Under the pieces are notes generated by a model, which was not told the origin of the DNA, ran no database searches, and saw only the letters and a list, made by a program, of their open reading frames with translations. From positions 1 to 54,039 of the forward strand of contig JAAYCX010000063.1 in assembly GCA_012729555.1 (NCBI GenBank): a stretch of 54,039 nucleotides of DNA, read 5' to 3'. The DNA comes from Acidobacteriota bacterium (GTDB lineage Bacteria; Acidobacteriota; UBA6911). The first letter of the stretch is position 1, and every line of letters begins with the position of its first letter. Below are positions 1 to 54,039 of this stretch, piece after piece. The position numbers and the translations under genes were made by a program.

Positions 1-159
1 AGGGTACGTCGCGAGGCGGCGCAGGTGGGCGTGGATACAAGGCGCGAGCCGGGAGGATTCCGCAGGCGTACTGGACGGTACGTCGAGGAATCCGACCAAG
101 CGTAACGCAGTAGACATGCCCGATTGCACCGACGCAGCAGGAGCTTCATGAATAATGCG
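1..159. other. tail of an upstream integron cassette, no assignable gene
   Basis: This stretch precedes the first attC-like site and should be the 3' part of a cassette cut by the window edge. One frame is open from base 2 to a TGA near 149, but it has no recognisable motif and I do not call a gene. A hairpin is visible: GGATTCC at 55-61 pairs with GGAATCC at 87-93, and inside it CGTAC at 67-71 pairs with GTACG at 78-82. Its role is unknown. Confidence 0.4.
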
Positions 160-374
160 GGCTAACTACCCGCTTAAGCTGACGGCGCGAAAAGCACGCG
201 CCGCAGCTTAGCGATACGATGGCGCGGACGCTACGCGCCGCGCCATCGGAGCGGCGGATATCATCCGCATGCTGCCCGGCGCTGGGCGCCGGCCATCATG
301 CGGATTCAGCGGACAAATCCTCCGGCAAGCAAGCTTGCCTCCGGATTTGCCGCTGATCCGCCGCTCCGTTATAC
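160..374 (+). repeat. attC-like integron recombination site A (long form)
   Basis: The candidate R'' core is GGCTAAC at 160-166 and the R' core is GTTATAC at 368-374. Just after R'' lies an imperfect hairpin, about 171-213, in which CGCTTAAGCTGACGGCGCG pairs with the sequence ending in GCAGCTTAGCG apart from an extra T and an extra A. Unpaired bases of this kind are what integron integrases read on folded attC strands. The 152 nt repeat at 219-370 lies between this hairpin and R' and makes the site about 215 nt, roughly three times the size of site C. The R' side points to the next gene, as in a normal cassette array. Confidence 0.65.
219..370. repeat. 152 nt foldable repeat, copy 1
   Basis: This segment matches 2013-2164 at 151 of 152 positions; the only difference is A315 against C2109. 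It starts with a 9 bp hairpin (ATGGCGCGG with CCGCGCCAT, 219-246). A larger unit follows, closed by 13 bp inverted repeats (CGGAGCGGCGGAT at 247-259 with its complement at 356-368). That unit encloses two more hairpins, ATCCGCATG with CATGCGGAT and a second one around the paired CCGGCAAGC/GCTTGCC region. It ends exactly at the GTT of the attC R' core. No coding sequence is credible in it. Confidence 0.85.
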
Positions 375-455
375 GGCGCGGACGGACTGTCGCGGTGGCC
401 GCTTGCGTGCCCGAAAGACGGCGGTCTCGGGCGGCCCACTGGTGTGAGGATAGAT

Positions 456-1953
456 ATGCAGCTCTCCAGCAAACTCCTGCTTACATGCATGCTCATTGCC
501 GTACCAGTTGCCGGACAGGAGGCACTGCCGCCCATCGTGACAGGCGAGAGTTTTGCCCTTGAGTCACGAATCCTGAACGAGGCCCGGCAAATCTATGTGG
601 GCATGCCACAGTCCTATGGCGAAGGAACAGAAAGCTACGGGGGTTCTTTACGTGCTAGACGGTGAAAGCCATCTTCATCACACAATCGGCACGACCCGTT
701 TTCTGGGAGGATTCCCTAACGATGCGATACCGCCACTGCTGGTGGTGGCGATTGGCACTACGAATCGCATGCGCGACCTGACGCCGCCCTCGGAGACGCT
801 GGCTGGTTCCTTTTTGTCGCAAGGAGGCGCAGGCCAGTTCCTGCAATTCATCGTTGAAGAGCTAAAGCCTCGGATAGACAAGGATTATCGTACGACCGGA
901 TACAGTGTGCTGATAGGGCATTCGTTGGGCGGCCTGTTTGCGATGTACACGTTCGTTAATCGTCCCGGATCCTTCGATAGCTATCTCTTGATCGATCCGA
1001 GCCTTAATTGGAATGATCAAGAGTTGGTGTCGGAAGTCGAGGCGTTCCTAGATCGCGATCAGGACATGAACGCCTCGCTCTATTTTGTAACGTCGAGCGA
1101 CGAGGACCCCGCGCTCGACGGATTGCGCGAAACCGTTGGGATATTGGAGATGGGGGCACCAGATGGACTTCGGTGGGGCTACAATCCGCTCGTGCGAGAA
1201 GAGCATGGCACCGTCGCCCTTCCCGGCATATACAAAGGCCTTCAATGGATCTTTTCGAACTGGAGAGTAGCTCCAGAGACTACCTTTAGCGATTTGCCCG
1301 CCGAGGAAGTCTTGACGGAAATCGACGAACTGTATAGGAGCAGTGGCGAACAATTCGGAATGGAGCGTGCCACACCGTACCTCGCATTCGAGTCTCTCTT
1401 GGGCTACCTGCTATCAAATAACCGCTTGGACGAGGCGGCGACGCTCACGCTGCGCCACGCTGATCGATATCCGCTCTTGCATAACGTCGTTGCGGGAATC
1501 GCAGGAGCCTATGCCTCCAGGGGGGATGACGAAGCGGCCGCAGAGTATTTGTTAGCAGTGCTGGACGTAGCACCGGACAACGAGACAGCCATAAGAGTTC
1601 TTGGGGAAAAAGTGTCTTTGGCACAAGAGAGTAATATGACGGGAATATTCAGCACTTTCCGTCTCAGCGATAAGTCAGGTGACATGTCCGGCGCGGAGAT
1701 TCACGTTGTCCCCAATCCCAGAGGATATTCGGCCATTGTGCAAGCTTCCGAAGGAGCGCCGGGATTTCCGGAGGTAGTTAACATCTTGGTTAAAGGTACA
1801 AATATCGTATTTTTGATACCTGAGGATTCTGCTTCGGGTTTTGAGCCCGGGAAGTACATTGGAACCGTAACAAAAGAGGGATTGAAGCTGCGAGGTCCCA
1901 AAGGCATCTACGAAAACTATTTCATGCCTCGAAAACACAGTTATTGGGAATGA
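456..1953 (+). pseudogene. cassette-borne secreted esterase (PF00756-like), frameshifted
   Basis: The ATG at 456 follows a GAGGA-type RBS and opens a signal peptide (MQLSSKLLLTCMLIAVPVAG). The reading then fits a Fes/EstD-type esterase up to about 640. There a run of five G (639-643) shifts the frame; removing one G restores SYGVLYVLDGES and joins the two halves. The downstream half has the nucleophile elbow GHSLGG (about nt 915-932), an acidic stretch SSDEDP, and REEHGTV, likely the catalytic His. A TPR-like helical tail follows from about nt 1370 to 1620, then a small C-terminal domain. Without correction the product is truncated after about 70 residues. The gene sits between two attC-like sites and is visibly less GC-rich than the chromosomal genes to the right. 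The frameshift may be real or an assembly error in the homopolymer. Confidence 0.75.
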
Positions 1954-1955
1954 AT

Positions 1956-2168
1956 GCCTAACTATGGCATTCAGCTGCCGGCGCAAAAAGCGCGCCGCAG
2001 CTCAGCGGAACAATGGCGCGGACGCTACGCGCCGCGCCATCGGAGCGGCGGATATCATCCGCATGCTGCCCGGCGCTGGGCGCCGGCCATCATGCGGATT
2101 CAGCGGACCAATCCTCCGGCAAGCAAGCTTGCCTCCGGATTTGCCGCTGATCCGCCGCTCCGTTCGGC
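1956..2168 (+). repeat. attC-like integron recombination site B (long form)
   Basis: The R'' core GCCTAAC at 1956-1962 fits the RYYYAAC consensus exactly. R' is GTTCGGC at 2162-2168, one base away from the perfect complement GTTAGGC. The site begins only two bases after the esterase stop codon. The proximal hairpin pairs CAGCTGCCGGCGC with GCGCGCCGCAGCTC. The second copy of the 152 nt repeat (2013-2164) again lies between that hairpin and R'. Confidence 0.7.
2013..2164. repeat. 152 nt foldable repeat, copy 2
   Basis: This is the second copy of the repeat at 219-370, with one mismatch. It sits in the same place relative to the attC hairpin and the R' GTT. The attC bases to its left differ clearly between the two sites, so this segment is far better conserved than the attC sequence around it. 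Confidence 0.85.
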
Positions 2169-2184
2169 GGAAATGAGTGAAGCG

Positions 2185-2676
2185 ATGAATTCATCTAGGA
2201 TGAAGAGGGTCGTGGCGCTTGCCACCATCGTTCTAAGTAGCGCTTGTGTAGGTCCATTTTCCGAGTTGTATGAGAGTCAATTCCCTGATGCCAATGTCGC
2301 GAGGGCCGCTGACCCCAGCGGATGGATACCGGACATTCTGCCGACTGATGCCACGAAGATTCGTGAGGTACACAAGATCGACAGTATCCGGACTTGGGGA
2401 TGCTATAGTACCGGGAATCCCGACGCAGTTCGCGCATTATTGATTTCCCAGAAGGCGCGCATCGTTCCCGGACCGATTGGCAATCGTCCTAGCGAACTGT
2501 TCCGCGACTTCTCATGGTGGCCTGACTCGATGAGTACGGGGAGGGTGGAAGCGTGGGAGTTCGCCGAACCTCCGGCCTGCTCCTTGTGCGCGGACAGCGT
2601 TGTCCGGGTAGGAATCGAGTCTACAGATGGGCGAGTGTGTTTTCACCGCGGTTTTGCCGCGAATCCTAGCTGCTGA
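2185..2676 (+). CDS. small cassette-encoded lipoprotein
   Basis: This encodes about 163 residues beginning 16 bases after the R' core of attC site B, the usual spacing in cassettes. The N terminus has basic residues, a short hydrophobic stretch and the lipobox VLSSAC, so the product should be a lipoprotein exported and anchored by its Cys. In-frame starts exist at 2173, 2185 and 2200; 2185 gives a normal n-region. The mature part holds several Cys (WGCYS, PPACSLCAD, GRVCFH) that could form disulfides in the periplasm. I do not recognise a family, and small exported proteins of unknown function are common in integron cassettes. Confidence 0.7.
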   Translation: MNSSRMKRVVALATIVLSSACVGPFSELYESQFPDANVARAADPSGWIPDILPTDATKIREVHKIDSIRTWGCYSTGNPDAVRALLISQKARIVPGPIGNRPSELFRDFSWWPDSMSTGRVEAWEFAEPPACSLCADSVVRVGIESTDGRVCFHRGFAANPSC

Positions 2677-2677
2677 T

Positions 2678-2749
2678 GGGCAACCCGGCGCGCTACTCGC
2701 TCAAGCAGGCGGCGCAAAAAACGCGCCGCAGCTAATCGAGGCGTTATGC
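2678..2749 (+). repeat. attC integron recombination site C (canonical size)
   Basis: This site spans 72 nt from R''-like GGGCAAC (2678-2684) to R' GTTATGC (2743-2749). The middle folds as GGCGGCGC with GCGCCGC around an A-rich loop, flanked by CTCG...AGC pairing with GCT...CGAG. It begins at the stop of the lipoprotein gene and ends 16 bases before the TIR gene start. It lacks the 152 nt repeat found in sites A and B and serves as an internal reference for normal attC size in this array. Confidence 0.7.
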
Positions 2750-2765
2750 CGACGAGAGCAACATC

Positions 2766-3188
2766 ATGGATAACAGCAATTCCTTCCATTACGACGTCGC
2801 GCTTTCACTTGGGGGGCCGGACCGCGAAAGCGTCGATGCCATCGCCCGTTCGCTGCAAGGACGCGGGGTCAGGGTGTTCTACGATGAGTTTGAACGAGCG
2901 GCTCTATGGGGGAAGGATCTTCAAGAGCACCTCGTGAATGTCTACATGCGGTGGGCGAGATATGCAGTCGTGTTCGTCTCCGCCGCTTACTAAGACAGGG
3001 TGTGGACTCGTCACGAGCTAAAGGCTGTCCTTGCCCGGGCCATGATAGAAAGACAGGAATATGTCCTTCCCGTTCGACTCGACGACACGGTCCTAGACGG
3101 CTTGCTGCCTTCGATTGCCTACAAAAATGAGTCTGACAAACCACTAACAAGAGCTATTTCAAATCGTGTTGATATTCTCGTAAAATAG
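2766..3188 (+). pseudogene. TIR-domain protein split by an in-frame stop
   Basis: The frame reads as one bacterial TIR domain of about 140 residues. It has an N-terminal beta strand YDVALSLGG, the FYDEFERAALWGKDL loop-helix whose Glu is the likely NADase catalytic residue, RYAVVFVSAAY, then WTRHELKAVLARAM and VLPVRLDD. A TAA at 2991-2993 interrupts it after SAAY, and the same frame resumes immediately with DRVWTRHEL, so one base change explains the break. The gene starts 16 bases after attC site C and is the last cassette; no attC is visible after it. Related stand-alone TIR proteins are NAD-cleaving effectors, often in antiphage defence. Here the product would be truncated unless the stop is suppressed or is a sequencing error. 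Confidence 0.75.
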
Positions 3189-3320
3189 CTGGAATAACTG
3201 GATCTCGGGAGCGTACCGATGCTGCTTCCCCCGACCGACTATCGGCTGGGGCCGAATGGGCAAAGAGCGCTTCAATGGATCAGCTGTAACCATGGGTATC
3301 AGGAAAAGGAGCAAAAATCT

Positions 3321-3650
3321 ATGTTCTGCCCGAAATGCAAATCAGAGTTTGTGGATGGCATCAATGAATGTCCAGAATGCAGGGTGGGGCTGATTGAAGA
3401 GTTGCCGCCCGATCCGAAGCCACCGAGGCCCGAGCTCTCTGATTACGCAGAAGTTCTTGTAAATCCAAGCCCTGGAGATGTAGCGATCCTAAAATTGATT
3501 TTGGATAGTAAGGAAATCAACTTCTTCATCGAGGGCGAAAATGCCCAGATATCGTTTGCCACACCAAAGCTTATGGTGCGGACCGATCAGGTGGAAACGG
3601 CAAGGGAATTGATCAAGGGTTTGAAGCTGTCGTGCACGGGATGCCCATAG
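3321..3650 (+). CDS. zinc-ribbon plus DUF2007 protein
   Basis: This gives 109 residues. The N terminus is a zinc ribbon (CPKC at residues 3-6, CPEC about 15 residues later). The C-terminal part matches the DUF2007 'putative signal transducing protein' pattern: a strand, a helix after PGDVAILKLILDSKE, and a final strand-helix MVRTDQVETARELI. The start is placed at ATG 3321 because AAAAGGA lies about 10 bases upstream and the zinc ribbon begins right there; the frame also stays open upstream to 3219. The molecular function of DUF2007 is not established. The 132 bases between the TIR remnant and this start hold a GC hairpin (CCCC..CCGA with TCGG..GGGG, about 3228-3250) and no attC that I can see. 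Confidence 0.75.
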   Translation: MFCPKCKSEFVDGINECPECRVGLIEELPPDPKPPRPELSDYAEVLVNPSPGDVAILKLILDSKEINFFIEGENAQISFATPKLMVRTDQVETARELIKGLKLSCTGCP

Positions 3651-3730
3651 GTGATCGAAAGGCATGGCAAAATTGTCACAAAAAGCATCCAAGAACCTCG
3701 AGTGTCGGCTGACAAGATAGGAGCTCGAAA

Positions 3731-3859
3731 ATGGACGTCCTCGGATTTATCTTTGGAATCATCGCGCTCAGCGTCGCCAGCGCGGCGCAAGCGCAGATTG
3801 CGGCCCTCAAAACGGAGGTCGAGACTCTCAAGGCGGCCCAGCAGAAAGGGACGGAATGA
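3731..3859 (+). CDS. 42-residue membrane peptide with coiled-coil tail
   Basis: This short frame has a strong RBS, AGGAG at 3718-3722, eight bases before the ATG. The peptide begins MDVLGFIFGIIALSVASA, one hydrophobic membrane segment. A short charged helix follows in which Leu, Ile and Ala recur in heptad fashion (IAALKTEVETLKAAQ), and the peptide ends in KGTE. The good RBS, the membrane-then-coil architecture and the clean stop make it credible as a small single-pass membrane protein. Its function is unknown. It lies about 80 bases after the DUF2007 gene and could be co-transcribed with it. Confidence 0.6.
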   Translation: MDVLGFIFGIIALSVASAAQAQIAALKTEVETLKAAQQKGTE

Positions 3860-4043
3860 CGTGGCGCAGGTTTCCCGACCCATGTTGCGAGCCGGCGCAT
3901 TTCAGGCGTGACGCTCGAGGGAACCGGGCACGAGTTCCCGCGCGGGGACCGGGAGAAACGCACCGAGGCGATCGTTCGGCATACGGCCGGAGGGCCGCCA
4001 CCGGCGGACGAATTTTTTTTCACCCTTGAGGAGATTTCATACA

Positions 4044-4790
4044 GTGGATATACCGCGGATCTTCACCATCACCGAAAGCGCCCACCGGATCCATAACCCG
4101 TTTACGGCCGAAAAGCTCGCGACTCTGGGCGCGGCGCTGCGGCTGGAAGCGGGAACCAGCGTGCTGGACCTCGGCAGCGGCTCGGGGGAGATGCTGTGCA
4201 CCTGGGCGCGCGATTACCGCGTCGTCGGCACCGGCATCGACATGAGCCGGCTTTTCACGGAGCAGGCGCGGGAGCGCGCCGAGGAGCTCGGTGTCGCCGA
4301 CCGGGTCAGGTTCGTCCATGGCGATGCCGCCGGCTACGTCTCCGGCGAGAAGACCGATGTGGCCGCCTGCCTCGGCGCCACGTGGATCGGCGGGGGAGTG
4401 GCCGGCACCATCGATCTTTTGGCGCGGAGCCTCCGCCCCGGCGGCATCCTCCTCGTCGGCGAACCCTACTGGAGGCGGCTGCCGCCGACGGAAGAGGTCG
4501 CAAAGGGGTGTCTTGCCGGCTCGATTTCCGAGTATCTCCGGCTTGCTGAACTGCTCGCTTCTTTCGGGCGCTTGGGCTATGACGTCGTGGAAATGGTCCT
4601 GGCCGACCGGGAGGAGTGGGACAGGTACGAGGCGGCCAAGTGGCTCACCATGCGCCGATGGCTCGAAGCCAATCCCGACGACGAGTTCGCCGGGGAGGTT
4701 CGGGCCCAACTGGCCTCGGAACCGGAGCGGTTCGCCACCTATACGCGCGAATACCTGGGCTGGGGGGTGTTCGCGCTGATGGCGCGGTGA
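4044..4790 (+). CDS. class I SAM-dependent methyltransferase
   Basis: This gives 248 residues with a Rossmann methyltransferase fold. Motif I is VLDLGSGSGEML (about residues 38-49), the acidic end of strand 2 is GTGIDMS, and FVHGDAAGY precedes the strand 4 region with ACLGATWIGGG. LRPGGILLVGEPYW is the typical post-I motif. The start is the GTG at 4044, preceded by GAGGAG at 4028-4033; this gives the N terminus MDIPRIFTITESAHRIHNPF that relatives share. The substrate cannot be told from sequence, and small-molecule methylation is likely. The 184 bases upstream show no gene. Confidence 0.85.
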   Translation: MDIPRIFTITESAHRIHNPFTAEKLATLGAALRLEAGTSVLDLGSGSGEMLCTWARDYRVVGTGIDMSRLFTEQARERAEELGVADRVRFVHGDAAGYVSGEKTDVAACLGATWIGGGVAGTIDLLARSLRPGGILLVGEPYWRRLPPTEEVAKGCLAGSISEYLRLAELLASFGRLGYDVVEMVLADREEWDRYEAAKWLTMRRWLEANPDDEFAGEVRAQLASEPERFATYTREYLGWGVFALMAR

Positions 4791-4869
4791 TGGGCGGCGT
4801 CGCACGCCTTGACGGTACCGGGTGAGCCTGTCGGGACCGTCGGGTTGGGGAGAACAGGGAGATACGATC

Positions 4870-5412
4870 ATGCGTCAGCTGGAATTGGGCAGGGCCTTTA
4901 CCTTGATGGAGTCGGGACCCGTAGTGCTCGTGACGACTCATGACGGGAAGAGGAACAACATCATGACCATCTCTTGGACCATGGTGATGGATTTCACTCC
5001 CATGTTTGCCATCACGACGGGCGAATGGAATTACTCGTTCGCGGCCCTGCGAAAGAACAAGGAGTGCGTCATCGCGATTCCCGCGGTCGACATGCTCGAC
5101 AAGGTTGTGGGTATCGGGACCTGTTCCGGGGCGGACACCGACAAATTCGCCAGGTTCAAACTCACTCCCGTGCATGCGAAATTGGTGGCGGCCCCCCTGA
5201 TAAGGGAATGCATGGCCAATATCGAGTGCAAGGTCGTCGACTTCGTTACGGGGCATAACATAGTCGTGTTGAAGGGGGTTGCCGCCTGCATCGATAGCGA
5301 GCGCAGGGAAAAGCGCGGCATTCATGCCGTCGGTGACGGCACGTTCATTGTCGACGGGCGCCGGATTGACCGGAAGCGGATGATGGCCTCCAAGCTTCCC
5401 TACGGCCTCTGA
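4870..5412 (+). CDS. flavin reductase-like FMN-binding protein
   Basis: This gives 180 residues of the flavin reductase-like split-barrel family (PF01613). VVLVTTHDGKRNNIMTISWTMVMDFTPMF is broken here into its key parts: VTTHDG, NNIMTISW and DFTPMF form the FMN-binding front, and GTCSGADTDKFARF is the second signature. Members reduce flavin with NAD(P)H, often for a partner monooxygenase, or act as FMN-binding redox proteins. The ATG at 4870 follows GGGAGA; an upstream in-frame ATG at 4822 has no good RBS. It lies about 80 bases after the methyltransferase, and joint expression is possible. The 207 bases that follow show no gene. Confidence 0.8.
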   Translation: MRQLELGRAFTLMESGPVVLVTTHDGKRNNIMTISWTMVMDFTPMFAITTGEWNYSFAALRKNKECVIAIPAVDMLDKVVGIGTCSGADTDKFARFKLTPVHAKLVAAPLIRECMANIECKVVDFVTGHNIVVLKGVAACIDSERREKRGIHAVGDGTFIVDGRRIDRKRMMASKLPYGL

Positions 5413-5619
5413 CATCCCCCGGCTCCCAACGAAGGAAGCCTGGGATCCCGCCACGCTTTATCGGTTTCCTGTATCGCCGAGTCAGACACCGGGTGCCGTC
5501 AATCTCCTTGCAGGCGGCGAATAATCCGGGATAATGGAGTGCAGACAAGGTCGTTACCGTCTCTTTTCAGGAATGCTCATCTGGCCGTAACCGAATCTGA
5601 CTCGTTCCAGGGGAAGCGC

Positions 5620-8076
5620 ATGCCCGGGAAACCGACATACGGTGATCTGCAGCGGAAAATTGCCGAACTGGAAGCCCGACTACGCCTGGCTGAGATCGCC
5701 GACCGGAAGCGGGCCGAGGATGCCGTTCACAAGGAGCGCCGGAGGCTTGAGACAGTCCTCGAAAGCATCACCGATGGATTGTTGGTACTGGACGGCGATT
5801 GGCGCTACACGTACGTGAGCGAGACCGGCGCCAGGATGATAGGCATGCGCCGCGAGGACCTGATCGGCGGCTGCGTATGGGATCTCTTTCCCCATGCCAA
5901 AGGTACGAAGTTCTACGAGGGATACCACCAGGCCGTCACGACCGGTCAGCCCGTCCACTTCGAGGAGTTCTACCCCGAACCTCTGAACCAGTGGCTGGAA
6001 TGCCACTGCTATCCCGGCGAAGAAGGCCTGGCCGTCTATTTCCAGGACATCAGCAGGCGCAAACTGGCCGAGGAGGCGCTGCGGCAGAGCGAGGAGCGCT
6101 TTCGGATTGCGCAGGAGCTTTCACCGGACGGATTTACGATTCTCCGGCCGGTACGCGACGAGCAGGGGCACATCATCGATTTCCAGTGGATCTATGAGAA
6201 TGCGGCAATCGCGCGCCTGAACGGCACCGACCCCAATGAGGTAGTGGGGCGGAGGCTGTCTGAAATTCTACCCGGGCACCGCCATTCGCCCTTCCACGAA
6301 ATCTTTCAACGGGTGGCGGAAACGGGTGAAGCCGGCATTCTGGAAGCACCTTACCAGGGCGACAGCATCCCCGCCCTGACGTGGTTCCGAACGGCCGTGG
6401 TTGCGATGGGAGACGATATCGCGGTTTTCGCGCAGGATATCACCGTACGCAAACAGATCGAGACGACGCTTCGGGAGAGCGAACAGCGGTTGACGGCGCT
6501 GGTGCAGAATGCGCCTGTCGGAATCGTGATTCATGGGCCGGACGGCCGCCTGGCGCGCAGCAATCCCGAGGCCCGGAGATTGCTCGGGGTTTCGGAGACG
6601 GAAGCGATCGGAAAGGAGCTGGAGGATCCGGCGTGGAGATTTTTGCGCGAGGATGGATCGGTCATGCCGGTCGAAGAGTATCCCGCCGCACGGGTATTGG
6701 CGGGGCAGGCGCCCCTCGAAGGCCTGGTTCTCGGCATACAGCGCGGCAATCCGGAGGACCTGGTCTGGGCTCTGGCCAACGGCTTGCCCCGCATGGCGGA
6801 TGACGGCAGTGTGGCCGAAATCATCATCACGTTTACAAATATTTCCGACCGCAAGCGGGCCGAGGAGGCGTTACTGGAGGCAAACGCCACCCTGGAGCGC
6901 AAGGTGAAGGAGCGCACCGTGGAACTTGTCCAGCGGGCGGATCAACTCCGTGCCCTGGCGGGTGAACTGACGATTTCGGAGCAGCGGGAGCGGAGGCGCC
7001 TGGCAAGTTTCCTGCATGACCACCTCCAGCAATTGCTTGTCGGGGCCAAGTTTCGCCTGTCGGTGCTTGGCAGGAGCGTGGAGAATGCGGCGAAACCGGC
7101 TGCCGGGGAAATCGAAGCTCTGATCGATGAATCCATCAAATCCTCCCGGTCCCTGACGGCGGAACTGAGCCCCCCGATCCTCCACGATGCGGGGCTGAAT
7201 GCCGGCCTTGAATGGCTGGGCAGGCGCATGGCCGATACGCAAGGGCTCTTCGTGGATCTGAAGACCGAACCGGTCGGGTCTCTGCCGGACGACCTTACCA
7301 TCCTGCTTTTTGAAGCGGTTCGGGAATTGTTGTTCAATATAGCAAAACACGCCGGCACCCATTCGGCCTGCGTCAGGCTAAGTCGGATCGAGGAATCCCT
7401 GCAGGTGATCGTGTCCGATCAGGGCGTTGGCTTCGATCCGAATGCACTGCCCCCGGCAGGCGAAGGGGGGAGGGGATTCGGGCTGTTCAGCATCCGTGAG
7501 CGACTGGAACTTTTCGGGGGGAAGCTGGAAATCGACAGCGCCCCCGGCCGGGGCAGCCGATTGGTCATTTCCATGCCGATCACCAGCGTCGGGCCGCAAT
7601 CGGACCCATTCGCGGAATTGCCGAAGGAGGGTGCTCACAATTTCCTGCACCCACACGTTCCCGGCAAAAGGATCCGCGTATTGCTGGTCGATGACCACGC
7701 CGTCGTGCGACAGGGAATTCAAAACCTGCTGAACGACGAGCCGGATATCGAAGTCGTGGGCCAGGCGGCGGATGGGCACGAGGCCGTCAGCCTTGCTTCC
7801 AAATTGCTGCCGGATGTGATTCTCATGGATATGAACATGCCGAAACTGAACGGCGTGGAGGCGACGCGCATCATTCACAACAAGTATTCGGAGATCCACA
7901 TTATCGGACTGTCCATGTTCGAGGAGAGTGAAAAGGCTCAGGCCATGCGCGACGCCGGTGCGGCGAGTTACCTGACGAAAAGCGGACCGGCCGGGGACCT
8001 GATCCAGGCCGTCAGGAGAGCCGCTGCCGCTTCCCCGAAGGGGGCTCCCCCGGGGGGGGGAATCGTTGGCAGTTGA
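5620..8076 (+). CDS. PAS histidine kinase fused to a receiver domain
   Basis: This gives 818 residues, probably cytoplasmic. A short coiled coil (5-35) precedes three PAS domains (about 43-155, 165-285 and 290-412). A second coil leads to a HisKA_3-type dimerisation helix (RERRRLASFLHDHLQQ) with phosphoaccepting His466. The HATPase domain follows (N-box around Asn573 and His577, DQGVGFD, GRGFGLFSIRERLELFGG). The C-terminal receiver has acidic pocket Asp691/Asp692 and phosphoacceptor Asp737 (VILMDMNMPKLNG). HisKA_3 kinases normally pair with NarL/LuxR regulators. Here the NarL-type receiver is attached in cis but no HTH follows, so output must pass to another protein or to regulation of the kinase itself. 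The start at 5620 follows AGGGGAAG; the frame is open upstream to 5539 without a better RBS. Confidence 0.9.
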   Translation: MPGKPTYGDLQRKIAELEARLRLAEIADRKRAEDAVHKERRRLETVLESITDGLLVLDGDWRYTYVSETGARMIGMRREDLIGGCVWDLFPHAKGTKFYEGYHQAVTTGQPVHFEEFYPEPLNQWLECHCYPGEEGLAVYFQDISRRKLAEEALRQSEERFRIAQELSPDGFTILRPVRDEQGHIIDFQWIYENAAIARLNGTDPNEVVGRRLSEILPGHRHSPFHEIFQRVAETGEAGILEAPYQGDSIPALTWFRTAVVAMGDDIAVFAQDITVRKQIETTLRESEQRLTALVQNAPVGIVIHGPDGRLARSNPEARRLLGVSETEAIGKELEDPAWRFLREDGSVMPVEEYPAARVLAGQAPLEGLVLGIQRGNPEDLVWALANGLPRMADDGSVAEIIITFTNISDRKRAEEALLEANATLERKVKERTVELVQRADQLRALAGELTISEQRERRRLASFLHDHLQQLLVGAKFRLSVLGRSVENAAKPAAGEIEALIDESIKSSRSLTAELSPPILHDAGLNAGLEWLGRRMADTQGLFVDLKTEPVGSLPDDLTILLFEAVRELLFNIAKHAGTHSACVRLSRIEESLQVIVSDQGVGFDPNALPPAGEGGRGFGLFSIRERLELFGGKLEIDSAPGRGSRLVISMPITSVGPQSDPFAELPKEGAHNFLHPHVPGKRIRVLLVDDHAVVRQGIQNLLNDEPDIEVVGQAADGHEAVSLASKLLPDVILMDMNMPKLNGVEATRIIHNKYSEIHIIGLSMFEESEKAQAMRDAGAASYLTKSGPAGDLIQAVRRAAAASPKGAPPGGGIVGS

Positions 8077-8151
8077 AGGGTTGTCCGCGCGTTTGATTGC
8101 TTTTTTATCTGGTACCGCTCGCGGGAATGTTGTGGCGTGACGGGGGTATGC

Positions 8152-9144
8152 ATGACCTGGTTTGAAACACTCACCGGCTTTTCCGAGCAATCCCCGCGGC
8201 AGGTCCGGACCAATCTGTCCGTTGACGGTAATACCCTGAAATCGCACGTGAACGGGAGGGCATGGGTTTGCGGTGAACTCGAAACCCCTTCCCTGGCGGA
8301 GTTGCGGGAACGGGCCCGGTCGGGTGGCCGCGGATCGGGGCGATCGTCGGTGCGGGAGGTCGTTGCCGATGTCCGGCATCTGCATGTGGACGAAGCCAAT
8401 GCGGGAGCGCTGTTTCAGGTCGCCTCCCAGTTCAACCTCCTGGAGATGGTGGCTCCGGGAGTGACGCCGGAGCAGGGGGTCGGGATCTACGAGCAGGACC
8501 GCACCCAGGGGCCGGCATGCGCCATCGCGGCGGGCGCCGGTACCATCTATCGAAACTATTTTGTCCCGGTCGACGGACAGGTGGGCCAGTCCGCGGACAA
8601 CCAGATCGATTGCCTTGCGGGTGTCGCGGCGGCGCTCGGGAATTCCGGGAATCGACTACTCGAGATGGTCAACGGCTACGCCATGGCGTCGCACGACGGA
8701 TTGGTCGAGATTGCGGGAAAGCTGCGGGCGTCCGGCGAGGGGGAGAGGGACAGGATACGCCAAAGGCTCCGGATCGGCATTCAGTGGAACACCCAGGTAA
8801 CCCAGAACGACTGCCGGCACCTGGTCACGCAAGCCTACTGTTCCGCCTTGCCGGTGGCCTATGCGCGGCATGCGCCGGAACTCTGGGAGGACTTTGCGCG
8901 GCTCGTACTGGAGGCGGCCTATGAGGCGACCCTCTGTGCCGCGGTCTGCAATGCGGAGAGAAATGGCGACAGCAGGGTCTTTCTGACCCATCTGGGCGGG
9001 GGGGCGTTCGGGAACGAAACCGATTGGATCCTCGGCGCCATCGATCGTGCCCTGAATCTCTACGAGGATGCCGGCCTGGACGTGGCCATCGTAAGCTATG
9101 GCAGACCCAGCCCGCGCGTAAAGGATTGCGGTAGGGCAAGTTAG
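8152..9144 (+). CDS. uncharacterised protein, macrodomain-like
   Basis: This gives 330 residues. I recognise conserved blocks but not a named family: ASQFNLLEMV, GIYEQDRTQGPACAIAAGAG, TIYRNYFV, WNTQVTQ and VFLTHLGGGAFGN. The last block, followed by WILGAIDRAL and a final strand VAIVSYG, resembles the glycine-rich phosphate loop and last strand of macrodomain or PARG-like ADP-ribose-binding folds, and ASQFNLLEM could be the equivalent of the N-terminal ligand loop. By that analogy it may bind or hydrolyse ADP-ribose derivatives, which is inference. The ATG at 8152 is preceded by GGGGGT; a GTG at 8137 is the alternative. It follows the kinase gene by 75 bases. Confidence 0.6.
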   Translation: MTWFETLTGFSEQSPRQVRTNLSVDGNTLKSHVNGRAWVCGELETPSLAELRERARSGGRGSGRSSVREVVADVRHLHVDEANAGALFQVASQFNLLEMVAPGVTPEQGVGIYEQDRTQGPACAIAAGAGTIYRNYFVPVDGQVGQSADNQIDCLAGVAAALGNSGNRLLEMVNGYAMASHDGLVEIAGKLRASGEGERDRIRQRLRIGIQWNTQVTQNDCRHLVTQAYCSALPVAYARHAPELWEDFARLVLEAAYEATLCAAVCNAERNGDSRVFLTHLGGGAFGNETDWILGAIDRALNLYEDAGLDVAIVSYGRPSPRVKDCGRAS

Positions 9145-9201
9145 GGAGACGTCCATGAGGAGACCTGTCGTTCGCATATCGCTGATCGTCGCGCTGGCGC
9201 C

Positions 9202-9241
9202 TTGACGCACCCTGCGCCTGAGGGATATACTATGGATATAC
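9202..9241 (+). promoter_or_regulatory. mazEF promoter with overlapping direct repeats
   Basis: A sigma70-type promoter reads TTGACG (9202-9207), 18 bases, TATACT (9226-9231). GGATATAC occurs twice, at 9223-9230 and 9234-9241, with an 11 base period and overlapping the -10 element. This is a good candidate operator for autoregulation by MazE or the MazEF complex, as known for other mazEF loci. Confidence 0.55.
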
Positions 9242-9254
9242 ATGGGGGCGGGTC

Positions 9255-9503
9255 ATGGTCACTAAAATCCAGAAGTGGGGAAATAGTCATGGATTGCGTC
9301 TGTCCAGGCAGGTGCTTGAAGACGCCCGGCTTTCCCCGGGCGAAAGCGTCGAAGTCACCGTCCGGGACGGCCTGATTGTCATCGCTCCGGCAAGACGGGT
9401 TCGGGGAAGACTCAATCTGGAAGAGCTCGTGTCACGCATACCCGAGGACTACAGGGCCGAAGAACTGGATTGGGGCAGCCCTGCAGGCGGAGAGGTCTGG
9501 TAA
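9255..9503 (+). CDS. mazE: MazE-type antitoxin (AbrB fold)
   Basis: This gives 82 residues. The N-terminal half is the swapped-hairpin AbrB/MazE DNA-binding domain (KIQKWGNSHGLRLSRQVLEDARL, with key residues KWGNS, LRL and the VEV..RDGLIVI strand pair). The acidic C-terminal tail (ELVSRIPEDYRAEELDWG) is the part that blocks MazF in characterised pairs. The TTGACG/TATACT promoter and its direct repeats lie just upstream. The stop codon is directly followed by the toxin start, giving coupled translation. Confidence 0.9.
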   Translation: MVTKIQKWGNSHGLRLSRQVLEDARLSPGESVEVTVRDGLIVIAPARRVRGRLNLEELVSRIPEDYRAEELDWGSPAGGEVW

Positions 9504-9839
9504 GTGAAGGCCCATATCCCCCAGAAGGGCGATTTCATCGCCGTCACGTTCGATCCCCAGGCGGGGCATGAACAGAAGGGACGTCGTCCCGCCCTGGTGG
9601 TGAGCAATACCCTGTTCAACGAACGGACGGGTCTGGCCATCGTATGTCCGCTCACCACGACCGACCGTGGTTACCCTTTTCATGTGGCGATCATCCGTAA
9701 CCCCGATGTCAAAGGATTCGTGATGGTGGAGCAGGTCAAGTCCATCGATTATCGTGCGCGTCAGGTGAAGCTCATCGGAAAGGCATCGGACGAGCTTCTG
9801 GGTGAAGTCCTGGCGCTACTCGATGCCTGCATCTACTGA
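9504..9839 (+). CDS. mazF: MazF/PemK-family mRNA interferase toxin
   Basis: This gives 111 residues of the PemK/MazF fold. GDFIAVTFDP at the N terminus and GRRPALVVSN carry the conserved Gly, Arg and Pro positions. VCPLTTTDRGYPFHV and FVMVEQVKSIDYRAR give the second conserved block; the Ser/Thr in TTT and the Arg in GRRP are where catalytic residues lie in the family. Family members cleave mRNA at short motifs, and the cut motif here cannot be predicted. The start is a GTG immediately after the mazE stop, with no intergenic base, so translation should depend on mazE. The 129 bases downstream show no gene. Confidence 0.9.
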   Translation: MKAHIPQKGDFIAVTFDPQAGHEQKGRRPALVVSNTLFNERTGLAIVCPLTTTDRGYPFHVAIIRNPDVKGFVMVEQVKSIDYRARQVKLIGKASDELLGEVLALLDACIY

Positions 9840-9968
9840 AGGTCGATCGGCTGTGCCCGTCACGGCGCGGAAGACACTTCGCCGCCAAGGTCGAACGGGG
9901 GGCGCACCGGCGGGGGAGGTCCGGGACCGGGGTATGGATGGCGCCTCCGTATCGGGAGAAGACCATCC

Positions 9969-10346
9969 ATGAAACGCAGCCGGGGTGCCGCCGGGAGCAT
10001 CGACGAGTACATTGCCGGCTTTCCGCCCGAGGTGCGGGAGGCGCTGCGGCAGATACGCGCCACGATTCGGGAGGCCGCCCCGGATGCCGAGGAAGCGATC
10101 CGATACGGGATCCCGACCTTCGTCCTGAAGGGGAACCTCGTGCACTTTGCCGCGTTCAAGGAGCATATCGGGTTCTATCCCACGCCCTCGGCGATCCGGG
10201 AATTCGAGCGGGAGTTGTCCCCGTATCCTCGAGCCAAGGGCTCGGTGCGCTTTGCCATCGACCAACCGATGCCCCTGAGCCTGATCCGGAAGATGGTGGC
10301 GTTCCGGGTGGAGGAAATTGTCGGGGTCTCGGGCTCCGGACGATAG
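9969..10346 (+). CDS. DUF1801 (YdhG-like) protein
   Basis: This gives 125 residues matching DUF1801. The features are SIDEYIAGFPPEVREALRQIR, then DAEEAIRYGIPTF, HFAAFKEHIGFYP and GSVRFAIDQPMPLSLIRKMV; named relatives include YdhG and a proposed iron-chaperone-like protein, but function is not firmly established. It leads a run of three co-oriented genes with the GNAT and toroid genes. Confidence 0.85.
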   Translation: MKRSRGAAGSIDEYIAGFPPEVREALRQIRATIREAAPDAEEAIRYGIPTFVLKGNLVHFAAFKEHIGFYPTPSAIREFERELSPYPRAKGSVRFAIDQPMPLSLIRKMVAFRVEEIVGVSGSGR

Positions 10347-10369
10347 CCGGGCGCGGAAGAGGGGATATT

Positions 10370-10885
10370 GTGGAAATGGATACCGGACGTCTGAGGATTA
10401 TTCCTTTTAGCGAGGAAATCATTCAGGCCGCGATGGAGCGGGACCGGGAACGGCTGACCGCGTTGGGCATCGGTGCCGACGAGGAATGGCCGGAACCGGA
10501 TCTGGTCGAAGCCTTGCCGCATTTCCGGCGACTGATCAGGGATCACGGGGTCACGGGATTCAACGGCTGGTTGATCCTCGACCGACGGACTCGGGAAATC
10601 GTCGGGAGCCTGGGGTTTATCGGCGAGCCGGACGAGAAGGGTTCGATCGAAATCGGGTTCGGCATTGTCCCGGGCAAAAGGGGTCAGGGGTACTGCGAGG
10701 AAGCGGCACGCGCCCTCATGGGGTGGGCCGAAGGCCGGCCGGGTGTCCGGTGGATCACGGCCCGCTGCGGCGAGGACAACGGGAAATCGATCGGGTTATT
10801 GAGGAAGCTCGGCTTCAGGGAAATCGGCCGGGAAGATGCGCTGATTGAATGGAAATGGGGCGGTCGCGAGGGGGAGGTTTCATGA
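10370..10885 (+). CDS. GNAT-family N-acetyltransferase
   Basis: This gives 171 residues of the RimJ/RimL-like GNAT type. Acetyl-CoA binding is shown by IEIGFGIVPGKRGQGYCEEAARAL (motif A core GKRGQGY) and by ITARCGEDNGKSIGLLRKLGFRE (motif B, with the NxxSIxLLxKLGF pattern). The acceptor could be a protein N terminus or a small molecule. The GTG at 10370 has AGAGGGG five bases before it; an ATG two codons later is the alternative start. Its stop overlaps the next gene's start in ATGA, so the two are translationally coupled. Confidence 0.85.
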   Translation: MEMDTGRLRIIPFSEEIIQAAMERDRERLTALGIGADEEWPEPDLVEALPHFRRLIRDHGVTGFNGWLILDRRTREIVGSLGFIGEPDEKGSIEIGFGIVPGKRGQGYCEEAARALMGWAEGRPGVRWITARCGEDNGKSIGLLRKLGFREIGREDALIEWKWGGREGEVS

Positions 10886-11907
10886 CTCTGGAGGATTCGC
10901 TCTGCGGCGACAAAAACCCGGTGGTCGCCTACCGGGCGCGGCGGCTGCTGGCCGGCGACCCGGAAGGTTCTCCGGGGATGCGGCGGCTGCGCCGGGCGAT
11001 CGGATCGTCCGATATGGCGCACAGCCTTCTGCGGGCGCTCGAGATGGAGCGGTTCAACCCTTACCGGAAGTGGCAGGGGCCGCACTGGACCCTCTACTCG
11101 CTGGCCGAAATCGGGTACCCGGCCGGGGACCTACGGCTGCTCCCGCTCAGGCGGCGGGTGATGGAGTGGATGTTCGCGCCGGCTTTCCTGAAGCCGCCCT
11201 GCAGCCTGATCCTCCCCGAACAGCCGGAGCGGCCGCGGCGCTGCGCCTCGATGGAGGGGAACGCCATCTGGGCGCAGCTCCTCCTGGGCATCGTGGACGA
11301 GGAGCGGGTGCCGCTGCTGGTCGACCGCCTGGTCCGGTTTCAGTGGCCCGACGGGGGATGGAATTGCGACAAGCGCACGGCGGCGCATACCTCCTCGGTG
11401 CAGGAGACGCTGATCCCGCTCCGGGGACTGGCGCTCTGGGCCCGCACCCGGGGGGATGCGCGGGCGGCGGAGGCCGCCGGGCGCGCGGCGGAATTCCTTC
11501 TCGGGAAACGGCTGCTCTGGCGCCGGCGGGACGGCGCCCCGATCGTGCCCGACTGGGGCGGCCCCGTCGACAGGATCCACTACCCCATCCGCTTCTACGA
11601 CCTGCTCGGAGCCCTCGTCGTGATGGCGGAACTGGGGAGGATCCGCGACCCGCGCTGCCGCGACCCCCTCGACCTGCTCGAGAGCAAGCGGCTCGAGGAC
11701 GGCACCTTTCCGGTCGAATGGACCAATGTCAAAAGGGCGGAGCGGATCGAGAGCCGCGGCACCTACGCCGACTGGGGCGGCGTCCACAAGAGGAAGGGAA
11801 ACCCGTTCGTCACCGTGGACGCGCTTTACGTGCTCAGGGAAGCGGGACGGACGTCAGAACGCCGCTCGGGGTCAGCACGAAGTCCATCCTCACGTCCGCC
11901 TCGTTGA
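10882..11907 (+). CDS. alpha/alpha-toroid repeat protein (prenyltransferase/squalene cyclase-like)
   Basis: This gives 341 residues. Repeats typical of the terpene cyclase/prenyltransferase barrel are visible: FQWPDGGWNCD (a QW-type motif), LEDGTFPVEWTN, and a Trp-rich helical repeat pattern around WTLYSLAEIGYP and WAQLLLGIV. There is no DXDD or DDXX cyclase signature that I can find and no signal peptide, so it is more likely a soluble repeat protein or an unknown enzyme than a true squalene cyclase. It starts in an ATGA overlap with the GNAT gene. Its last 74 bases overlap the convergent 5-formyl-THF cyclo-ligase gene, and the Ser/Arg-rich C terminus lies in that overlap. Confidence 0.7.
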   Translation: MTLEDSLCGDKNPVVAYRARRLLAGDPEGSPGMRRLRRAIGSSDMAHSLLRALEMERFNPYRKWQGPHWTLYSLAEIGYPAGDLRLLPLRRRVMEWMFAPAFLKPPCSLILPEQPERPRRCASMEGNAIWAQLLLGIVDEERVPLLVDRLVRFQWPDGGWNCDKRTAAHTSSVQETLIPLRGLALWARTRGDARAAEAAGRAAEFLLGKRLLWRRRDGAPIVPDWGGPVDRIHYPIRFYDLLGALVVMAELGRIRDPRCRDPLDLLESKRLEDGTFPVEWTNVKRAERIESRGTYADWGGVHKRKGNPFVTVDALYVLREAGRTSERRSGSARSPSSRPPR

Positions 11908-12460
11908 CCGGCACATGATCGACGACCTGGAAATCGTGGCAGGTGCCGATGGCCAGGGGACGGCGCGGAGGATCGATCGCGGCAAGGAAGTGGTCGTAAT
12001 GCCCCTTGCCCCGCCCCAGGCGCGACCCGGCGCGGTCGAACGCCAGTCCCGGCAGGAGCATGACGTCGATGTCCGTGCCGGCGATCGGGGGGGACAGGAG
12101 CGTCGGCTCGTACAGGCCATAGGCGCCGAGCGCAAAATCGGAGACCTCCGCCGCGGTGTAGAATCCCATCCGGTCCTCGCGGAAGGCGGGAAAGCAGCAC
12201 ACGATTCCGGCCCGGGCGAACTCGGGGAGGCACGGGATGAAGTCGGGCTCCCCGCCGTCGGACACGTACAGCGCCACGACCGACCCGGGGCCGGGCGCAG
12301 CGATGGGGGGGCGGCCCGACAGGAGGGTATCGATGATCCCGCGGCCGGCCTCCATCCGCTCGCCGGGCGGGACGGCCGCACGCAGCGCGCGCATCTTCCT
12401 GCGCAGCTCCCGTTTTTGCTCCTGAATCGACTCGATCATGACCATGCCTGTAACTTCCAT
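11834..12460 (-). CDS. 5-formyltetrahydrofolate cyclo-ligase
   Basis: This gives 208 residues. The enzyme converts 5-formyl-THF to 5,10-methenyl-THF with ATP and returns a storage folate to the one-carbon pool. Signatures are the N-terminal KRELRRKMRALR, VALYVSDGGEPDF, and the C-terminal block DVMLLPGLAFDRAGSRLGRGKGHYDHFL, whose LGRGKGHYD part is the nucleotide-binding motif. The start at 12460 is chosen because GGAGGGG stands directly before it; the frame is open to 12505. It relates metabolically to the formate-THF ligase at 29748 and to folK at 43602. Confidence 0.9.
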   Translation of the reverse strand: MEVTGMVMIESIQEQKRELRRKMRALRAAVPPGERMEAGRGIIDTLLSGRPPIAAPGPGSVVALYVSDGGEPDFIPCLPEFARAGIVCCFPAFREDRMGFYTAAEVSDFALGAYGLYEPTLLSPPIAGTDIDVMLLPGLAFDRAGSRLGRGKGHYDHFLAAIDPPRRPLAIGTCHDFQVVDHVPVNEADVRMDFVLTPSGVLTSVPLP

Positions 12461-12559
12461 TGCCCCTCCCGCCCCAATCTTTGGGCAAAAGGCGGTCGTA
12501 GTCAAGACCGGGCGGCATCGTGAAGAGGGTTCGAAGCCGCGGACTTTGCCGCTCCGTGA

Positions 12560-14968
12560 TCATCGCAGCTCGAGGGTGATCTCCGCCGGCTCGAGCCCGG
12601 GGGAGGTGAAGCGGACCCGGGCGGTCCCATTGGTCCCCGTGGCCTGGAGATAGGCCGTCATCTTCCCCTGGAACGCCTTCTGCCGGTTGTCGGTGTAGTC
12701 GCCCATGTCGGTCGGGTCGGACGCTTCCAGCCCGAGCAGCCGGACCGGGCCGGAGGGGGCGCAGGTGATCTCGTTGCCGGCTTCCAGGACGGTTCTTCCC
12801 TGGTCGTCGACGATCCGGAGGGCTACCAGGGCGGTGCCGCGCGCGGCCGCTACGGGGCCGTTGAGGGGAACGGCCCGGACGGCGCGGGGCGGGCCGGTGG
12901 TCTCGAGCGCGTGGCGCGCCCTTTCGCGCCCGGCGACGGAACCCACCGACTCCAGTTTCCCGGGGCGCCACACGACGTCCCAGGAGAGGTAGCCGTTGTC
13001 GTCGTCGCGCGCCTTTTCCGGGCCGAGTCCGCGCCCGTCGAGGAGGAGGCGGGCCGAATCGCAATTGGTATAGCAGATCACGGTGACCTCGTCCCCCTCC
13101 CGGTAGTTCCAGACCGGGGGGGCGTCGGTGGCCGAAAAGCGGGCGCCCCTCGGGAAGGTGCCGCAGTAGATCATCGGCTGGTCCGACCAGAGGCTCTCCC
13201 GGAAGAAGGCGCGGGGCTTCTTGTCGCCCGCCAGGTCGAGCAGCCCGGAGGTGAAGCCGCGCGAGGGCCAGCGGTGCGCCTCCCCGAGGTAATCGATCCC
13301 GGTCCATAGGAACTGGCCGAAGATGAAGGCCTGGTCGCGCACCGCCTTCCAGGCGTCCAGCGAGTGGCCGGTCTCGCTCCCGTAGAGCACCCGCTCGGGA
13401 TAGCGGGCGTGGTCCGCGGCGTAACGGTTTTCGCTGTAGTTGTAGCCGGCCACGTCGAGGGCCGCGGGGTATTCCGTCTCGTTCGACATCACCGGTCCCG
13501 CCAGCCCGGCGGTGACGGGCCGGGAAGGGTCCCATTTCCGCACCACGGCCGCCAGGCGCCGGGCGATGGCCCCCAGCCGGTCGGCGTGGGGCTGTGCGGG
13601 CTTATAGCCCGGGGCGTGCTGCTGCCCGATCCCCTCCCGGTCGAGGATGGGGTGGGAGTAGGGGTCGTTGGGGTAGTCGACCTCGTTTCCGATGCTCCAC
13701 ATGAAGACCGAGGGGTGGTTGCGGTCGCGCAGGACCAGGTCGCCGAGGTCCCGCTCCCCCCACTCGTCGAAAAATGAGGCGGGGCCCTCGAACCCGGGGG
13801 TGCCCACGTTCCACCCTTCGAGCCATTTTTTCTTGGGGAACTCCCACTCGTCGAAAGCTTCGTCCATGACGAGGAGGCCCATCTCGTCGCACAGGTCGTA
13901 CAGGAGGGGGGCGTGGGGGTTGTGGCTGGTCCGGATGGCGTTGCACCCGAGCGCTTTCAGGGTTTCGAGGCGGTGGGCCCACACTTCGCGGGGGACGGCC
14001 GATCCCAGGGTCCCGGCGTCGTGGTGGAGGCACACCCCCTTGATCTTCATGTTTTTCCCGTTCAGGAAGAAACCTTTGTCGGGGTCGAAGGCAAAGGTGC
14101 GGAGGCCCACGCGGGTGACGCCCCGGTCGGCGACGCGCTCCCCCTCCTTCACCGTGGTCTGCAGGCGGTAGAGGTAGGGATCCTCCACCGACCAGGGGCG
14201 GGGGCGCGCGATTTCAAGTTCCTGGACGAGGCGTTCGCTCCCCCCGGCGGGCAGGGTGACTTTGGAGCCGTGCCGGGCGGCCACGGTCCGGTCGTGGCGG
14301 GCGAGTTCCTGGACGACCGTGACGGTGCGCGCGCGGCCGGTGGAGTTTTCGAGCGTGGTTTCCACGGTGACGGCCGATTGAGCGCCGCCGAGAGTGCGGG
14401 TGGTGCAGTAGACGCCCCAGGGGGCGATGTGGACCGGGTCGGCGAAGCGGAGCCAGACGTCGCGGTAGATGCCGGAGCCGGTGTACCAGCGGGAGTCGGC
14501 CGATTCGGAGTGGTCGACGCGCACGGCGACCGTGTTGGTGCCCCCGGGAGTGACGAAGGGGGTGATATCGTGGTATACGGGCACGTAGCCGCTCGGCCGC
14601 ATCCCCAGGGAGGAGCCGTTGACGAAGATCTCCCCGTTGCGGTAGATCCCCTCGAAATGGAGAAACACCATCTGTCCCTTCCGCTCGGCCGGAATGTCGA
14701 TGGTTCTGCGGTACCAGCCGACCCCGCCGGGGAGGTAGCCCGTGGCGCTCGCGAGCGCAGGGGAATAGGGCCCCTCGACGCTCCAGTCATGCGGGAGGTC
14801 CACCCGGCGCCAGCCGGAGTCGTCGAACGCGGGGGCCTCCGCCCCGGCCGGGTCTCCCTTGAAGAAGAGCCAGCCGTCGTTGATCTTTTGGAGGTTCGCG
14901 GACACCTCCCCCGAAACGGTCGAGAAGGAAAGGGAGGCGATGAAAAGGAAAGGGAGCAGTTTTTTCAT
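12560..14968 (-). CDS. secreted glycoside hydrolase family 2 beta-galactosidase-type
   Basis: This gives 802 residues with a signal peptide (MKKLLPFLFIASLSFSTVSG). The sequence runs sugar-binding jelly roll (about 25-190, with PHDWSVEGPY and GIYRNGEIFVNG), immunoglobulin-like domain (190-290), TIM barrel (290-590), then C-terminal beta domains of the DUF4982 type. The acid/base Glu lies in SIGNEVDYP and the nucleophile Glu in LYGSETGHS; the GH2 feature AIRTSHNPHAP is also present. It should cleave beta-galactosides or related plant or host glycans in the periplasm or outside the cell. The exact sugar is not predictable. It stands alone on this strand, with no polysaccharide-utilisation partners beside it. 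Confidence 0.9.
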   Translation of the reverse strand: MKKLLPFLFIASLSFSTVSGEVSANLQKINDGWLFFKGDPAGAEAPAFDDSGWRRVDLPHDWSVEGPYSPALASATGYLPGGVGWYRRTIDIPAERKGQMVFLHFEGIYRNGEIFVNGSSLGMRPSGYVPVYHDITPFVTPGGTNTVAVRVDHSESADSRWYTGSGIYRDVWLRFADPVHIAPWGVYCTTRTLGGAQSAVTVETTLENSTGRARTVTVVQELARHDRTVAARHGSKVTLPAGGSERLVQELEIARPRPWSVEDPYLYRLQTTVKEGERVADRGVTRVGLRTFAFDPDKGFFLNGKNMKIKGVCLHHDAGTLGSAVPREVWAHRLETLKALGCNAIRTSHNPHAPLLYDLCDEMGLLVMDEAFDEWEFPKKKWLEGWNVGTPGFEGPASFFDEWGERDLGDLVLRDRNHPSVFMWSIGNEVDYPNDPYSHPILDREGIGQQHAPGYKPAQPHADRLGAIARRLAAVVRKWDPSRPVTAGLAGPVMSNETEYPAALDVAGYNYSENRYAADHARYPERVLYGSETGHSLDAWKAVRDQAFIFGQFLWTGIDYLGEAHRWPSRGFTSGLLDLAGDKKPRAFFRESLWSDQPMIYCGTFPRGARFSATDAPPVWNYREGDEVTVICYTNCDSARLLLDGRGLGPEKARDDDNGYLSWDVVWRPGKLESVGSVAGRERARHALETTGPPRAVRAVPLNGPVAAARGTALVALRIVDDQGRTVLEAGNEITCAPSGPVRLLGLEASDPTDMGDYTDNRQKAFQGKMTAYLQATGTNGTARVRFTSPGLEPAEITLELR

Positions 14969-15067
14969 AAGTATCCCGGTGCTCTAAGGGGCTGAACACT
15001 TCGCGCCACTCTAATCGAACCGGGCCGGGATATTCAAGGATCTCCTGCGGTGCTTCGACCGACGGGG

Positions 15068-15250
15068 TTATTTCCGGCGCCGCGCGATCTTCACGCCGAA
15101 CACCAGCGCGACGATCATCAGCAGGAGGCCCATGAGCGCCGCGCCCGGCGCGTCGTCGGTCTCCCCGACATAGATTCCGGCGGCGGCGATGGCCAGGCCG
15201 ACGACGGCAAGGCCGGAAGCCATGACCAGGTTCCTGACCGGGTACTTCAT
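15068..15250 (-). CDS. 60-residue two-helix membrane protein
   Basis: This small protein begins MKYPVRNLVMASGLAVVGLA and has two hydrophobic segments (residues 8-26 and 36-54) joined by a short acidic loop GETDDAPG. It ends in the basic KIARRRK, so both termini are probably cytoplasmic. The ATG at 15250 has an AAAGG-type RBS; the longer frame up to 15352 would overlap the toxin-antitoxin promoter and is not favoured. No family is recognised. The 99 bases between it and the glycosidase start show no gene. Confidence 0.6.
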   Translation of the reverse strand: MKYPVRNLVMASGLAVVGLAIAAAGIYVGETDDAPGAALMGLLLMIVALVFGVKIARRRK

Positions 15251-15328
15251 AAGTACGCCTTTCAAAGGGATCCTCTCCCGCACCGGGTTGCATCGACAAT
15301 TATAAGGGAGTTTGCCAGATAGAACGGT

Positions 15329-15375
15329 GTTGGAAATATTGACGACAAACAAGGCGTGTTGGTATAATTTCCAAC
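15329..15375 (+). promoter_or_regulatory. tumE/tumA promoter and inverted-repeat operator, near-leaderless
   Basis: The promoter reads TTGACG (15339-15344), 18 bases, TATAAT (15363-15368), close to consensus. GTTGGAAAT (15329-15337) is the exact complement of ATTTCCAAC (15367-15375). A tighter palindrome, GTTGG (15358-15362) with CCAAC (15371-15375), brackets the -10 box. The toxin ATG starts at 15376, about where transcription should begin, so the mRNA would be leaderless or almost so. Confidence 0.7.
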
Positions 15376-15672
15376 ATGAAGGCCGTCGAGTTGGTCCGGA
15401 ACAGGATTGTGCTCGCCGAAAACAGGTTTGCCGAGATGGTCCTTTGGCATCTGGTCAGGCCTTTGCCCGGTTCCGGGCATGTTTTCAGATATCGCCTGGC
15501 CTATGTGGTTGACGAGATTTGCGTGCTTCGCTACGACAACGAGAGTGGGAAGGGCGACCACCGGCACTGGGGCGGGCGGGAATTGGATTACAAATTCGTG
15601 AATCCCGAAAAACTTCTGGCGGACTTCAGGGCCGACATAGAGAGGTGGAATCATGAAAACGGTTATTCTTGA
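15376..15672 (+). CDS. tumE: TumE-family toxin (DUF6516)
   Basis: This gives 98 residues. The conserved core is MVLWHLVRPLPGSGHVFRY, then VLRYDNESGKGDHRH, whose YDNE.GKGDHRH block is the family hallmark, and LLADFRADIE near the C terminus. Toxins of this type form a pair with a downstream HTH protein, the reverse of the usual antitoxin-first order. The target is not known to me with confidence. The start codon directly abuts a palindrome over the -10 box and has no Shine-Dalgarno. The 3' end overlaps the antitoxin gene by 20 bases. Confidence 0.8.
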   Translation: MKAVELVRNRIVLAENRFAEMVLWHLVRPLPGSGHVFRYRLAYVVDEICVLRYDNESGKGDHRHWGGRELDYKFVNPEKLLADFRADIERWNHENGYS

Positions 15673-16000
15673 TGTCAAGCTCCCGGGCGACGCCATGGCT
15701 GAATTCTCCGCAGCCTGGAAGGGCAACAGGCAACAGAAGGCGGACCGAATCAGTTTTGCCTCGCCGGAACTGTTGTGGAAAGTGCTCACGGCCAAGCGCT
15801 GGGAGTTGCTCAAGGCGCTTTGCGGGGCAGGTCCCCTGTCCATACGGGAAGCGGCGCGGCGGGTCGAACGGGATGTCAAGGGTGTTCACGGGGACGTCGT
15901 CGCGTTGATCGGGGCGGGTCTGATTCGGCGCACGGACAGCGGACGCATTGAATTCCCCTATGAGGCGATCAAGGTGGAGTTCGTCCTGCGGGCAGCCTGA
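15653..16000 (+). CDS. tumA: TumA-type antitoxin, HVO_A0114-family HTH protein
   Basis: This gives 115 residues. A central winged helix-turn-helix (LLWKVLTAKRWELLKAL, then GPLSIREAARRVERDVKGVHGDV, then LIGAGLIRRTDSGRIEF) follows a short N-terminal strand region. This pattern fits the HVO_A0114 family, the usual partner of DUF6516 toxins. It should bind the inverted repeats at 15329-15375 and also neutralise the toxin. Translation is coupled to the toxin gene by a 20 base overlap. The 163 bases downstream contain no gene. Confidence 0.8.
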   Translation: MKTVILDVKLPGDAMAEFSAAWKGNRQQKADRISFASPELLWKVLTAKRWELLKALCGAGPLSIREAARRVERDVKGVHGDVVALIGAGLIRRTDSGRIEFPYEAIKVEFVLRAA

Positions 16001-16163
16001 GCGGGCCCTTCCCGTAACTTCGCGCCTGCGGCTCCGGTTATGGATTCCGGGGGAGGCTGGGGCCGTCCCTGTCTTTCGTTGCTTTCGGCCCGATCTCGAG
16101 TATGATGGTCGCGAAACAGCCCTGAAACCGTTTTAAACTTACTGCCTGACAAGGAGGAATCTT

Positions 16164-17138
16164 ATGCGAATGCGTTGGTGTGTTGCGGCCCTTTTCTTTG
16201 TTTTCGTCCCGGTGGCGCTCGCCCAGCCGGCGGTCAAGCCGGAGTGCGACCGCGCCTGCCTGGAAAACTACATCGACCGGTACCTGGACGCCATGATCGC
16301 CCACAAGGCGAGCCCGGACCTCTTCCACAAGAACTGCCGCTTCACCGAGAACGGCGTGGAACTGCCGCTCGGCGGCGAGGGGCTCTGGTACGGCATGTCG
16401 GGGAAGGGGACCTACAAGTTCTATATCCCCGACGTCGAGACGCAGCAGGTGGCCTTCATCGGGACCGCCCGGGAAGGGGGCGCCGCCCCGGGGGCGAAGG
16501 CCGCACCGGGGGCCAAGCCGGCCTCCCCCACCACGGTCGCCGTCGCCATCCGGCTGAAGATCCTCGACGGGCTGATTACCGAGGCCGAGCAGCTGGTCAT
16601 CCGGCCGGAACAGAGCCTGACCGGGGACACCCCGGCCTCCAAGTTCCCCCCCACGGCGGAAGCGGTGGAAAAGATGGGGGCGCCGCACGAGATCTTCACC
16701 CAGACCATTCCCGAGGCGGAGCGGATGTCGCGCGAGGAGCTGGTCGAGGTCGGGAACTATTACTTCGCCGGCCTGCAACGCAACGACGGCAAGGGCTACT
16801 ACCCCTTCACCGACGACTGCGTGCGCTACGAGAACGGCATGCTCTCGACCCGGGAGTGCAAGAAGCAGTTCGAGTCGGGACAGCTCAAGGGGATCGTGAC
16901 CCGGATCCGCGACCGGCGCTTCGTCGCCGTCGACCGCGAGCGGGGCAACGTCTACGCCTTCGGTTTCTTCGACCACCTCCCCATCAACTGGACCTGGCAG
17001 CTGGCGGAGATCTTCAAGGTGGAAAAGGGGCAGATCCGGCGCATCGAGGCCATTTTCCACCGCTGCCCCTACGGGATGAACTCCGGGTGGAGCACCTACG
17101 AGCAGGGGATGAGCGAGGAGCTGCAGAGCATCCGGTAG
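16164..17138 (+). CDS. secreted DUF8021-like protein
   Basis: This gives 324 residues with a signal peptide ending near VALAQPA. Two domains with SnoaL/NTF2-like features are visible. The first is CLENYIDRYLDAMIAHK with FTENGVELPLGGEGLW and LKILDGLITEAEQLVI; the second is NYYFAGLQRNDGKGYYPF with CVRYENGM and VYAFGFFDH. The FTENGVELPLG block resembles DUF8021. A Pro/Ala/Gly-rich linker (about residues 108-122) interrupts the first domain. AAGGAGGAAT is a strong RBS. Function is unknown; relatives often stand near esterases, as here near the tannase-like gene. Confidence 0.65.
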   Translation: MRMRWCVAALFFVFVPVALAQPAVKPECDRACLENYIDRYLDAMIAHKASPDLFHKNCRFTENGVELPLGGEGLWYGMSGKGTYKFYIPDVETQQVAFIGTAREGGAAPGAKAAPGAKPASPTTVAVAIRLKILDGLITEAEQLVIRPEQSLTGDTPASKFPPTAEAVEKMGAPHEIFTQTIPEAERMSREELVEVGNYYFAGLQRNDGKGYYPFTDDCVRYENGMLSTRECKKQFESGQLKGIVTRIRDRRFVAVDRERGNVYAFGFFDHLPINWTWQLAEIFKVEKGQIRRIEAIFHRCPYGMNSGWSTYEQGMSEELQSIR

Positions 17139-17156
17139 CGATGAGGGGCGGGGGGG

Positions 17157-18731
17157 CTACGCCTCCCCGCCCGTGGTTTTCCTGGGGATGGTGGCGATGA
17201 TGAGGAGGGCGAGGAGCATCATCGCCGCACCGATCCAGAAGACGGCCCGCAGCCCCGCCTCGAGCGACCCGCGCACCGCGGCGAGGGTCCTGTCGAACAG
17301 CCGCCCGTCCCCGCCGGTCTTCGCCTCGAGCGCGGTGCGGAGATTGGCGAGGGCGGGGCCCGACAGCAGCGCCTGGGGGTCGTCGACGGCCTCGAGGATC
17401 CGCGCGTCCGCCGCCGGTGAGAGTTCCTCCGGCAGCGAGCGCTCGAGCGCCCGCGCGTAGGCGACGTTCATCGTAGAGCCCAGGATCGCGGGGGAGATGG
17501 CCGACCCGATATTCAAGAAGAAGAAGAGGGCCCCCATCGCCACCCCCAGCAGGCGCATCGGGACCGCGTTCTGCACCACCACCGTGTTGATCGTCGGGAT
17601 GACGCCGTAACCCAGTCCCGCCACCACGGCCACCGCCACGCTCCATGCGACGGGGGTGCCGGCGCCGAAGAGGATCAGGGCGAACATGGCGGCCACCAGC
17701 AGGCCGTACCCGGCCACGAACATCCATTTGAAGCGCCCCGTGCGGGCGATGGCGTAGCCGGCGGGAACCCCCATGAAGGCCGTCAGGACCCCGTAGGGGG
17801 TGGTGATGAAACCGCTGTGGAAGGTGCTGATCCCCTGGACCCCCTGCAGGAACATCGGGAAGTACATCATCATTCCCATCGTTCCGAAGGAGGAGAAAAA
17901 GGTGGCCAGCGCCACGGTGCTGAAGGAGCGGTTCCGAAGCACGATCGGATCGAGGATGGGCTCCCCGGCGCGGGTTTCGACCCTGACGAAGACGACCCAG
18001 CAGAGGGCCGAGAGGAGGAGGAGGCCCAGGATCGGGGTGGAGAGCCAGGGGAAGGTGGTGCCGGCGTAGGAAAAGGCGAGGATGGAACTCGAGGCCGCCA
18101 GGGCCATCCAGAAGCAGCCCTTGAAATCGATTTTGCGGCTCTTATCCCGGTTGGCCATGGAAGGGACCCCCAGGGGCACGGTGACGAGGCAGAGGACGAG
18201 CAGGGGGACCGCCAGCCAGAACAGGTAGCGCCAGTTCAGGGTATCCACGATGAAGCCGCCGAGGGCGGGGCCGGTCAGGGTGAACACCCCAAGCGGGATG
18301 TTGAGGAGGCCGACCCACTTGGCCCGCTCCGTGGGCGGGAAGAGATCGCCGACCACGGCGAAGACCAGGGGCATCATCGCCCCGGCGCCCACGGCCGCGA
18401 TCGCGCTCGCCACGATCAGGAACACGAAGGTGGGGCTGAGGGCGGAGAGGACGGTCCCGGCGAGCGAGGCGGACAGGGCGATCATGAGGATGAGGCGCCG
18501 TCCGAACATGTCCGAAAGCTTGCCGAAGATGACGGTTACCAGCGCCATGACCAGCGCGGGGATCGAAACGGACCAGGCGTACAGCGACAGCCCGTCCAGG
18601 TCGGCCGCGATCTTCGGCCGGGCGATGGTCAGCGTCTGCACCGAATAGGCCACCGTGCCGTAGACGGCGAAGATGGCCACCAGCCCCCAGAGAACCTGTT
18701 TCTTCGTATACTGTGCCCTTTCCTCTGCCAT
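17157..18731 (-). CDS. DHA2-type MFS exporter
   Basis: This gives 524 residues with about 14 membrane helices, the EmrB/QacA (DHA2) layout. FGKLSDMFGRRLILM is the motif A loop between helices 2 and 3, and the segment from SLAGTVLSAL through PLGVFTLTGPALGGFIVD carries the motif C-like helix 5. A long hydrophilic loop before the last helix (about residues 415-490, with AEARILEAVDD-like acidic stretches) is unusual in length. It should export a drug or small molecule by proton antiport. The start at 18731 is set by AAGGAGAG eight bases upstream; the frame is open to 18806. It ends convergently, 18 bases from the DUF8021-like gene. Confidence 0.88.
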   Translation of the reverse strand: MAEERAQYTKKQVLWGLVAIFAVYGTVAYSVQTLTIARPKIAADLDGLSLYAWSVSIPALVMALVTVIFGKLSDMFGRRLILMIALSASLAGTVLSALSPTFVFLIVASAIAAVGAGAMMPLVFAVVGDLFPPTERAKWVGLLNIPLGVFTLTGPALGGFIVDTLNWRYLFWLAVPLLVLCLVTVPLGVPSMANRDKSRKIDFKGCFWMALAASSSILAFSYAGTTFPWLSTPILGLLLLSALCWVVFVRVETRAGEPILDPIVLRNRSFSTVALATFFSSFGTMGMMMYFPMFLQGVQGISTFHSGFITTPYGVLTAFMGVPAGYAIARTGRFKWMFVAGYGLLVAAMFALILFGAGTPVAWSVAVAVVAGLGYGVIPTINTVVVQNAVPMRLLGVAMGALFFFLNIGSAISPAILGSTMNVAYARALERSLPEELSPAADARILEAVDDPQALLSGPALANLRTALEAKTGGDGRLFDRTLAAVRGSLEAGLRAVFWIGAAMMLLALLIIATIPRKTTGGEA

Positions 18732-18913
18732 CGATCTCTCCTTTGCAGCGAAGCGGCGGCGGGTGCCGCGGGGTCGAATTATGGATGAGACAATAACCCG
18801 TGCCAAATAGCAATATCTTTGTGGGGGATCCCCTGCCGGCGGTGTATAATGGCGCCACCCTGATTCATTTCGTCAAGTCGTCCCCGCTGGACCTGGCATA
18901 AGGAGGAGCGCGC

Positions 18914-20476
18914 ATGAATTTCCACCGTTTCCTGTCGGCCGTCATGCTGGCCGGCCTGATTTTTCCGGCCCGCCCGGCCGACGCACAGCAGTCGTGCGAA
19001 AGCCTCGCGTCGGTCAGGATCCCCAACGTCACGATCACCTCCGCGCGGGCCGGGAGCCCCGGGTTCGAGCTGCCGGCGCAGTCCGGCTTCCTGAACGCCC
19101 CGCCCCGGAAGGTCAACGCCCCCTTCTGCCGCATCGAGGCCTACTCGGCGCCGACGGCCGATTCCCATATCGGAATCGAGGTCTGGCTCCCCGCGGCGGA
19201 GAACTGGAACGGAAAATTCCTGGCAGCCGGCAACCCCGGCTTCATCGGCTCTCTTTCCCCTTCGGGCCTGGCCGCGATCATGGAGCGGGGGTACGTCGCC
19301 GGGGGGACCGACACCGGGCACGTGGACCCCGACTTCCAGTGGGCCATCGGGCATCCCGAAAAGTGGGCCGACTGGGGCTACCGCGCGGTGCACGAGATGG
19401 CGGTGGTGACCAAGGAGATGGCCCGGCGCTATTACGGCCGGCCGGTCCGGTATTCCTTCTGGAACAGCTGCCACAACGGGGGGAACCAGGGGCTTGCGGA
19501 GGCGCAGCGCTACCCGGACGATTTCGACGGCATCGTCGTCGGCGACCCGGCCTTCCACATCTCCCGCCTGCAGCCGGGATCGCTCTACATCAGCTGGGTG
19601 GCGCTCAAGGACGGCGTAGACGGGCCGGGCTACATCCCCGTCGCGAAGCTCGAGGTGCTCAACCGGGCGGCCCTGGAAGCCTGCGACGCCGACGACGGCC
19701 TGGTCGACGGCCTCATCGGCGACCCGACGAAATGCAGGTTCGACCCCGCCGTCCTCCAGTGCCGGGGGGCGGACGCCGCCACCTGCCTGACCGCGGGCCA
19801 GGTGGATACGGCCCGGAAGATCTACGCCGGGGCGAAATTCAAGGACGGCAGCCCGATCTACAGCGGCTTCGAGCCGGGGAGCGAACTGGGCTGGGCGTTC
19901 ATGATCGAGAAGGAGCCTTTCTCGGTCAATCTCAATTACTTCAAGGGGATGGTGTTTCAGGACCCCGATTGGGACTGGCGCACCTTCGACGTCGACCGCG
20001 ACACCCGCCTGGGGATCGAGAGGACCTCGAAATACGTCGACAACGACAGTCCCGACCTCAGGGCGTTCAGGCAGTCGGGGGGGAAGATGATCATGGTCTC
20101 TTCCTGGAACAGCCTGGCGCTCCCCCCGCGGCAGTTCGTCGAGTATTATAAGAGCGTGGAGCGGACGATGGGCGGGCGCGGGCAGACGCAGGATTCCGTG
20201 CGCCTCTTCTCCGTCCCCGGTTCCGGCGGTTGCCCCGGGTTTGTGATGAACGAAGGGGATTTCGACGCCTTTTCGGCGATCGAGAGCTGGGTCGAACGGG
20301 GGAAGGCGCCCGAGGTCATCATCTACTCCCACCGCAAGGCGTCCGGGGGGGGCGCCATGGGCGGCGGGGGAGAGGTCTTCCGGACCCGGCCCGTGTGCGC
20401 CTATCCCAGGGTGGCCCGGTACAAGGGGAACGGGGACATCAACGATGCCGCCAATTTCAGCTGCGTGGAACCATAA
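18914..20476 (+). CDS. tannase/feruloyl esterase-family protein with lost catalytic triad
   Basis: This gives 520 residues with a signal peptide (ending near RPADAQQ). The overall sequence follows the tannase family closely: CRIEAYSAP, NWNGKFLAAGNPGF, GTDTGH, AEAQRYPDDFDGIVVGDPA, and a C-terminal RTRPVCAYP.VARYKG.GDINDA.NF.C. The family's CS-D-HC motif should give Ser, Asp and His. Here the nucleophile position is His187 (SCHNGGNQG, normally GCSxGG), the Asp position is Ser400 (SWNSLALPP) and the His position is Gly439 (PGSGGC). The paired Cys186 and Cys440 are kept. It is therefore probably folded and secreted but not an esterase of the usual mechanism. RBS AAGGAGGAG is strong. Confidence 0.85.
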   Translation: MNFHRFLSAVMLAGLIFPARPADAQQSCESLASVRIPNVTITSARAGSPGFELPAQSGFLNAPPRKVNAPFCRIEAYSAPTADSHIGIEVWLPAAENWNGKFLAAGNPGFIGSLSPSGLAAIMERGYVAGGTDTGHVDPDFQWAIGHPEKWADWGYRAVHEMAVVTKEMARRYYGRPVRYSFWNSCHNGGNQGLAEAQRYPDDFDGIVVGDPAFHISRLQPGSLYISWVALKDGVDGPGYIPVAKLEVLNRAALEACDADDGLVDGLIGDPTKCRFDPAVLQCRGADAATCLTAGQVDTARKIYAGAKFKDGSPIYSGFEPGSELGWAFMIEKEPFSVNLNYFKGMVFQDPDWDWRTFDVDRDTRLGIERTSKYVDNDSPDLRAFRQSGGKMIMVSSWNSLALPPRQFVEYYKSVERTMGGRGQTQDSVRLFSVPGSGGCPGFVMNEGDFDAFSAIESWVERGKAPEVIIYSHRKASGGGAMGGGGEVFRTRPVCAYPRVARYKGNGDINDAANFSCVEP

Positions 20477-20485
20477 CGGGCAAGG

Positions 20486-20962
20486 ATGAAGATCGAGATT
20501 TCCATAGCCCGGCAGACCCTGACAGTGCTGGGGGACGGCGGGGAGACCCTTGGGAGCTACCCGGTGTCGACCGCCGCCCGGGGGGCGGGCGAAATCAAGG
20601 GGAGCGGGGGGACGCCGCGCGGGCGCCACGTGGTGCGGGCCAAAATCGGCGCCGGGCTCCCGCGCGGCGCCGTGCTGGTCAGCCGCCGCCCCACGGGGGA
20701 GGTCTGGTCCCCGGAACTGGCCGGACGGTTTCCCGGCCGCGACTGGGTGTTGAGCCGGATCCTCTGGCTTTCGGGGTGCGAAACGGGGGTCAACCGGCTG
20801 GGGGAGCGGGACACCATGCAGCGCTATATCTACATCCACGGGACGCCCGACACGGAACCGATGGGGGAGCCCCGCTCCCACGGCTGCATCCGGATGCGTA
20901 ACGCCGACATCCTGGAGCTGTTCGATCGGGTGCCGGCCGGTACCCCCGTGGAGATCGGCTAG
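20486..20962 (+). CDS. YkuD-type L,D-transpeptidase
   Basis: This gives 158 residues consisting of the YkuD domain alone. The catalytic motif is HGTPD...SHGCIRM, with Cys in SHGC as nucleophile. GTPRGRHVVRAKIG and YIYIHG are the usual flanking blocks. These enzymes make 3-3 cross-links in peptidoglycan or attach proteins to it in the periplasm. No signal peptide is visible (MKIEISIARQTLTVLG begins in the fold), so export would need another route or the enzyme acts elsewhere. It starts nine bases after the tannase-like gene and its stop overlaps the convergent symporter gene by four bases. Confidence 0.88.
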   Translation: MKIEISIARQTLTVLGDGGETLGSYPVSTAARGAGEIKGSGGTPRGRHVVRAKIGAGLPRGAVLVSRRPTGEVWSPELAGRFPGRDWVLSRILWLSGCETGVNRLGERDTMQRYIYIHGTPDTEPMGEPRSHGCIRMRNADILELFDRVPAGTPVEIG

Positions 20963-22401
20963 GCCTTCACTTCCGGGGCGCGGGCGGACAGGAGGCTCAC
21001 CGCGTACCCGACGGCGAAGGTGATCACGGTCCCGACGAGCACGTACCAGGTGAAGGCGATGTCGCTCGCGGCCCAGACCCCGAGCATCGACAGCAGCCCG
21101 ACCGCCATGCCCGCAATGGCGCCGCGTTCGTTGGCCCGCCGGGTCAGCACCCCCAGGAGGAACACCCCCAGCATGCTCCCGTAGGTGATCGAGGCGATCG
21201 TCAGCCCCGCCTCGAGGACCGACCCGACCCCGCGCGAGAGCACGGCCAGCGCCGCCAGGGCGACGCCCCAGAAAACCGTGAACCAGCGCGATATCCGCAG
21301 CTGGCTCGCCGATGACAGGTCGTTACGGAAGAAGGGGCGCACGAAATCGACGACGGTGGTTGAGGCCATCGCGTTCAGGGCGCTGCTGAGGTTCGACATC
21401 GCGGCGGCCAGGATGGCCGCGACCATGATGCCGCGGACCCCGTGCGGGAGATAGCTCACGATGAAGGTGGGGAAGATCCGGTCGGGGGCGGCGGGGGCCG
21501 CCAGTTCCGGGTGGTAGTGGTAGAAGCTGTAGAGCATGACGCCGATGACGAGGAAGAGCGTGAATTGAAACAGGACGATGACGCCGCTCGACAGCAGGGC
21601 GATCTTGCTCTCCCGCTCGTTTCTGGCCGCCAGCAGGCGCTGCACGATCAACTGGTCCACCCCGTGGCTGGCCGTGGTGAGGAAGGCGCCCCCGATGATG
21701 CCGGCCCAGAAGGTATAGGGGATGTGGATGTCGGGGGAGAAATTCCAGACGGCGAACTTCGGCCCCGCGGCGGCCAGCACCCCCTCCCAGCCGTTGGGTA
21801 TCATCCCCAGGATGACGAAGAAGGTGATGGCGGTGCACCCGAGGTAGATGCCGAGCTGCACCACGTCGGTCCAGATGACGGCGGTGAACCCCCCCTGGAA
21901 GGTGTAGATCAGGGTCAGGGCCGAAATGATCAGGATGGACCAGATGTCCCCGGAGCCGAGCACGATCCCGACGACGATCGCGATGGCGAAGACCCGCACC
22001 CCTTCGGCCAGGGCGCGGGTGACGAGGAACATGCTCGCGGTGGCGTGCTTGACGCGGGGGCCGAACCGGCGCTGCATCAGCTCGTAGGCGGTATACATCT
22101 CCCCCTTGAAGTAGGCGGGGATGAGGATGAGGGAGATGAACACCCTTCCCACCAGGTATCCCAGGATCAGCTGCAAAAAGCTCAGGTTTCCGGCGAAGGC
22201 GATCCCGGGGGTGCTGATGATGGTCAGGGTGCTGGTCTCGGTCCCCACGATCGAGAGGGCCAGCACCCAGGCGGGGGCCGTCTTCCCGCCGAGAAAATAG
22301 GTGTGCATCGACTGCTGCTTTTTGCGGAAATGGATGCCGAACAGCGTGATCCCCAGCAGGTACGCCAGGACGATGAACCCGTCCACCCAGTTGAATCCCA
22401 T
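20959..22401 (-). CDS. sodium:solute symporter (SSS family)
   Basis: This gives 480 residues with about 13 membrane helices. The SSS features are FRKKQQSMHTYFLGGKTAPAWVLALS at the start of the first helices (core YFLGG..APAW), GTETSTLTIISTPG, YTFQGGFTAVIWTDVVQ, and GVDQLIVQRLLAARNERESK, with RGIMVAAILAAAMSNLSSALN toward the middle. The family couples sodium entry to uptake of sugars, amino acids or organic acids; the substrate is not evident. No regulator or catabolic operon is adjacent. The ATG at 22401 follows GGGGGAAC. Confidence 0.88.
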   Translation of the reverse strand: MGFNWVDGFIVLAYLLGITLFGIHFRKKQQSMHTYFLGGKTAPAWVLALSIVGTETSTLTIISTPGIAFAGNLSFLQLILGYLVGRVFISLILIPAYFKGEMYTAYELMQRRFGPRVKHATASMFLVTRALAEGVRVFAIAIVVGIVLGSGDIWSILIISALTLIYTFQGGFTAVIWTDVVQLGIYLGCTAITFFVILGMIPNGWEGVLAAAGPKFAVWNFSPDIHIPYTFWAGIIGGAFLTTASHGVDQLIVQRLLAARNERESKIALLSSGVIVLFQFTLFLVIGVMLYSFYHYHPELAAPAAPDRIFPTFIVSYLPHGVRGIMVAAILAAAMSNLSSALNAMASTTVVDFVRPFFRNDLSSASQLRISRWFTVFWGVALAALAVLSRGVGSVLEAGLTIASITYGSMLGVFLLGVLTRRANERGAIAGMAVGLLSMLGVWAASDIAFTWYVLVGTVITFAVGYAVSLLSARAPEVKA

Positions 22402-22581
22402 GGTGTTCCCCCGGAATGCGGGTTAGTGTAATTTCGCCGCCCGGGGAGTGCAACCGTAAACTCCGCAGTTTTCCGCTCCGGCGGGGATGCCGGGGGGCGG
22501 GAGGATGGATTTTGTTCGGACGGCGGCGGGATATGGTGTAATCTGGAAGGCGCATTTCGGTACAAGGAGAGGTGTCTTATC

Positions 22582-23604
22582 GTGAACGTTCTGATCAAAA
22601 AAGTGGTGTTCGCTTCGGGCTTGGCGCTTGCGGGGCTCGGTCTTCCATCTTTTTCCGCCGCCCAGGCTCCCGCCGCGCAGGCCGTGGCTCCAGGCGCCAT
22701 CTTCCCCGCCGTGGTGGCCACCATCGACGGCCAGCCGGTCCCGGGAAGGGAGCTCGAGGTGCTGATCCGCAGGGAACTGGCCCGGATCGGAAGCCCGGAG
22801 TGGAAGGACCTGCGCGAGGACTACCGGGACCAGTTGACGGTCGCCGCCATCACCTCGGTCCTCAATTCGCGCCTGCTCTATCAGAAGGCCGTGGCGGAAG
22901 GGATCGGAGCCACCGACGACGAGGTCCAGGCCGAGATGGACCGGATCGCCAGGAACTATGCGAGCGATGCGGAAATGAACAACGACCTGGCCCGCCAGAT
23001 GCTCGATCGCGACCTGCTGAGGGAGAACCTCCGGCAGACGATTACGATCGCCAAATACATGGAGGCGGCGGTCTCGGGGTCGGTGACGGTCACCCAGGAG
23101 GAACTGGCCAAGTACTACACGGCGCACCCGAGCGAGTTCGCCCACCCCGACATCGTCAGGACCAGCCATATCCTGATCCGGGCGGGGGGGAGTCCTGAAC
23201 AGGACACCCTGGCCCGCCAGCGGGCCGAAGGCCTCCTGGCGCGGGCGAAGAAGGGGGAGGATTTCGCCAAACTCGCGCGGGAGCACTCGGCCGACGAATC
23301 GGCGGCGACGGGGGGGGACCTGGGGTACGCCACCAAGAGCGTGCTGAACTCCAAGTACGCCGACGTCGCCTTCGCGCTCGGCGTGGGGGAATACGGTCTG
23401 GCCGAGACCCCTTCCGGCTATCACGTCATCAAGGTCACCGACAAGAAGGCCGAGGGGGTGGCGACGCTCGAGGAGGCCACCCCGCAGTTGACGGAGATGC
23501 TGCGCAGCCAGAAGGAGCAGGCCGAACTGGAGAAGCTGATCCAGCAGCTGCGCGAAGGCGCCAAGATCGAAATCCTGATTTCGGGCCGGCAGACCCGGGA
23601 CTAG
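22582..23604 (+). CDS. exported parvulin-type peptidyl-prolyl isomerase (SurA/PpiC-like)
   Basis: This gives 340 residues from a GTG start with AAGGAGAGG upstream. A signal peptide (MNVLIKKVVFASGLALAGLG..., cleaved near FSAAQA) precedes a SurA-like N-terminal helical chaperone region (about 45-185) containing VAAITSVLNSRLLYQKAVAEGI. The parvulin domain (about 195-290) shows VRTSHILIRAGG, DFAKLAREHSADESAATGGDLGY and PSGYHVIKVTDK. It should help fold outer-membrane or periplasmic proteins, which fits with LptD being made by this organism. Its stop overlaps that of convergent bshC. Confidence 0.9.
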   Translation: MNVLIKKVVFASGLALAGLGLPSFSAAQAPAAQAVAPGAIFPAVVATIDGQPVPGRELEVLIRRELARIGSPEWKDLREDYRDQLTVAAITSVLNSRLLYQKAVAEGIGATDDEVQAEMDRIARNYASDAEMNNDLARQMLDRDLLRENLRQTITIAKYMEAAVSGSVTVTQEELAKYYTAHPSEFAHPDIVRTSHILIRAGGSPEQDTLARQRAEGLLARAKKGEDFAKLAREHSADESAATGGDLGYATKSVLNSKYADVAFALGVGEYGLAETPSGYHVIKVTDKKAEGVATLEEATPQLTEMLRSQKEQAELEKLIQQLREGAKIEILISGRQTRD

Positions 23605-25223
23605 TCCCGGGCCTCCTCCTGCAGGTAGAGTACCCGGTGGGCGAAATTTTCCGGCCTCGTCTCCCGCCGGAGCCGTTCGAGGAACGGACTCCCGTAGCGG
23701 GCCAGGGGGAGGAGGATCCCCGGCCCCCGTTCCTGCAGTTTCCCTTCCGGGAGGCAGCGCGGGAGCAGCCGGTCGACGGCCTGGGCCACGGGCGAGAGCC
23801 TCAGGGTGCGCGCTCGCACCCGGCCCATGTTGTGAAGGATCCTGCGGCGGGCGTTCTCCGCCGCGCGCTCGAGTCCCGCCTCGACGGCGCCGATCTCGGC
23901 ACGGACCTTCCGGAGGTCGCGATCGAGTCTCCGCTCGAGTTCGTCCAGCCTCTCCAGTTCCTGGGATGATGGCGGTGTTTTTTCCCGCATGCGCTCCCCT
24001 CCAGCCAGGCAGTCCCCAGGATCGATCCCCAGGCGCTCCAGTTCCGCGGCCGTTTCGGGATCGAGCAGGGTGAAGCTGTTGCGGGGCCAGATGACGGGCA
24101 TGGGCCGGTCGATCAAGGCGTAGAGGGGGCCGACCTGGGCGAAATAGGCGATTTCGGAGGGGCCGGCGACGTAGGCGGCGGTGGGGAAGAGCGCATCCTG
24201 GACCACCGGGCGCAGCAGCACGTTGGGGCTGAACCGTTCCGGCGCGCCCTCCATCAGGTGCCGCAGATCCTCTGCGGTGAAGGAGGTCGCCGAGCCCCTC
24301 AGCCGGAACCGGTCCGACTCCCGCTCCAGCGCGAGCCTTTCCCCTTCGGTCACAAACAGCAGCGTGGCATCCTCCCTGAGGTGCACCTGGACCGGATAGC
24401 CGGCCCGGGCGAGACCCCCGGCCCTTTCCCGGAGGGCCGCGACGATCGTGTCCGAGTTTTCGAGCGCCTTCAGGAAGACGGGGGCCGCCAGGCGTTTGGC
24501 CTCGGGATCCGCGGGATCGAACAGGAGCAGCCCCGGGAGGATCGAGCGGAGGAGGCGGGCGAAGGCCAGGGTCATCGTGACTCCGGGCGCGTAGGCTTCT
24601 TCGAGGAGCGCGCGCACGTTCGCGCGGAAGCGTGATTCGGGAATAGAGCCAAGGTAATCGGTATTTACGTCACGAATCTTCAATGGAAGGGTGAGGGATC
24701 CCACCGGCCGAGGAGAGGGGGCGCGATCGCCAAAGAGCGCCCGTGCCACCTCCACCGTCCCGGGGGAGGGTCCGGGGTGGAACACCCGGGTGGCCTCTGC
24801 CAGGTCGTGATCCTCCGTTTCCATCCAGAAAACCGGGACCGCCCGGATTCCGCTCTTCTGCAACTCCTCCGCGAGCGCCACGGCCGTCAGGGCCTTGTAT
24901 ATGGTGTAGAGGGGGCCGCCGAAAACCCCCACCTGTTGGCCCGTGACGACGGCGACGCTGTCGGGCCGGGCCAGGTCCGCGACCTGCTCCTCCAGGGCGG
25001 CGCCGGCGCCATAGAGGGCGTTCTGGCGCTCCAGGATGAGGGCCATTTCCTTCCTTGGAAAATATTTCTTTGAAGACTGGTTGCGTGCAAAAATCTCTAG
25101 TTTTGGTTTAACCGGAGGGGTCGCGTAGAAGCGCTCTGCGGCGGGGGAAAGACCGATGTAATCCAAAAAGAGGGGGGAATGGCCGGGGATGCGGTGAAAG
25201 GGGATATCCTGGGATCTGACCAT
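23601..25223 (-). CDS. bshC: BshC, cysteine-adding enzyme of bacillithiol synthesis
   Basis: This gives 540 residues. BshC adds Cys to GlcN-malate, the last step of bacillithiol synthesis in the cytoplasm. Family marks are VVTGQQVGVFGGPLYTIYKA (nucleotide-binding-like loop), VFWMETEDHDLAEA, LLLFDPADPEAKRL, VRPVVQDALFPTAAYVAGPSEIAYFAQ (here LLRPVVQDALFPT then YVAGPSEIAYFAQ) and a long C-terminal coiled coil (SSQELERLDELERRLDRDL). The start at 25223 is the Met of MVRSQDIPFHRIPG; the frame stays open far into argG on this strand but that part is a shadow. It follows argG by 47 bases that contain a perfect 12 bp hairpin. Confidence 0.93.
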   Translation of the reverse strand: MVRSQDIPFHRIPGHSPLFLDYIGLSPAAERFYATPPVKPKLEIFARNQSSKKYFPRKEMALILERQNALYGAGAALEEQVADLARPDSVAVVTGQQVGVFGGPLYTIYKALTAVALAEELQKSGIRAVPVFWMETEDHDLAEATRVFHPGPSPGTVEVARALFGDRAPSPRPVGSLTLPLKIRDVNTDYLGSIPESRFRANVRALLEEAYAPGVTMTLAFARLLRSILPGLLLFDPADPEAKRLAAPVFLKALENSDTIVAALRERAGGLARAGYPVQVHLREDATLLFVTEGERLALERESDRFRLRGSATSFTAEDLRHLMEGAPERFSPNVLLRPVVQDALFPTAAYVAGPSEIAYFAQVGPLYALIDRPMPVIWPRNSFTLLDPETAAELERLGIDPGDCLAGGERMREKTPPSSQELERLDELERRLDRDLRKVRAEIGAVEAGLERAAENARRRILHNMGRVRARTLRLSPVAQAVDRLLPRCLPEGKLQERGPGILLPLARYGSPFLERLRRETRPENFAHRVLYLQEEARD

Positions 25224-25235
25224 GGCGCCGGGTGA

Positions 25236-25260
25236 GCAGGGGGCGCGACGCGCCCCCTGC
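25236..25260 (-). other. perfect 12 bp hairpin between argG and bshC
   Basis: GCAGGGGGCGCG at 25236-25247 is fully complementary to 25249-25260, with one central base. No T-run follows on either strand, so it is not a classical terminator. Lying in a short intercistronic gap, it could mark RNA processing, partial termination or mRNA stability control between argG and bshC. Confidence 0.6.
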
Positions 25261-25270
25261 CGGACCGCTC

Positions 25271-26506
25271 CTACCGGCGGCCGCGCCGCTCGCGGTAGAC
25301 GGCCTTGTTGTCGAGCAGGGCCTCCACCCGATAGGGGAGGCCGAAGAGGTTGATGAAGCCCTCGGCGTCCTTCTGGTTGTAGACCGCGTCCTCGGCGAAG
25401 GTGGCGAGGTCCTCCCGGTAGAGCGAACAGGGGGACTTTCTCCCGGCGATGATGATGTTCCCCTTGTAGAGCTTCAGGCGCACGCTTCCCGTCACCCGCG
25501 TCTGGATGGAGTCGATGAAGGCGTCCATGGCGTAGCGGAGGGGGGCGAACCACTCCCCGTTGTAGACCAGTTCGGCGTACCTGGCCGCCAGCAGGTCCTT
25601 GTAATGGAGCGTCGCCTTGTCCAGGGCGAGGCTTTCCAGTTCGCGGTGGGCGGCGAGCAGGAGCGTCCCGCCCGGGGTCTCGTACACGCCGCGCGATTTC
25701 ATCCCCACCAGCCGGTTCTCCACCAGGTCGGTGCGGCCGACCCCGTGGGCGCCCCCGATCCGGTTCAGCAGGGAGATCACCTCCACCGGGCCGAGGCGCT
25801 GGCCGTCGACGGCCACCGGGTTGCCGGCTTCGAACTCGATCTCCACGTACTGGGGGCGGTCCGGGGCCTTTTCCGGGGAGACGGAGAGGACGAACATGCT
25901 TTCCTCGGGCTCCGCCCAGGGGTCCTCGAGAATCCCCCCTTCGTGGCTGATGTGCCAGAGATTGCGGTCCTCGCTGTAGATCTTCTCCTTCGTCGCCGTG
26001 ATCGGGATCCTGCGCTCGAGCGCGTACTCGATTTCGTCTTCGCGCGACTTCAGGTCCCATTCGCGCCAGGGGGCGATGATCTTCAGTTTCGGGTTCAGCG
26101 CCTTGAAGGCGAGTTCGAACCGCACCTGGTCGTTCCCCTTGCCGGTGCAGCCGTGGCTGACCGCGTCGGCCCCCTCCGCCTCGGCGATCTCCACCTGCCG
26201 GCGCGCGATCAGCGGGCGGGCGAAGGAGGTCCCGAGCAGGTACTTTCTTTCGTAAACGGCCCCGGCGCGCAGGCAGGGGAGGACGAATTCGCAGGCGAAC
26301 TCCTCCCGCAGGTCCTCGATGATGCACTTCGAGGCGCCGGTCCGGATCGCCTTTTCCTCCAGGCCGTCCAGTTCCGCCCCCTGGCCGACGTCGGCGGCGA
26401 AGGCGATGACCTCCGCGCCGTAGTTCTCCTTCAGCCAGGGGATGATGATGGATGTATCCAGTCCGCCGCTGTACGCCAGTACCACCTTGTTCGCTTTTGC
26501 ACTCAT
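25271..26506 (-). CDS. argG: argininosuccinate synthase
   Basis: This gives 411 residues. The enzyme joins citrulline and aspartate with ATP in arginine synthesis. The ATP pyrophosphatase loop AYSGGLDTS is at residues 10-18; [15 protein letters not shown] and the C-terminal [15 protein letters not shown] are family hallmarks. The ATG at 26506 gives the N terminus [15 protein letters not shown] directly before the loop; the frame is open to 26587 into manC. It follows manC by 14 bases and precedes bshC, so the three are likely one transcript. No other arg gene is near. Confidence 0.95.
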
Positions 26507-26520
26507 TGCCGCATCTCCAG

Positions 26521-27576
26521 TCAGCCCTCTTCGGGGGCGAGCGCTGCCACCAGCCTCTTCAGCTCCGCAGCCTTTGCTTTTGAACACACCAGAACTTTAC
26601 CGTACGCCTCGACCACAACCAAATCCGAAACTCCCAGGGTGGCCACCGTCGCCGACTGCGCGTACACGACGCAGCCGGTGCTGTCGACGGCCGTATGCCG
26701 CCCCCGCACGACGTTGCCCGCGGCGTCGGGGGAGAGGGCGCGGTCGAGCGACGCCCAGTTCCCGATGTCGTCCCAGGGGAAGGAGACCGGGACCAGTCCG
26801 AGCCCCGGGGTCTTTTCCACGATGCCGAAATCGATCGATATGCGGGGGAGTTCCTCGAACCGTGCGCGCACCTCGCCGGCGACGCCGTCGCGGCCGATCA
26901 GGGGGCGCAGCCGGTCGAGTCCTTCCGAGGTCTCGGGCAGGTGCTCCCGGAAAAGCCCGAGCAGCGTGCGGTTGGGCCATAGGAACATGCCGCTGTTCCA
27001 GAAATATCCGCCGTCCGCCAGGTACCGGGCGGCGGTCCCGGCATCCGGTTTCTCGACGAAATCCTCCACCGGCCAGATCGCGCCCCCGGCTTCCGGCGGG
27101 GGGGCCAGGATATAGCCGTAGCCCGTTTCGGGCCGGGTGGGGCGGATGCCGAAAACGATCCCGGTCGCGGCGTCGAGGCCCGCGAGCCCGGTCTCGATCG
27201 CCCGGATAAAGGAGGCGTTGTCCCCGACGTAATGGTCCGCCGGGAGCGCCAGCATGACGGCGTCCGGGTCCCTCTTCTCCAGGTGCAGGGCGCACAGCCC
27301 GAGGCAGGCCGAGGTGTCGCGGCCCACCGGCTCCACGATGAAATTCCCTTCCGGGATGCGGGGCAGCTGCCGCCGGGCGATTTCGTAGTGACCGGCGCCG
27401 ATGGAGATGAGGGTCCGCTCCGGCGGGGTCAGCGGTTCGATCCGGGCCGCGGTGTCCTGGATCAGGGTCACGGGGCCCAGCAGCGGGATGAAGGGCTTGG
27501 GAAGCGTGCGGGTGCTGAGGGGCCAGAACCTCTCCCCGCGGCCTCCCGCCATGATGACGGACCAGAGCCTGGGCAT
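26521..27576 (-). CDS. manC: mannose-1-phosphate guanylyltransferase
   Basis: This gives 351 residues, the short single-domain form without a fused phosphomannose isomerase. It makes GDP-mannose from mannose-1-phosphate and GTP for polysaccharide or glycoprotein synthesis. The nucleotidyl-transfer signature is [14 protein letters not shown] with a following [34 protein letters not shown] and VEDFVEKPD are the other conserved blocks, and [11 protein letters not shown] is the usual late motif. The start at 27576 gives [12 protein letters not shown]. It leads the manC-argG-bshC run. Confidence 0.92.
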
Positions 27577-27657
27577 GGGATAATGTCTCTCCAAGGGAAG
27601 GCATTTTAATGGAGGCACGCGGTTTTTCCTATGGGAAAAACCCCCGCCGGGCCCCGT

Positions 27658-28785
27658 TCAGTCCAGGGCGCGGGAAAAGCGGCAGGAGAAAAGGATGGCT
27701 TCGGCCGCCGCCCGGAACTGCCGCGGGCGGGAGAGTTCTGTGCCGACCGGGTGTGTGTGGGTCAGAAACGGGCTGACCAGAAGGCGGGAGCCGGCGATGG
27801 TTCGGTGCAGGTCGGCGCTCTCCGCCGGCGGGATCAGGTCGTCGTAGGCGCCGTGGATCAAAAAGACGGGGCAGCGGAGCGCGCCGAGCGACTCCCGGGG
27901 GTCGAGGTCCGCGTAGACCCGCCGGGAGAGAAATTCCTCGATTTCGGCGGCGAGCGGGGCGTCGGTCCGGCCCGGCCGCATCGTCGCCAGGGCGTACCAT
28001 CGCTCCCCCTCCGGGGTCAGGGGGAGGGATGGGGGAGGGTCCTTCTGCCGCAGCAGGCTTTCCAGCCGGGGGCGCAGCCGCCGGCGGTCGGAGGCGTCCG
28101 CGACCATGTCCAGGGCGGAGAGCATCATCACCCAGCGCGCGTAATAGCGGGTGGGATAGTAGCCCTTCCACTCCTCCTCCGACCCGGCGGCGAACCACCC
28201 CCGGCTGCACCTTTTGAGGTCGTAATAGGGCCCGATGGCCGCTGCGAAGGCGGTGCCGTTGCGAACCTCCGGGCGGGCGGCCGCCATCAGGGCGAGTGTT
28301 CCCGAGTAGGAGACCCCGGCGAAGCCGATCCTGCCGACCTGCCCTCCCCCCTCGAGGGAGCGGGCGCGGGAATGCCAGAAGAGCATCTGCTCTATGGGCG
28401 CGGCGGTGATCTGAAACTGCCGGAACTCCCGGATATCGGGGGTGATTACCATCAGCCCCCTCTTCGCCATCAGGCGCGCCAGCGCCACGAGTCTGGGGTG
28501 ATAACAGCCCAGTTCGCTGATGCCGGCCGAAAGCACGACGGCGGTGGAGGCCGGCCCCCCGGCCGGACGATAGCAGAGGGCCTCGTAGTGGCGGTCCCCG
28601 TCGCGCCCGCTCACCCGGTCCTCGGCCACGACCGGGTCCGGTTCGTCGCTCCCGGCTGCGAGGGCCTTCAGGTCCAGGGCGAGGCGCACGGAAAACAGGA
28701 GGTGCCGGGCCGGGTGCCACGCGAGGATCCCGGCGATCAGGATCCCGGCCGCGATCCACACTGTCTTCTTCCCCATCCAGCCCAT
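27658..28785 (-). CDS. membrane-anchored alpha/beta hydrolase
   Basis: This gives 375 residues. One N-terminal membrane helix (VWIAAGILIAGILAWHP) is followed by an alpha/beta hydrolase. The nucleophile elbow is GVSYSGTLAL, the acid is likely in IHGAYDDLIPP and the His in LTHTHPV. The mature domain should face the periplasm. The substrate is unknown; esterase or peptidase-like activity is possible. It stands 81 bases upstream of manC on the same strand and may share its transcript. GGGAGGGTGGGG precedes the ATG. Confidence 0.8.
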   Translation of the reverse strand: MGWMGKKTVWIAAGILIAGILAWHPARHLLFSVRLALDLKALAAGSDEPDPVVAEDRVSGRDGDRHYEALCYRPAGGPASTAVVLSAGISELGCYHPRLVALARLMAKRGLMVITPDIREFRQFQITAAPIEQMLFWHSRARSLEGGGQVGRIGFAGVSYSGTLALMAAARPEVRNGTAFAAAIGPYYDLKRCSRGWFAAGSEEEWKGYYPTRYYARWVMMLSALDMVADASDRRRLRPRLESLLRQKDPPPSLPLTPEGERWYALATMRPGRTDAPLAAEIEEFLSRRVYADLDPRESLGALRCPVFLIHGAYDDLIPPAESADLHRTIAGSRLLVSPFLTHTHPVGTELSRPRQFRAAAEAILFSCRFSRALD

Positions 28786-28854
28786 GGCCCCACCCTCCCG
28801 ACGCCGCCCGATATGGTACCAGAAGCGGTCCCTGGGGGGAATGGCCGGAGGGCG

Positions 28855-29439
28855 TCAGGCGGATTCCGGGGTGGACTTCGGGGCGGGTTCGGGAACGGCC
28901 TGGAGCAGGCGGTCCGCGCCGAGGTGGAGTTCGTTCTGCTCCACGTGGTCGACCCCGTCGACCGAGATCGCCAGCAGGCCCGATTCGAGGCGCTCCACCA
29001 GCCCCTTCCGGTGCAGGTACCAGAGGTCGAACTCCAGGAACTCGATCGGGATGCGGAGCATGCGGGCCAGCGCGATTTCGCCCAGTCCCGGCCGGCGGAC
29101 GCTGGTGCGCCGCTGAACGTACAGCAGCGTCAGCAAGCGCTCCCGGACCTCCCGGCTGCCTTCGGTCACGGGGCCGTCTCCGGCTTCCCGCAGGAGGTGC
29201 ATCTTCCGTTCCCAGTACTGCTGGTGGCGAATGTCGTAGGCCGCGCGCTTGACCGGGTCGCTGAGGATCTCGTGCCCCTTGACCAGTTCCCGGAACCGTT
29301 CGGGGTCCCCCCCGCCCGTGGCGTCCGGGTGGTATTTCTTGGCCAGGTGGCGGAAGATCCTCCCGATGGTGTCGCCGTCGGCGCCTGGGCTCAGCTGCAG
29401 GATGTCGTAGTAGTCGGTGAAAACGAGTTCGTCTGTCAT
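28855..29439 (-). CDS. J-domain protein with a C-terminal winged-helix-like region
   Basis: This gives 194 residues. The J-domain (about residues 7-70) contains the HPD motif in KKYHPDA and starts DYYDILQLSPGAD, so the protein should stimulate an Hsp70 ATPase. The rest (85-180) is unlike classical DnaJ: there is no Gly/Phe region or zinc finger, and VRERLLTLLYVQRR with IALARMLRIPIEFLEFDLWYLHRKGLVERLESG reads like a winged helix. The client is unknown. The ATG at 29439 follows GGAAGGAAA; the frame is open to 29517. Confidence 0.85.
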   Translation of the reverse strand: MTDELVFTDYYDILQLSPGADGDTIGRIFRHLAKKYHPDATGGGDPERFRELVKGHEILSDPVKRAAYDIRHQQYWERKMHLLREAGDGPVTEGSREVRERLLTLLYVQRRTSVRRPGLGEIALARMLRIPIEFLEFDLWYLHRKGLVERLESGLLAISVDGVDHVEQNELHLGADRLLQAVPEPAPKSTPESA

Positions 29440-29747
29440 TTTCCTTCCGAAATCAGAGGTTTGCCGGGACCAGAGCCTCCGGCCGCGACCCGTGGGCGCG
29501 AGGATACCGTATTGCATATCGTCGCGTCAACCCGGTTTCATGACCATTATCAGCCGGTCCGGGGGGGGCATTTTTATGCGGGTTTCGATGAATCGGCCTT
29601 TTTAATCCCCTGAAATATTTGTATCTTATTGAGCGATTCAAATTGAAGGGTGGTTGACTTTGAAGTTAGGATAAGGGGCCCGGTCTATCGGCGGGCCGTT
29701 TGCCGGCATCATAAAGGGTTGATCATCAAAATTAAGGAGGATTGTAG

Positions 29748-31514
29748 ATGGCTAAGCTTGATCCAACAAAGATGGCGGATTGGCAGATTGCTGAGGCGTG
29801 CGAGAAGGACATGAAGACCGTCAAGCAACTGGCCGACGAGCTGGGAATCAGGGACGAGGAACTGATTCCTCACGGGCATTACTACGGCAAGGTGGATTTT
29901 GAAGCCGTTCTGGAGAGATTGAAGGACCGGCCCAACGGCAAGTACATCGACGTGACGGCCATTACCCCGACCCCGCTCGGAGAGGGGAAGAGCACCTCCA
30001 CCATGGGGCTGGTGCAGGGGCTGGGCAAGCGGGGGAAGAAGGTGGCCGGAGGCATCCGGCAGCCCTCGGGCGGCCCGACGATGAACATCAAGGGGAGCGC
30101 GGCCGGCGGCGGCCTGGCCCAGTGCATCCCCCTGACCCCCTTCTCGCTCGGCCTGACGGGCGACATCAACGACATCATCAACGCGCACAACCTCGCGATG
30201 GTGGCGCTGACCAGCCGGATGCAGCACGAGTACAACTACGACGACGCCATGCTGGCGACCAAGAAGCTGAAAAGGCTCGACATCGACCACCGTTCGGTCG
30301 AGATGAAGTGGGTCATCGACTTCTGCGCCCAGGCCCTCCGGAACATCACCATCGGCATGGGCGGCAAGATGGACGGCTTCATGACGCAGTCGGGCTTCGC
30401 CATCGCCGTCAGCAGCGAGCTGATGGCCATCCTGGCCGTGGCCACCGGCCTGGCCGACATGCGCGAGCGGATCGGCAAGATCGTCGTCGCCTACAACAAG
30501 AAGGGCGAGCCGGTCACCACGGCGGACCTGGAGGTGGACGGCGCCATGACGGCGTGGATGCTCAACACGATCAACCCCAACCTGATGCAGTCGCTGGAAG
30601 GGCAGCCCGTGTTCGTGCACGCCGGGCCGTTCGCCAACATCGCCATCGGGCAGTCCTCCATCGTGCTCGACAAGCTGGCGCTCAAGCTGGCCGATTACCA
30701 CGTCACGGAGAGCGGATTCGGCGCCGACATCGGGTTCGAGAAGTTCTGGAACCTGAAATGCCGCTTCAGCGGCCTGAAGCCGCACTGCGCCGTGATTGTG
30801 GCGACCGTGCGCGCGCTCAAGAGCCACGGCGGCGGCCCCCCGGTGCCCCCGGGCAAGCCGCTCGACCCCGTCTACAAGGAAGAGAACGTGGAGTTGGTGG
30901 ACAAGGGGTGCGCCAACCTCCTGAAGCACATCGAGAACGTCAAGAAGGCGGGGATCAGCCCCGTCGTCTGCATCAACTCCTTCTACACGGACACCAAGGC
31001 CGAAATCGCCGTCATCAAGAGGAACGCCGAGGCGGCCGGGGCCAGGGTGGCCGTTTCCGAGCACTGGCTCAAGGGGGGGGACGGCGCGCTGGAGTTCACC
31101 GACGCCGTCATCGACGCCTGCAACGAGCCGAACGATTTCAAGTTCCTCTATGAGCTGGACATGCCTCTCGGCAAGCGGATCGAGACCATCGCCAGGGAAA
31201 TCTACGGCGCCGACGGGGTCAGCTACACCCCGGAAGCCCAGACCAAGCTCAAGAAGATGGAGAAGGATCCGGAAACCGCCAAGCTGGGCACCTGCATGGT
31301 GAAGACCCACCTCAGCCTTTCGCACGACCCGACCATCAAGGGCGCCCCGAAGGGCTGGACGCTGCCGGTCCGCGACATCCTGACCTACAAGGGGGCCGGG
31401 TTCGTGGTCCCCGTCGCCGGTACCATCAGCCTGATGCCTGGAACGGCGTCCGATCCCGCCTACCGCAGGATCGACGTGGACGTGAAGACCCGGAAGGTTA
31501 CGGGGCTGTTCTAG
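29748..31514 (+). CDS. fhs: formate-tetrahydrofolate ligase
   Basis: This gives 588 residues. It makes 10-formyl-THF from formate, THF and ATP in the cytoplasm. The P-loop is TPLGEGKST at about residue 75; [31 protein letters not shown] and [13 protein letters not shown] are family signatures, and [14 protein letters not shown] is near the C terminus. AAGGAGG is an excellent RBS. The 308 bases upstream contain only AT-rich patches around 29600-29660 and no clear riboswitch. The gene is followed by a strong terminator. Wood-Ljungdahl or purine one-carbon roles both fit; no acetogenesis genes are adjacent. Confidence 0.95.
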
Positions 31515-31539
31515 TCCCGCGCGCTAGACCGTTTTCACC

Positions 31540-31576
31540 ATCCCCCCGGGGCCCGGCGCTCCGGGGGGATTTTTTT
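31540..31576 (+). terminator. Rho-independent terminator after fhs
   Basis: ATCCCCCCGG (31540-31549) pairs with CCGGGGGGAT (31561-31570) across an 11 base loop, followed by a seven-T run to 31576. It begins 26 bases after the fhs stop. Confidence 0.9.
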
Positions 31577-31600
31577 GCCCGCGGGCGGAGGGGAGGCCCG

Positions 31601-33094
31601 ATGCTGAGTCTCGAGGAACTGCGCCGCGCGGCGCGCATCGCCCATGGGGCGTGGTCGGGGGCCCGGCTGCGGCGCGTCGTCCAGGCCGGCCCCTTTTCCC
31701 TCGTCCTGGTCCTCGAAAAGGCCCGCGAGCGCTCCCGTCTGCTCCTCTGCTGCAGCCCGCGGTACGCCCGGATCTCGGGCGCCGACGCGGCCGGGCCGGA
31801 GTCCGCCGTCGGCTCCTTCGGGGAATACGCGCGGGCGCACCTGGCCGGGAGCACCCTCGAAGGGGTGGAGGCCGCGGGCTCGGACCGCCAGGTCTGCCTC
31901 CGCTTTCACTCCCGCGCCGGTGCACTCCGGCTCCTGCTTTCCATCCTGGGCCCCCGGAGCAACCTGTACCTGCTCGACGAAGCGGGCGTCCTCCTCCACT
32001 CCCTGCGTCCGACCGAGGACACCCGGCCCGAACTGAAAGCGGGGGCCCCCTGGGTGGAGCCGCGGGGGTCGCTGGCATCGGCGGGGGAGGACCGGTGGGC
32101 GACGGTGCCCGACGACCGGTTCCTCGACGCCGTCGCCGAGGAGTACGGGCGGCGGGAGCGGGAGCACGGGGCGGAAGCCGCGGTGCGCCGGATCGAACAG
32201 GCGGTCAGGAAGGAGCAGGCGTTCCTCGATCGGAAGCACGCGCACCTCGAGGAGGACCTGGGCCGCGCCCTGCAGGCGGAGAGTCACCGCCGCCTCGGGG
32301 AGCTGCTCAAAGGGGTGCTGTATGCGGTCGAGCCCGGGCAGCCCGCGGTCGCGGCGACCGACCATGAGACGGGGGAGACCGTCGAGATCCCCCTCGACCC
32401 GAAGCTTACTCCGGCCCGGAACCTGGAAAGCTACTTCGCACGCTACCAGAAGTCGACCCGTGGCGCCGGGATGATCCGGCTCCAGCTCGAGCAGCTCCGC
32501 GCGGAGCAGAGGCGGCTGGACGATTTCCTGCGCGATCTCGACCGGATCGCCCGGCTGGATCCCCCCGATCCCGGAGCGCTCGAGCGCCTGGCCTCGTCCC
32601 CCCGGATCCGGCGGCTGCTGGGCCGCCTCCCTCCCGGAAAGAAGCCGGTGCCGGCGGCCGCCCCGGTGAAGAAGGACCCGAAGCCCGATCTCCCGTCCCG
32701 GCTGCGACCCAAGAAGTACCGTACGGGGGACGGGATGGAAATCTGGGTGGGGCGCAGCGACGAGGGGAACGACCTCCTGACCACGCGCCTGGCCCGCGGG
32801 AACGACCTCTTCTTTCACCTGGAGCTCTACCCGGGGAGCCACGTGGTGCTGCGCACCGGGGGGCGGGCCGAGGCGGCGCCGGAGTCGGTCCTGGCGGCGT
32901 GCGAACTCGCGGTTCATTTCTCGAAGATGAAGAACGCCACCCGGGCGGATGTCCACATGGCGCCGGTCAAAAACGTGAAAAAGCCCAGGGGGGCCAAACC
33001 CGGGCTGGTCCATGTCCGGGGCGGCCGGACGGTGCACCTGAAGCGGGACCCGAAGCGGCTGGAGGCGATCCTGGCCTCGAGGCTGGAGGAGTGA
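31601..33094 (+). CDS. NFACT-family ribosome quality control protein (RqcH/Rqc2-like)
   Basis: This gives 497 residues, shorter than Firmicutes relatives. The N-terminal NFACT-N region (about 1-200) includes the LLSILGPRSNLYLLDEAG block, a helical coiled-coil arm covers about 200-350, and the C-terminal NFACT-R domain (about 370-495) has GMEIWVGRSDEGNDLL, ARGNDLFFHLELYPGSHVVLR and KNVKKPRGAKPGLVHV. Bacterial RqcH adds alanine tails to nascent chains stuck on 50S subunits. Several N-terminal positions differ from the classic family pattern, so tailing activity is not certain. It starts 24 bases after the fhs terminator. Confidence 0.87.
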   Translation: MLSLEELRRAARIAHGAWSGARLRRVVQAGPFSLVLVLEKARERSRLLLCCSPRYARISGADAAGPESAVGSFGEYARAHLAGSTLEGVEAAGSDRQVCLRFHSRAGALRLLLSILGPRSNLYLLDEAGVLLHSLRPTEDTRPELKAGAPWVEPRGSLASAGEDRWATVPDDRFLDAVAEEYGRREREHGAEAAVRRIEQAVRKEQAFLDRKHAHLEEDLGRALQAESHRRLGELLKGVLYAVEPGQPAVAATDHETGETVEIPLDPKLTPARNLESYFARYQKSTRGAGMIRLQLEQLRAEQRRLDDFLRDLDRIARLDPPDPGALERLASSPRIRRLLGRLPPGKKPVPAAAPVKKDPKPDLPSRLRPKKYRTGDGMEIWVGRSDEGNDLLTTRLARGNDLFFHLELYPGSHVVLRTGGRAEAAPESVLAACELAVHFSKMKNATRADVHMAPVKNVKKPRGAKPGLVHVRGGRTVHLKRDPKRLEAILASRLEE

Positions 33095-33100
33095 GGGGTT

Positions 33101-34144
33101 CTAGGCGATGATCACCACGTCGGGCCTGTTGGCGATCCGCACCTTCCCCCCTTCGGCCGGCTGCACCCCGAAGATCTGGTCCAGGTTCATCGGGGGCTTG
33201 TCGTAGTGCCCGTGCTTCTCCCACGGGTTCGGGAAGAAGATCTTGATCCCGCGGAACCGGGTGAAGGGGTACACGGCGGCGTCGGTCATCTTGTTGTATT
33301 TGACCATCTTCACCGCCTGCCCCCCCAGGCCGTCCGCGTCGAAGACCAGCTCCACGTTGTCGAACGTCTCGAGGCTCTTCTTGTCCCGGATCATGGGAGG
33401 GACGCCGTCGCCGACGTTCGCATCCCCGAACTGGTGCACGATGAGGATCTTCCTGGTCGGAAGCCGGCGCTCGCGCGTGTAGTCGTCGAGCATCCGCTGG
33501 ACCTTGTTGATCTGCGAGGCCTTCACCGTTCCGATGGGGCGCCCCGGGGGGGTCTCCTGGCCGGGGGCCGCGCTGAATTCGGGGTCGATGGCCACGGCCA
33601 CGTTGTCGTACTCCAGGTACCCCTTGTCGATGATGCGCCGGACCTGTTCGACCGGGGTCGATTTGCCGATCTGGGTGTCGAGGATGACCATCCACCCCCG
33701 CCGGGCGGCCGGCTCGATGTAGGTGCCCACGATATCCTTCTCGATCCCCTCGAGGTAGAGGAGGCAGTCGTCGTCGGGCTTGCAGGGGGTGGCCATGGCG
33801 TAGATCAGGTGGACCGCCGGGATTACGCGTTTCTTGGCGTGCCGGCTCGAGATCCCCTCCAGCCAGGGCCGGATGTCGCGCTCCATGTCCTCGAAGCCGC
33901 GGTAGGTGCCCAGCCTCCCGAGGATGGGCGCACGGCCGAAGGCCCTTCCGTACACGGTGAAAAGGGTGCTCTCGGACAGGATGGAAACCGCCTGGTGATC
34001 GACCGGTTCCGGCTCCGCGGCCCGCGGAGCCGTCGTCGCGGACCCCGACGCTTCAGGCTCCGCCGTCTTCCGCCCGGAGGATTCCGAAAGGCATCCGGAG
34101 AGGAGGATCAGCAGCAGCGGGCAGAGGCGGAGGATTCTGTTCAT
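33101..34144 (-). CDS. uncharacterised lipoprotein
   Basis: This gives 347 residues. The signal ends in the lipobox LLSGC (Cys18), followed by a low-complexity acidic linker, so the protein is lipid-anchored in the periplasm. The body has conserved-looking blocks AVHLIYAMATPC, GWMVILDTQIGKST, YDNVAVAIDPEFS, IGTVKASQINKVQ and KILIVHQFGDANV. Alternating strands and helices with acidic ends suggest a TIM-barrel-like fold. I cannot name an activity. It stops six bases from the convergent NFACT gene, and the RND pump gene ends 88 bases upstream on the same strand. Confidence 0.7.
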   Translation of the reverse strand: MNRILRLCPLLLILLSGCLSESSGRKTAEPEASGSATTAPRAAEPEPVDHQAVSILSESTLFTVYGRAFGRAPILGRLGTYRGFEDMERDIRPWLEGISSRHAKKRVIPAVHLIYAMATPCKPDDDCLLYLEGIEKDIVGTYIEPAARRGWMVILDTQIGKSTPVEQVRRIIDKGYLEYDNVAVAIDPEFSAAPGQETPPGRPIGTVKASQINKVQRMLDDYTRERRLPTRKILIVHQFGDANVGDGVPPMIRDKKSLETFDNVELVFDADGLGGQAVKMVKYNKMTDAAVYPFTRFRGIKIFFPNPWEKHGHYDKPPMNLDQIFGVQPAEGGKVRIANRPDVVIIA

Positions 34145-34231
34145 AGGCTCGGGATCCGGGCGCGGTCGAGGCGCCGATGCACTCTACCTCAGCCGCCGCC
34201 CGATGGCAATATCCCTTTGCGCGGCGGGAGC

Positions 34232-37200
34232 TCAATCCTCCGCTTCCGCTATGACGGCCTCGGGCTCCGGGCGGGTCCGCAGCCGCTCGAGGAAGAGCTT
34301 GGCGTCGTCGAAGAGGGAATAGATGACCGGGGTGACCAGCAGCGTCAGCAGCAGGCAGATCAACTGCCCCCCGATGATGGTGACGGCCATGGAGGCGCGC
34401 GACCCGGAACCGGCCCCGCGGCCCAGGGCGATCGGGAGCATCCCGGCGACGATGGCGATTGTCGTCATCAGGATGGGGCGCAGCCGCACGTGGTTGGCGG
34501 TGATGATGGCCGCGTCCCGCTGCATCCCCTGCCCGACCAGGGTATTGGTGTAATCGACCTGCAGAATGGAGTTCTTCTTCACGATCCCGAACAGCATCAT
34601 CAGGCCGATGGCGCTGTAGACGTTGAGCGTCATGCCGAACGCCATCAGGGCGAACAGTCCGCAGGGAAGGCTCAAGGGGATGGCGGTCATGATGGTGAGC
34701 GGGTGGACGAAGCTGTTGAACTGCGAGGCCAGCACCATGTAGATGAAGATGAGGGCCAGCACCAGCGCCATCCAGAAATCGTCCGTGGCCTGGCTCAGCA
34801 TCCGGGCGCCGAAGCCGAACTGGACCGAGTAGCCCGGCTTGAACTGCATCTCGGCCAGCTTCTGCCGGGCGGCGTCGATCGCCGTCTGCATGGGGATCCC
34901 GTCGAGATTGCCGCTGAGCGAAATCTGCCGCTGCCGGTCGTAGCGGTCGATGCTGGCCGGCCCGGGTTCGAGCGACAGGCTCGCCACGTCGCTCACCCGC
35001 AGCAGCCGGCCGCCGGCGCCCGCTATCAGCAGTTCCCCCATCTTGGAGGGATCGTCCCGGAACTGCTCGTCGAGCCGGAGCCGGACGCTGAACTGGTCGT
35101 CCCCCTCCTTGTACTTGGTGACCTCGTCCCCCCCGACCAGGAGCCTCAGGCTGGACGCGAGCGAATCGATGGAGACCCCCAGGTCGGCGGCGCGGGCGCG
35201 GTCGACCCGGACCCGCAGCTCCTGGGCCGTGGGCTCGAAGTTGGTGTCGACGTCGACGACTCCCGGGATGGTCCGGATCTTGTCCATAAGCTCGACGATG
35301 TATGTCTGCAGCTGCTCGATGTCGGGTCCCTGGATCAGCATCTGCAGGCGGTTGGCGCCCCCCCCGCGTCCGGTCCCCGCCGTGGAGGATCCCGATATGT
35401 CGGTTCCGCCCGAAACGCTGATCCGCGCCCCCTGGAACCGCCGCAGCCGGGCGCGCGTGTCGCGGATCAGTTCCTGCTGGGAGACGTCGCGCCGGTCGAG
35501 GGGCGCGAGCTGGACGTAGAAATTGGCCCGGGCGGGGTTGACGGTGGCGAACACCGTCTCCACGTAGGGCATGCGCCTCAGTTCCTCCTCGATGGGCCTG
35601 ACGTAGGCGTCCGTGCTGGCGAAGCTGTTGCCCTGCGGCAGGTTGACGTTGACGCTGAACTCGCTCTGGTCGTCGTCCGGCACCAGTTCCTTCCCCACCC
35701 GGGGGAAAAGGAACGCGGCCGAGGCCACCACCGCCAGGGCGATGGTGACGATGACGCCGCGGTGGCCCATGGCCCAGCGGAGCATGTGCCCGTAGTGGCG
35801 GTCGATGAAACTGTAAAAACCGCTCGATTTCGAGGCCTTGTGCCCGATGTCCGAGGGTTTGAGCCAGGTCGCGGACAGCGCGGGCGTGAGGGTGAAGGAG
35901 ACGAACATGGAGAGGAGAAAAGCGCCGGCCGAGACGATGCCGAAGCTGTAGAAGTAGCGCCCCACCTGCCCCGTCATGAACGCGACCGGGAGGAAGATGA
36001 CCACGAGCGACAACGTCGTCGCCATGACGGCCAGCCCGATTTCGCCCGTCGCCCGGGACGCCGCCTCCCGCGGCTTGACCTTTTTCTCCTCGATGTAGCG
36101 GAATATGTTTTCCAGCACCACGATGGCGTCGTCGATCACGATGCCGGTCGCCAGGGATAGGGCCAGCATCGTCATGTTGTTCATGGTGAAGCCGAGCGCC
36201 CGCATCAGGGTGAAGGTGCCGATGATGGAGGTGGGGATCGCGACCGCGGCGATGACGGTGGAGCGGAAATTGCGCATGAAGAGGAGGACCACGATGCTGG
36301 CGAGCAGTCCCCCCAGGACCAGGTGGTGCTGGATTTCGCTGAAGGAGCGGCGGATGAAGGTGGACTGGTCGCGGGTGGTCTGAATGGTGATATCGGGGGG
36401 CAGGTCCGGCTTGATGCGTTCGAGCTCGGCCATCACGTCGTCGACCACTTCGACCGTGTTGGTTCCCGACTGCTTGCGGATGTCGAGAGAGACGGCCTGC
36501 CGTCCGTTGAGGCGCGAAACGCTGCGGACCTCCTCCACGGTGTCGATCACTCGGCCGATGTCCTGGAAGGTGACGGCCCTCCCGCCGCTGTAGGTGATGA
36601 TGATCCTGTTGAAATCCTCGACGTTGTGGATCCTCCCCATGGTGCGCAGGGCGATTTCGGACGAGCCGGAGATGAAGCTCCCCCCCGGGATCTCCACGTT
36701 CTGCCGCGCCACGGCGGTGCGGACCTGGTCGACGGTGAGGTTGTAGGCGTTCAGCCGGTCCTTGTCGAGCAGGAGCTGGATCTCCCGGTGCCGATCCCCG
36801 GAGAAGGTGACCTCGCCGACGTTGTTGACCGTCTCGAGTACCTGCTTGATCCGCTTGTCGACGATTTCGCTGATTTCCTTCTGTGACCGGTTTCCGCTGA
36901 CGGCGATGGTGAGGATCGGGTTCGAGTCGGGGTCGATTTTGAGGATCCTGGGCGCCAGGGTCTCCCGGGGGAACTGGTTGGTAATCGAGGCGACCTTGTC
37001 CCGCACGTCCTGGACGGCGGCCTCGATGTCGCGCTCCAGGACGAACATGATGATGACGCGCGAGCCCCCCTGCTGGGAACTGGAGCGCAGTTCGTCGATC
37101 CCCGCGATGGTGTTGACCACTTCCTCGATCGGCTTGGTGATCTGGGTTTCCACCTCCTCGGCGCTCGCCCCCGGCAGGCTGGTCTGCACGAAGACCACCG

Positions 37201-37327
37201 GGGCGTCGGTCTTGGGCATGAGATCGAGCCCGAGCATGCTGTAGGACGCGATTCCGAGGACCACGATGGCGGCCGACATCATGAAGGCGAATACCGGGCG
37301 CCGGATACTGACATCGGCCAGTTTCAT
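34232..37327 (-). CDS. RND multidrug efflux pump, HAE-1 (AcrB-like)
   Basis: This gives 1031 residues, the usual AcrB length, with 12 membrane helices and two large periplasmic loops. The proton-relay acidic pair is in GIVIDDAIVVLENI in the helix 4 region. The N terminus MKLADVSIRRPVFAFMMSAA and the GTFTLMRALGFTMNNMTML and GMTLNVYSAIGLMMLFGIVKKN blocks are typical of HAE-1. It should pump hydrophobic compounds from the periplasm or inner membrane through an outer-membrane channel. Its start overlaps the adaptor stop (ATGA), so the two are coupled. No outer-membrane factor is encoded nearby, and a shared TolC-like channel must come from elsewhere. Confidence 0.93.
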   Translation of the reverse strand: MKLADVSIRRPVFAFMMSAAIVVLGIASYSMLGLDLMPKTDAPVVFVQTSLPGASAEEVETQITKPIEEVVNTIAGIDELRSSSQQGGSRVIIMFVLERDIEAAVQDVRDKVASITNQFPRETLAPRILKIDPDSNPILTIAVSGNRSQKEISEIVDKRIKQVLETVNNVGEVTFSGDRHREIQLLLDKDRLNAYNLTVDQVRTAVARQNVEIPGGSFISGSSEIALRTMGRIHNVEDFNRIIITYSGGRAVTFQDIGRVIDTVEEVRSVSRLNGRQAVSLDIRKQSGTNTVEVVDDVMAELERIKPDLPPDITIQTTRDQSTFIRRSFSEIQHHLVLGGLLASIVVLLFMRNFRSTVIAAVAIPTSIIGTFTLMRALGFTMNNMTMLALSLATGIVIDDAIVVLENIFRYIEEKKVKPREAASRATGEIGLAVMATTLSLVVIFLPVAFMTGQVGRYFYSFGIVSAGAFLLSMFVSFTLTPALSATWLKPSDIGHKASKSSGFYSFIDRHYGHMLRWAMGHRGVIVTIALAVVASAAFLFPRVGKELVPDDDQSEFSVNVNLPQGNSFASTDAYVRPIEEELRRMPYVETVFATVNPARANFYVQLAPLDRRDVSQQELIRDTRARLRRFQGARISVSGGTDISGSSTAGTGRGGGANRLQMLIQGPDIEQLQTYIVELMDKIRTIPGVVDVDTNFEPTAQELRVRVDRARAADLGVSIDSLASSLRLLVGGDEVTKYKEGDDQFSVRLRLDEQFRDDPSKMGELLIAGAGGRLLRVSDVASLSLEPGPASIDRYDRQRQISLSGNLDGIPMQTAIDAARQKLAEMQFKPGYSVQFGFGARMLSQATDDFWMALVLALIFIYMVLASQFNSFVHPLTIMTAIPLSLPCGLFALMAFGMTLNVYSAIGLMMLFGIVKKNSILQVDYTNTLVGQGMQRDAAIITANHVRLRPILMTTIAIVAGMLPIALGRGAGSGSRASMAVTIIGGQLICLLLTLLVTPVIYSLFDDAKLFLERLRTRPEPEAVIAEAED

Positions 37328-38652
37328 CGCCCTTCCTCCTGCCTGTTCTCGGTGAGGGGGGAGGCGGCCGGGGCGGTCCCGACAATTTTCACCGGGACCC
37401 CGGTGGCCAGCATGGTGAGGTTGCTGGCCGCCAGCACTTCATCTCCCGCGAGTCCTTCCACGACCTCCACCAGCTCTCCCGACCTGGAGCCCAGGGTGAC
37501 CGGCTGCTGCCGCACCGTTCCCTCTTCGATGACATAGACGTTGGAGATCCCCGCCAGGGTCGAGATGGCGTACTCGGGGATGGCCGGCACGTTCTCGTCC
37601 TGGTGGGTGTAGATCAATCCCTTGGCGAAGAAGCCGGGCTTGAGCTGCCGGTGGCCGTTGTCGACGAGGACCTCGATGGCGAAGGTGCGGGTGGCCGGGT
37701 CCACCGACGGGCTGATATGGGCCACGCGGGCCGAATAGGTCTTGCCGGGCGACGATTCGACCGAGAATTCCACCGGCAGCCCCGTGCGGATGATTCCGGC
37801 GTAGCGCTCCTGGACGGCCGTCTCGAGTTTGAGGGGGTTCATTTTCACGATGGAGACCACCGGGGTGTTTTCGCGGATGAACTCCCCCTGGTTGACCAGG
37901 CGTTCGGAAATCTGCCCCGAAATGGAGGTCCGGATCTGGCTGTCGTTGAGTTTCTTCTGGGCCAGCTCGACCGCGTGCCGTCGCTCCTGGAGGGTGGCCC
38001 GGAGGCTCTGGACGCTTTCGAGCGCCGTCCGGTAACCCGCCTCCGTCACCTTGACCCGGGTTTCCGCCGCGTCGAGATCGGCCTGCGGCAGGAGGTTCTG
38101 CTCCCGGAGCCGCCGGGCCCGGCGCAGCTGCGCCAGCGCGTCGTCGCGGTTGGCCATGGCCAGGCGGACGGACGAGATCTGTTCGTTGTCGGGGGGCTCC
38201 GTGACCTTCACCCCGTCGATACCGAACTGGGCTTCGGTCTGCCTCAGCTGGCTGCGGGCCCGCTCGAGCGCCAGCTCGAGTTCCCGGGTGTCGAGCCGGA
38301 CCACGACCTGGCCGGCGGCGACCTCCTGCCCCAGGTCGACCAGCACCTGGCGCACCACTCCGGCGACCTCGCTGCTGACCCTGGCCTGGTCGGAGGCGAC
38401 CAGCGACCCCGACACCTCCACATCCCTCCGCAGGGAGATCTTCCGGACCCGGACGGTCTGCACCGAGACCTCGGCCATGGCGGGGGGGGCGCCCGGGTTT
38501 TTTTTGCCCGGGCCCGCCTCCGGCCCTGGAGCGGAGGCGCCCGGGGCGCCCGAGCCGCCGCAGGCCGCGGTCAGGGCCGCCGCGAGCAGAAGGATTCCGA
38601 TCGAAAACCAGGTCGGGTGCTGGATCGCCTTGGGAAGGGATGTCTTTTTCAT
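37324..38652 (-). CDS. RND efflux periplasmic adaptor, lipoprotein
   Basis: This gives 442 residues. The N terminus has a hydrophobic segment ending in the lipobox LTAAC (Cys near residue 29), then a Gly/Pro/Ala-rich linker, so it is anchored like AcrA. The barrel-sandwich pieces are VEVSGSLVASDQARVSSEVAG and SISGQISERLVNQGEFI, split by a coiled-coil hairpin (LELALERARSQLRQTEAQF ... LQERRHAVELAQKKL). The beta-barrel and membrane-proximal domains follow (FAIEVLVDNGHRQLKPGFFAKG). The start at 38652 gives MKKTSLPKAIQ; Met six codons upstream is possible. It precedes the pump gene in one operon. Confidence 0.92.
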   Translation of the reverse strand: MKKTSLPKAIQHPTWFSIGILLLAAALTAACGGSGAPGASAPGPEAGPGKKNPGAPPAMAEVSVQTVRVRKISLRRDVEVSGSLVASDQARVSSEVAGVVRQVLVDLGQEVAAGQVVVRLDTRELELALERARSQLRQTEAQFGIDGVKVTEPPDNEQISSVRLAMANRDDALAQLRRARRLREQNLLPQADLDAAETRVKVTEAGYRTALESVQSLRATLQERRHAVELAQKKLNDSQIRTSISGQISERLVNQGEFIRENTPVVSIVKMNPLKLETAVQERYAGIIRTGLPVEFSVESSPGKTYSARVAHISPSVDPATRTFAIEVLVDNGHRQLKPGFFAKGLIYTHQDENVPAIPEYAISTLAGISNVYVIEEGTVRQQPVTLGSRSGELVEVVEGLAGDEVLAASNLTMLATGVPVKIVGTAPAASPLTENRQEEGR

Positions 38653-38754
38653 GATCCTCGTCTTTTCCATGAGAGTGCAGGCCGCGGCGAAACCCTCCGC
38701 CGCGCCATCCCATAATACTACGCACGGATCGGCCGGTTGTTTAGGGTTTTTGCG

Positions 38755-38772
38755 CCTCCGGCGGAGGTTTTT
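38755..38772 (+). other. terminator-like hairpin upstream of the SRP RNA
   Basis: CCTCC (38755-38759), a three-base loop, GGAGG (38763-38767) and TTTTT (38768-38772) form a small Rho-independent-like structure on the plus strand. No plus-strand gene precedes it, since the adaptor gene runs away on the minus strand. It may insulate the SRP RNA promoter from stray antisense transcription. Confidence 0.4.
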
Positions 38773-38777
38773 CCGGC

Positions 38778-38806
38778 TTGTTTCCCGGCAGGCGATGCCG
38801 TAAGAT
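38778..38806 (+). promoter_or_regulatory. possible SRP RNA promoter
   Basis: TTGTTT (38778-38783), 17 bases and TAAGAT (38801-38806) would start transcription near 38813, shortly before the SRP RNA stem. The -35 is partial, so the call is tentative. Confidence 0.4.
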
Positions 38807-38830
38807 GCAGCTTTGGGCCGAAAGGCCATG

Positions 38831-38934
38831 ACGGGCCCCGGGCCCTGTGCAATGCAACCCTCGAACCATGTCAGGTCCGGAAGGAAGCAGCATTAAGAGG
38901 ACTCCTGCATGTGCAACGGGATCCCCGGGGTCCG
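38831..38934 (+). ncRNA. ffs: signal recognition particle RNA, small bacterial type
   Basis: The diagnostic SRP core is present: GTCAGGTCCGGAAGGAAGCA (about 38870-38889), the Ffh-binding tetraloop arm. The outer arms pair well: GGGCCCCGGG (38833-38842) with CCCCGGGGTCC (38922-38932), and CCCTGTGCA with TGCAACGGG further in. The length of about 100 nt fits the short 4.5S-like form without an Alu domain. CTCTTTTT follows. The ffs-dnaX-recR order is also known in Firmicutes. Confidence 0.93.
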
Positions 38935-38946
38935 ACCCCTCTTTTT

Positions 38947-40725
38947 ATGCAATATCAGGTTCTGGCTCTCAAATGGCGTCCCCAGAGTTTTCATGAATTG
39001 GTCGGGCAGGAGTACGTTTCCCGCACGCTGACCAACGCGCTCGAGAGCGGACGGATCGCCCACGCCTTCCTCTTCTCCGGCCCGCGCGGCAGCGGCAAGA
39101 CCTCGACCGCACGGCTTCTGGCCAAGGCGCTCAATTGCCACGACGGGAAGCCGGGGGAGCCGTGCGGAAGGTGCGTGGCCTGCACGGAGATCGCCGCCGG
39201 CGGCTGCATGGATGTTCTCGAGATCGACGCAGCCTCCAACCGGGGTATCGACGAGATCCGGGAACTGCGGGAGAAGGCGCGCTACAACCCGGCGCGCGAC
39301 CGGTACAAGATCTTCATCATCGACGAAGTCCATATGCTCACGGCGGAGGCCTTCAACGCGCTCCTGAAGACGCTGGAAGAGCCGCCGCCGCACGTGGTGT
39401 TCATCCTGGCCACCACGGAGTATCACAAGATCCCCGCGACCATCCTCTCCCGCTGCCAGCAGTACAGCTTCAAGCTCATCCAGTACCCCCTCATCCTGGA
39501 ACGGCTGCGCACGATTTCCGAGGCGGAGGGGATCCGGATCAGCGACAGCGCCCTCGAGCAGGTGGTCTTTTCGAGCGGCGGAAGCATGCGGGACGCCATG
39601 TCGGCGCTCGACCAGGTGATCGCCTTCAGCGGGAGCGAGGTCCGGGACGAGGACGTTTCGACCCTGCTCGGCCTGGTGGAGCCCAGGGTCCTCGCGGAGA
39701 CGGCCCGGGCGATCGCGGGGAACGACCTCGAGGTCCTGCTCCGGACGGTGGCCGGCCTGGTGGAGGCCGGGCAGGACCTCAACAATTTCTGCCGCCGCCT
39801 TTCGGGCCACTTCCGCAATCTCATGGTGGTGAAGGCCGGGATCTCCGATCCCGCCCTGCTGGGGATTCCCGAAAGCGTCCTGCCCGATCTGCGGGTGCAG
39901 GCGGACCTTTTTTCCCGAGAGGACCTGCTGCGCCTCTTCGACGCCTTCCAGAAGATCGAGACCGGGATGAAGTACGCCACCCAGGTGCGCTTCCAGCTGG
40001 AGATGGGGCTCCTCGAAATGGCCCACATCGCCAGGCTGCGCCCCCTGGAGGAACTCGTGGCCGAGTTTTCCACCTATGCGGATGACGCGCCGCCCCGGGG
40101 CCCGGGCGGCGGAAGCGGGGCGCCTCCTCCGCGGGTGTCGCCCGGGAAGGTACCCGCAGACCACGCCTCCGCAGGCCGGGCTCCCGCAGGCCGGGCTCCC
40201 GCAGAACGGGCTCCCGCAGGCCGGGCTCCCGTGGAACGGGCTCCCGTGGAACGGGCTCCCTCTTCGGCTCCGGCTCCTCGAAGGAAGGATGAAGCTCGCG
40301 CCTCCGCCCGCGAGGAGGGCGAGGATCGGGACCTCCTCGGCCGGATCGCCTCGGCCCTCGGCCGGGAATCGCTCGAATCCCTGCTGCGCTCCTTTTCCGG
40401 CGCGCGCGCCGAGGGGGACCGGCTGGTCCTCGATCCGGGGGGGGCGGGCGAGTTCATCCGGCACCAGGTCGCACGGAACCTGGACGCCATAGCCGGGGCG
40501 GCGGCCGTCGTCCTGGAGCGCAAGGTCAGGGTCACGGTCGAGGGGGGGGCGGACACGCGAGCCACGTCGGCGGGGGATGAGGGTGCGCCCGCGACCCCGG
40601 CTCCGCAGGCGGGGGCGGCGTCCTCCCCCGGGGACCTTCTCGATCGGGCCGGGCGCGAACCGGCGGTGCGCTCCTTCCTGGACACGTTCCCCGGGCCGGT
40701 GAAGGCCGAGAAGATCGACGAATGA
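38947..40725 (+). CDS. dnaX: DNA polymerase III subunit gamma/tau
   Basis: This gives 592 residues, the clamp-loader ATPase. The AAA+ core has Walker [10 protein letters not shown] (residues 45-53), a zinc module [16 protein letters not shown], Walker B IDEVHML and an SRC sensor (ILSRCQQY). Domain III ends near residue 375. The C-terminal region is Pro/Ala-rich and contains a 15 base tandem repeat (40156-40260); a short tau-like tail follows. The ATG lies 13 bases after the SRP RNA with no Shine-Dalgarno. The frame is open upstream through the SRP RNA but that part cannot be coding. No slippery A-run was seen, so frameshifted gamma is not expected. The stop overlaps the recR start. Confidence 0.95.
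40156..40260 (+). repeat. 15 bp tandem repeat in dnaX linker (7 units)
   Basis: The unit GCAGGCCGGGCTCCC repeats in register, with the first copy degenerate. Units at 40171, 40186 and 40216 are identical; 40201 differs at two bases; 40231 and 40246 are identical to each other. Each unit encodes five residues, AGRAP or VERAP. Being a multiple of three, changes in copy number keep the frame. Confidence 0.95.
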
Positions 40726-41321
40726 GCGACTACGCGGAGCCTATCGAAAGACTGATTGATGAATTCCGCAGGCTCCCGGGGATCGGCCCGAAGAGCGCCG
40801 AGCGGCTGGCCTACAGCGTGCTGCGGCGGCCCCGGGAGGATGCGGAACGGTTGAGCCGCGCCATCCTGGAAGTGAAGGACAGGATCCTCTGCTGTTCCCG
40901 CTGCAACAACTTTTCCGACCTGGACCCCTGCAACTACTGCCGCAGCGGTTCCCGCTCCGGGGAGACCGTCTGCGTCGTGGAGCAGCCGGGCGACATCGTC
41001 GCGGTGGAAAGGACCCGGGAGTACCGGGGGCGGTACCACGTGCTGCACGGCGCGCTTTCCCCCATCAACGGGGTCGGGCCCGAGGACCTGCAGATCCGGA
41101 ACCTGCTGGAGCGGCTGCGGGAGGGGGAGGTGAAGGAGGTCATCCTGGCGACCAATCCCAACGTGGAAGGGGAGGCGACGGCCATCTATCTCGCCCGGCT
41201 GCTCAAGCCGATCGGGGTCAGGGTCAGCCGCATCGCCCTGGGACTGCCGGTGGGGAGCGACCTCGAGTTTGCCGACGAGGTCACCATGTCGAAAGCGCTC
41301 GAGCACCGGCACGAGCTGTGA
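40722..41321 (+). CDS. recR: recombination mediator RecR
   Basis: This gives 199 residues. An HhH motif ([14 protein letters not shown], here [18 protein letters not shown]), a four-Cys zinc finger (CCSRCNN..DPCNYC) and a Toprim domain ([16 protein letters not shown]) are all present. It works with RecF/RecO to load RecA on gapped DNA. The start overlaps dnaX in ATGA. The YbaB-type gene that often sits between dnaX and recR is absent here. Confidence 0.95.
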
Positions 41322-41330
41322 GGTGACGGT

Positions 41331-41741
41331 TCAACGCGCCCCCTCGATCCACACCTCGCCGTCGGCGTAGAACTCCTTCTTCCAGATGGGGACGATCTCC
41401 TTGATCGTGTCGATGGCGAAACGACAGGCCTCGAAGGCGGCCCCGCGGTGGGCCGAGGCCACCACGATGACGGTGCTCGCCTCTCCGATCTCCATGTGCC
41501 CCAGCCGGTGAACGATGGCGATGTCGCGGATGTCGAACCGGCTCCTGGCCATGGCCCCGACCTCCTCGAGTTTTTTCAGCGCCATCGATTCGTAGGCCTC
41601 GTATTCCAGGAATCGGACCGCCTTGTCCCGCGCGTGGTTGCGCACGACCCCCTCGAAGACGACGAGGGCGCCGTCCTCGGGCTGCTGAAGGCTCCGGGTA
41701 ATCCGGGTGGTGTCGATCTGCTCCCGCGTGAGACTGAACAT
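41331..41741 (-). CDS. moaE: molybdopterin synthase large subunit
   Basis: This gives 136 residues. With MoaD it converts precursor Z (cPMP) to molybdopterin. GALVVFEGVVRNHARDK, LEYEAYESMALKKLEEV, IVHRLGHMEIGEASTVIVVASAHR and the active-site PIWKKEFYADG (Lys pair) match the family. The ATG at 41741 is chosen: the preceding GGAGGG is an ideal RBS at four bases distance and is formed by the last two codons of moaD. A GTG at 41753 inside moaD is the alternative. It ends ten bases from recR on the other strand. Confidence 0.93.
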   Translation of the reverse strand: MFSLTREQIDTTRITRSLQQPEDGALVVFEGVVRNHARDKAVRFLEYEAYESMALKKLEEVGAMARSRFDIRDIAIVHRLGHMEIGEASTVIVVASAHRGAAFEACRFAIDTIKEIVPIWKKEFYADGEVWIEGAR

Positions 41742-41742
41742 G

Positions 41743-41988
41743 CTACCCTCCACTGACGGGCGGAAAGAAGGCGATCTCGTCCCCGTCCCGGACCGGGGAG
41801 GAGGGCCGGGCGAATTCGGAATTCAGCGCCAGGAGGACCGAGGCCCGGTACGATTCCAGGGCGGGGGTGTCCGCGGCGCACCGGTCGAAGACCGAGATCA
41901 CGTCGGTGAGCCCGGCCGCTTCCACCTTTCTTTCCCTGGTCCCCGCCGCGTCCGCCAGTGAGGCGAAAAACAAGACCCTTATGCTCAT
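41743..41988 (-). CDS. moaD: molybdopterin synthase sulfur carrier subunit
   Basis: This gives 81 residues of the ubiquitin-like fold, ending in the obligatory Gly-Gly (PPVSGG) that becomes the thiocarboxylate. RVLFFASLADAAG is the usual first strand and DEIAFFPPV the last. The final codons GGA GGG double as the Shine-Dalgarno for moaE, which begins one base after the stop. Its own start shares one base with the dacB stop (TGATG). No other molybdenum cofactor gene is in the window. Confidence 0.93.
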   Translation of the reverse strand: MSIRVLFFASLADAAGTRERKVEAAGLTDVISVFDRCAADTPALESYRASVLLALNSEFARPSSPVRDGDEIAFFPPVSGG

Positions 41989-43466
41989 CAGTACAGTTTA
42001 ACCAGAAGGGAGCAGATTTCGTCAATCGTTCTTTTGACCCGCTCGGTGGAGGTCACCCGGTTGGCGAAAATGCTGAAGACCAGGTTGCGGCCCGACCGGG
42101 TGGTGATGTAGCCGCTCAGGGTGGTGACGTCCCGCAGGGTCCCGGTCTTGGCGTGGATCGAGCCCTTGACCTCCAGGGCGGACAGGCGGTTTTTCAGGGT
42201 CCCGTCGGTGCCGCTGACGGCCAGGGTGTCGTAAAAGAGGCCGAAGTAGGGGCGGCCGAGCAGAAATCCGAGCAGGGACGTCTGGAAGCGCGGGGTCAGC
42301 AGGTTCTCCCGCGACAGCCCGCACCCGTCGTCGAGGCGTATCCGGTCACTGTCGATCGCGGCCTCGACCAGGAACTCCTGGACCACCTCGAGCCCGGCCT
42401 CGTTCGTCCCGCGCCCCCGCAGCTCCGCTCCCAGGGTTCGGAGCAGCATCTCGGCGTGGAGGTTCTGGCTCTGCTTGTTGATGATTTCGAGGGCGCGCAC
42501 CAGCGGGGCGGACCGGTGTTCGGCCAGCAGGGTCCAGGTGCCGCGGGGCCCGGCCTCCCCGCCGCCTTGGTGAAGGCTCGTGACCTCTCCGCGCACGGAA
42601 ATCCCTCGGCGCTCGAGTTCTTCCCCGAAAACGGCGGCGGCGGTTTCCGCGGGATTTTCGAGGACGAGGTGCTGCCGGAAGGTGCGCGTGGAGGGGAGGG
42701 TGCCCGAGATCACGATCGTGTCGGAACCCGCCTCGAGGCGCGCACTGATCGTCCGTTTCGCTTTCCGGCTCCCGGTGACGGCCCGGTTGCGGATGCGGAA
42801 ATGGGAGGTCGCGGGCTCGATCCCGACGATGACGGCCTTCTTGTATTTCGACGGCCGGGCCGTGACCCAGACGACGTTGTTGTTGATGCTCAGGGCATTG
42901 ACCGGCGCCCCGTAGCGGGTCCGGAGTTCCCTGGCCGTCCACCCCTTTTCTCCGCCGCGCGGGGAGAAGTAGCTGTCGTCGCCGATCACGTCCCCGCAGA
43001 CCTCCCGGATGCCCAGCTCCTGCAGCCGGTCGGCAAGCTCCCGGAAAGCGGGCATCTGCCCGGCTTCGTCCCGGGGGGCCATCAGGTTGGGGTCCCCCCT
43101 CCCCACCAGGATGAGGTCGCCCGCCAGGGACCCGTCCTCGCCCACCGGGCCGTTGGCGTATACCCCCGTGCGGTAGCGGAACCCCGGCCCCAGCTTTTCC
43201 ACGGCCGCGGCGGTGGTGACCACCTTGAGCACCGAGGCGGGGAGGAAGGGCTTGTCCGGGTTGACCTCGACCAGGACCTTGTTGTCGGAGGGGTCCAGGA
43301 TGCTGATGCCCCATTGCGCTGAGCGGGCGCCGGGCCGTTTCAGATACCGGGCGATCGTCGTCTGGAGGGCTTCCGGCCCGTCCGCCCTGGCTTCGGAGGC
43401 GCCGAGGGGAAGGAGCACGGCGGCCAGCGCGAGAGGGATACACAGTCTGAGAAAACGGCGAAACAA
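41988..43466 (-). CDS. dacB: D-alanyl-D-alanine carboxypeptidase/endopeptidase, PBP4 type
   Basis: This gives 492 residues with a signal peptide (ending near ASEARADG). The active-site SxxK is in PASVLKVV, the SxN motif is the SQN in NKQSQNLHAEML, and KTG is in HAKTGTLRD. The long insert between SxxK and SxN is normal for PBP4. It trims or opens peptidoglycan in the periplasm. The stop codon overlaps moaD by one base, an unusual partner for a cell-wall gene. Confidence 0.92.
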   Translation of the reverse strand: MFRRFLRLCIPLALAAVLLPLGASEARADGPEALQTTIARYLKRPGARSAQWGISILDPSDNKVLVEVNPDKPFLPASVLKVVTTAAAVEKLGPGFRYRTGVYANGPVGEDGSLAGDLILVGRGDPNLMAPRDEAGQMPAFRELADRLQELGIREVCGDVIGDDSYFSPRGGEKGWTARELRTRYGAPVNALSINNNVVWVTARPSKYKKAVIVGIEPATSHFRIRNRAVTGSRKAKRTISARLEAGSDTIVISGTLPSTRTFRQHLVLENPAETAAAVFGEELERRGISVRGEVTSLHQGGGEAGPRGTWTLLAEHRSAPLVRALEIINKQSQNLHAEMLLRTLGAELRGRGTNEAGLEVVQEFLVEAAIDSDRIRLDDGCGLSRENLLTPRFQTSLLGFLLGRPYFGLFYDTLAVSGTDGTLKNRLSALEVKGSIHAKTGTLRDVTTLSGYITTRSGRNLVFSIFANRVTSTERVKRTIDEICSLLVKLY

Positions 43467-43601
43467 GCGATCGACCCTTTCTTCCGGGTTTCCGGGGACG
43501 GACGGCCTCCGGTTGCTTATCGGCGGCGCGGGGCGTCCGCTTTATGCCGGGGCGCATCATAGCACGGGGAAAAATTTCTGTTCAATTCAATCCGGGAAAT
43601 T

Positions 43602-44090
43602 TTATCCGCCCGGCTCCACTTTCCTCACCATGGACCGGTCCGGGCAGAGTTCGAGGAGCCGACGCACCGAGCGGTTCAGCACGGGGTGCCTGAGCAGGGG
43701 GGCGATTTCCGCCAGCGGCTCCAGGACGAAGCGGCGGTCCCCCAGCCGGGGGTGGGGGAGAACGAGGTCCGGACGGTCGAGGACGAGGTCGTCGTAAAAC
43801 AGGATGTCGAGGTCGAGCGTCCGGGGTGCGTTGGGGAAAGGGCGCACCCTCCCCTGGGCCAGTTCGATGCTCTGGCAGAACGAGAGGAGTTGGTGCGGCG
43901 TGAGCCGGGTTTCGAGCCCGGCGGCCAGGTTCAGGAACCACGGCTGGTCGTCATAGCCGACCGGTTCGGTCTCGTAGCAGGAGGAGACCGCGATGACGCG
44001 GCCGCAGGCCTCGAGCGCCGCGATTGCGCGGTCGAGTTGGGCCCGCCGGTCTCCGACGTTGGAGCCGGCCGAGATCCATGCCGTGTTCAC
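43602..44090 (-). CDS. folK: 6-hydroxymethyl-7,8-dihydropterin pyrophosphokinase
   Basis: This gives 162 residues. It transfers pyrophosphate from ATP to the pterin in folate synthesis. The signature RPFPNAPRTLDLDILFYDD is split here by key parts: APRTLDLDIL and HPRLGDRRFVLEPLAEIAP are the HPPK marks, with GSNVGDR at the start. It follows lptD by 19 bases on the same strand, so it is probably read from that transcript. The 135 bases between it and dacB show no gene. Confidence 0.95.
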   Translation of the reverse strand: MNTAWISAGSNVGDRRAQLDRAIAALEACGRVIAVSSCYETEPVGYDDQPWFLNLAAGLETRLTPHQLLSFCQSIELAQGRVRPFPNAPRTLDLDILFYDDLVLDRPDLVLPHPRLGDRRFVLEPLAEIAPLLRHPVLNRSVRRLLELCPDRSMVRKVEPGG

Positions 44091-44109
44091 GCCCCCTCCC
44101 TTGCCCGTT

Positions 44110-46347
44110 TCAGAAGATGCCTTCCGGCTCCCGCATGTTGCCGAAGTGCCCGATCCCCTTCAGGGTGAAGGAGAAGGAAAGCCGGGATTCGGTCCGGATG
44201 CCGAGAGCGTACTGGTTGAAGCCCAGGCCCAGGCCGCAGCAGTTCCAGGAGTAGCCCACCCGGACGTTGCTGTTGAGCCACTGCCCGGACTGCAGGTTGC
44301 GGCTGGCCGTCAACCGGGAGTTGAAGCCGCGCTCCTGGGAGCCGAACTCGACCTGTGCCTGCACGTGGTTCCCGGAGAGGAACGCCCCCCCGCGCGGGTT
44401 GATGTAAAAATAGGTTCCGGACAGGGACACCGGTCCCTGCCGCCATTCGGAGGCCAGGCTCACGTTGCTCCAGCGCCCGCGCCCGGTGTCGAAATCGGCG
44501 CGGATGTCGTTGTGGATCCCCTGCCGGGGGGTGAACTGCAGGATGGCGCTGAGGGGGGCGAAGTTGGCCGTCGACGTCGACCGGTAAAACCCGGTGGCGG
44601 TGTCGAGCGGGGTGAAGGCGTTCGCTTCCCCCTCCTGGAAGACCCCGCCGAAAGTCGGGTCGAAATAATATTTCTGCACGAGGGCCAGGGAGAGGATCTC
44701 GGTGCTCCCTCCTTGCGCGGCCGGCGCGCCCCGGTAGAACCGGTGCGTCATCCCGTATTCGATTTCGTTGGTATCGGCGACGGCATCCTCGGCGTCGAAC
44801 CGGAGGGTTTCGTCGAGCCCTTTCACCCCGTGGATCCTGCGCCAGGTGAAAAAGGGCTCGATCGCGTGACGGATCCCGCCCGTCGGCTTCGAACCGAAGC
44901 TCTTCTCGAGCACCGGGGCCCGCACGTCTATCCGCAGGTCGACATAGCGCCGGTGCAGCCCCCGGTTTTCCACCCCCCCGGGGGCGTCTTCGGAAATCCG
45001 GGCCCCGTACCAGGTCTCGCGGACCCCCACCGAGGGGGCCAGGCTGAAGCCCTTCCAGGAGGGGATCCTGGCCGTGATGCGGGGGAAGAGGTCCATGCGC
45101 TGGACGAGGCCGCCGGTTTCGATCAGGCGGTCCACCCGGGACAGCCCCTCGAGCGAGGTGCGGAAGCTCAGGATGAAGGGGGAGCGGCCCAGGGGCGTCC
45201 CGATCGACACAAACTCCAGCGAGGGGATGCGGCGCACCACCACCGACTCGCCCGGGAAGGTCACCGACTCCCTGCCGAAGACGATGTTGGTGGAGAGGCT
45301 CTGGTGGTTGCGGGTCACGAATCCCTGCGCCTTTTCCATCGGTATGGTGGCCGTGCGGAGGTTTTCCGAAAAAGCCTGGCGGAAGGTGAAACTGGAGCTG
45401 ATGTTGGCCCTGACGACGGCCCTCCAGTCCTCCCCGAGCCACGATTCCCCGTCGATGTCCAGCTGGGCCCCCCCCTGGTCCAGTTTGTCGCGGATGCCGT
45501 AGCCCCGGAGCTCCAGCCTGGTTTTCGGGTTCGGCCGCGCCCGGAACTCGGCCCCCAGCGCGAGTCCCCGCAGGCTGAAATAATCACCGTAGACCAGCAG
45601 GTCGGCGCTTCTTCCCAGGGTCTGGTAATACCCTTCGCTGAAGACGCGTCCCTTGGACGTCGAGTTGCCCGTGTGAAAGGGGAGGAAGCCGCTCGAGCGT
45701 TCCTTCAGCCCGACGGGGAGGACGACGTAGGGCAGGTAGAGTACCGGGACCCCCTTGACCCGGAAAACGGCGCTCCGCATCCGGGCGGTCTGGTCCACCC
45801 GGATGTCGGTCCGGGCCGCCGTGAAGCGCCACTTGGGGTTCTCCTCCAGGCAGGTGGTCGCCCCCCCCTCCTCGACACGGTAGGTGTCCGGCCCGGTCTT
45901 GAGGATCCGGCGGCCCGAGATCATGAATTCCCGGTCGGTGAACCCGGTGGCGTCGTAAAAAGCCCCGGTCTGGGTCGCAAAATTGAACTCGGCCCGCGAG
46001 CAGGTGAGCCACTGCCGGTCCCCGTCCTGGCTGAAACGGGTATCGCCGGAGATGAAACCCTCGCGGGTGGCTTCGTCGTAGACCGCCTCCTCCCCGGTCA
46101 CGACGATATCGCGGAAGGTGATGCGGACGCCCCCGGCCGCCCGGTGGAGCGACTTCGACTTTTCCTGGGTGTCGGAGACGAGGACCACCGTGCCGTCGCG
46201 GTAGCGGATTTCGGTCCGCACCCGTCCCGCGGGATCCTCCGGCGCGACCTGTCCCGCCGCGGCCGCAGCGAGGGCTGCGCAGAGCACCGCCGCCAGGAGG
46301 GCCCGACCCCCTCCGCCGGCGTATCGTGTTCCGAGCCCTCGTCTCAT
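44110..46347 (-). CDS. lptD: LPS-assembly protein LptD
   Basis: This gives 745 residues with a signal peptide (hydrophobic run ending AAAAAGQ). The N-terminal OstA/LptA-like jelly roll (about 40-200) contains VVTGEEAVYDEATREGFISGDTRF in parts (GEEAVYDEA, GDTRFSQ) and VKGVPVLYLPYVVLPVG; the C-terminal barrel domain (210-745) is rich in alternating strands. It inserts lipopolysaccharide into the outer membrane with LptE. This makes a diderm, LPS-bearing organism very likely. A nearly full-length antisense frame exists but is a GC artefact. The gene is transcribed away from proB. Confidence 0.9.
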   Translation of the reverse strand: MRRGLGTRYAGGGGRALLAAVLCAALAAAAAGQVAPEDPAGRVRTEIRYRDGTVVLVSDTQEKSKSLHRAAGGVRITFRDIVVTGEEAVYDEATREGFISGDTRFSQDGDRQWLTCSRAEFNFATQTGAFYDATGFTDREFMISGRRILKTGPDTYRVEEGGATTCLEENPKWRFTAARTDIRVDQTARMRSAVFRVKGVPVLYLPYVVLPVGLKERSSGFLPFHTGNSTSKGRVFSEGYYQTLGRSADLLVYGDYFSLRGLALGAEFRARPNPKTRLELRGYGIRDKLDQGGAQLDIDGESWLGEDWRAVVRANISSSFTFRQAFSENLRTATIPMEKAQGFVTRNHQSLSTNIVFGRESVTFPGESVVVRRIPSLEFVSIGTPLGRSPFILSFRTSLEGLSRVDRLIETGGLVQRMDLFPRITARIPSWKGFSLAPSVGVRETWYGARISEDAPGGVENRGLHRRYVDLRIDVRAPVLEKSFGSKPTGGIRHAIEPFFTWRRIHGVKGLDETLRFDAEDAVADTNEIEYGMTHRFYRGAPAAQGGSTEILSLALVQKYYFDPTFGGVFQEGEANAFTPLDTATGFYRSTSTANFAPLSAILQFTPRQGIHNDIRADFDTGRGRWSNVSLASEWRQGPVSLSGTYFYINPRGGAFLSGNHVQAQVEFGSQERGFNSRLTASRNLQSGQWLNSNVRVGYSWNCCGLGLGFNQYALGIRTESRLSFSFTLKGIGHFGNMREPEGIF

Positions 46348-46437
46348 TCCGTCTCTTCCCGGGAATCGCGCCGGCCCGCCCGCCGGGCGCCGATTTATGC
46401 TATCCTAAACCTTTCTCAATAATCCAGGGGAAGGCGC

Positions 46438-47535
46438 ATGCGCACCGTCATCAAATTGGGCACCTCCACTCTCACCCGGGGAACCCCCTGCCTCTCCCCC
46501 CCCCTCGTCATCGATCTGGCCCGGCAGATCGCCCGGCTCGGGGGGGAGGGGGAGGAGATCCTCCTGGTCTCCTCGGGCGCCATCGCCGCGGGGAGGGAAC
46601 GGCTGGGCTTTCCGGAGCTGCCCAGGGACATTCCGGTCAAGCAGATGCTGGCCGCCGTGGGGCAGCCGCGCCTCATGGCGTTTTACGAACAGGTCTTCGG
46701 CCTGTACGGGGTGACGGTGGCGCAGGTCCTCCTGACGCGCCGCGACCTCTCGAACCGGCGGGGCTACCTGAACGCGCGTAACGCCCTGCTGGCCCTCCTC
46801 GGGCGCGGGGCCCTTCCGATCATCAACGAGAACGACACCGTGGCGACCGAGGAGATCCGGGTGGGGGACAACGACAACCTCTCCGCCCTGGTGGCCAACC
46901 TGGTGGACGCCGACCGGCTGGTGCTGCTGACGGACCAGGCGGGGCTGTTCACGGCCGACCCGCGGACCGATCCGGGGGCGCGGCTGGTGGAAGAGGTCTC
47001 CGGCCCCGAAATCGGGCCGGAACTCTGGAAGGCCGCCGGGGGGAGCGGGTGCGGGCTGGGCACCGGGGGCATGGCGACCAAGCTCCGGGCGGCCGACCTG
47101 GCCCGGCGTTCGGGCACGGGCTGCATCATCGCCGCAGGGGCCGAGCCCGATGTCCTCCTGCGCCTCGCCCGGGGTGAGAGGCTGGGGACGCGGATCCTTC
47201 CTTCGGCCTCGGCGGTCGAGAGCCGCAAGCGCTATATCCTGTCCGGCAGCCAGTCCCCGGGGAAACTGACGGTGGACGAGGGGGCGGCCCGGGCGCTCGC
47301 CCGCGGGGGGAGCCTGCTGCCCGTCGGTCTGGCCGCGGTCGAGGGTTCCTTCGAACGCGGGGACACCGTGCGCGTGACGCTGCCCGAAGGGCGCGAGATC
47401 GCGCGCGGAATCGTCAACTACGACAGCCGGGATCTCGCCCGCATCCTCCGTTCCCCCTCCGACGCGATCGAATCGATCCTCGGGTACCGGTTCGGGGACG
47501 AGGTGATCCATCACAACGACATGGTGCTGATCTGA
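46438..47535 (+). CDS. proB: glutamate 5-kinase with PUA domain
   Basis: This gives 365 residues: the amino-acid kinase domain (about 1-250) plus a C-terminal PUA domain (about 272-355, ARALARGGSLLPVGLAAVEG). It makes gamma-glutamyl phosphate, the first step of proline synthesis. VIKLGTSTLT and LVSSGAIAAGRERLG are the nucleotide and substrate loops, INENDTVATEEI a further signature, and GTGGMATKLRAADLA the late motif. The ATG at 46438 follows GGGGAAGG. It is followed 20 bases later by proA. Confidence 0.95.
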   Translation: MRTVIKLGTSTLTRGTPCLSPPLVIDLARQIARLGGEGEEILLVSSGAIAAGRERLGFPELPRDIPVKQMLAAVGQPRLMAFYEQVFGLYGVTVAQVLLTRRDLSNRRGYLNARNALLALLGRGALPIINENDTVATEEIRVGDNDNLSALVANLVDADRLVLLTDQAGLFTADPRTDPGARLVEEVSGPEIGPELWKAAGGSGCGLGTGGMATKLRAADLARRSGTGCIIAAGAEPDVLLRLARGERLGTRILPSASAVESRKRYILSGSQSPGKLTVDEGAARALARGGSLLPVGLAAVEGSFERGDTVRVTLPEGREIARGIVNYDSRDLARILRSPSDAIESILGYRFGDEVIHHNDMVLI

Positions 47536-47555
47536 ACGAGCCGGAAGGAGTCGCT

Positions 47556-48806
47556 ATGGTGAGGGAAATGGGGCGGAAGGCGCGCGCGGCGGCGAGGGTC
47601 ATGGCCACGCTTCCAACGGAGGTCCGCAACGGGGCGCTCGGCGCCCTGGCACGGCTCCTCGACCGGTCCCGGGGGGTGATCGAGGAAGCGAACGGGCGGG
47701 ACGTGGCGCTTGCCCGCGCCTCCGGCCTCGACGACGCCCTGATCGACCGCCTGACGCTCGACGGGGCGCGCATCGGGGCGCTCGCCCGCGACGTGCTCGC
47801 ACTCGAGCGGCTGCCCGACCCGGTCGGGGAGAGGTTCGACCGGACGGTCCTCCCCAACGGGCTCCGGCTCTGCCGGCAGCGCGTCCCCCTGGGGGTGATC
47901 GGCGTCATCTACGAATCGCGGCCCAACGTGACGATCGACGTTTCCGCCCTGTCGGTCAAAACGGGGAACAGCGTGATCCTGCGCGGCGGAAAGGAGACGC
48001 TGCATTCGAACCGGGCGCTCGTGGCCCTGGTGCGGGAGGCTCTCGGGGGCAGCGGCCTGCCCCGGGACGCGGTGCAGTTTGTCGGGGACCCCGACCGCGC
48101 GCGCGTCCTCGAGCTGCTCGAGCTCGGCGAACTGGTCGACGTCATCATCCCCAGGGGGGGGGCGAGCCTCCACCGCTTCTGCCGGGAGCACAGCCGGATT
48201 CCCGTCATCACGGGGGGGATCGGCATCTGTCACATCTACGTCGACGCGTCGGCCGACATCGAAAGGGCCCTGGGCGTCATCCACAACGCGAAGACCCAGC
48301 GCCCCTCGGTCTGCAACGCCCTGGACACGGTGCTGGTGCACCGCGGCGTGGCGGCCGGGGCGCTCCCCCGGATCGTGGAGGCCCTGGCCCCGGCCGGGGT
48401 CACTTTCCGGGCAGACCCCGAGGCGCTCGAATGCCTCGCCGGACACGGGGCTGTCCGGGCCGCCGGCCCCGGGGACTTCGACACCGAGTGGATGTCGCTG
48501 GTGCTGGGACTGAAGGTGGTCGGGGACATCGACGAGGCGATCGCGCACACCAACGCCCACAGCATGGGGCATTCCGACTCGATCCTGACGGGAGACCCGG
48601 CCAGCGCCGAGCGCTGGATCCGGGAGGTGGACTCGGCCGCGGTGTACGTCAACGCCTCCACCCGCTTCACCGACGGGGGGCAGTTCGGGCTCGGGGCCGA
48701 GGTCGCGATCTCCACCCAGCGCCTGCACGCCCGCGGCCCGATGGGGCCGCGCGAGCTGACGACCTACAAGTGGGTGGGCGAGGGGGACTACCACACGCGG
48801 TCGTAG
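47556..48806 (+). CDS. proA: gamma-glutamyl phosphate reductase
   Basis: This gives 416 residues of the aldehyde dehydrogenase superfamily. It reduces the ProB product to glutamate semialdehyde with NADPH. The catalytic Cys lies in QRPSVCNALDT; GVIGVIYESRPNVT and LRGGKETLHSN are conserved, and FTDGGQFGLGAEVAISTQ is the C-terminal signature. GGAAGGAG precedes the ATG by seven bases. Together with proB this covers two of three proline steps; proC is not in the window. Confidence 0.95.
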   Translation: MVREMGRKARAAARVMATLPTEVRNGALGALARLLDRSRGVIEEANGRDVALARASGLDDALIDRLTLDGARIGALARDVLALERLPDPVGERFDRTVLPNGLRLCRQRVPLGVIGVIYESRPNVTIDVSALSVKTGNSVILRGGKETLHSNRALVALVREALGGSGLPRDAVQFVGDPDRARVLELLELGELVDVIIPRGGASLHRFCREHSRIPVITGGIGICHIYVDASADIERALGVIHNAKTQRPSVCNALDTVLVHRGVAAGALPRIVEALAPAGVTFRADPEALECLAGHGAVRAAGPGDFDTEWMSLVLGLKVVGDIDEAIAHTNAHSMGHSDSILTGDPASAERWIREVDSAAVYVNASTRFTDGGQFGLGAEVAISTQRLHARGPMGPRELTTYKWVGEGDYHTRS

Positions 48807-48814
48807 GCACAGGC

Positions 48815-50110
48815 TCACGCCCCGGCGTCCGCCTCGAGGAGCCCGGCGTTGCCGCGGAGCTCCTCGAAGACGCGGAACTGCACCAGGGCGCGCGACCGGT
48901 TGAGATCGGGGGGGTCTCCGGGCCGGAGGCGGAAGTAGCGGTCCCCCCGCACGTAATCGGCGAGGAAGCGAACCCCCAGTTCCAGCGCCATGATCGCGGG
49001 GGCGGCCGCCATCAGCGCCGTCTCCCCGGCGGCCCGGGGCGCCGCCTGGAGAATGAAGCCGCGCGCGGCCGCCCGGTACACCCCGGTGTCGATGCGGATT
49101 TTTTCGGGATCGGTCTCCCTTTCCCCCGCGACGTTGACCAGGGAGCGCACCATGTCCCCCCAATCGCTGAGCCAGGTGTGGGGCATGATGGTGTCGAGGT
49201 CGACCAGGGCGCGGACCCTCCCCGTGGCGGCGCTGAAGAGAAAGTTCTCGAGCTTGGTGTCCCCGTGGACGGCCGTCCGCCTGAGGCGTCCGGCGGCCAG
49301 GCCCCGGCCGAGGGTGAGCGCGAACTCCCGGTGCTCGACCGCCAGCGCCGAGAGCCGCCGGACGCCGGCGTCGGCGCGGCGGCGCTCGAATTCCCCGGGC
49401 GGGATGTGGACGATGAAATCGTGCTGCGTGTCCGCGGCCAGGCCGGCGTCTTCCGGAAGGAAGGGGGCGGCCTCGGCCGCGGTCCGGTTTCCGGCCAGGA
49501 CGGAGTGCAGTTGGGCGTAGTACAGGGCCGTGTCCCGGTAACCGGGCAGCGGCGCCCGTAGCAGGTCCGGGTCGATGTCCGCCGTCAGCCGGCCGAACAG
49601 CGCGAGCCCCCGCCCTGCCTCCTCGGCCACCCGCAGCCGCGATTCCCGGTCGGGGATCTCACCCAGGCTGCGGTAGCAGAGCGCGTTCCGGATGTAGCCC
49701 ATCATGCGCCAGCAGCGCGGGCCCTCCTCCCCCGGAATCTCCAGGAAGGGGCGCCCCTGCACGGTCGGGACCAGATTCAAGACCTCCCACTCGCCCAGAT
49801 CGGGGTCCCCGAGGCGGGCGAGGGCCCGCCGCTGGGCCTCCAGACAGAGGCGCATGGCTTCGATCACCCCCGCCGGATGGCGGAAGACCCCGGGGTTCAG
49901 AAGCTGAAGCAGATGATGCGAGCGATTGTCCGGGGGGCCGGACACGACCCGGTAGGAGTGCTGGTTGATGTTCCCCTTCCTGGGGAACTCGAACACCTCC
50001 AGGGGGCGGGGGAGGGCGAAGCGGGAGGCGATCGCGTGGATCCGTCCGGGGGCGCGGGCCTCGGACGTGCCGGCGCGGGGATCGGGCGGACAGCGGGAAG
50101 GTTCGGTCAT
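48815..50110 (-). CDS. APH-family kinase, NahK-like
   Basis: This gives 431 residues of the aminoglycoside phosphotransferase fold. The catalytic loop is AVHGDTKLENFLF and the metal-binding site is ALVDLDTIMP; GNINQHSYRV and HHLLQLLNPGVF form the nucleotide-binding N lobe. This set resembles anomeric N-acetylhexosamine 1-kinases (NahK) more than antibiotic kinases, so a sugar 1-phosphate role is likely, but the substrate is not proven. It converges with proA nine bases away and is divergent from gap. Confidence 0.8.
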   Translation of the reverse strand: MTEPSRCPPDPRAGTSEARAPGRIHAIASRFALPRPLEVFEFPRKGNINQHSYRVVSGPPDNRSHHLLQLLNPGVFRHPAGVIEAMRLCLEAQRRALARLGDPDLGEWEVLNLVPTVQGRPFLEIPGEEGPRCWRMMGYIRNALCYRSLGEIPDRESRLRVAEEAGRGLALFGRLTADIDPDLLRAPLPGYRDTALYYAQLHSVLAGNRTAAEAAPFLPEDAGLAADTQHDFIVHIPPGEFERRRADAGVRRLSALAVEHREFALTLGRGLAAGRLRRTAVHGDTKLENFLFSAATGRVRALVDLDTIMPHTWLSDWGDMVRSLVNVAGERETDPEKIRIDTGVYRAAARGFILQAAPRAAGETALMAAAPAIMALELGVRFLADYVRGDRYFRLRPGDPPDLNRSRALVQFRVFEELRGNAGLLEADAGA

Positions 50111-50155
50111 GGCGCGCCCAGTCTATCATCAAAGGGACCGTTTCCGGCCCGGCTA

Positions 50156-50184
50156 TTCCCTAGCTCCGCGATATGGCGTATACT
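50156..50184 (+). promoter_or_regulatory. possible gap promoter
   Basis: A good -10 (TATACT, 50179-50184) stands 17 bases after a weak -35 (TTCCCT, 50156-50161), about 100 bases before the gap start. The remaining leader contains no obvious structured element. Confidence 0.35.
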
Positions 50185-50285
50185 GAAAAATCCTTCGAAC
50201 CACAGCTCCTGGTTCGGCAACATCCAGCCGGCCGCCCGATGCGTTCACGCCGTGGGCGGGCGAAACTTAACTCGGAGGAACCGCC

Positions 50286-51281
50286 ATGTCAATCAAAGTC
50301 GCCATCAACGGATTCGGCCGTATCGGCAGGAACCTGGTCCGCTGCTGCATCAACGATCCCCGGGTGGAAATCGTGGGGATCAACGACATCACCAACGCCG
50401 AGGTCATGACCCACCTCCTGAAATACGACTCGGTCCTGGGCCGCTTCGGCGAGAAGGTGGAACTGGACGGGAATCGCCTCCTCATAAGCGGCAGGCCGAT
50501 CCGGATGTTCAGCGAAAGGGACCCGGGGGCCATCGACTGGAGCGCGGTCGGCGCCCAGGTCGTCGTCGAGTCCACCGGGTTGTTCCGCGATGCGGAAAAG
50601 GCGAAGGCCCACCTGCGGGGGACGGTCAAGAAGGTGGTCATCTCGGCGCCGGGGAAAAACGTCGACGGGACCTTCTGCGTCGGCGTCAACACCGGCTCCT
50701 ACGATCCGGCGCGTCACCACATCGTGTCGAACGCTTCCTGCACCACCAACTGCCTGGCCCCCCTGGCCAAGGTGCTCGACGAGACGTTCGGGATCGAAGC
50801 GGGGCTCATGACCACGATCCACAGCTACACGAACGATCAGAACCTGCTGGACCTGCAGCACAAGGATCTCCGGCGCGCCCGCGCCGCGGCCGTGAACCTG
50901 GTCCCCAGCACCACCGGCGCGGCCAAGGCGATCGGCCTGGTCCTGCCCGCACTCGAGGGGAAGCTGGACGGGCTGTCCATCCGGGTGCCGACGCCCAACG
51001 TCTCCCTCGTGGACCTCGTGGTCACCGTCCGCGCCCAGACGACGCGGGAGGAGGTGAACCGGGCGCTGCGGGAGGCGGCCGACGGCGCCCTGAAAGGGAT
51101 CCTGGGCTATTCCGAAGAGCCCCTGGTCTCCACCGATTACATGCAGAACTCCTGTTCGGGCACGGTGGACTCGCTGGAAACCAAGGTCATGGGCCGGATG
51201 GTCAAGACGCTGGCCTGGTACGACAACGAGTGGGGCTATTCCTGCCGGCTGCGGGACCTCGTGAAACTCATCGTCCAATAG
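50286..51281 (+). CDS. gap: glyceraldehyde-3-phosphate dehydrogenase
   Basis: This gives 331 residues. The NAD-binding start is KVAINGFGRIGRN; NDITNAE with its Asp favours NAD. The catalytic Cys is in ASCTTNCLAP and the partner His in IHSYTNDQ; WYDNEWGYSCR is the C-terminal signature. It oxidises glyceraldehyde-3-phosphate with phosphate in glycolysis. CGGAGGAA precedes the ATG. It opens the gap-pgk-tpiA run. Confidence 0.96.
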   Translation: MSIKVAINGFGRIGRNLVRCCINDPRVEIVGINDITNAEVMTHLLKYDSVLGRFGEKVELDGNRLLISGRPIRMFSERDPGAIDWSAVGAQVVVESTGLFRDAEKAKAHLRGTVKKVVISAPGKNVDGTFCVGVNTGSYDPARHHIVSNASCTTNCLAPLAKVLDETFGIEAGLMTTIHSYTNDQNLLDLQHKDLRRARAAAVNLVPSTTGAAKAIGLVLPALEGKLDGLSIRVPTPNVSLVDLVVTVRAQTTREEVNRALREAADGALKGILGYSEEPLVSTDYMQNSCSGTVDSLETKVMGRMVKTLAWYDNEWGYSCRLRDLVKLIVQ

Positions 51282-51339
51282 GCGCGATCCGCCGGGGCCG
51301 GGGAGGGACCGGCCCTTCCGTCCGGGAGGGGGTGCGGTT

Positions 51340-52536
51340 GTGGCAAAGCTGACGCTCGAGGAACTGGAACTGGGGGGGAAGCGCGTCTTCGTACGGGTCG
51401 ACTTCAACGTCCCGATCAAGGAATCGAAGATCACCGACGACCTGCGGATCCGGGAGGCGCTCCCGACGATCCGGTATTGCATCGAACAAGGGGCCCTCGT
51501 CGTCCTGGCCTCGCACCTGGGGCGGCCGAAGGGAAAGGTCCGTCCCGAATTTTCCCTGGCCCCGGTGGCCCGGAGGCTCGAGGAGCTCCTGGGCCGTAGC
51601 GTGCGGTTCGCCGGGGATTGCGTGGGACCGGAGGCGGAGCAGGCGGTAGCGGCGTCCCGTCCCGGGGACGTGGTCCTGCTGGAGAACCTCAGGTTCCACC
51701 CGGGCGAGGAGGCGGGCGACCCCGGCTTCGCCCGGGAGCTCGCGGCCCGCACCCCCCTGTACGTCAACGACGCCTTCGGGTGCGCCCACCGGGCCCACGC
51801 CTCGGTCACGGCCATCGCCCGGTTCGTCGATCGGGCCGCCGCGGGTTTCCTGATGGAGAAGGAACTCCGGTACCTGGGCGGGGCGCTCGAGGCGCCCGAC
51901 CGTCCCTTCGTCGCCATCCTGGGCGGGGCCAAGATCTCGGACAAGATCGACGTGATCGAGAACCTGCTGGGAAAGGTGGACCGCCTCCTGGTCGGGGGGG
52001 CCATGATGTTCACCTTCCTCAGGAGCCAGGGGAAGAAGATCGGCCGGTCGCTTTGCGAGGAGGACAAGCTCGACCTGGCGCGCTCGCTCGTCGGGCGCGC
52101 GGGGGAAGGGCGCCTGATGCTGCCCGTCGACGCGGTTGCGAGCGGCGGGATCGAGGACGGGGCGGGGGCGCACACGGTCCCGGCCGGGGAGATCCCGGAC
52201 GGGGAGATGGGGCTGGACATCGGCCCGCGGACCCTGGCCATGTACGCGGAGGCGGTCCGTTCGGCGCGCACCATCGTCTGGAACGGTCCCATGGGGGTCT
52301 TCGAGCGGGAGGCTTTCGCTTCCGGAACGATGGGCCTGGCCCGGGCGGTGGCCGATTCCGCCGCGGTGTCGATCGTGGGCGGGGGCGATTCGGCCGCCGC
52401 GGTGGTCCGGGCGGGAGTGGCCGATCGGATCACGCACATCTCGACCGGGGGGGGGGCGTCCCTGGAATTCCTGGCCGGGCGGGTGCTCCCCGGGGTCGCC
52501 GCCCTCAACGATCGACAGCGGACGGAGCGGCCATGA
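51340..52536 (+). CDS. pgk: phosphoglycerate kinase
   Basis: This gives 398 residues from a GTG start, with GGGAGGGGG upstream. RVDFNVPIKESKI is the N-terminal substrate site, SHLGRPKG and LLENLRFHPGE are further family blocks, and GGGDSAAAV is the ATP-binding C-terminal loop. It transfers phosphate from 1,3-bisphosphoglycerate to ADP. It starts 58 bases after gap and its stop overlaps tpiA in ATGA. Confidence 0.96.
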   Translation: MAKLTLEELELGGKRVFVRVDFNVPIKESKITDDLRIREALPTIRYCIEQGALVVLASHLGRPKGKVRPEFSLAPVARRLEELLGRSVRFAGDCVGPEAEQAVAASRPGDVVLLENLRFHPGEEAGDPGFARELAARTPLYVNDAFGCAHRAHASVTAIARFVDRAAAGFLMEKELRYLGGALEAPDRPFVAILGGAKISDKIDVIENLLGKVDRLLVGGAMMFTFLRSQGKKIGRSLCEEDKLDLARSLVGRAGEGRLMLPVDAVASGGIEDGAGAHTVPAGEIPDGEMGLDIGPRTLAMYAEAVRSARTIVWNGPMGVFEREAFASGTMGLARAVADSAAVSIVGGGDSAAAVVRAGVADRITHISTGGGASLEFLAGRVLPGVAALNDRQRTERP

Positions 52537-53279
52537 GAACACCCGTAATCGCCGGGAACTGGAAAATGCACAAGACGGTGGCCGAAGGCCGTGCCCTGGC
52601 CCGGGCCATCCGGGAGGGGCTCGGCCCGCGGCCCTCCTGCGAGGTGATCCTCGCGCCGCCGTTTACGGCCCTGGGGGCGGTGGCCGCCGAGATCGAGGGC
52701 TCGCCCGTCCGGCTGGCGGCGCAGAACGTGCACTGGGAAGAGGACGGCGCATTCACGGGGGAGGTCAGCGTCCGGATGCTGGAGGATGTCGGGTGCCGCT
52801 TCGTCCTCATCGGGCATTCCGAACGGAGGCAGTTTTTCCGGGAGACCGACCGGACGGTGAACCTGCGGGTGCGTGCGGCGCTCCGTTCCACGATCGATCC
52901 GATCGTGTGCATCGGGGAGAGCCTGGCCGACCGGGAGGCGGGGCAGCACGAGGACGTAGTGGCGCAACAACTTGCGGGCGGACTCGACGGCTTGACAGCG
53001 GAGGACCTCTTGCGTATTATTCTCGCCTACGAACCGGTGTGGGCGATTGGGACCGGTCGTACGGCATCACCCGGGACCGCTCAGGAAATGCACGGTTTCA
53101 TCCGCGGCCGGCTTGCCGGGAAGTATGGACTCAATGCCGAGAAGGTTCGCATTTTATACGGCGGCAGCGTCAAGCCGGACAACATAGCGGCGCTGATGGG
53201 GCAGCCGGATATCGACGGCGCACTGGTCGGCGGGGCGTGCCTGGAGGCCGAAAGCTTCCTCGGCATCCTCCGCCCATGA
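52533..53279 (+). CDS. tpiA: triosephosphate isomerase
   Basis: This gives 248 residues. Catalytic Lys is in GNWKMHK, His in IGHSERRQFF and Glu in AYEPVWAIGTG; YGGSVKPDNI is the phosphate loop. It interconverts DHAP and glyceraldehyde-3-phosphate. The ATGA overlap with pgk couples their translation. About 30 bases later secG begins. Confidence 0.96.
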   Translation: MRTPVIAGNWKMHKTVAEGRALARAIREGLGPRPSCEVILAPPFTALGAVAAEIEGSPVRLAAQNVHWEEDGAFTGEVSVRMLEDVGCRFVLIGHSERRQFFRETDRTVNLRVRAALRSTIDPIVCIGESLADREAGQHEDVVAQQLAGGLDGLTAEDLLRIILAYEPVWAIGTGRTASPGTAQEMHGFIRGRLAGKYGLNAEKVRILYGGSVKPDNIAALMGQPDIDGALVGGACLEAESFLGILRP

Positions 53280-53310
53280 TCCCGGGACCGGCGGAAGGCA
53301 GGAATCGAAG

Positions 53311-53751
53311 ATGCTCTACTATACGATCATAGCGCTGCACATCCTGGTCTGCATCATCCTGGTCCTGGTTGTGCTTCTTCAGTCGGGCAAGGGGGCGGAC
53401 TTGGCGGGAGCGTTCGGCGGTGGCGCCACGCAGACCGCATTCGGCAGCCGCGGCCCCGCGTCCTTTCTGTCGAAAATGACCACGGTAGCGGCGGTGGTGT
53501 TCATGATCACCAGCGTTTCGCTCTCGATGATGTCGTCGTCCGAAACGAGCGCGGGGGGCAAGTCGATCCTGGAAACGACCGGGACCGAGGCCGCCGAGCC
53601 GGCGGATCGCAAGCCCGAGGCCGCGCCGAAGAGCCAGGAGCCGGTTCCCACTCCGGACCAGATCCGGAAGATGCAGGAAGAGATCCAGTCCAGACAGAAA
53701 CAGGGTGGCGCGGAAACCACGCCCGCGCCGGCAGGACAGCCAGCCGAGTAA
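53311..53751 (+). CDS. secG: preprotein translocase subunit SecG
   Basis: This gives 146 residues. Two membrane helices (about 4-23 and 55-76) flank the conserved loop [17 protein letters not shown]. It assists SecYE and SecA in protein export. A long hydrophilic tail (about 80-146, rich in Glu, Pro, Gln and Ala) goes well beyond the E. coli length and probably faces the periplasm if the usual topology holds. secG after tpiA is a common arrangement. Confidence 0.93.
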
Positions 53752-53786
53752 GGAAGACAGGGGGGCCTCCGGGCCCCATCCAGAGT

Positions 53787-53871
<85 letters not shown>

Positions 53872-53882
53872 GGGAATCTGAA

Positions 53883-53918
53883 GGCCGCAAGCCCGAAAGG
53901 GTGTGCGGCCTTTTTTTT
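53883..53918 (+). terminator. Rho-independent terminator after tRNA-Leu
   Basis: GGCCGCA (53883-53889) pairs with TGCGGCC (53904-53910), followed by eight T (53911-53918). It ends the secG/tRNA region, and the group II intron begins at the next base. Confidence 0.9.
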
Positions 53919-54039
53919 GTGCGCCCGGCAGGGCGCACTCCTAGGAGGTGAAAGTCCTCTACAGACCCGGTCAGGGGAACTGTTAGCCGAACGGCAAGGG
54001 TGCCCACCGCGAGGTGGGATCTGAAGGAAGCCGCAGGCA
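53919..54039 (+). mobile_element. 5' end of a group II intron (probably class C)
   Basis: The sequence starts GTGCG, the group II 5' consensus, directly after a terminator T-run. A hairpin GTGCGCCC with GGGCGCAC follows, then AGGTGAAAGTCCTCT (domain I-like) and TCTGAAGGAAGCCGCAGGCA near the window edge, segments I recognise from the 5' region of bacterial group II introns. Class C introns are known to insert just 3' of terminator hairpins, which matches this position. The maturase gene and 3' end lie outside the window. Confidence 0.75.

Follow-up and report, generated by a model that had tools for sequence, protein, structure and literature searches.

The window, a stretch of 54,039 nt from an Acidobacteriota bacterium (GCA_012729555.1, contig JAAYCX010000063.1), carries a cassette array with three attC sites near its start. 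Two of these, sites A and B, each contain a copy of the same short segment; site C belongs to the same attC family and has no insert. The features, all on the forward (+) strand, are as follows.

160..218, +: site A, the attC of the upstream cassette, from its R'' box GGCTAAC (160-166) through a hairpin up to the crossover G at 218
219..368, +: putative mini-cassette, copy 1, 150 nt; 154.4 bits with the R1 covariance model; this copy (copy A) is among the sequences that built the model
219..246, +: hairpin of copy 1, formed by the 5' end ATGGCGCGG with the inner R'' arm CCGCGCCAT (fold, covariation)
241-247, +: R'' box of copy 1, CGCCATC
368..374, +: core site GTTATAC, the R' of site A, with the crossover point G|TT (target logo)
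1956..2012, +: site B, the attC of the esterase cassette, from its R'' box GCCTAAC (1956-1962) up to the crossover point
2013..2162, +: putative mini-cassette, copy 2, 150 nt; 149.7 bits with the R1 model
2013..2040, +: hairpin of copy 2, 5' end with inner R'' arm (predicted fold)
2035-2041, +: R'' box of copy 2, CGCCATC
2042..2161, +: branched unit of copy 2 (predicted fold, covariation)
2042-2053 with 2150-2161, +: closing stem of copy 2, the equivalent of L''/L'
2057-2099 and 2101-2149, +: inner hairpins of copy 2
2162..2168, +: core site GTTCGGC, the R' of site B
2678..2749, +: site C, without insert; R'' GGGCAAC (2678-2684), R' GTTATGC (2743-2749)

The stretches 219-370 and 2013-2164 are identical at 151 of 152 positions, the sole mismatch being A at 315 against C at 2109, and the attC bases around them differ; a preliminary description of this DNA had reported the same, together with the normal size of site C. 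It had also given the unit as 152 nt ending at GTT. The crossover position stands, but the length does not: the mobile unit is 150 nt (ATGG...CCG) and the TT after each copy belongs to the target. Both copies lie downstream of a complete ordinary attC stem and directly 5' of the TT of the R' core, and at both sites the left flank passes the attC-half test described below.

If 219-368 is removed from site A and the flanks are joined, the result is identical at 58 of 63 positions, without gaps over the junction, to an empty attC on another contig of the same genome (G000:C95). The insertion at site A is therefore clean, at G|TT, and the same attC is found with and without the insert, a pair that the preliminary description had proposed to look for. 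A third copy of the element, truncated at its 3' end (query positions 1-116), lies on the same contig (G000:C95:378-493).

The cassette after site A (456-1953) encodes a putative esterase (PF00756, E 1.6e-13). An ATG with a signal-like start (by eye) at 456 and the main ORF at 595-1953 are in different frames; consequently, the gene looks frameshifted. The cassette after site C (2766-3188) encodes a TIR-domain-like protein with an in-frame TAA at 2991; the match (PF13676, E 1.2e-5) is under the curated cut-off and covers the first piece only. On contig C12 of the same genome (L065), the sequence that follows intI has a near copy, judged by eye, on C95 (L003:1680-1740); the genome thus seems to hold a second array start. 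The whole-genome search listed no intI on C95. An ORF between the intI end and the first attC on C12 resembles, by eye, an IS200-type transposase.

The segment is highly structured. Folded as RNA, the 152 nt give z values of -9.25 and -9.08 on the two strands, with none of 200 shuffles as good in either case; the bottom strand of site A folded as DNA gives z -12.2, again with 0 of 200. Both strands thus fold far beyond chance (z about -9 to -12). The predicted fold covers the element end to end, with a 28-nt hairpin followed by a stem of 12-13 bp that closes a two-hairpin junction, in agreement with the hairpin and branched unit, closed by 13-bp repeats, that had been read from the letters. 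Pairing of the upstream R'' with the downstream R' across the element is absent from the predicted folds of sites B and A.

Covariation follows the predicted helices. In a MAFFT alignment of 14 sequences from 14 genomes, both partners vary in 16 of 51 pairs. A wider alignment of 51 distinct rows (A4) was fitted to the model; its rows include truncated copies, and a few are matches of the palindromic unit on the reverse strand. Here 44 of the 51 pairs are changed on both sides, against 15.2 in shuffles, and 92.9% of cells are paired, against 82.7% in shuffles and 27-47% in slid controls. The helix between the 5' end and R'' (helix 1) has both-side changes in 9/9 pairs and 96.2% of cells paired; the closing stem has them in nine of ten pairs.

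Insertion points were compared at 44 copies with a readable left end, a set without L072 (2 nt of flank), duplicate loci and copies without an ATGG-type 5' end (e.g. L127, L129, L130, L135, L136, L141). The left neighbour is G in 42 of them. At 41 right ends, which exclude copies cut at a contig end or degraded on the right and include some without an ATGG-type 5' end, the next two bases are TT (29), AT (9), AC (1), TG (1) or CT (1), with a purine at +3 in 33/41 and C at +6 in 27/41. Judged from these flanks, the target is the integron core G|TTRRRY, with a minority form G|AT (G|WTRRRY overall). A passage in a review gives the consensus sequences GWTMW and GNT for Tn21 integrase and IntI1 integration sites (PMC4618277). 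Strong, uncut and distinct copies (at least 100 bits, readable right flank, n=19) are followed by TT in 17 cases and AT in two; this set leaves out L076 (the same sequence as L075), L091 (1 nt of flank) and the cut copies L131, L082, L132 and L093. A second, more diverged set comes from the phylum of the Rokubacteria MAG G104 and comprises 16 of 22 copies (L259, L263, L265, L266, L268 and L271, whose 5' boundary is not clear, are omitted). It has G on the left in 15 cases and, on the right, TT in 8, AT in 1 and other bases in 7; low-scoring copies thus have ragged ends.

An attC half, consisting of an AAC box and a hairpin ending at the insertion point, is present in 16/44 left flanks, compared with 28/1415 controls at GWT positions within the same loci (Fisher 6e-15). 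The threshold of -0.2 kcal/mol per base was chosen among five, all of them significant, and was left unchanged for the second set (4/16 versus 23/640 controls, p 0.003). An earlier, stricter scan (9/44 versus 91/1925 controls) overlooked sites recognised by eye, such as A, because it required a RYYYAAC-like box. A short attC pattern matched too often to be informative. Of the left flanks, over half fail the attC test without being proven attI, and some of those that fail it are AT-rich and attI-like by eye. Information beyond G|WTRRRY is small, with at most 0.36 bits at any left position.

The element is also found beside integrase genes. In genomes G174 and G017 it follows ...TAATCAATAG, 170 and 183 nt past the end of the intI match; in G110 and G016 an empty attI, ...TAATCAATAG|TTAG plus the first cassette, lies 162 and 169 nt after intI. 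On this sequence comparison, the element fills attI in G174 and G017, and the same attI is empty in other integrons. The intI of G017 is in pieces. G016 and G017 are in the same class as the window's genome, while G110 is titled Ignavibacteriales. All four genomes have intI oriented towards the array, an orientation reported for Treponema in the passages available from PMC3607928.

A further contig of G017, C204 (L050), repeats about 188 bp of the intI-adjacent stretch of C134 (L048) with 91% identity, ending in ...TAATCAATAG. Other sequence stands in the place of intI there; the element again follows and is internally deleted.

Close forms of the element occur under many taxonomic labels. An exact 30-nt left-hairpin pattern with one free base matches 24 stretches in the GTDB collection, in about nine phyla by record labels, and one viral contig; since the pattern is exact, the number of diverged copies cannot be told from it. 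The records are labelled Latescibacterota, Proteobacteria, Deltaproteobacteria, Acidobacteria, Rokubacteria, Syntrophaceae, Thermodesulfobacteriaceae or Thermodesulfobacteriota, Neomarinimicrobiota, Ignavibacteriales, Halanaerobiaceae, Methylomirabilis, KSB1, Bacterium HR08 and plain 'bacterium'; binning errors in metagenome-assembled genomes may inflate this list. The covariance model detects the element in 20 of a chosen set of 21 genomes (E up to 0.01), most of which were picked for holding the left-hairpin pattern. In the window's phylum it finds 6 of 396 genomes (E up to 1e-4), the window's own included, and in the phylum of G104 it finds 14 of 95. Carriers frequently have several copies.

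The viral contig (L093) holds a genuine, model-supported copy. Two right-end patterns match 14 and 31 viral contigs and a joined-end pattern matches seven; these are taken as chance because the structure model supports none of them (best score 22.8 bits). Plasmid and phage collections gave no useful match, the one partial match being 44 query bases on a Sphingomonas plasmid, and a 25-base pattern taken from the interior of the window's copy has no exact match in the GTDB collection.

Two groups of copies have their own peculiarities. Contigs C42, C136, C192 and C205 of genome G107 (L222, L225, L226 and L223) each end within an element copy; their four left flanks are all different and all fail the attC test. 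The assembly probably breaks at the repeat. L264 and L272, both from G494, belong to a diverged branch whose ends covary (ATGGGCCGA/TCGGCCCATC and ATGGCCCGA/TCGGGCCATC); both have an extra hairpin in the loop and an attC half on the left.

Some relatives have canonical cores. In L129, L135 and L218 the branched unit lacks the hairpin. It comes after an ORF that reaches a canonical R'' or stops a few bases short of it, and is followed by GTT. The three read as follows.

L135: ACCTAAC...GTTATCC, ORF of at least 307 codons
L129: GCCTAAC...GTTATGC, ORF of 105 codons
L218: CCCAAC...GTTGGGC, ORF of 116 codons

Complementary 5' ends of these ORF cassettes were not found within 0.6-1 kb upstream. Mini-cassettes with canonical cores occur in G434, G112 and G446, where they read, by eye, G|TTGCCGCTCCG...CGGAGCGGCAAC and G|TTCTCCC...GGGAGAAC. 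L260 is a tandem in which, again by eye, a mini-cassette of the first kind is directly followed by a different one (TTCTCC...GGAGAAC) and then by G|TTATACG. The closing stem of the predicted fold is formed by L260 and not by L271. Canonical cores are confined to such relatives, e.g. L260, L269, L271, L129, L135 and L218.

In any cassette, the R'' box of the attC is the complement of the cassette's first bases. The 5' end of the element, ATGGCGCGG, is complementary to the internal box CCGCGCCATC, which lies just 5' of the strong stem. Joined into a circle, the element would read CGCCATC-stem-branches-stem-G|ATGGCG, an attC-like site of about 134 nt (2035-2162 plus 6). The predicted fold of this circle has an uninterrupted 21-bp helix, which runs from R'' through the stem to G|ATGGCG and has no extrahelical bases. 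The 28-nt hairpin can thus be read as the cassette's 5' end paired with R'', and the branched unit as the rest of the attC.

With a probability of about 0.73, the 150-nt segment is a gene-less integron cassette, consisting of little beyond a recombination site. The branched units behind ORFs and the mini-cassettes with canonical cores support this reading. As expected of a cassette, insertion is between the G and TT of attI and attC cores and in cassette orientation, with a minority at G|AT (9/41) or elsewhere. The joined circle lies within the size range of attC sites, 57-141 bp from R'' to R' (in the text available from PMC3053210, which also states that extrahelical bases matter for IntI). 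In two respects the main family differs from a canonical attC: its cores are CGCCATC and GATGGCG instead of RYYYAAC and GTTRRRY, and extrahelical bottom-strand bases are absent from the predicted fold.

A route for its spread can be proposed from position, orientation and targets. The integron integrase would recognise the folded circle or a folded single strand, and IntI would recombine the element into G|WT targets as it does cassettes. Lacking a gene, the element would spread as an integron satellite. Once it is inserted, its R'' box would pair with its own 5' end, and the next cassette would supply the R'; with R'' tied up in this way, excision is predicted to be inefficient, and the element would tend to stay. 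No circle junction or GAT-type tandem emerged from the joined-end pattern search of the analysed loci and viral contigs; the pattern matched insertion flanks that end in CCG by chance, an inverted stretch in copy L257 and the model-unsupported viral contigs.

Carriage is associated with integrase genes. In the sample of the window's phylum, intI is present in 5/6 carriers and 109/390 other genomes (p 0.009). Among the chosen genomes, 14 of 23 carriers have intI above the family cut-off, a count that includes G110, whose 31 bases at a contig end were missed by the model search. G112 has several copies and no intI. Incomplete genomes, lost integrases or another enzyme may explain the nine carriers in which intI is missing.

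Before the present analysis, three options had been put forward: the segment could be a non-autonomous element with attC as its target, a cassette without an ORF that has fused to an attC, or a long attC subclass with a large variable stem. The favoured reading merges the first two. Mobility and the ORF-less cassette are retained from them; the restriction to attC is not, since attI and, more rarely, G|AT sites are also used. A plain long-attC subclass is not upheld: site C and the attC on C95 lack the segment, and one attC occurs with and without it. Nor is the segment the native stem throughout the lineage, as 109 of 114 intI-bearing genomes of the phylum have no model match; this figure counts intI above the cut-off, and stricter filters lose weak matches. 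As a rival reading, the branched unit would be what attC sites of one lineage or another normally have as their variable stem, with A and B as plain members of that class. L129, L135 and L218, with their branched unit after an ORF at or adjoining a canonical R'' and ending at GTT, speak for it. However, a full ordinary stem precedes the insert at both A and B, and the empty version of site A already largely refutes this explanation. The copies are nearly identical although their attC sites differ, and matches occur under other phylum labels although most intI-bearing genomes of the phylum have none. A native long attC is consequently improbable; since the branched unit looks like an ordinary attC behind three ORFs, the large-stem idea may still hold for ancestry.

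The strongest competitor of the gene-less cassette, itself unlikely, is a MITE of a transposon or recombinase other than IntI, for example of an IS1111/IS110-type element targeting attC, which happens to prefer folded integron sites. The nine carriers without detectable intI are consistent with it, as are several copies at G|AT without an attC half and two loci, L081 and L088, in which unrelated sequence follows the left hairpin. Against it, the insertion position is the exact IntI crossover at attC and attI alike, relatives have canonical GTT/AAC cassette ends, and the 4.8 kb downstream of the left end in L088 contain no match to the right end. The flanks share little outside G|WTRRRY, whereas an IS1111 guide RNA matches a longer target according to the passages available from PMC11187229. 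An IS1111-type element or its MITE was rejected as a candidate in its own right: the extended guide-RNA target is not seen, and flank information lies largely in G|WTRRRY. A domesticated regulatory cassette (attenuator, terminator or structured RNA), retained for its RNA fold and not for mobility, is a shade less probable than even the native long attC. Its RNA fold is indeed very stable (-105 and -110.6 kcal/mol), and gene-less Vibrio cassettes with promoter activity are described in the text available from PMC11014356. However, the Rfam 15 covariance models gave no match at E up to 1 in window positions 1-4000, the element also stands at sites without an attC half, and its conserved parts are the cassette ends and stems, as recombination would need. 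A host role could exist alongside mobility.

Several known systems resemble the element in part. The gene-less cassettes of the Vibrio superintegron also have no gene and a recombination site at the end, and are integrated at G|TT in the array; most of those tested have promoter activity, and the passages compared treat them as ending in a GTT-core attC (PMC11014356). The element, in contrast, recurs as a conserved 150-nt unit in genomes with many phylum labels; its core is G|AT, it has hardly any cargo, and its branched stem is predicted to lack extrahelical bases. Group IIC-attC introns are likewise mobile and insert at folded attC sites and also elsewhere; as far as the excerpts of PMC7923331 go, they mostly use TTGT/T in R'' on the bottom strand, lie in the opposite orientation and have an intron-encoded protein. 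This candidate was rejected: the element is far shorter (150 nt) and lies at the crossover point, the R'-side G|TT, in cassette orientation.

The IS1111 family members ISKpn4 and ISPst6 target one end of attC and have a structured non-coding region, with a circular intermediate in ISKpn4; in the parts of PMC11187229 that were compared, the family encodes a transposase and uses a guide RNA. The element has no ORF, its flanks have little sequence in common outside the core site, and it also enters attI. Long folded recombination sites are also found in Treponema succinifaciens, where, in the passages of PMC3607928, they are the native sites of gene cassettes; the element instead lies inside a complete ordinary attC. 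By the passages compared, none of the gene-less cassettes, group IIC introns and IS1111 elements has this anatomy. The titles and abstract starts of open-licence PMC papers yielded no published description of such an element, which does not imply its absence from print.

The element is a real, widespread and highly structured mobile unit in integron sites, most likely a family of gene-less mini-cassettes with an atypical core. With close forms at integron-type insertion points in several phyla, it looks like a tiny freeloader on integron gene capture. At slightly better than even odds, it is a phylum-hopping satellite of integrons: a folded site with a G|AT core that inserts into attI, attC and secondary G|WT sites by means of the IntI of many hosts, and that perhaps locks the neighbouring cassette boundary.

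If this is true, IntI can act on a branched site that has no bulges and a core other than GTT, and the element would, to our knowledge, be among the smallest mobile elements using a tyrosine recombinase. It would offer a natural experiment on the substrate requirements of IntI, since the core triplet, extrahelical bases and spacers are altered and the insertion points are still those of IntI. Integrons are usually viewed as platforms for gene capture; a conserved gene-less cassette would show that selfish elements live on them as well. Its insertions may split or freeze cassette boundaries, and attC finders built for canonical cores could be misled by it. Provided that binning errors are excluded, the left hairpin recurring under several phylum labels would serve as a tracer of cassette flow between phyla.

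Follow-up and report, generated by a model that had tools for sequence, protein, structure and literature searches.

The stretch of DNA analysed here (the window; 54,039 nt of contig JAAYCX010000063.1 from an Acidobacteriota bacterium) carries a gene of the tannase family with a divergent transporter gene on one side and an L,D-transpeptidase gene on the other (Table 1). The product begins with a Sec-like N-terminus, MNFHRFLSAVMLAGLIFPARPADA before QQ as judged by eye, and A24, Q25 and Q26 are invariant across the nearest 13 sequences. The initial annotation had given the gene an intact frame, a strong ribosome-binding site and a signal peptide, and these were found again, the signal peptide as a probable one.

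Table 1. Features in and around the tannase-family gene (positions in the window)
Feature	Position	Strand	Remarks
Secreted protein, genus-expanded family	16164..17138	+	Found near tannase-family genes
MFS efflux-type transporter	17157..18806	-	Divergent from the tannase-like gene
Ribosome-binding site AAGGAGG	18900..18906	+	7 nt upstream of the ATG; direct sequence reading
Tannase-family ORF, CH-type	18914..20476	+	520 aa, ATG start, no internal stop
Probable Sec signal peptide, residues 1-24	18914..18985	+	ADA before QQ; judged by eye
Pro108 codon	19235..19237	+	Adjoins oxyanion Gly109; Gly in 26/27 canonical relatives
Cys186-His187 codons	19469..19474	+	Active-site disulfide Cys; His at nucleophile elbow
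Asp211 codon	19544..19546	+	End of predicted strand beta-6; 'group B' acid position of alpha/beta hydrolases
Ser400 codon	20111..20113	+	Catalytic Asp position; Glu in the His-Glu-Met sister set
Gly439-Cys440 codons	20228..20233	+	Triad His position; second disulfide Cys
L,D-transpeptidase (YkuD)	20486..20962	+	9 nt downstream of the tannase-like gene

Feruloyl esterases and the PET-monomer hydrolase MHETase belong to the tannase family, which is mined for esterases by way of sequence annotation. The product matches the Pfam Tannase profile (PF07519) with 330.9 bits (E 1.9e-98), far above the curated cut-off of 29.8 bits and over positions 8-490 of 490, and this is its sole Pfam match at E <= 1. 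It also aligns over its full length with solved feruloyl esterases (6g21, 9hun and 8bhh) and with MHETase. The AlphaFold2 model has a mean pLDDT of 91.9 and a pTM of 0.90, and the ten-residue blocks that hold residues 187, 211, 400 and 439 score 90-95; as the core is confident throughout, the modelled fold does not look collapsed. The likeness to characterised members such as Aspergillus FaeB and MHETase thus covers profile score and full-length match, as well as the disulfide cysteines and the CDxxDGxxDG loop of the lid, whereas the window protein differs from them in having Ser, Asp and His replaced, a Pro for Gly beside the oxyanion glycine and an Asp for Ala after strand beta-6.

In alignments with 6g21, 9hun and 8bhh and with 27 canonical relatives, all of which carry Ser, Asp and His at the triad columns (27/27), the window protein has His187 at the nucleophile Ser, Ser400 at the Asp and Gly439 at the His. 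The earlier reading of CH-S-GC in place of the family motif CS-D-HC, with both motif cysteines kept, is confirmed by these alignments. Cys186 and Cys440, the disulfide pair of the family, are retained here and in every CH-type protein (one with His after the first motif cysteine) that is sequenced at these positions, with the pairing itself inferred from the family. Judged from the alignments, the hydrolytic Ser-Asp-His triad is lost beyond reasonable doubt, and annotation of the protein as an esterase is therefore unsafe; by sequence the protein is a PF07519 member that would stand outside the active tannases and feruloyl esterases.

Two changes that the initial annotation did not mention, Pro108 and Asp211, are also specific to this branch of the family. 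Of 6,671 family sequences, 91% have Gly at the position equivalent to residue 131 of MHETase (PMC7568301). With MHETase numbering transferred by alignment, the two-glycine oxyanion loop (131/132) reads Pro108-Gly109 in the window protein, so that the oxyanion Gly itself is kept. Asp211 follows immediately on predicted strand beta-6 (residues E206-210 in the AlphaFold2 model), and the end of this strand is a known alternative ('group B') acid position in alpha/beta hydrolases (PMC7034887). The spacing from elbow to acid, 187 to 211, is 24 residues.

The genome of the window contains seven tannase-family genes. The triad is intact in the six others, among which L007 (G000:C44:23323-24819) has neither of the motif cysteines (GTSQGG, TGHG). 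A tree of 53 sequences separates the 26 CH-type proteins from all others by one branch, with support of 100/100 and recovery in 200/200 bootstrap trees, and the CH-type branch thus has a single origin. A scan of 84,980 species genomes, together with searches of relatives, brought the total to 29 CH-type proteins in 16 genomes, namely the 26 in the tree, the fragment L097 and the later additions L137 and L138. As 28 further proteins have lost the triad in the same way, with His in place of the nucleophilic Ser, the change in the window protein is not a sequencing artefact. CH-type proteins were found in nine of ten sampled genomes of the window's own Acidobacteriota genus and in seven other genomes, among them records labelled Gammaproteobacteria (two) and Deltaproteobacteria (one); these taxon names may be wrong, because all members with readable records come from metagenome-assembled genomes.

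A degenerate-DNA scan of 396 Acidobacteriota genomes for CH[N/D/E/K]GGNQ found true members in the window's own genus only, and the wider pattern CHxGGxQ (second x being N, R, K, S, Q or H) found few members in the groups of G396, G397 and G398. Matches to the wider pattern in G051, G101, G485, G506, G546, G723, G745, G758, G776, G822, G829, G868, G879, G883, G898 and G910 were set aside as chance, with no tannase ORF at those places, and their number is in line with a reversed-pattern control. Relatives on plasmids are below 60% identity, the ten listed reaching at most 38.6%.

The residues that mark the branch are fixed to a high degree. Eight positions (P108, H187, D211, Q220, Y225, G234, A307 and D311) are branch-specific, that is, fixed in at least 95% of the branch and rare in canonical relatives. 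H187 and P108 are present in 26/26 branch members and D211 in 25/26, where the canonical relatives have Ser (27/27), Gly (26/27) and Ala (25/27), respectively. Three of the eight lie within a set of 39 active-site loop positions (hypergeometric P about 0.02, for a set that was our own choice). The branch thus has the conserved His and Asp at active-site positions that a His-Asp dyad enzyme calls for, the one exception at 211 being a Gly in the branch member L101:10036-11670. No alternative Ser-His-Asp triad made up of branch-specific residues was found when one was sought in the alignment. Asp211 alone proves nothing, because L004 (G000:C10:118185-119567) has Asp at the beta-6 position (GDPS) together with a canonical triad, so that both of its acid positions are filled.

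At the triad columns two fixed residue sets are found within the branch, one of which, His-Glu-Met, went unmentioned in the initial annotation. The outer sub-branches and L067, the earliest-branching relative of the window's sub-branch, have His-Glu-Met, with Glu400 in 13/13 and Met439 in 12/12 of those with sequence there. The sub-branch of the window has His-Ser-Gly, with Gly439 in 13/13 and Ser400 in 12/13, L078 having Gly at 400; Ser400 is also present in L137 and L138. His-Glu-Met looks like the ancestral active site of the branch, and on the tree the simplest order would be Ser/Asp/His to His/Glu/Met to His/Ser/Gly.

CH-type genes are under purifying selection, with a constraint no weaker than that on canonical paralogues. 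For the window gene and its orthologue in G004 the dN/dS is 0.138, and for two other CH-type pairs it is 0.144 and 0.108, as against 0.218 and 0.183 for two canonical paralogue pairs from the same genomes as the window gene and its orthologue, which bears out the earlier statement that the gene is maintained. Evolutionary constraint by itself cannot separate an enzyme from a binding protein.

The flanks of CH-type genes vary, and the recurrence of neighbours is reported here without a chance control. In the window there are no redox genes, and the MFS transporter, with homologues near CH-type genes in G004, G008 and G848, is the only link to the cluster seen in relatives. The L,D-transpeptidase gene is probably co-transcribed with the tannase-like gene; the same order of the two was otherwise found only in G004, and we regard the transpeptidase as probably an incidental operon partner. 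The secreted protein upstream of the transporter has no Pfam or PDB match. Its family has at least 16 copies in the window's genome and was found in each of the ten genomes sampled from the genus but not in any of 11 more distant relatives, and a copy lies within 10 kb of five of the seven tannase-family genes of this genome (P about 6e-5). It is the only family that recurred when a gene cluster common to the other tannase genes of the genome was sought.

Among the relatives, exported redox genes stand beside CH-type genes at L140, L141, L013, L017 and L068. In G848 and G854 the CH-type gene is part of a same-strand run with genes for an SMP-30-like protein, a multihaem cytochrome and a Tat-type aldo/keto reductase-ferredoxin fusion, and the run in G848 is adjoined by genes for an AFOR, a Tat-type iron-sulfur protein and a molybdenum aldehyde/xanthine-type oxidoreductase. 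The Tat-type aldo/keto reductases at L140:10418-11557 (-) and L141:2468-3607 (+) are fused to a ferredoxin-like 4Fe-4S domain, and both genes adjoin a CH-type gene and a multihaem cytochrome gene. AFOR genes flank the CH-type gene on both sides in G398 (L013), and genes for molybdenum oxidoreductases are found in the vicinity of CH-type genes in G001, G003 and G009. In G397 (L101:8422-13274) a gene for a flavoprotein of the p-cresol-methylhydroxylase/vanillyl-alcohol-oxidase type (637 bits against 9h40) immediately precedes two same-strand CH-type genes, one of which carries CHEGGNQ. No paper treating p-cresol methylhydroxylase and a tannase together was found in the open-access literature.

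We tentatively favor, at somewhat less than an even chance, that the window protein is a non-hydrolytic enzyme processing phenolic compounds, with a His187-Asp211 dyad as its general base. It would be an exported tannase-family protein of the alpha/beta-hydrolase fold that is no longer a serine esterase and has been retooled. The pocket under the lid could still bind a phenolic compound, and His187 at the nucleophile elbow may pair with Asp211 at the end of strand beta-6 to act as a general base or in acid-base catalysis. The step itself might be a deprotonation, an isomerisation, a hydration or dehydration, or a decarboxylation, in the manner of the His-Asp dyad of cofactor-free dioxygenases or of the His-only methylketone synthase, with the nucleophile dispensable, and its product could feed neighboring periplasmic redox enzymes. 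A bolder reading, in which the catalytic His of the whole branch has moved to the elbow and the acid to beta-6, with the rearranged site (His187-Asp211, possibly with Ser400 or Glu400) catalysing a reaction new to the family, seems to us rather unlikely.

Such chemistry has precedents on this fold. HOD has the nucleophile Ser101 and the acid Asp126 at a spacing of 25, and its catalysis relies on a His-Asp dyad, the nucleophile being dispensable (PMC10548524). HOD and the related cofactor-free alpha/beta-hydrolase dioxygenases QDO and AqdC resemble the window protein in the proposed His-Asp general base, at a spacing of 25 in HOD against 24 here. Their His, however, is in the usual triad place with Ser or Ala at the elbow, whereas here His is at the elbow and Gly or Met at the His place; moreover, O2-dependent reactions are unlikely beside AFOR-type genes, and these enzymes are not sequence relatives in the present analysis. 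The tomato methylketone synthase MKS1 likewise has an alpha/beta-hydrolase fold without a canonical triad and one catalytic His (PMC10548524), which is the likeness to the protein described here, but it belongs to another family, decarboxylates beta-keto acids and has its His at a different position. The zearalenone lactonase ZenA (Ser112 and Asp137, spacing 25; PMC10913051) and other 'group B' hydrolases share the acid at the end of strand beta-6, but they are true hydrolases in which Ser and His are retained.

The initial annotation had proposed either binding of a phenolic or sugar ligand without hydrolysis or a different mechanism. The loss of the triad is borne out, and a different mechanism is tentatively favored over simple loss because the residue sets of the sub-branches are fixed and a new acid has appeared at a known alternative acid position. 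A sugar ligand has no support here; the genes next to those of relatives suggest redox chemistry on phenolics or aldehydes. Binding alone is still quite conceivable, although we think it doubtful: the protein would then be a pseudoenzyme that keeps lid and pocket to bind, sense or deliver a phenolic ligand as a periplasmic binding or helper protein, where catalysis is unwanted. The loss of all three catalytic residues, the Pro beside the oxyanion glycine, the strong constraint over the whole protein and the presence of catalytic paralogues in the same genome would all fit such a role, while the fixation of the replaced positions to specific residues in each sub-branch, with a new acid at a known catalytic-acid position, speaks against it; so does the place of the G848 and G854 genes within a same-strand run of enzyme genes, which is compatible with binding too. 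A search of the open-access literature for tannase-family pseudoenzymes, or for members in which the catalytic Ser is replaced, yielded no report.

Hydrolysis by a rearranged triad, with Ser400 as nucleophile, His187 as base and Asp211 as acid, or by a water activated by His187, appears improbable. In the window's sub-branch, and in L137 and L138, Ser, His and Asp are indeed all at active-site positions, and other alpha/beta hydrolases do use the group-B acid position, but Glu400 in all 13 sister sequences and the Gly of L078 mean that Ser400 is not branch-wide, and the oxyanion loop is altered. A metal or redox site is very unlikely. It would consist of His187, Asp211 and Glu400 (with Met439) of the sister sets, which are fixed or nearly fixed and occur in a neighborhood of redox genes, with the window version derived from it; Glu and Met are, however, missing from the window's sub-branch, no known metal motif is present, and the Ca2+ loop of the family lid is a separate site. 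A His-Met site of the cytochrome or copper type was considered and dropped, as the Met is missing in this sub-branch. Finally, sequencing error, mis-assembly or a recent loss of function could be suspected where all members, as far as the records tell, come from metagenome-assembled genomes, but we give this hardly any credence in view of intact frames in many independently assembled genomes, the single origin with 100/100 support and dN/dS values of 0.11-0.14. Our preference for a retooled enzyme rests on the fixation of the new residues, one of them an acid at a recognised site for catalysis, and on the location of several of the genes among enzyme genes. We point out that the Gly211 of the L101 member and the Asp211 of L004 beside an intact triad count against a dyad enzyme, as does the lack of redox genes around the window gene itself, that the Pro beside the oxyanion glycine could mean that the site is simply closed, and that the loss of Glu and Met in the window's sub-branch could be read as further decay.

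In conclusion, the label 'tannase/feruloyl esterase family alpha/beta hydrolase' would make esterases of the CH-type proteins despite the absent triad. If they are retooled enzymes, they would offer a traceable rebuilding of an active site on one fold, of which both steps are still represented among extant lineages, and perhaps also a new activity towards phenolics in bacteria of springs, groundwater and termite guts.
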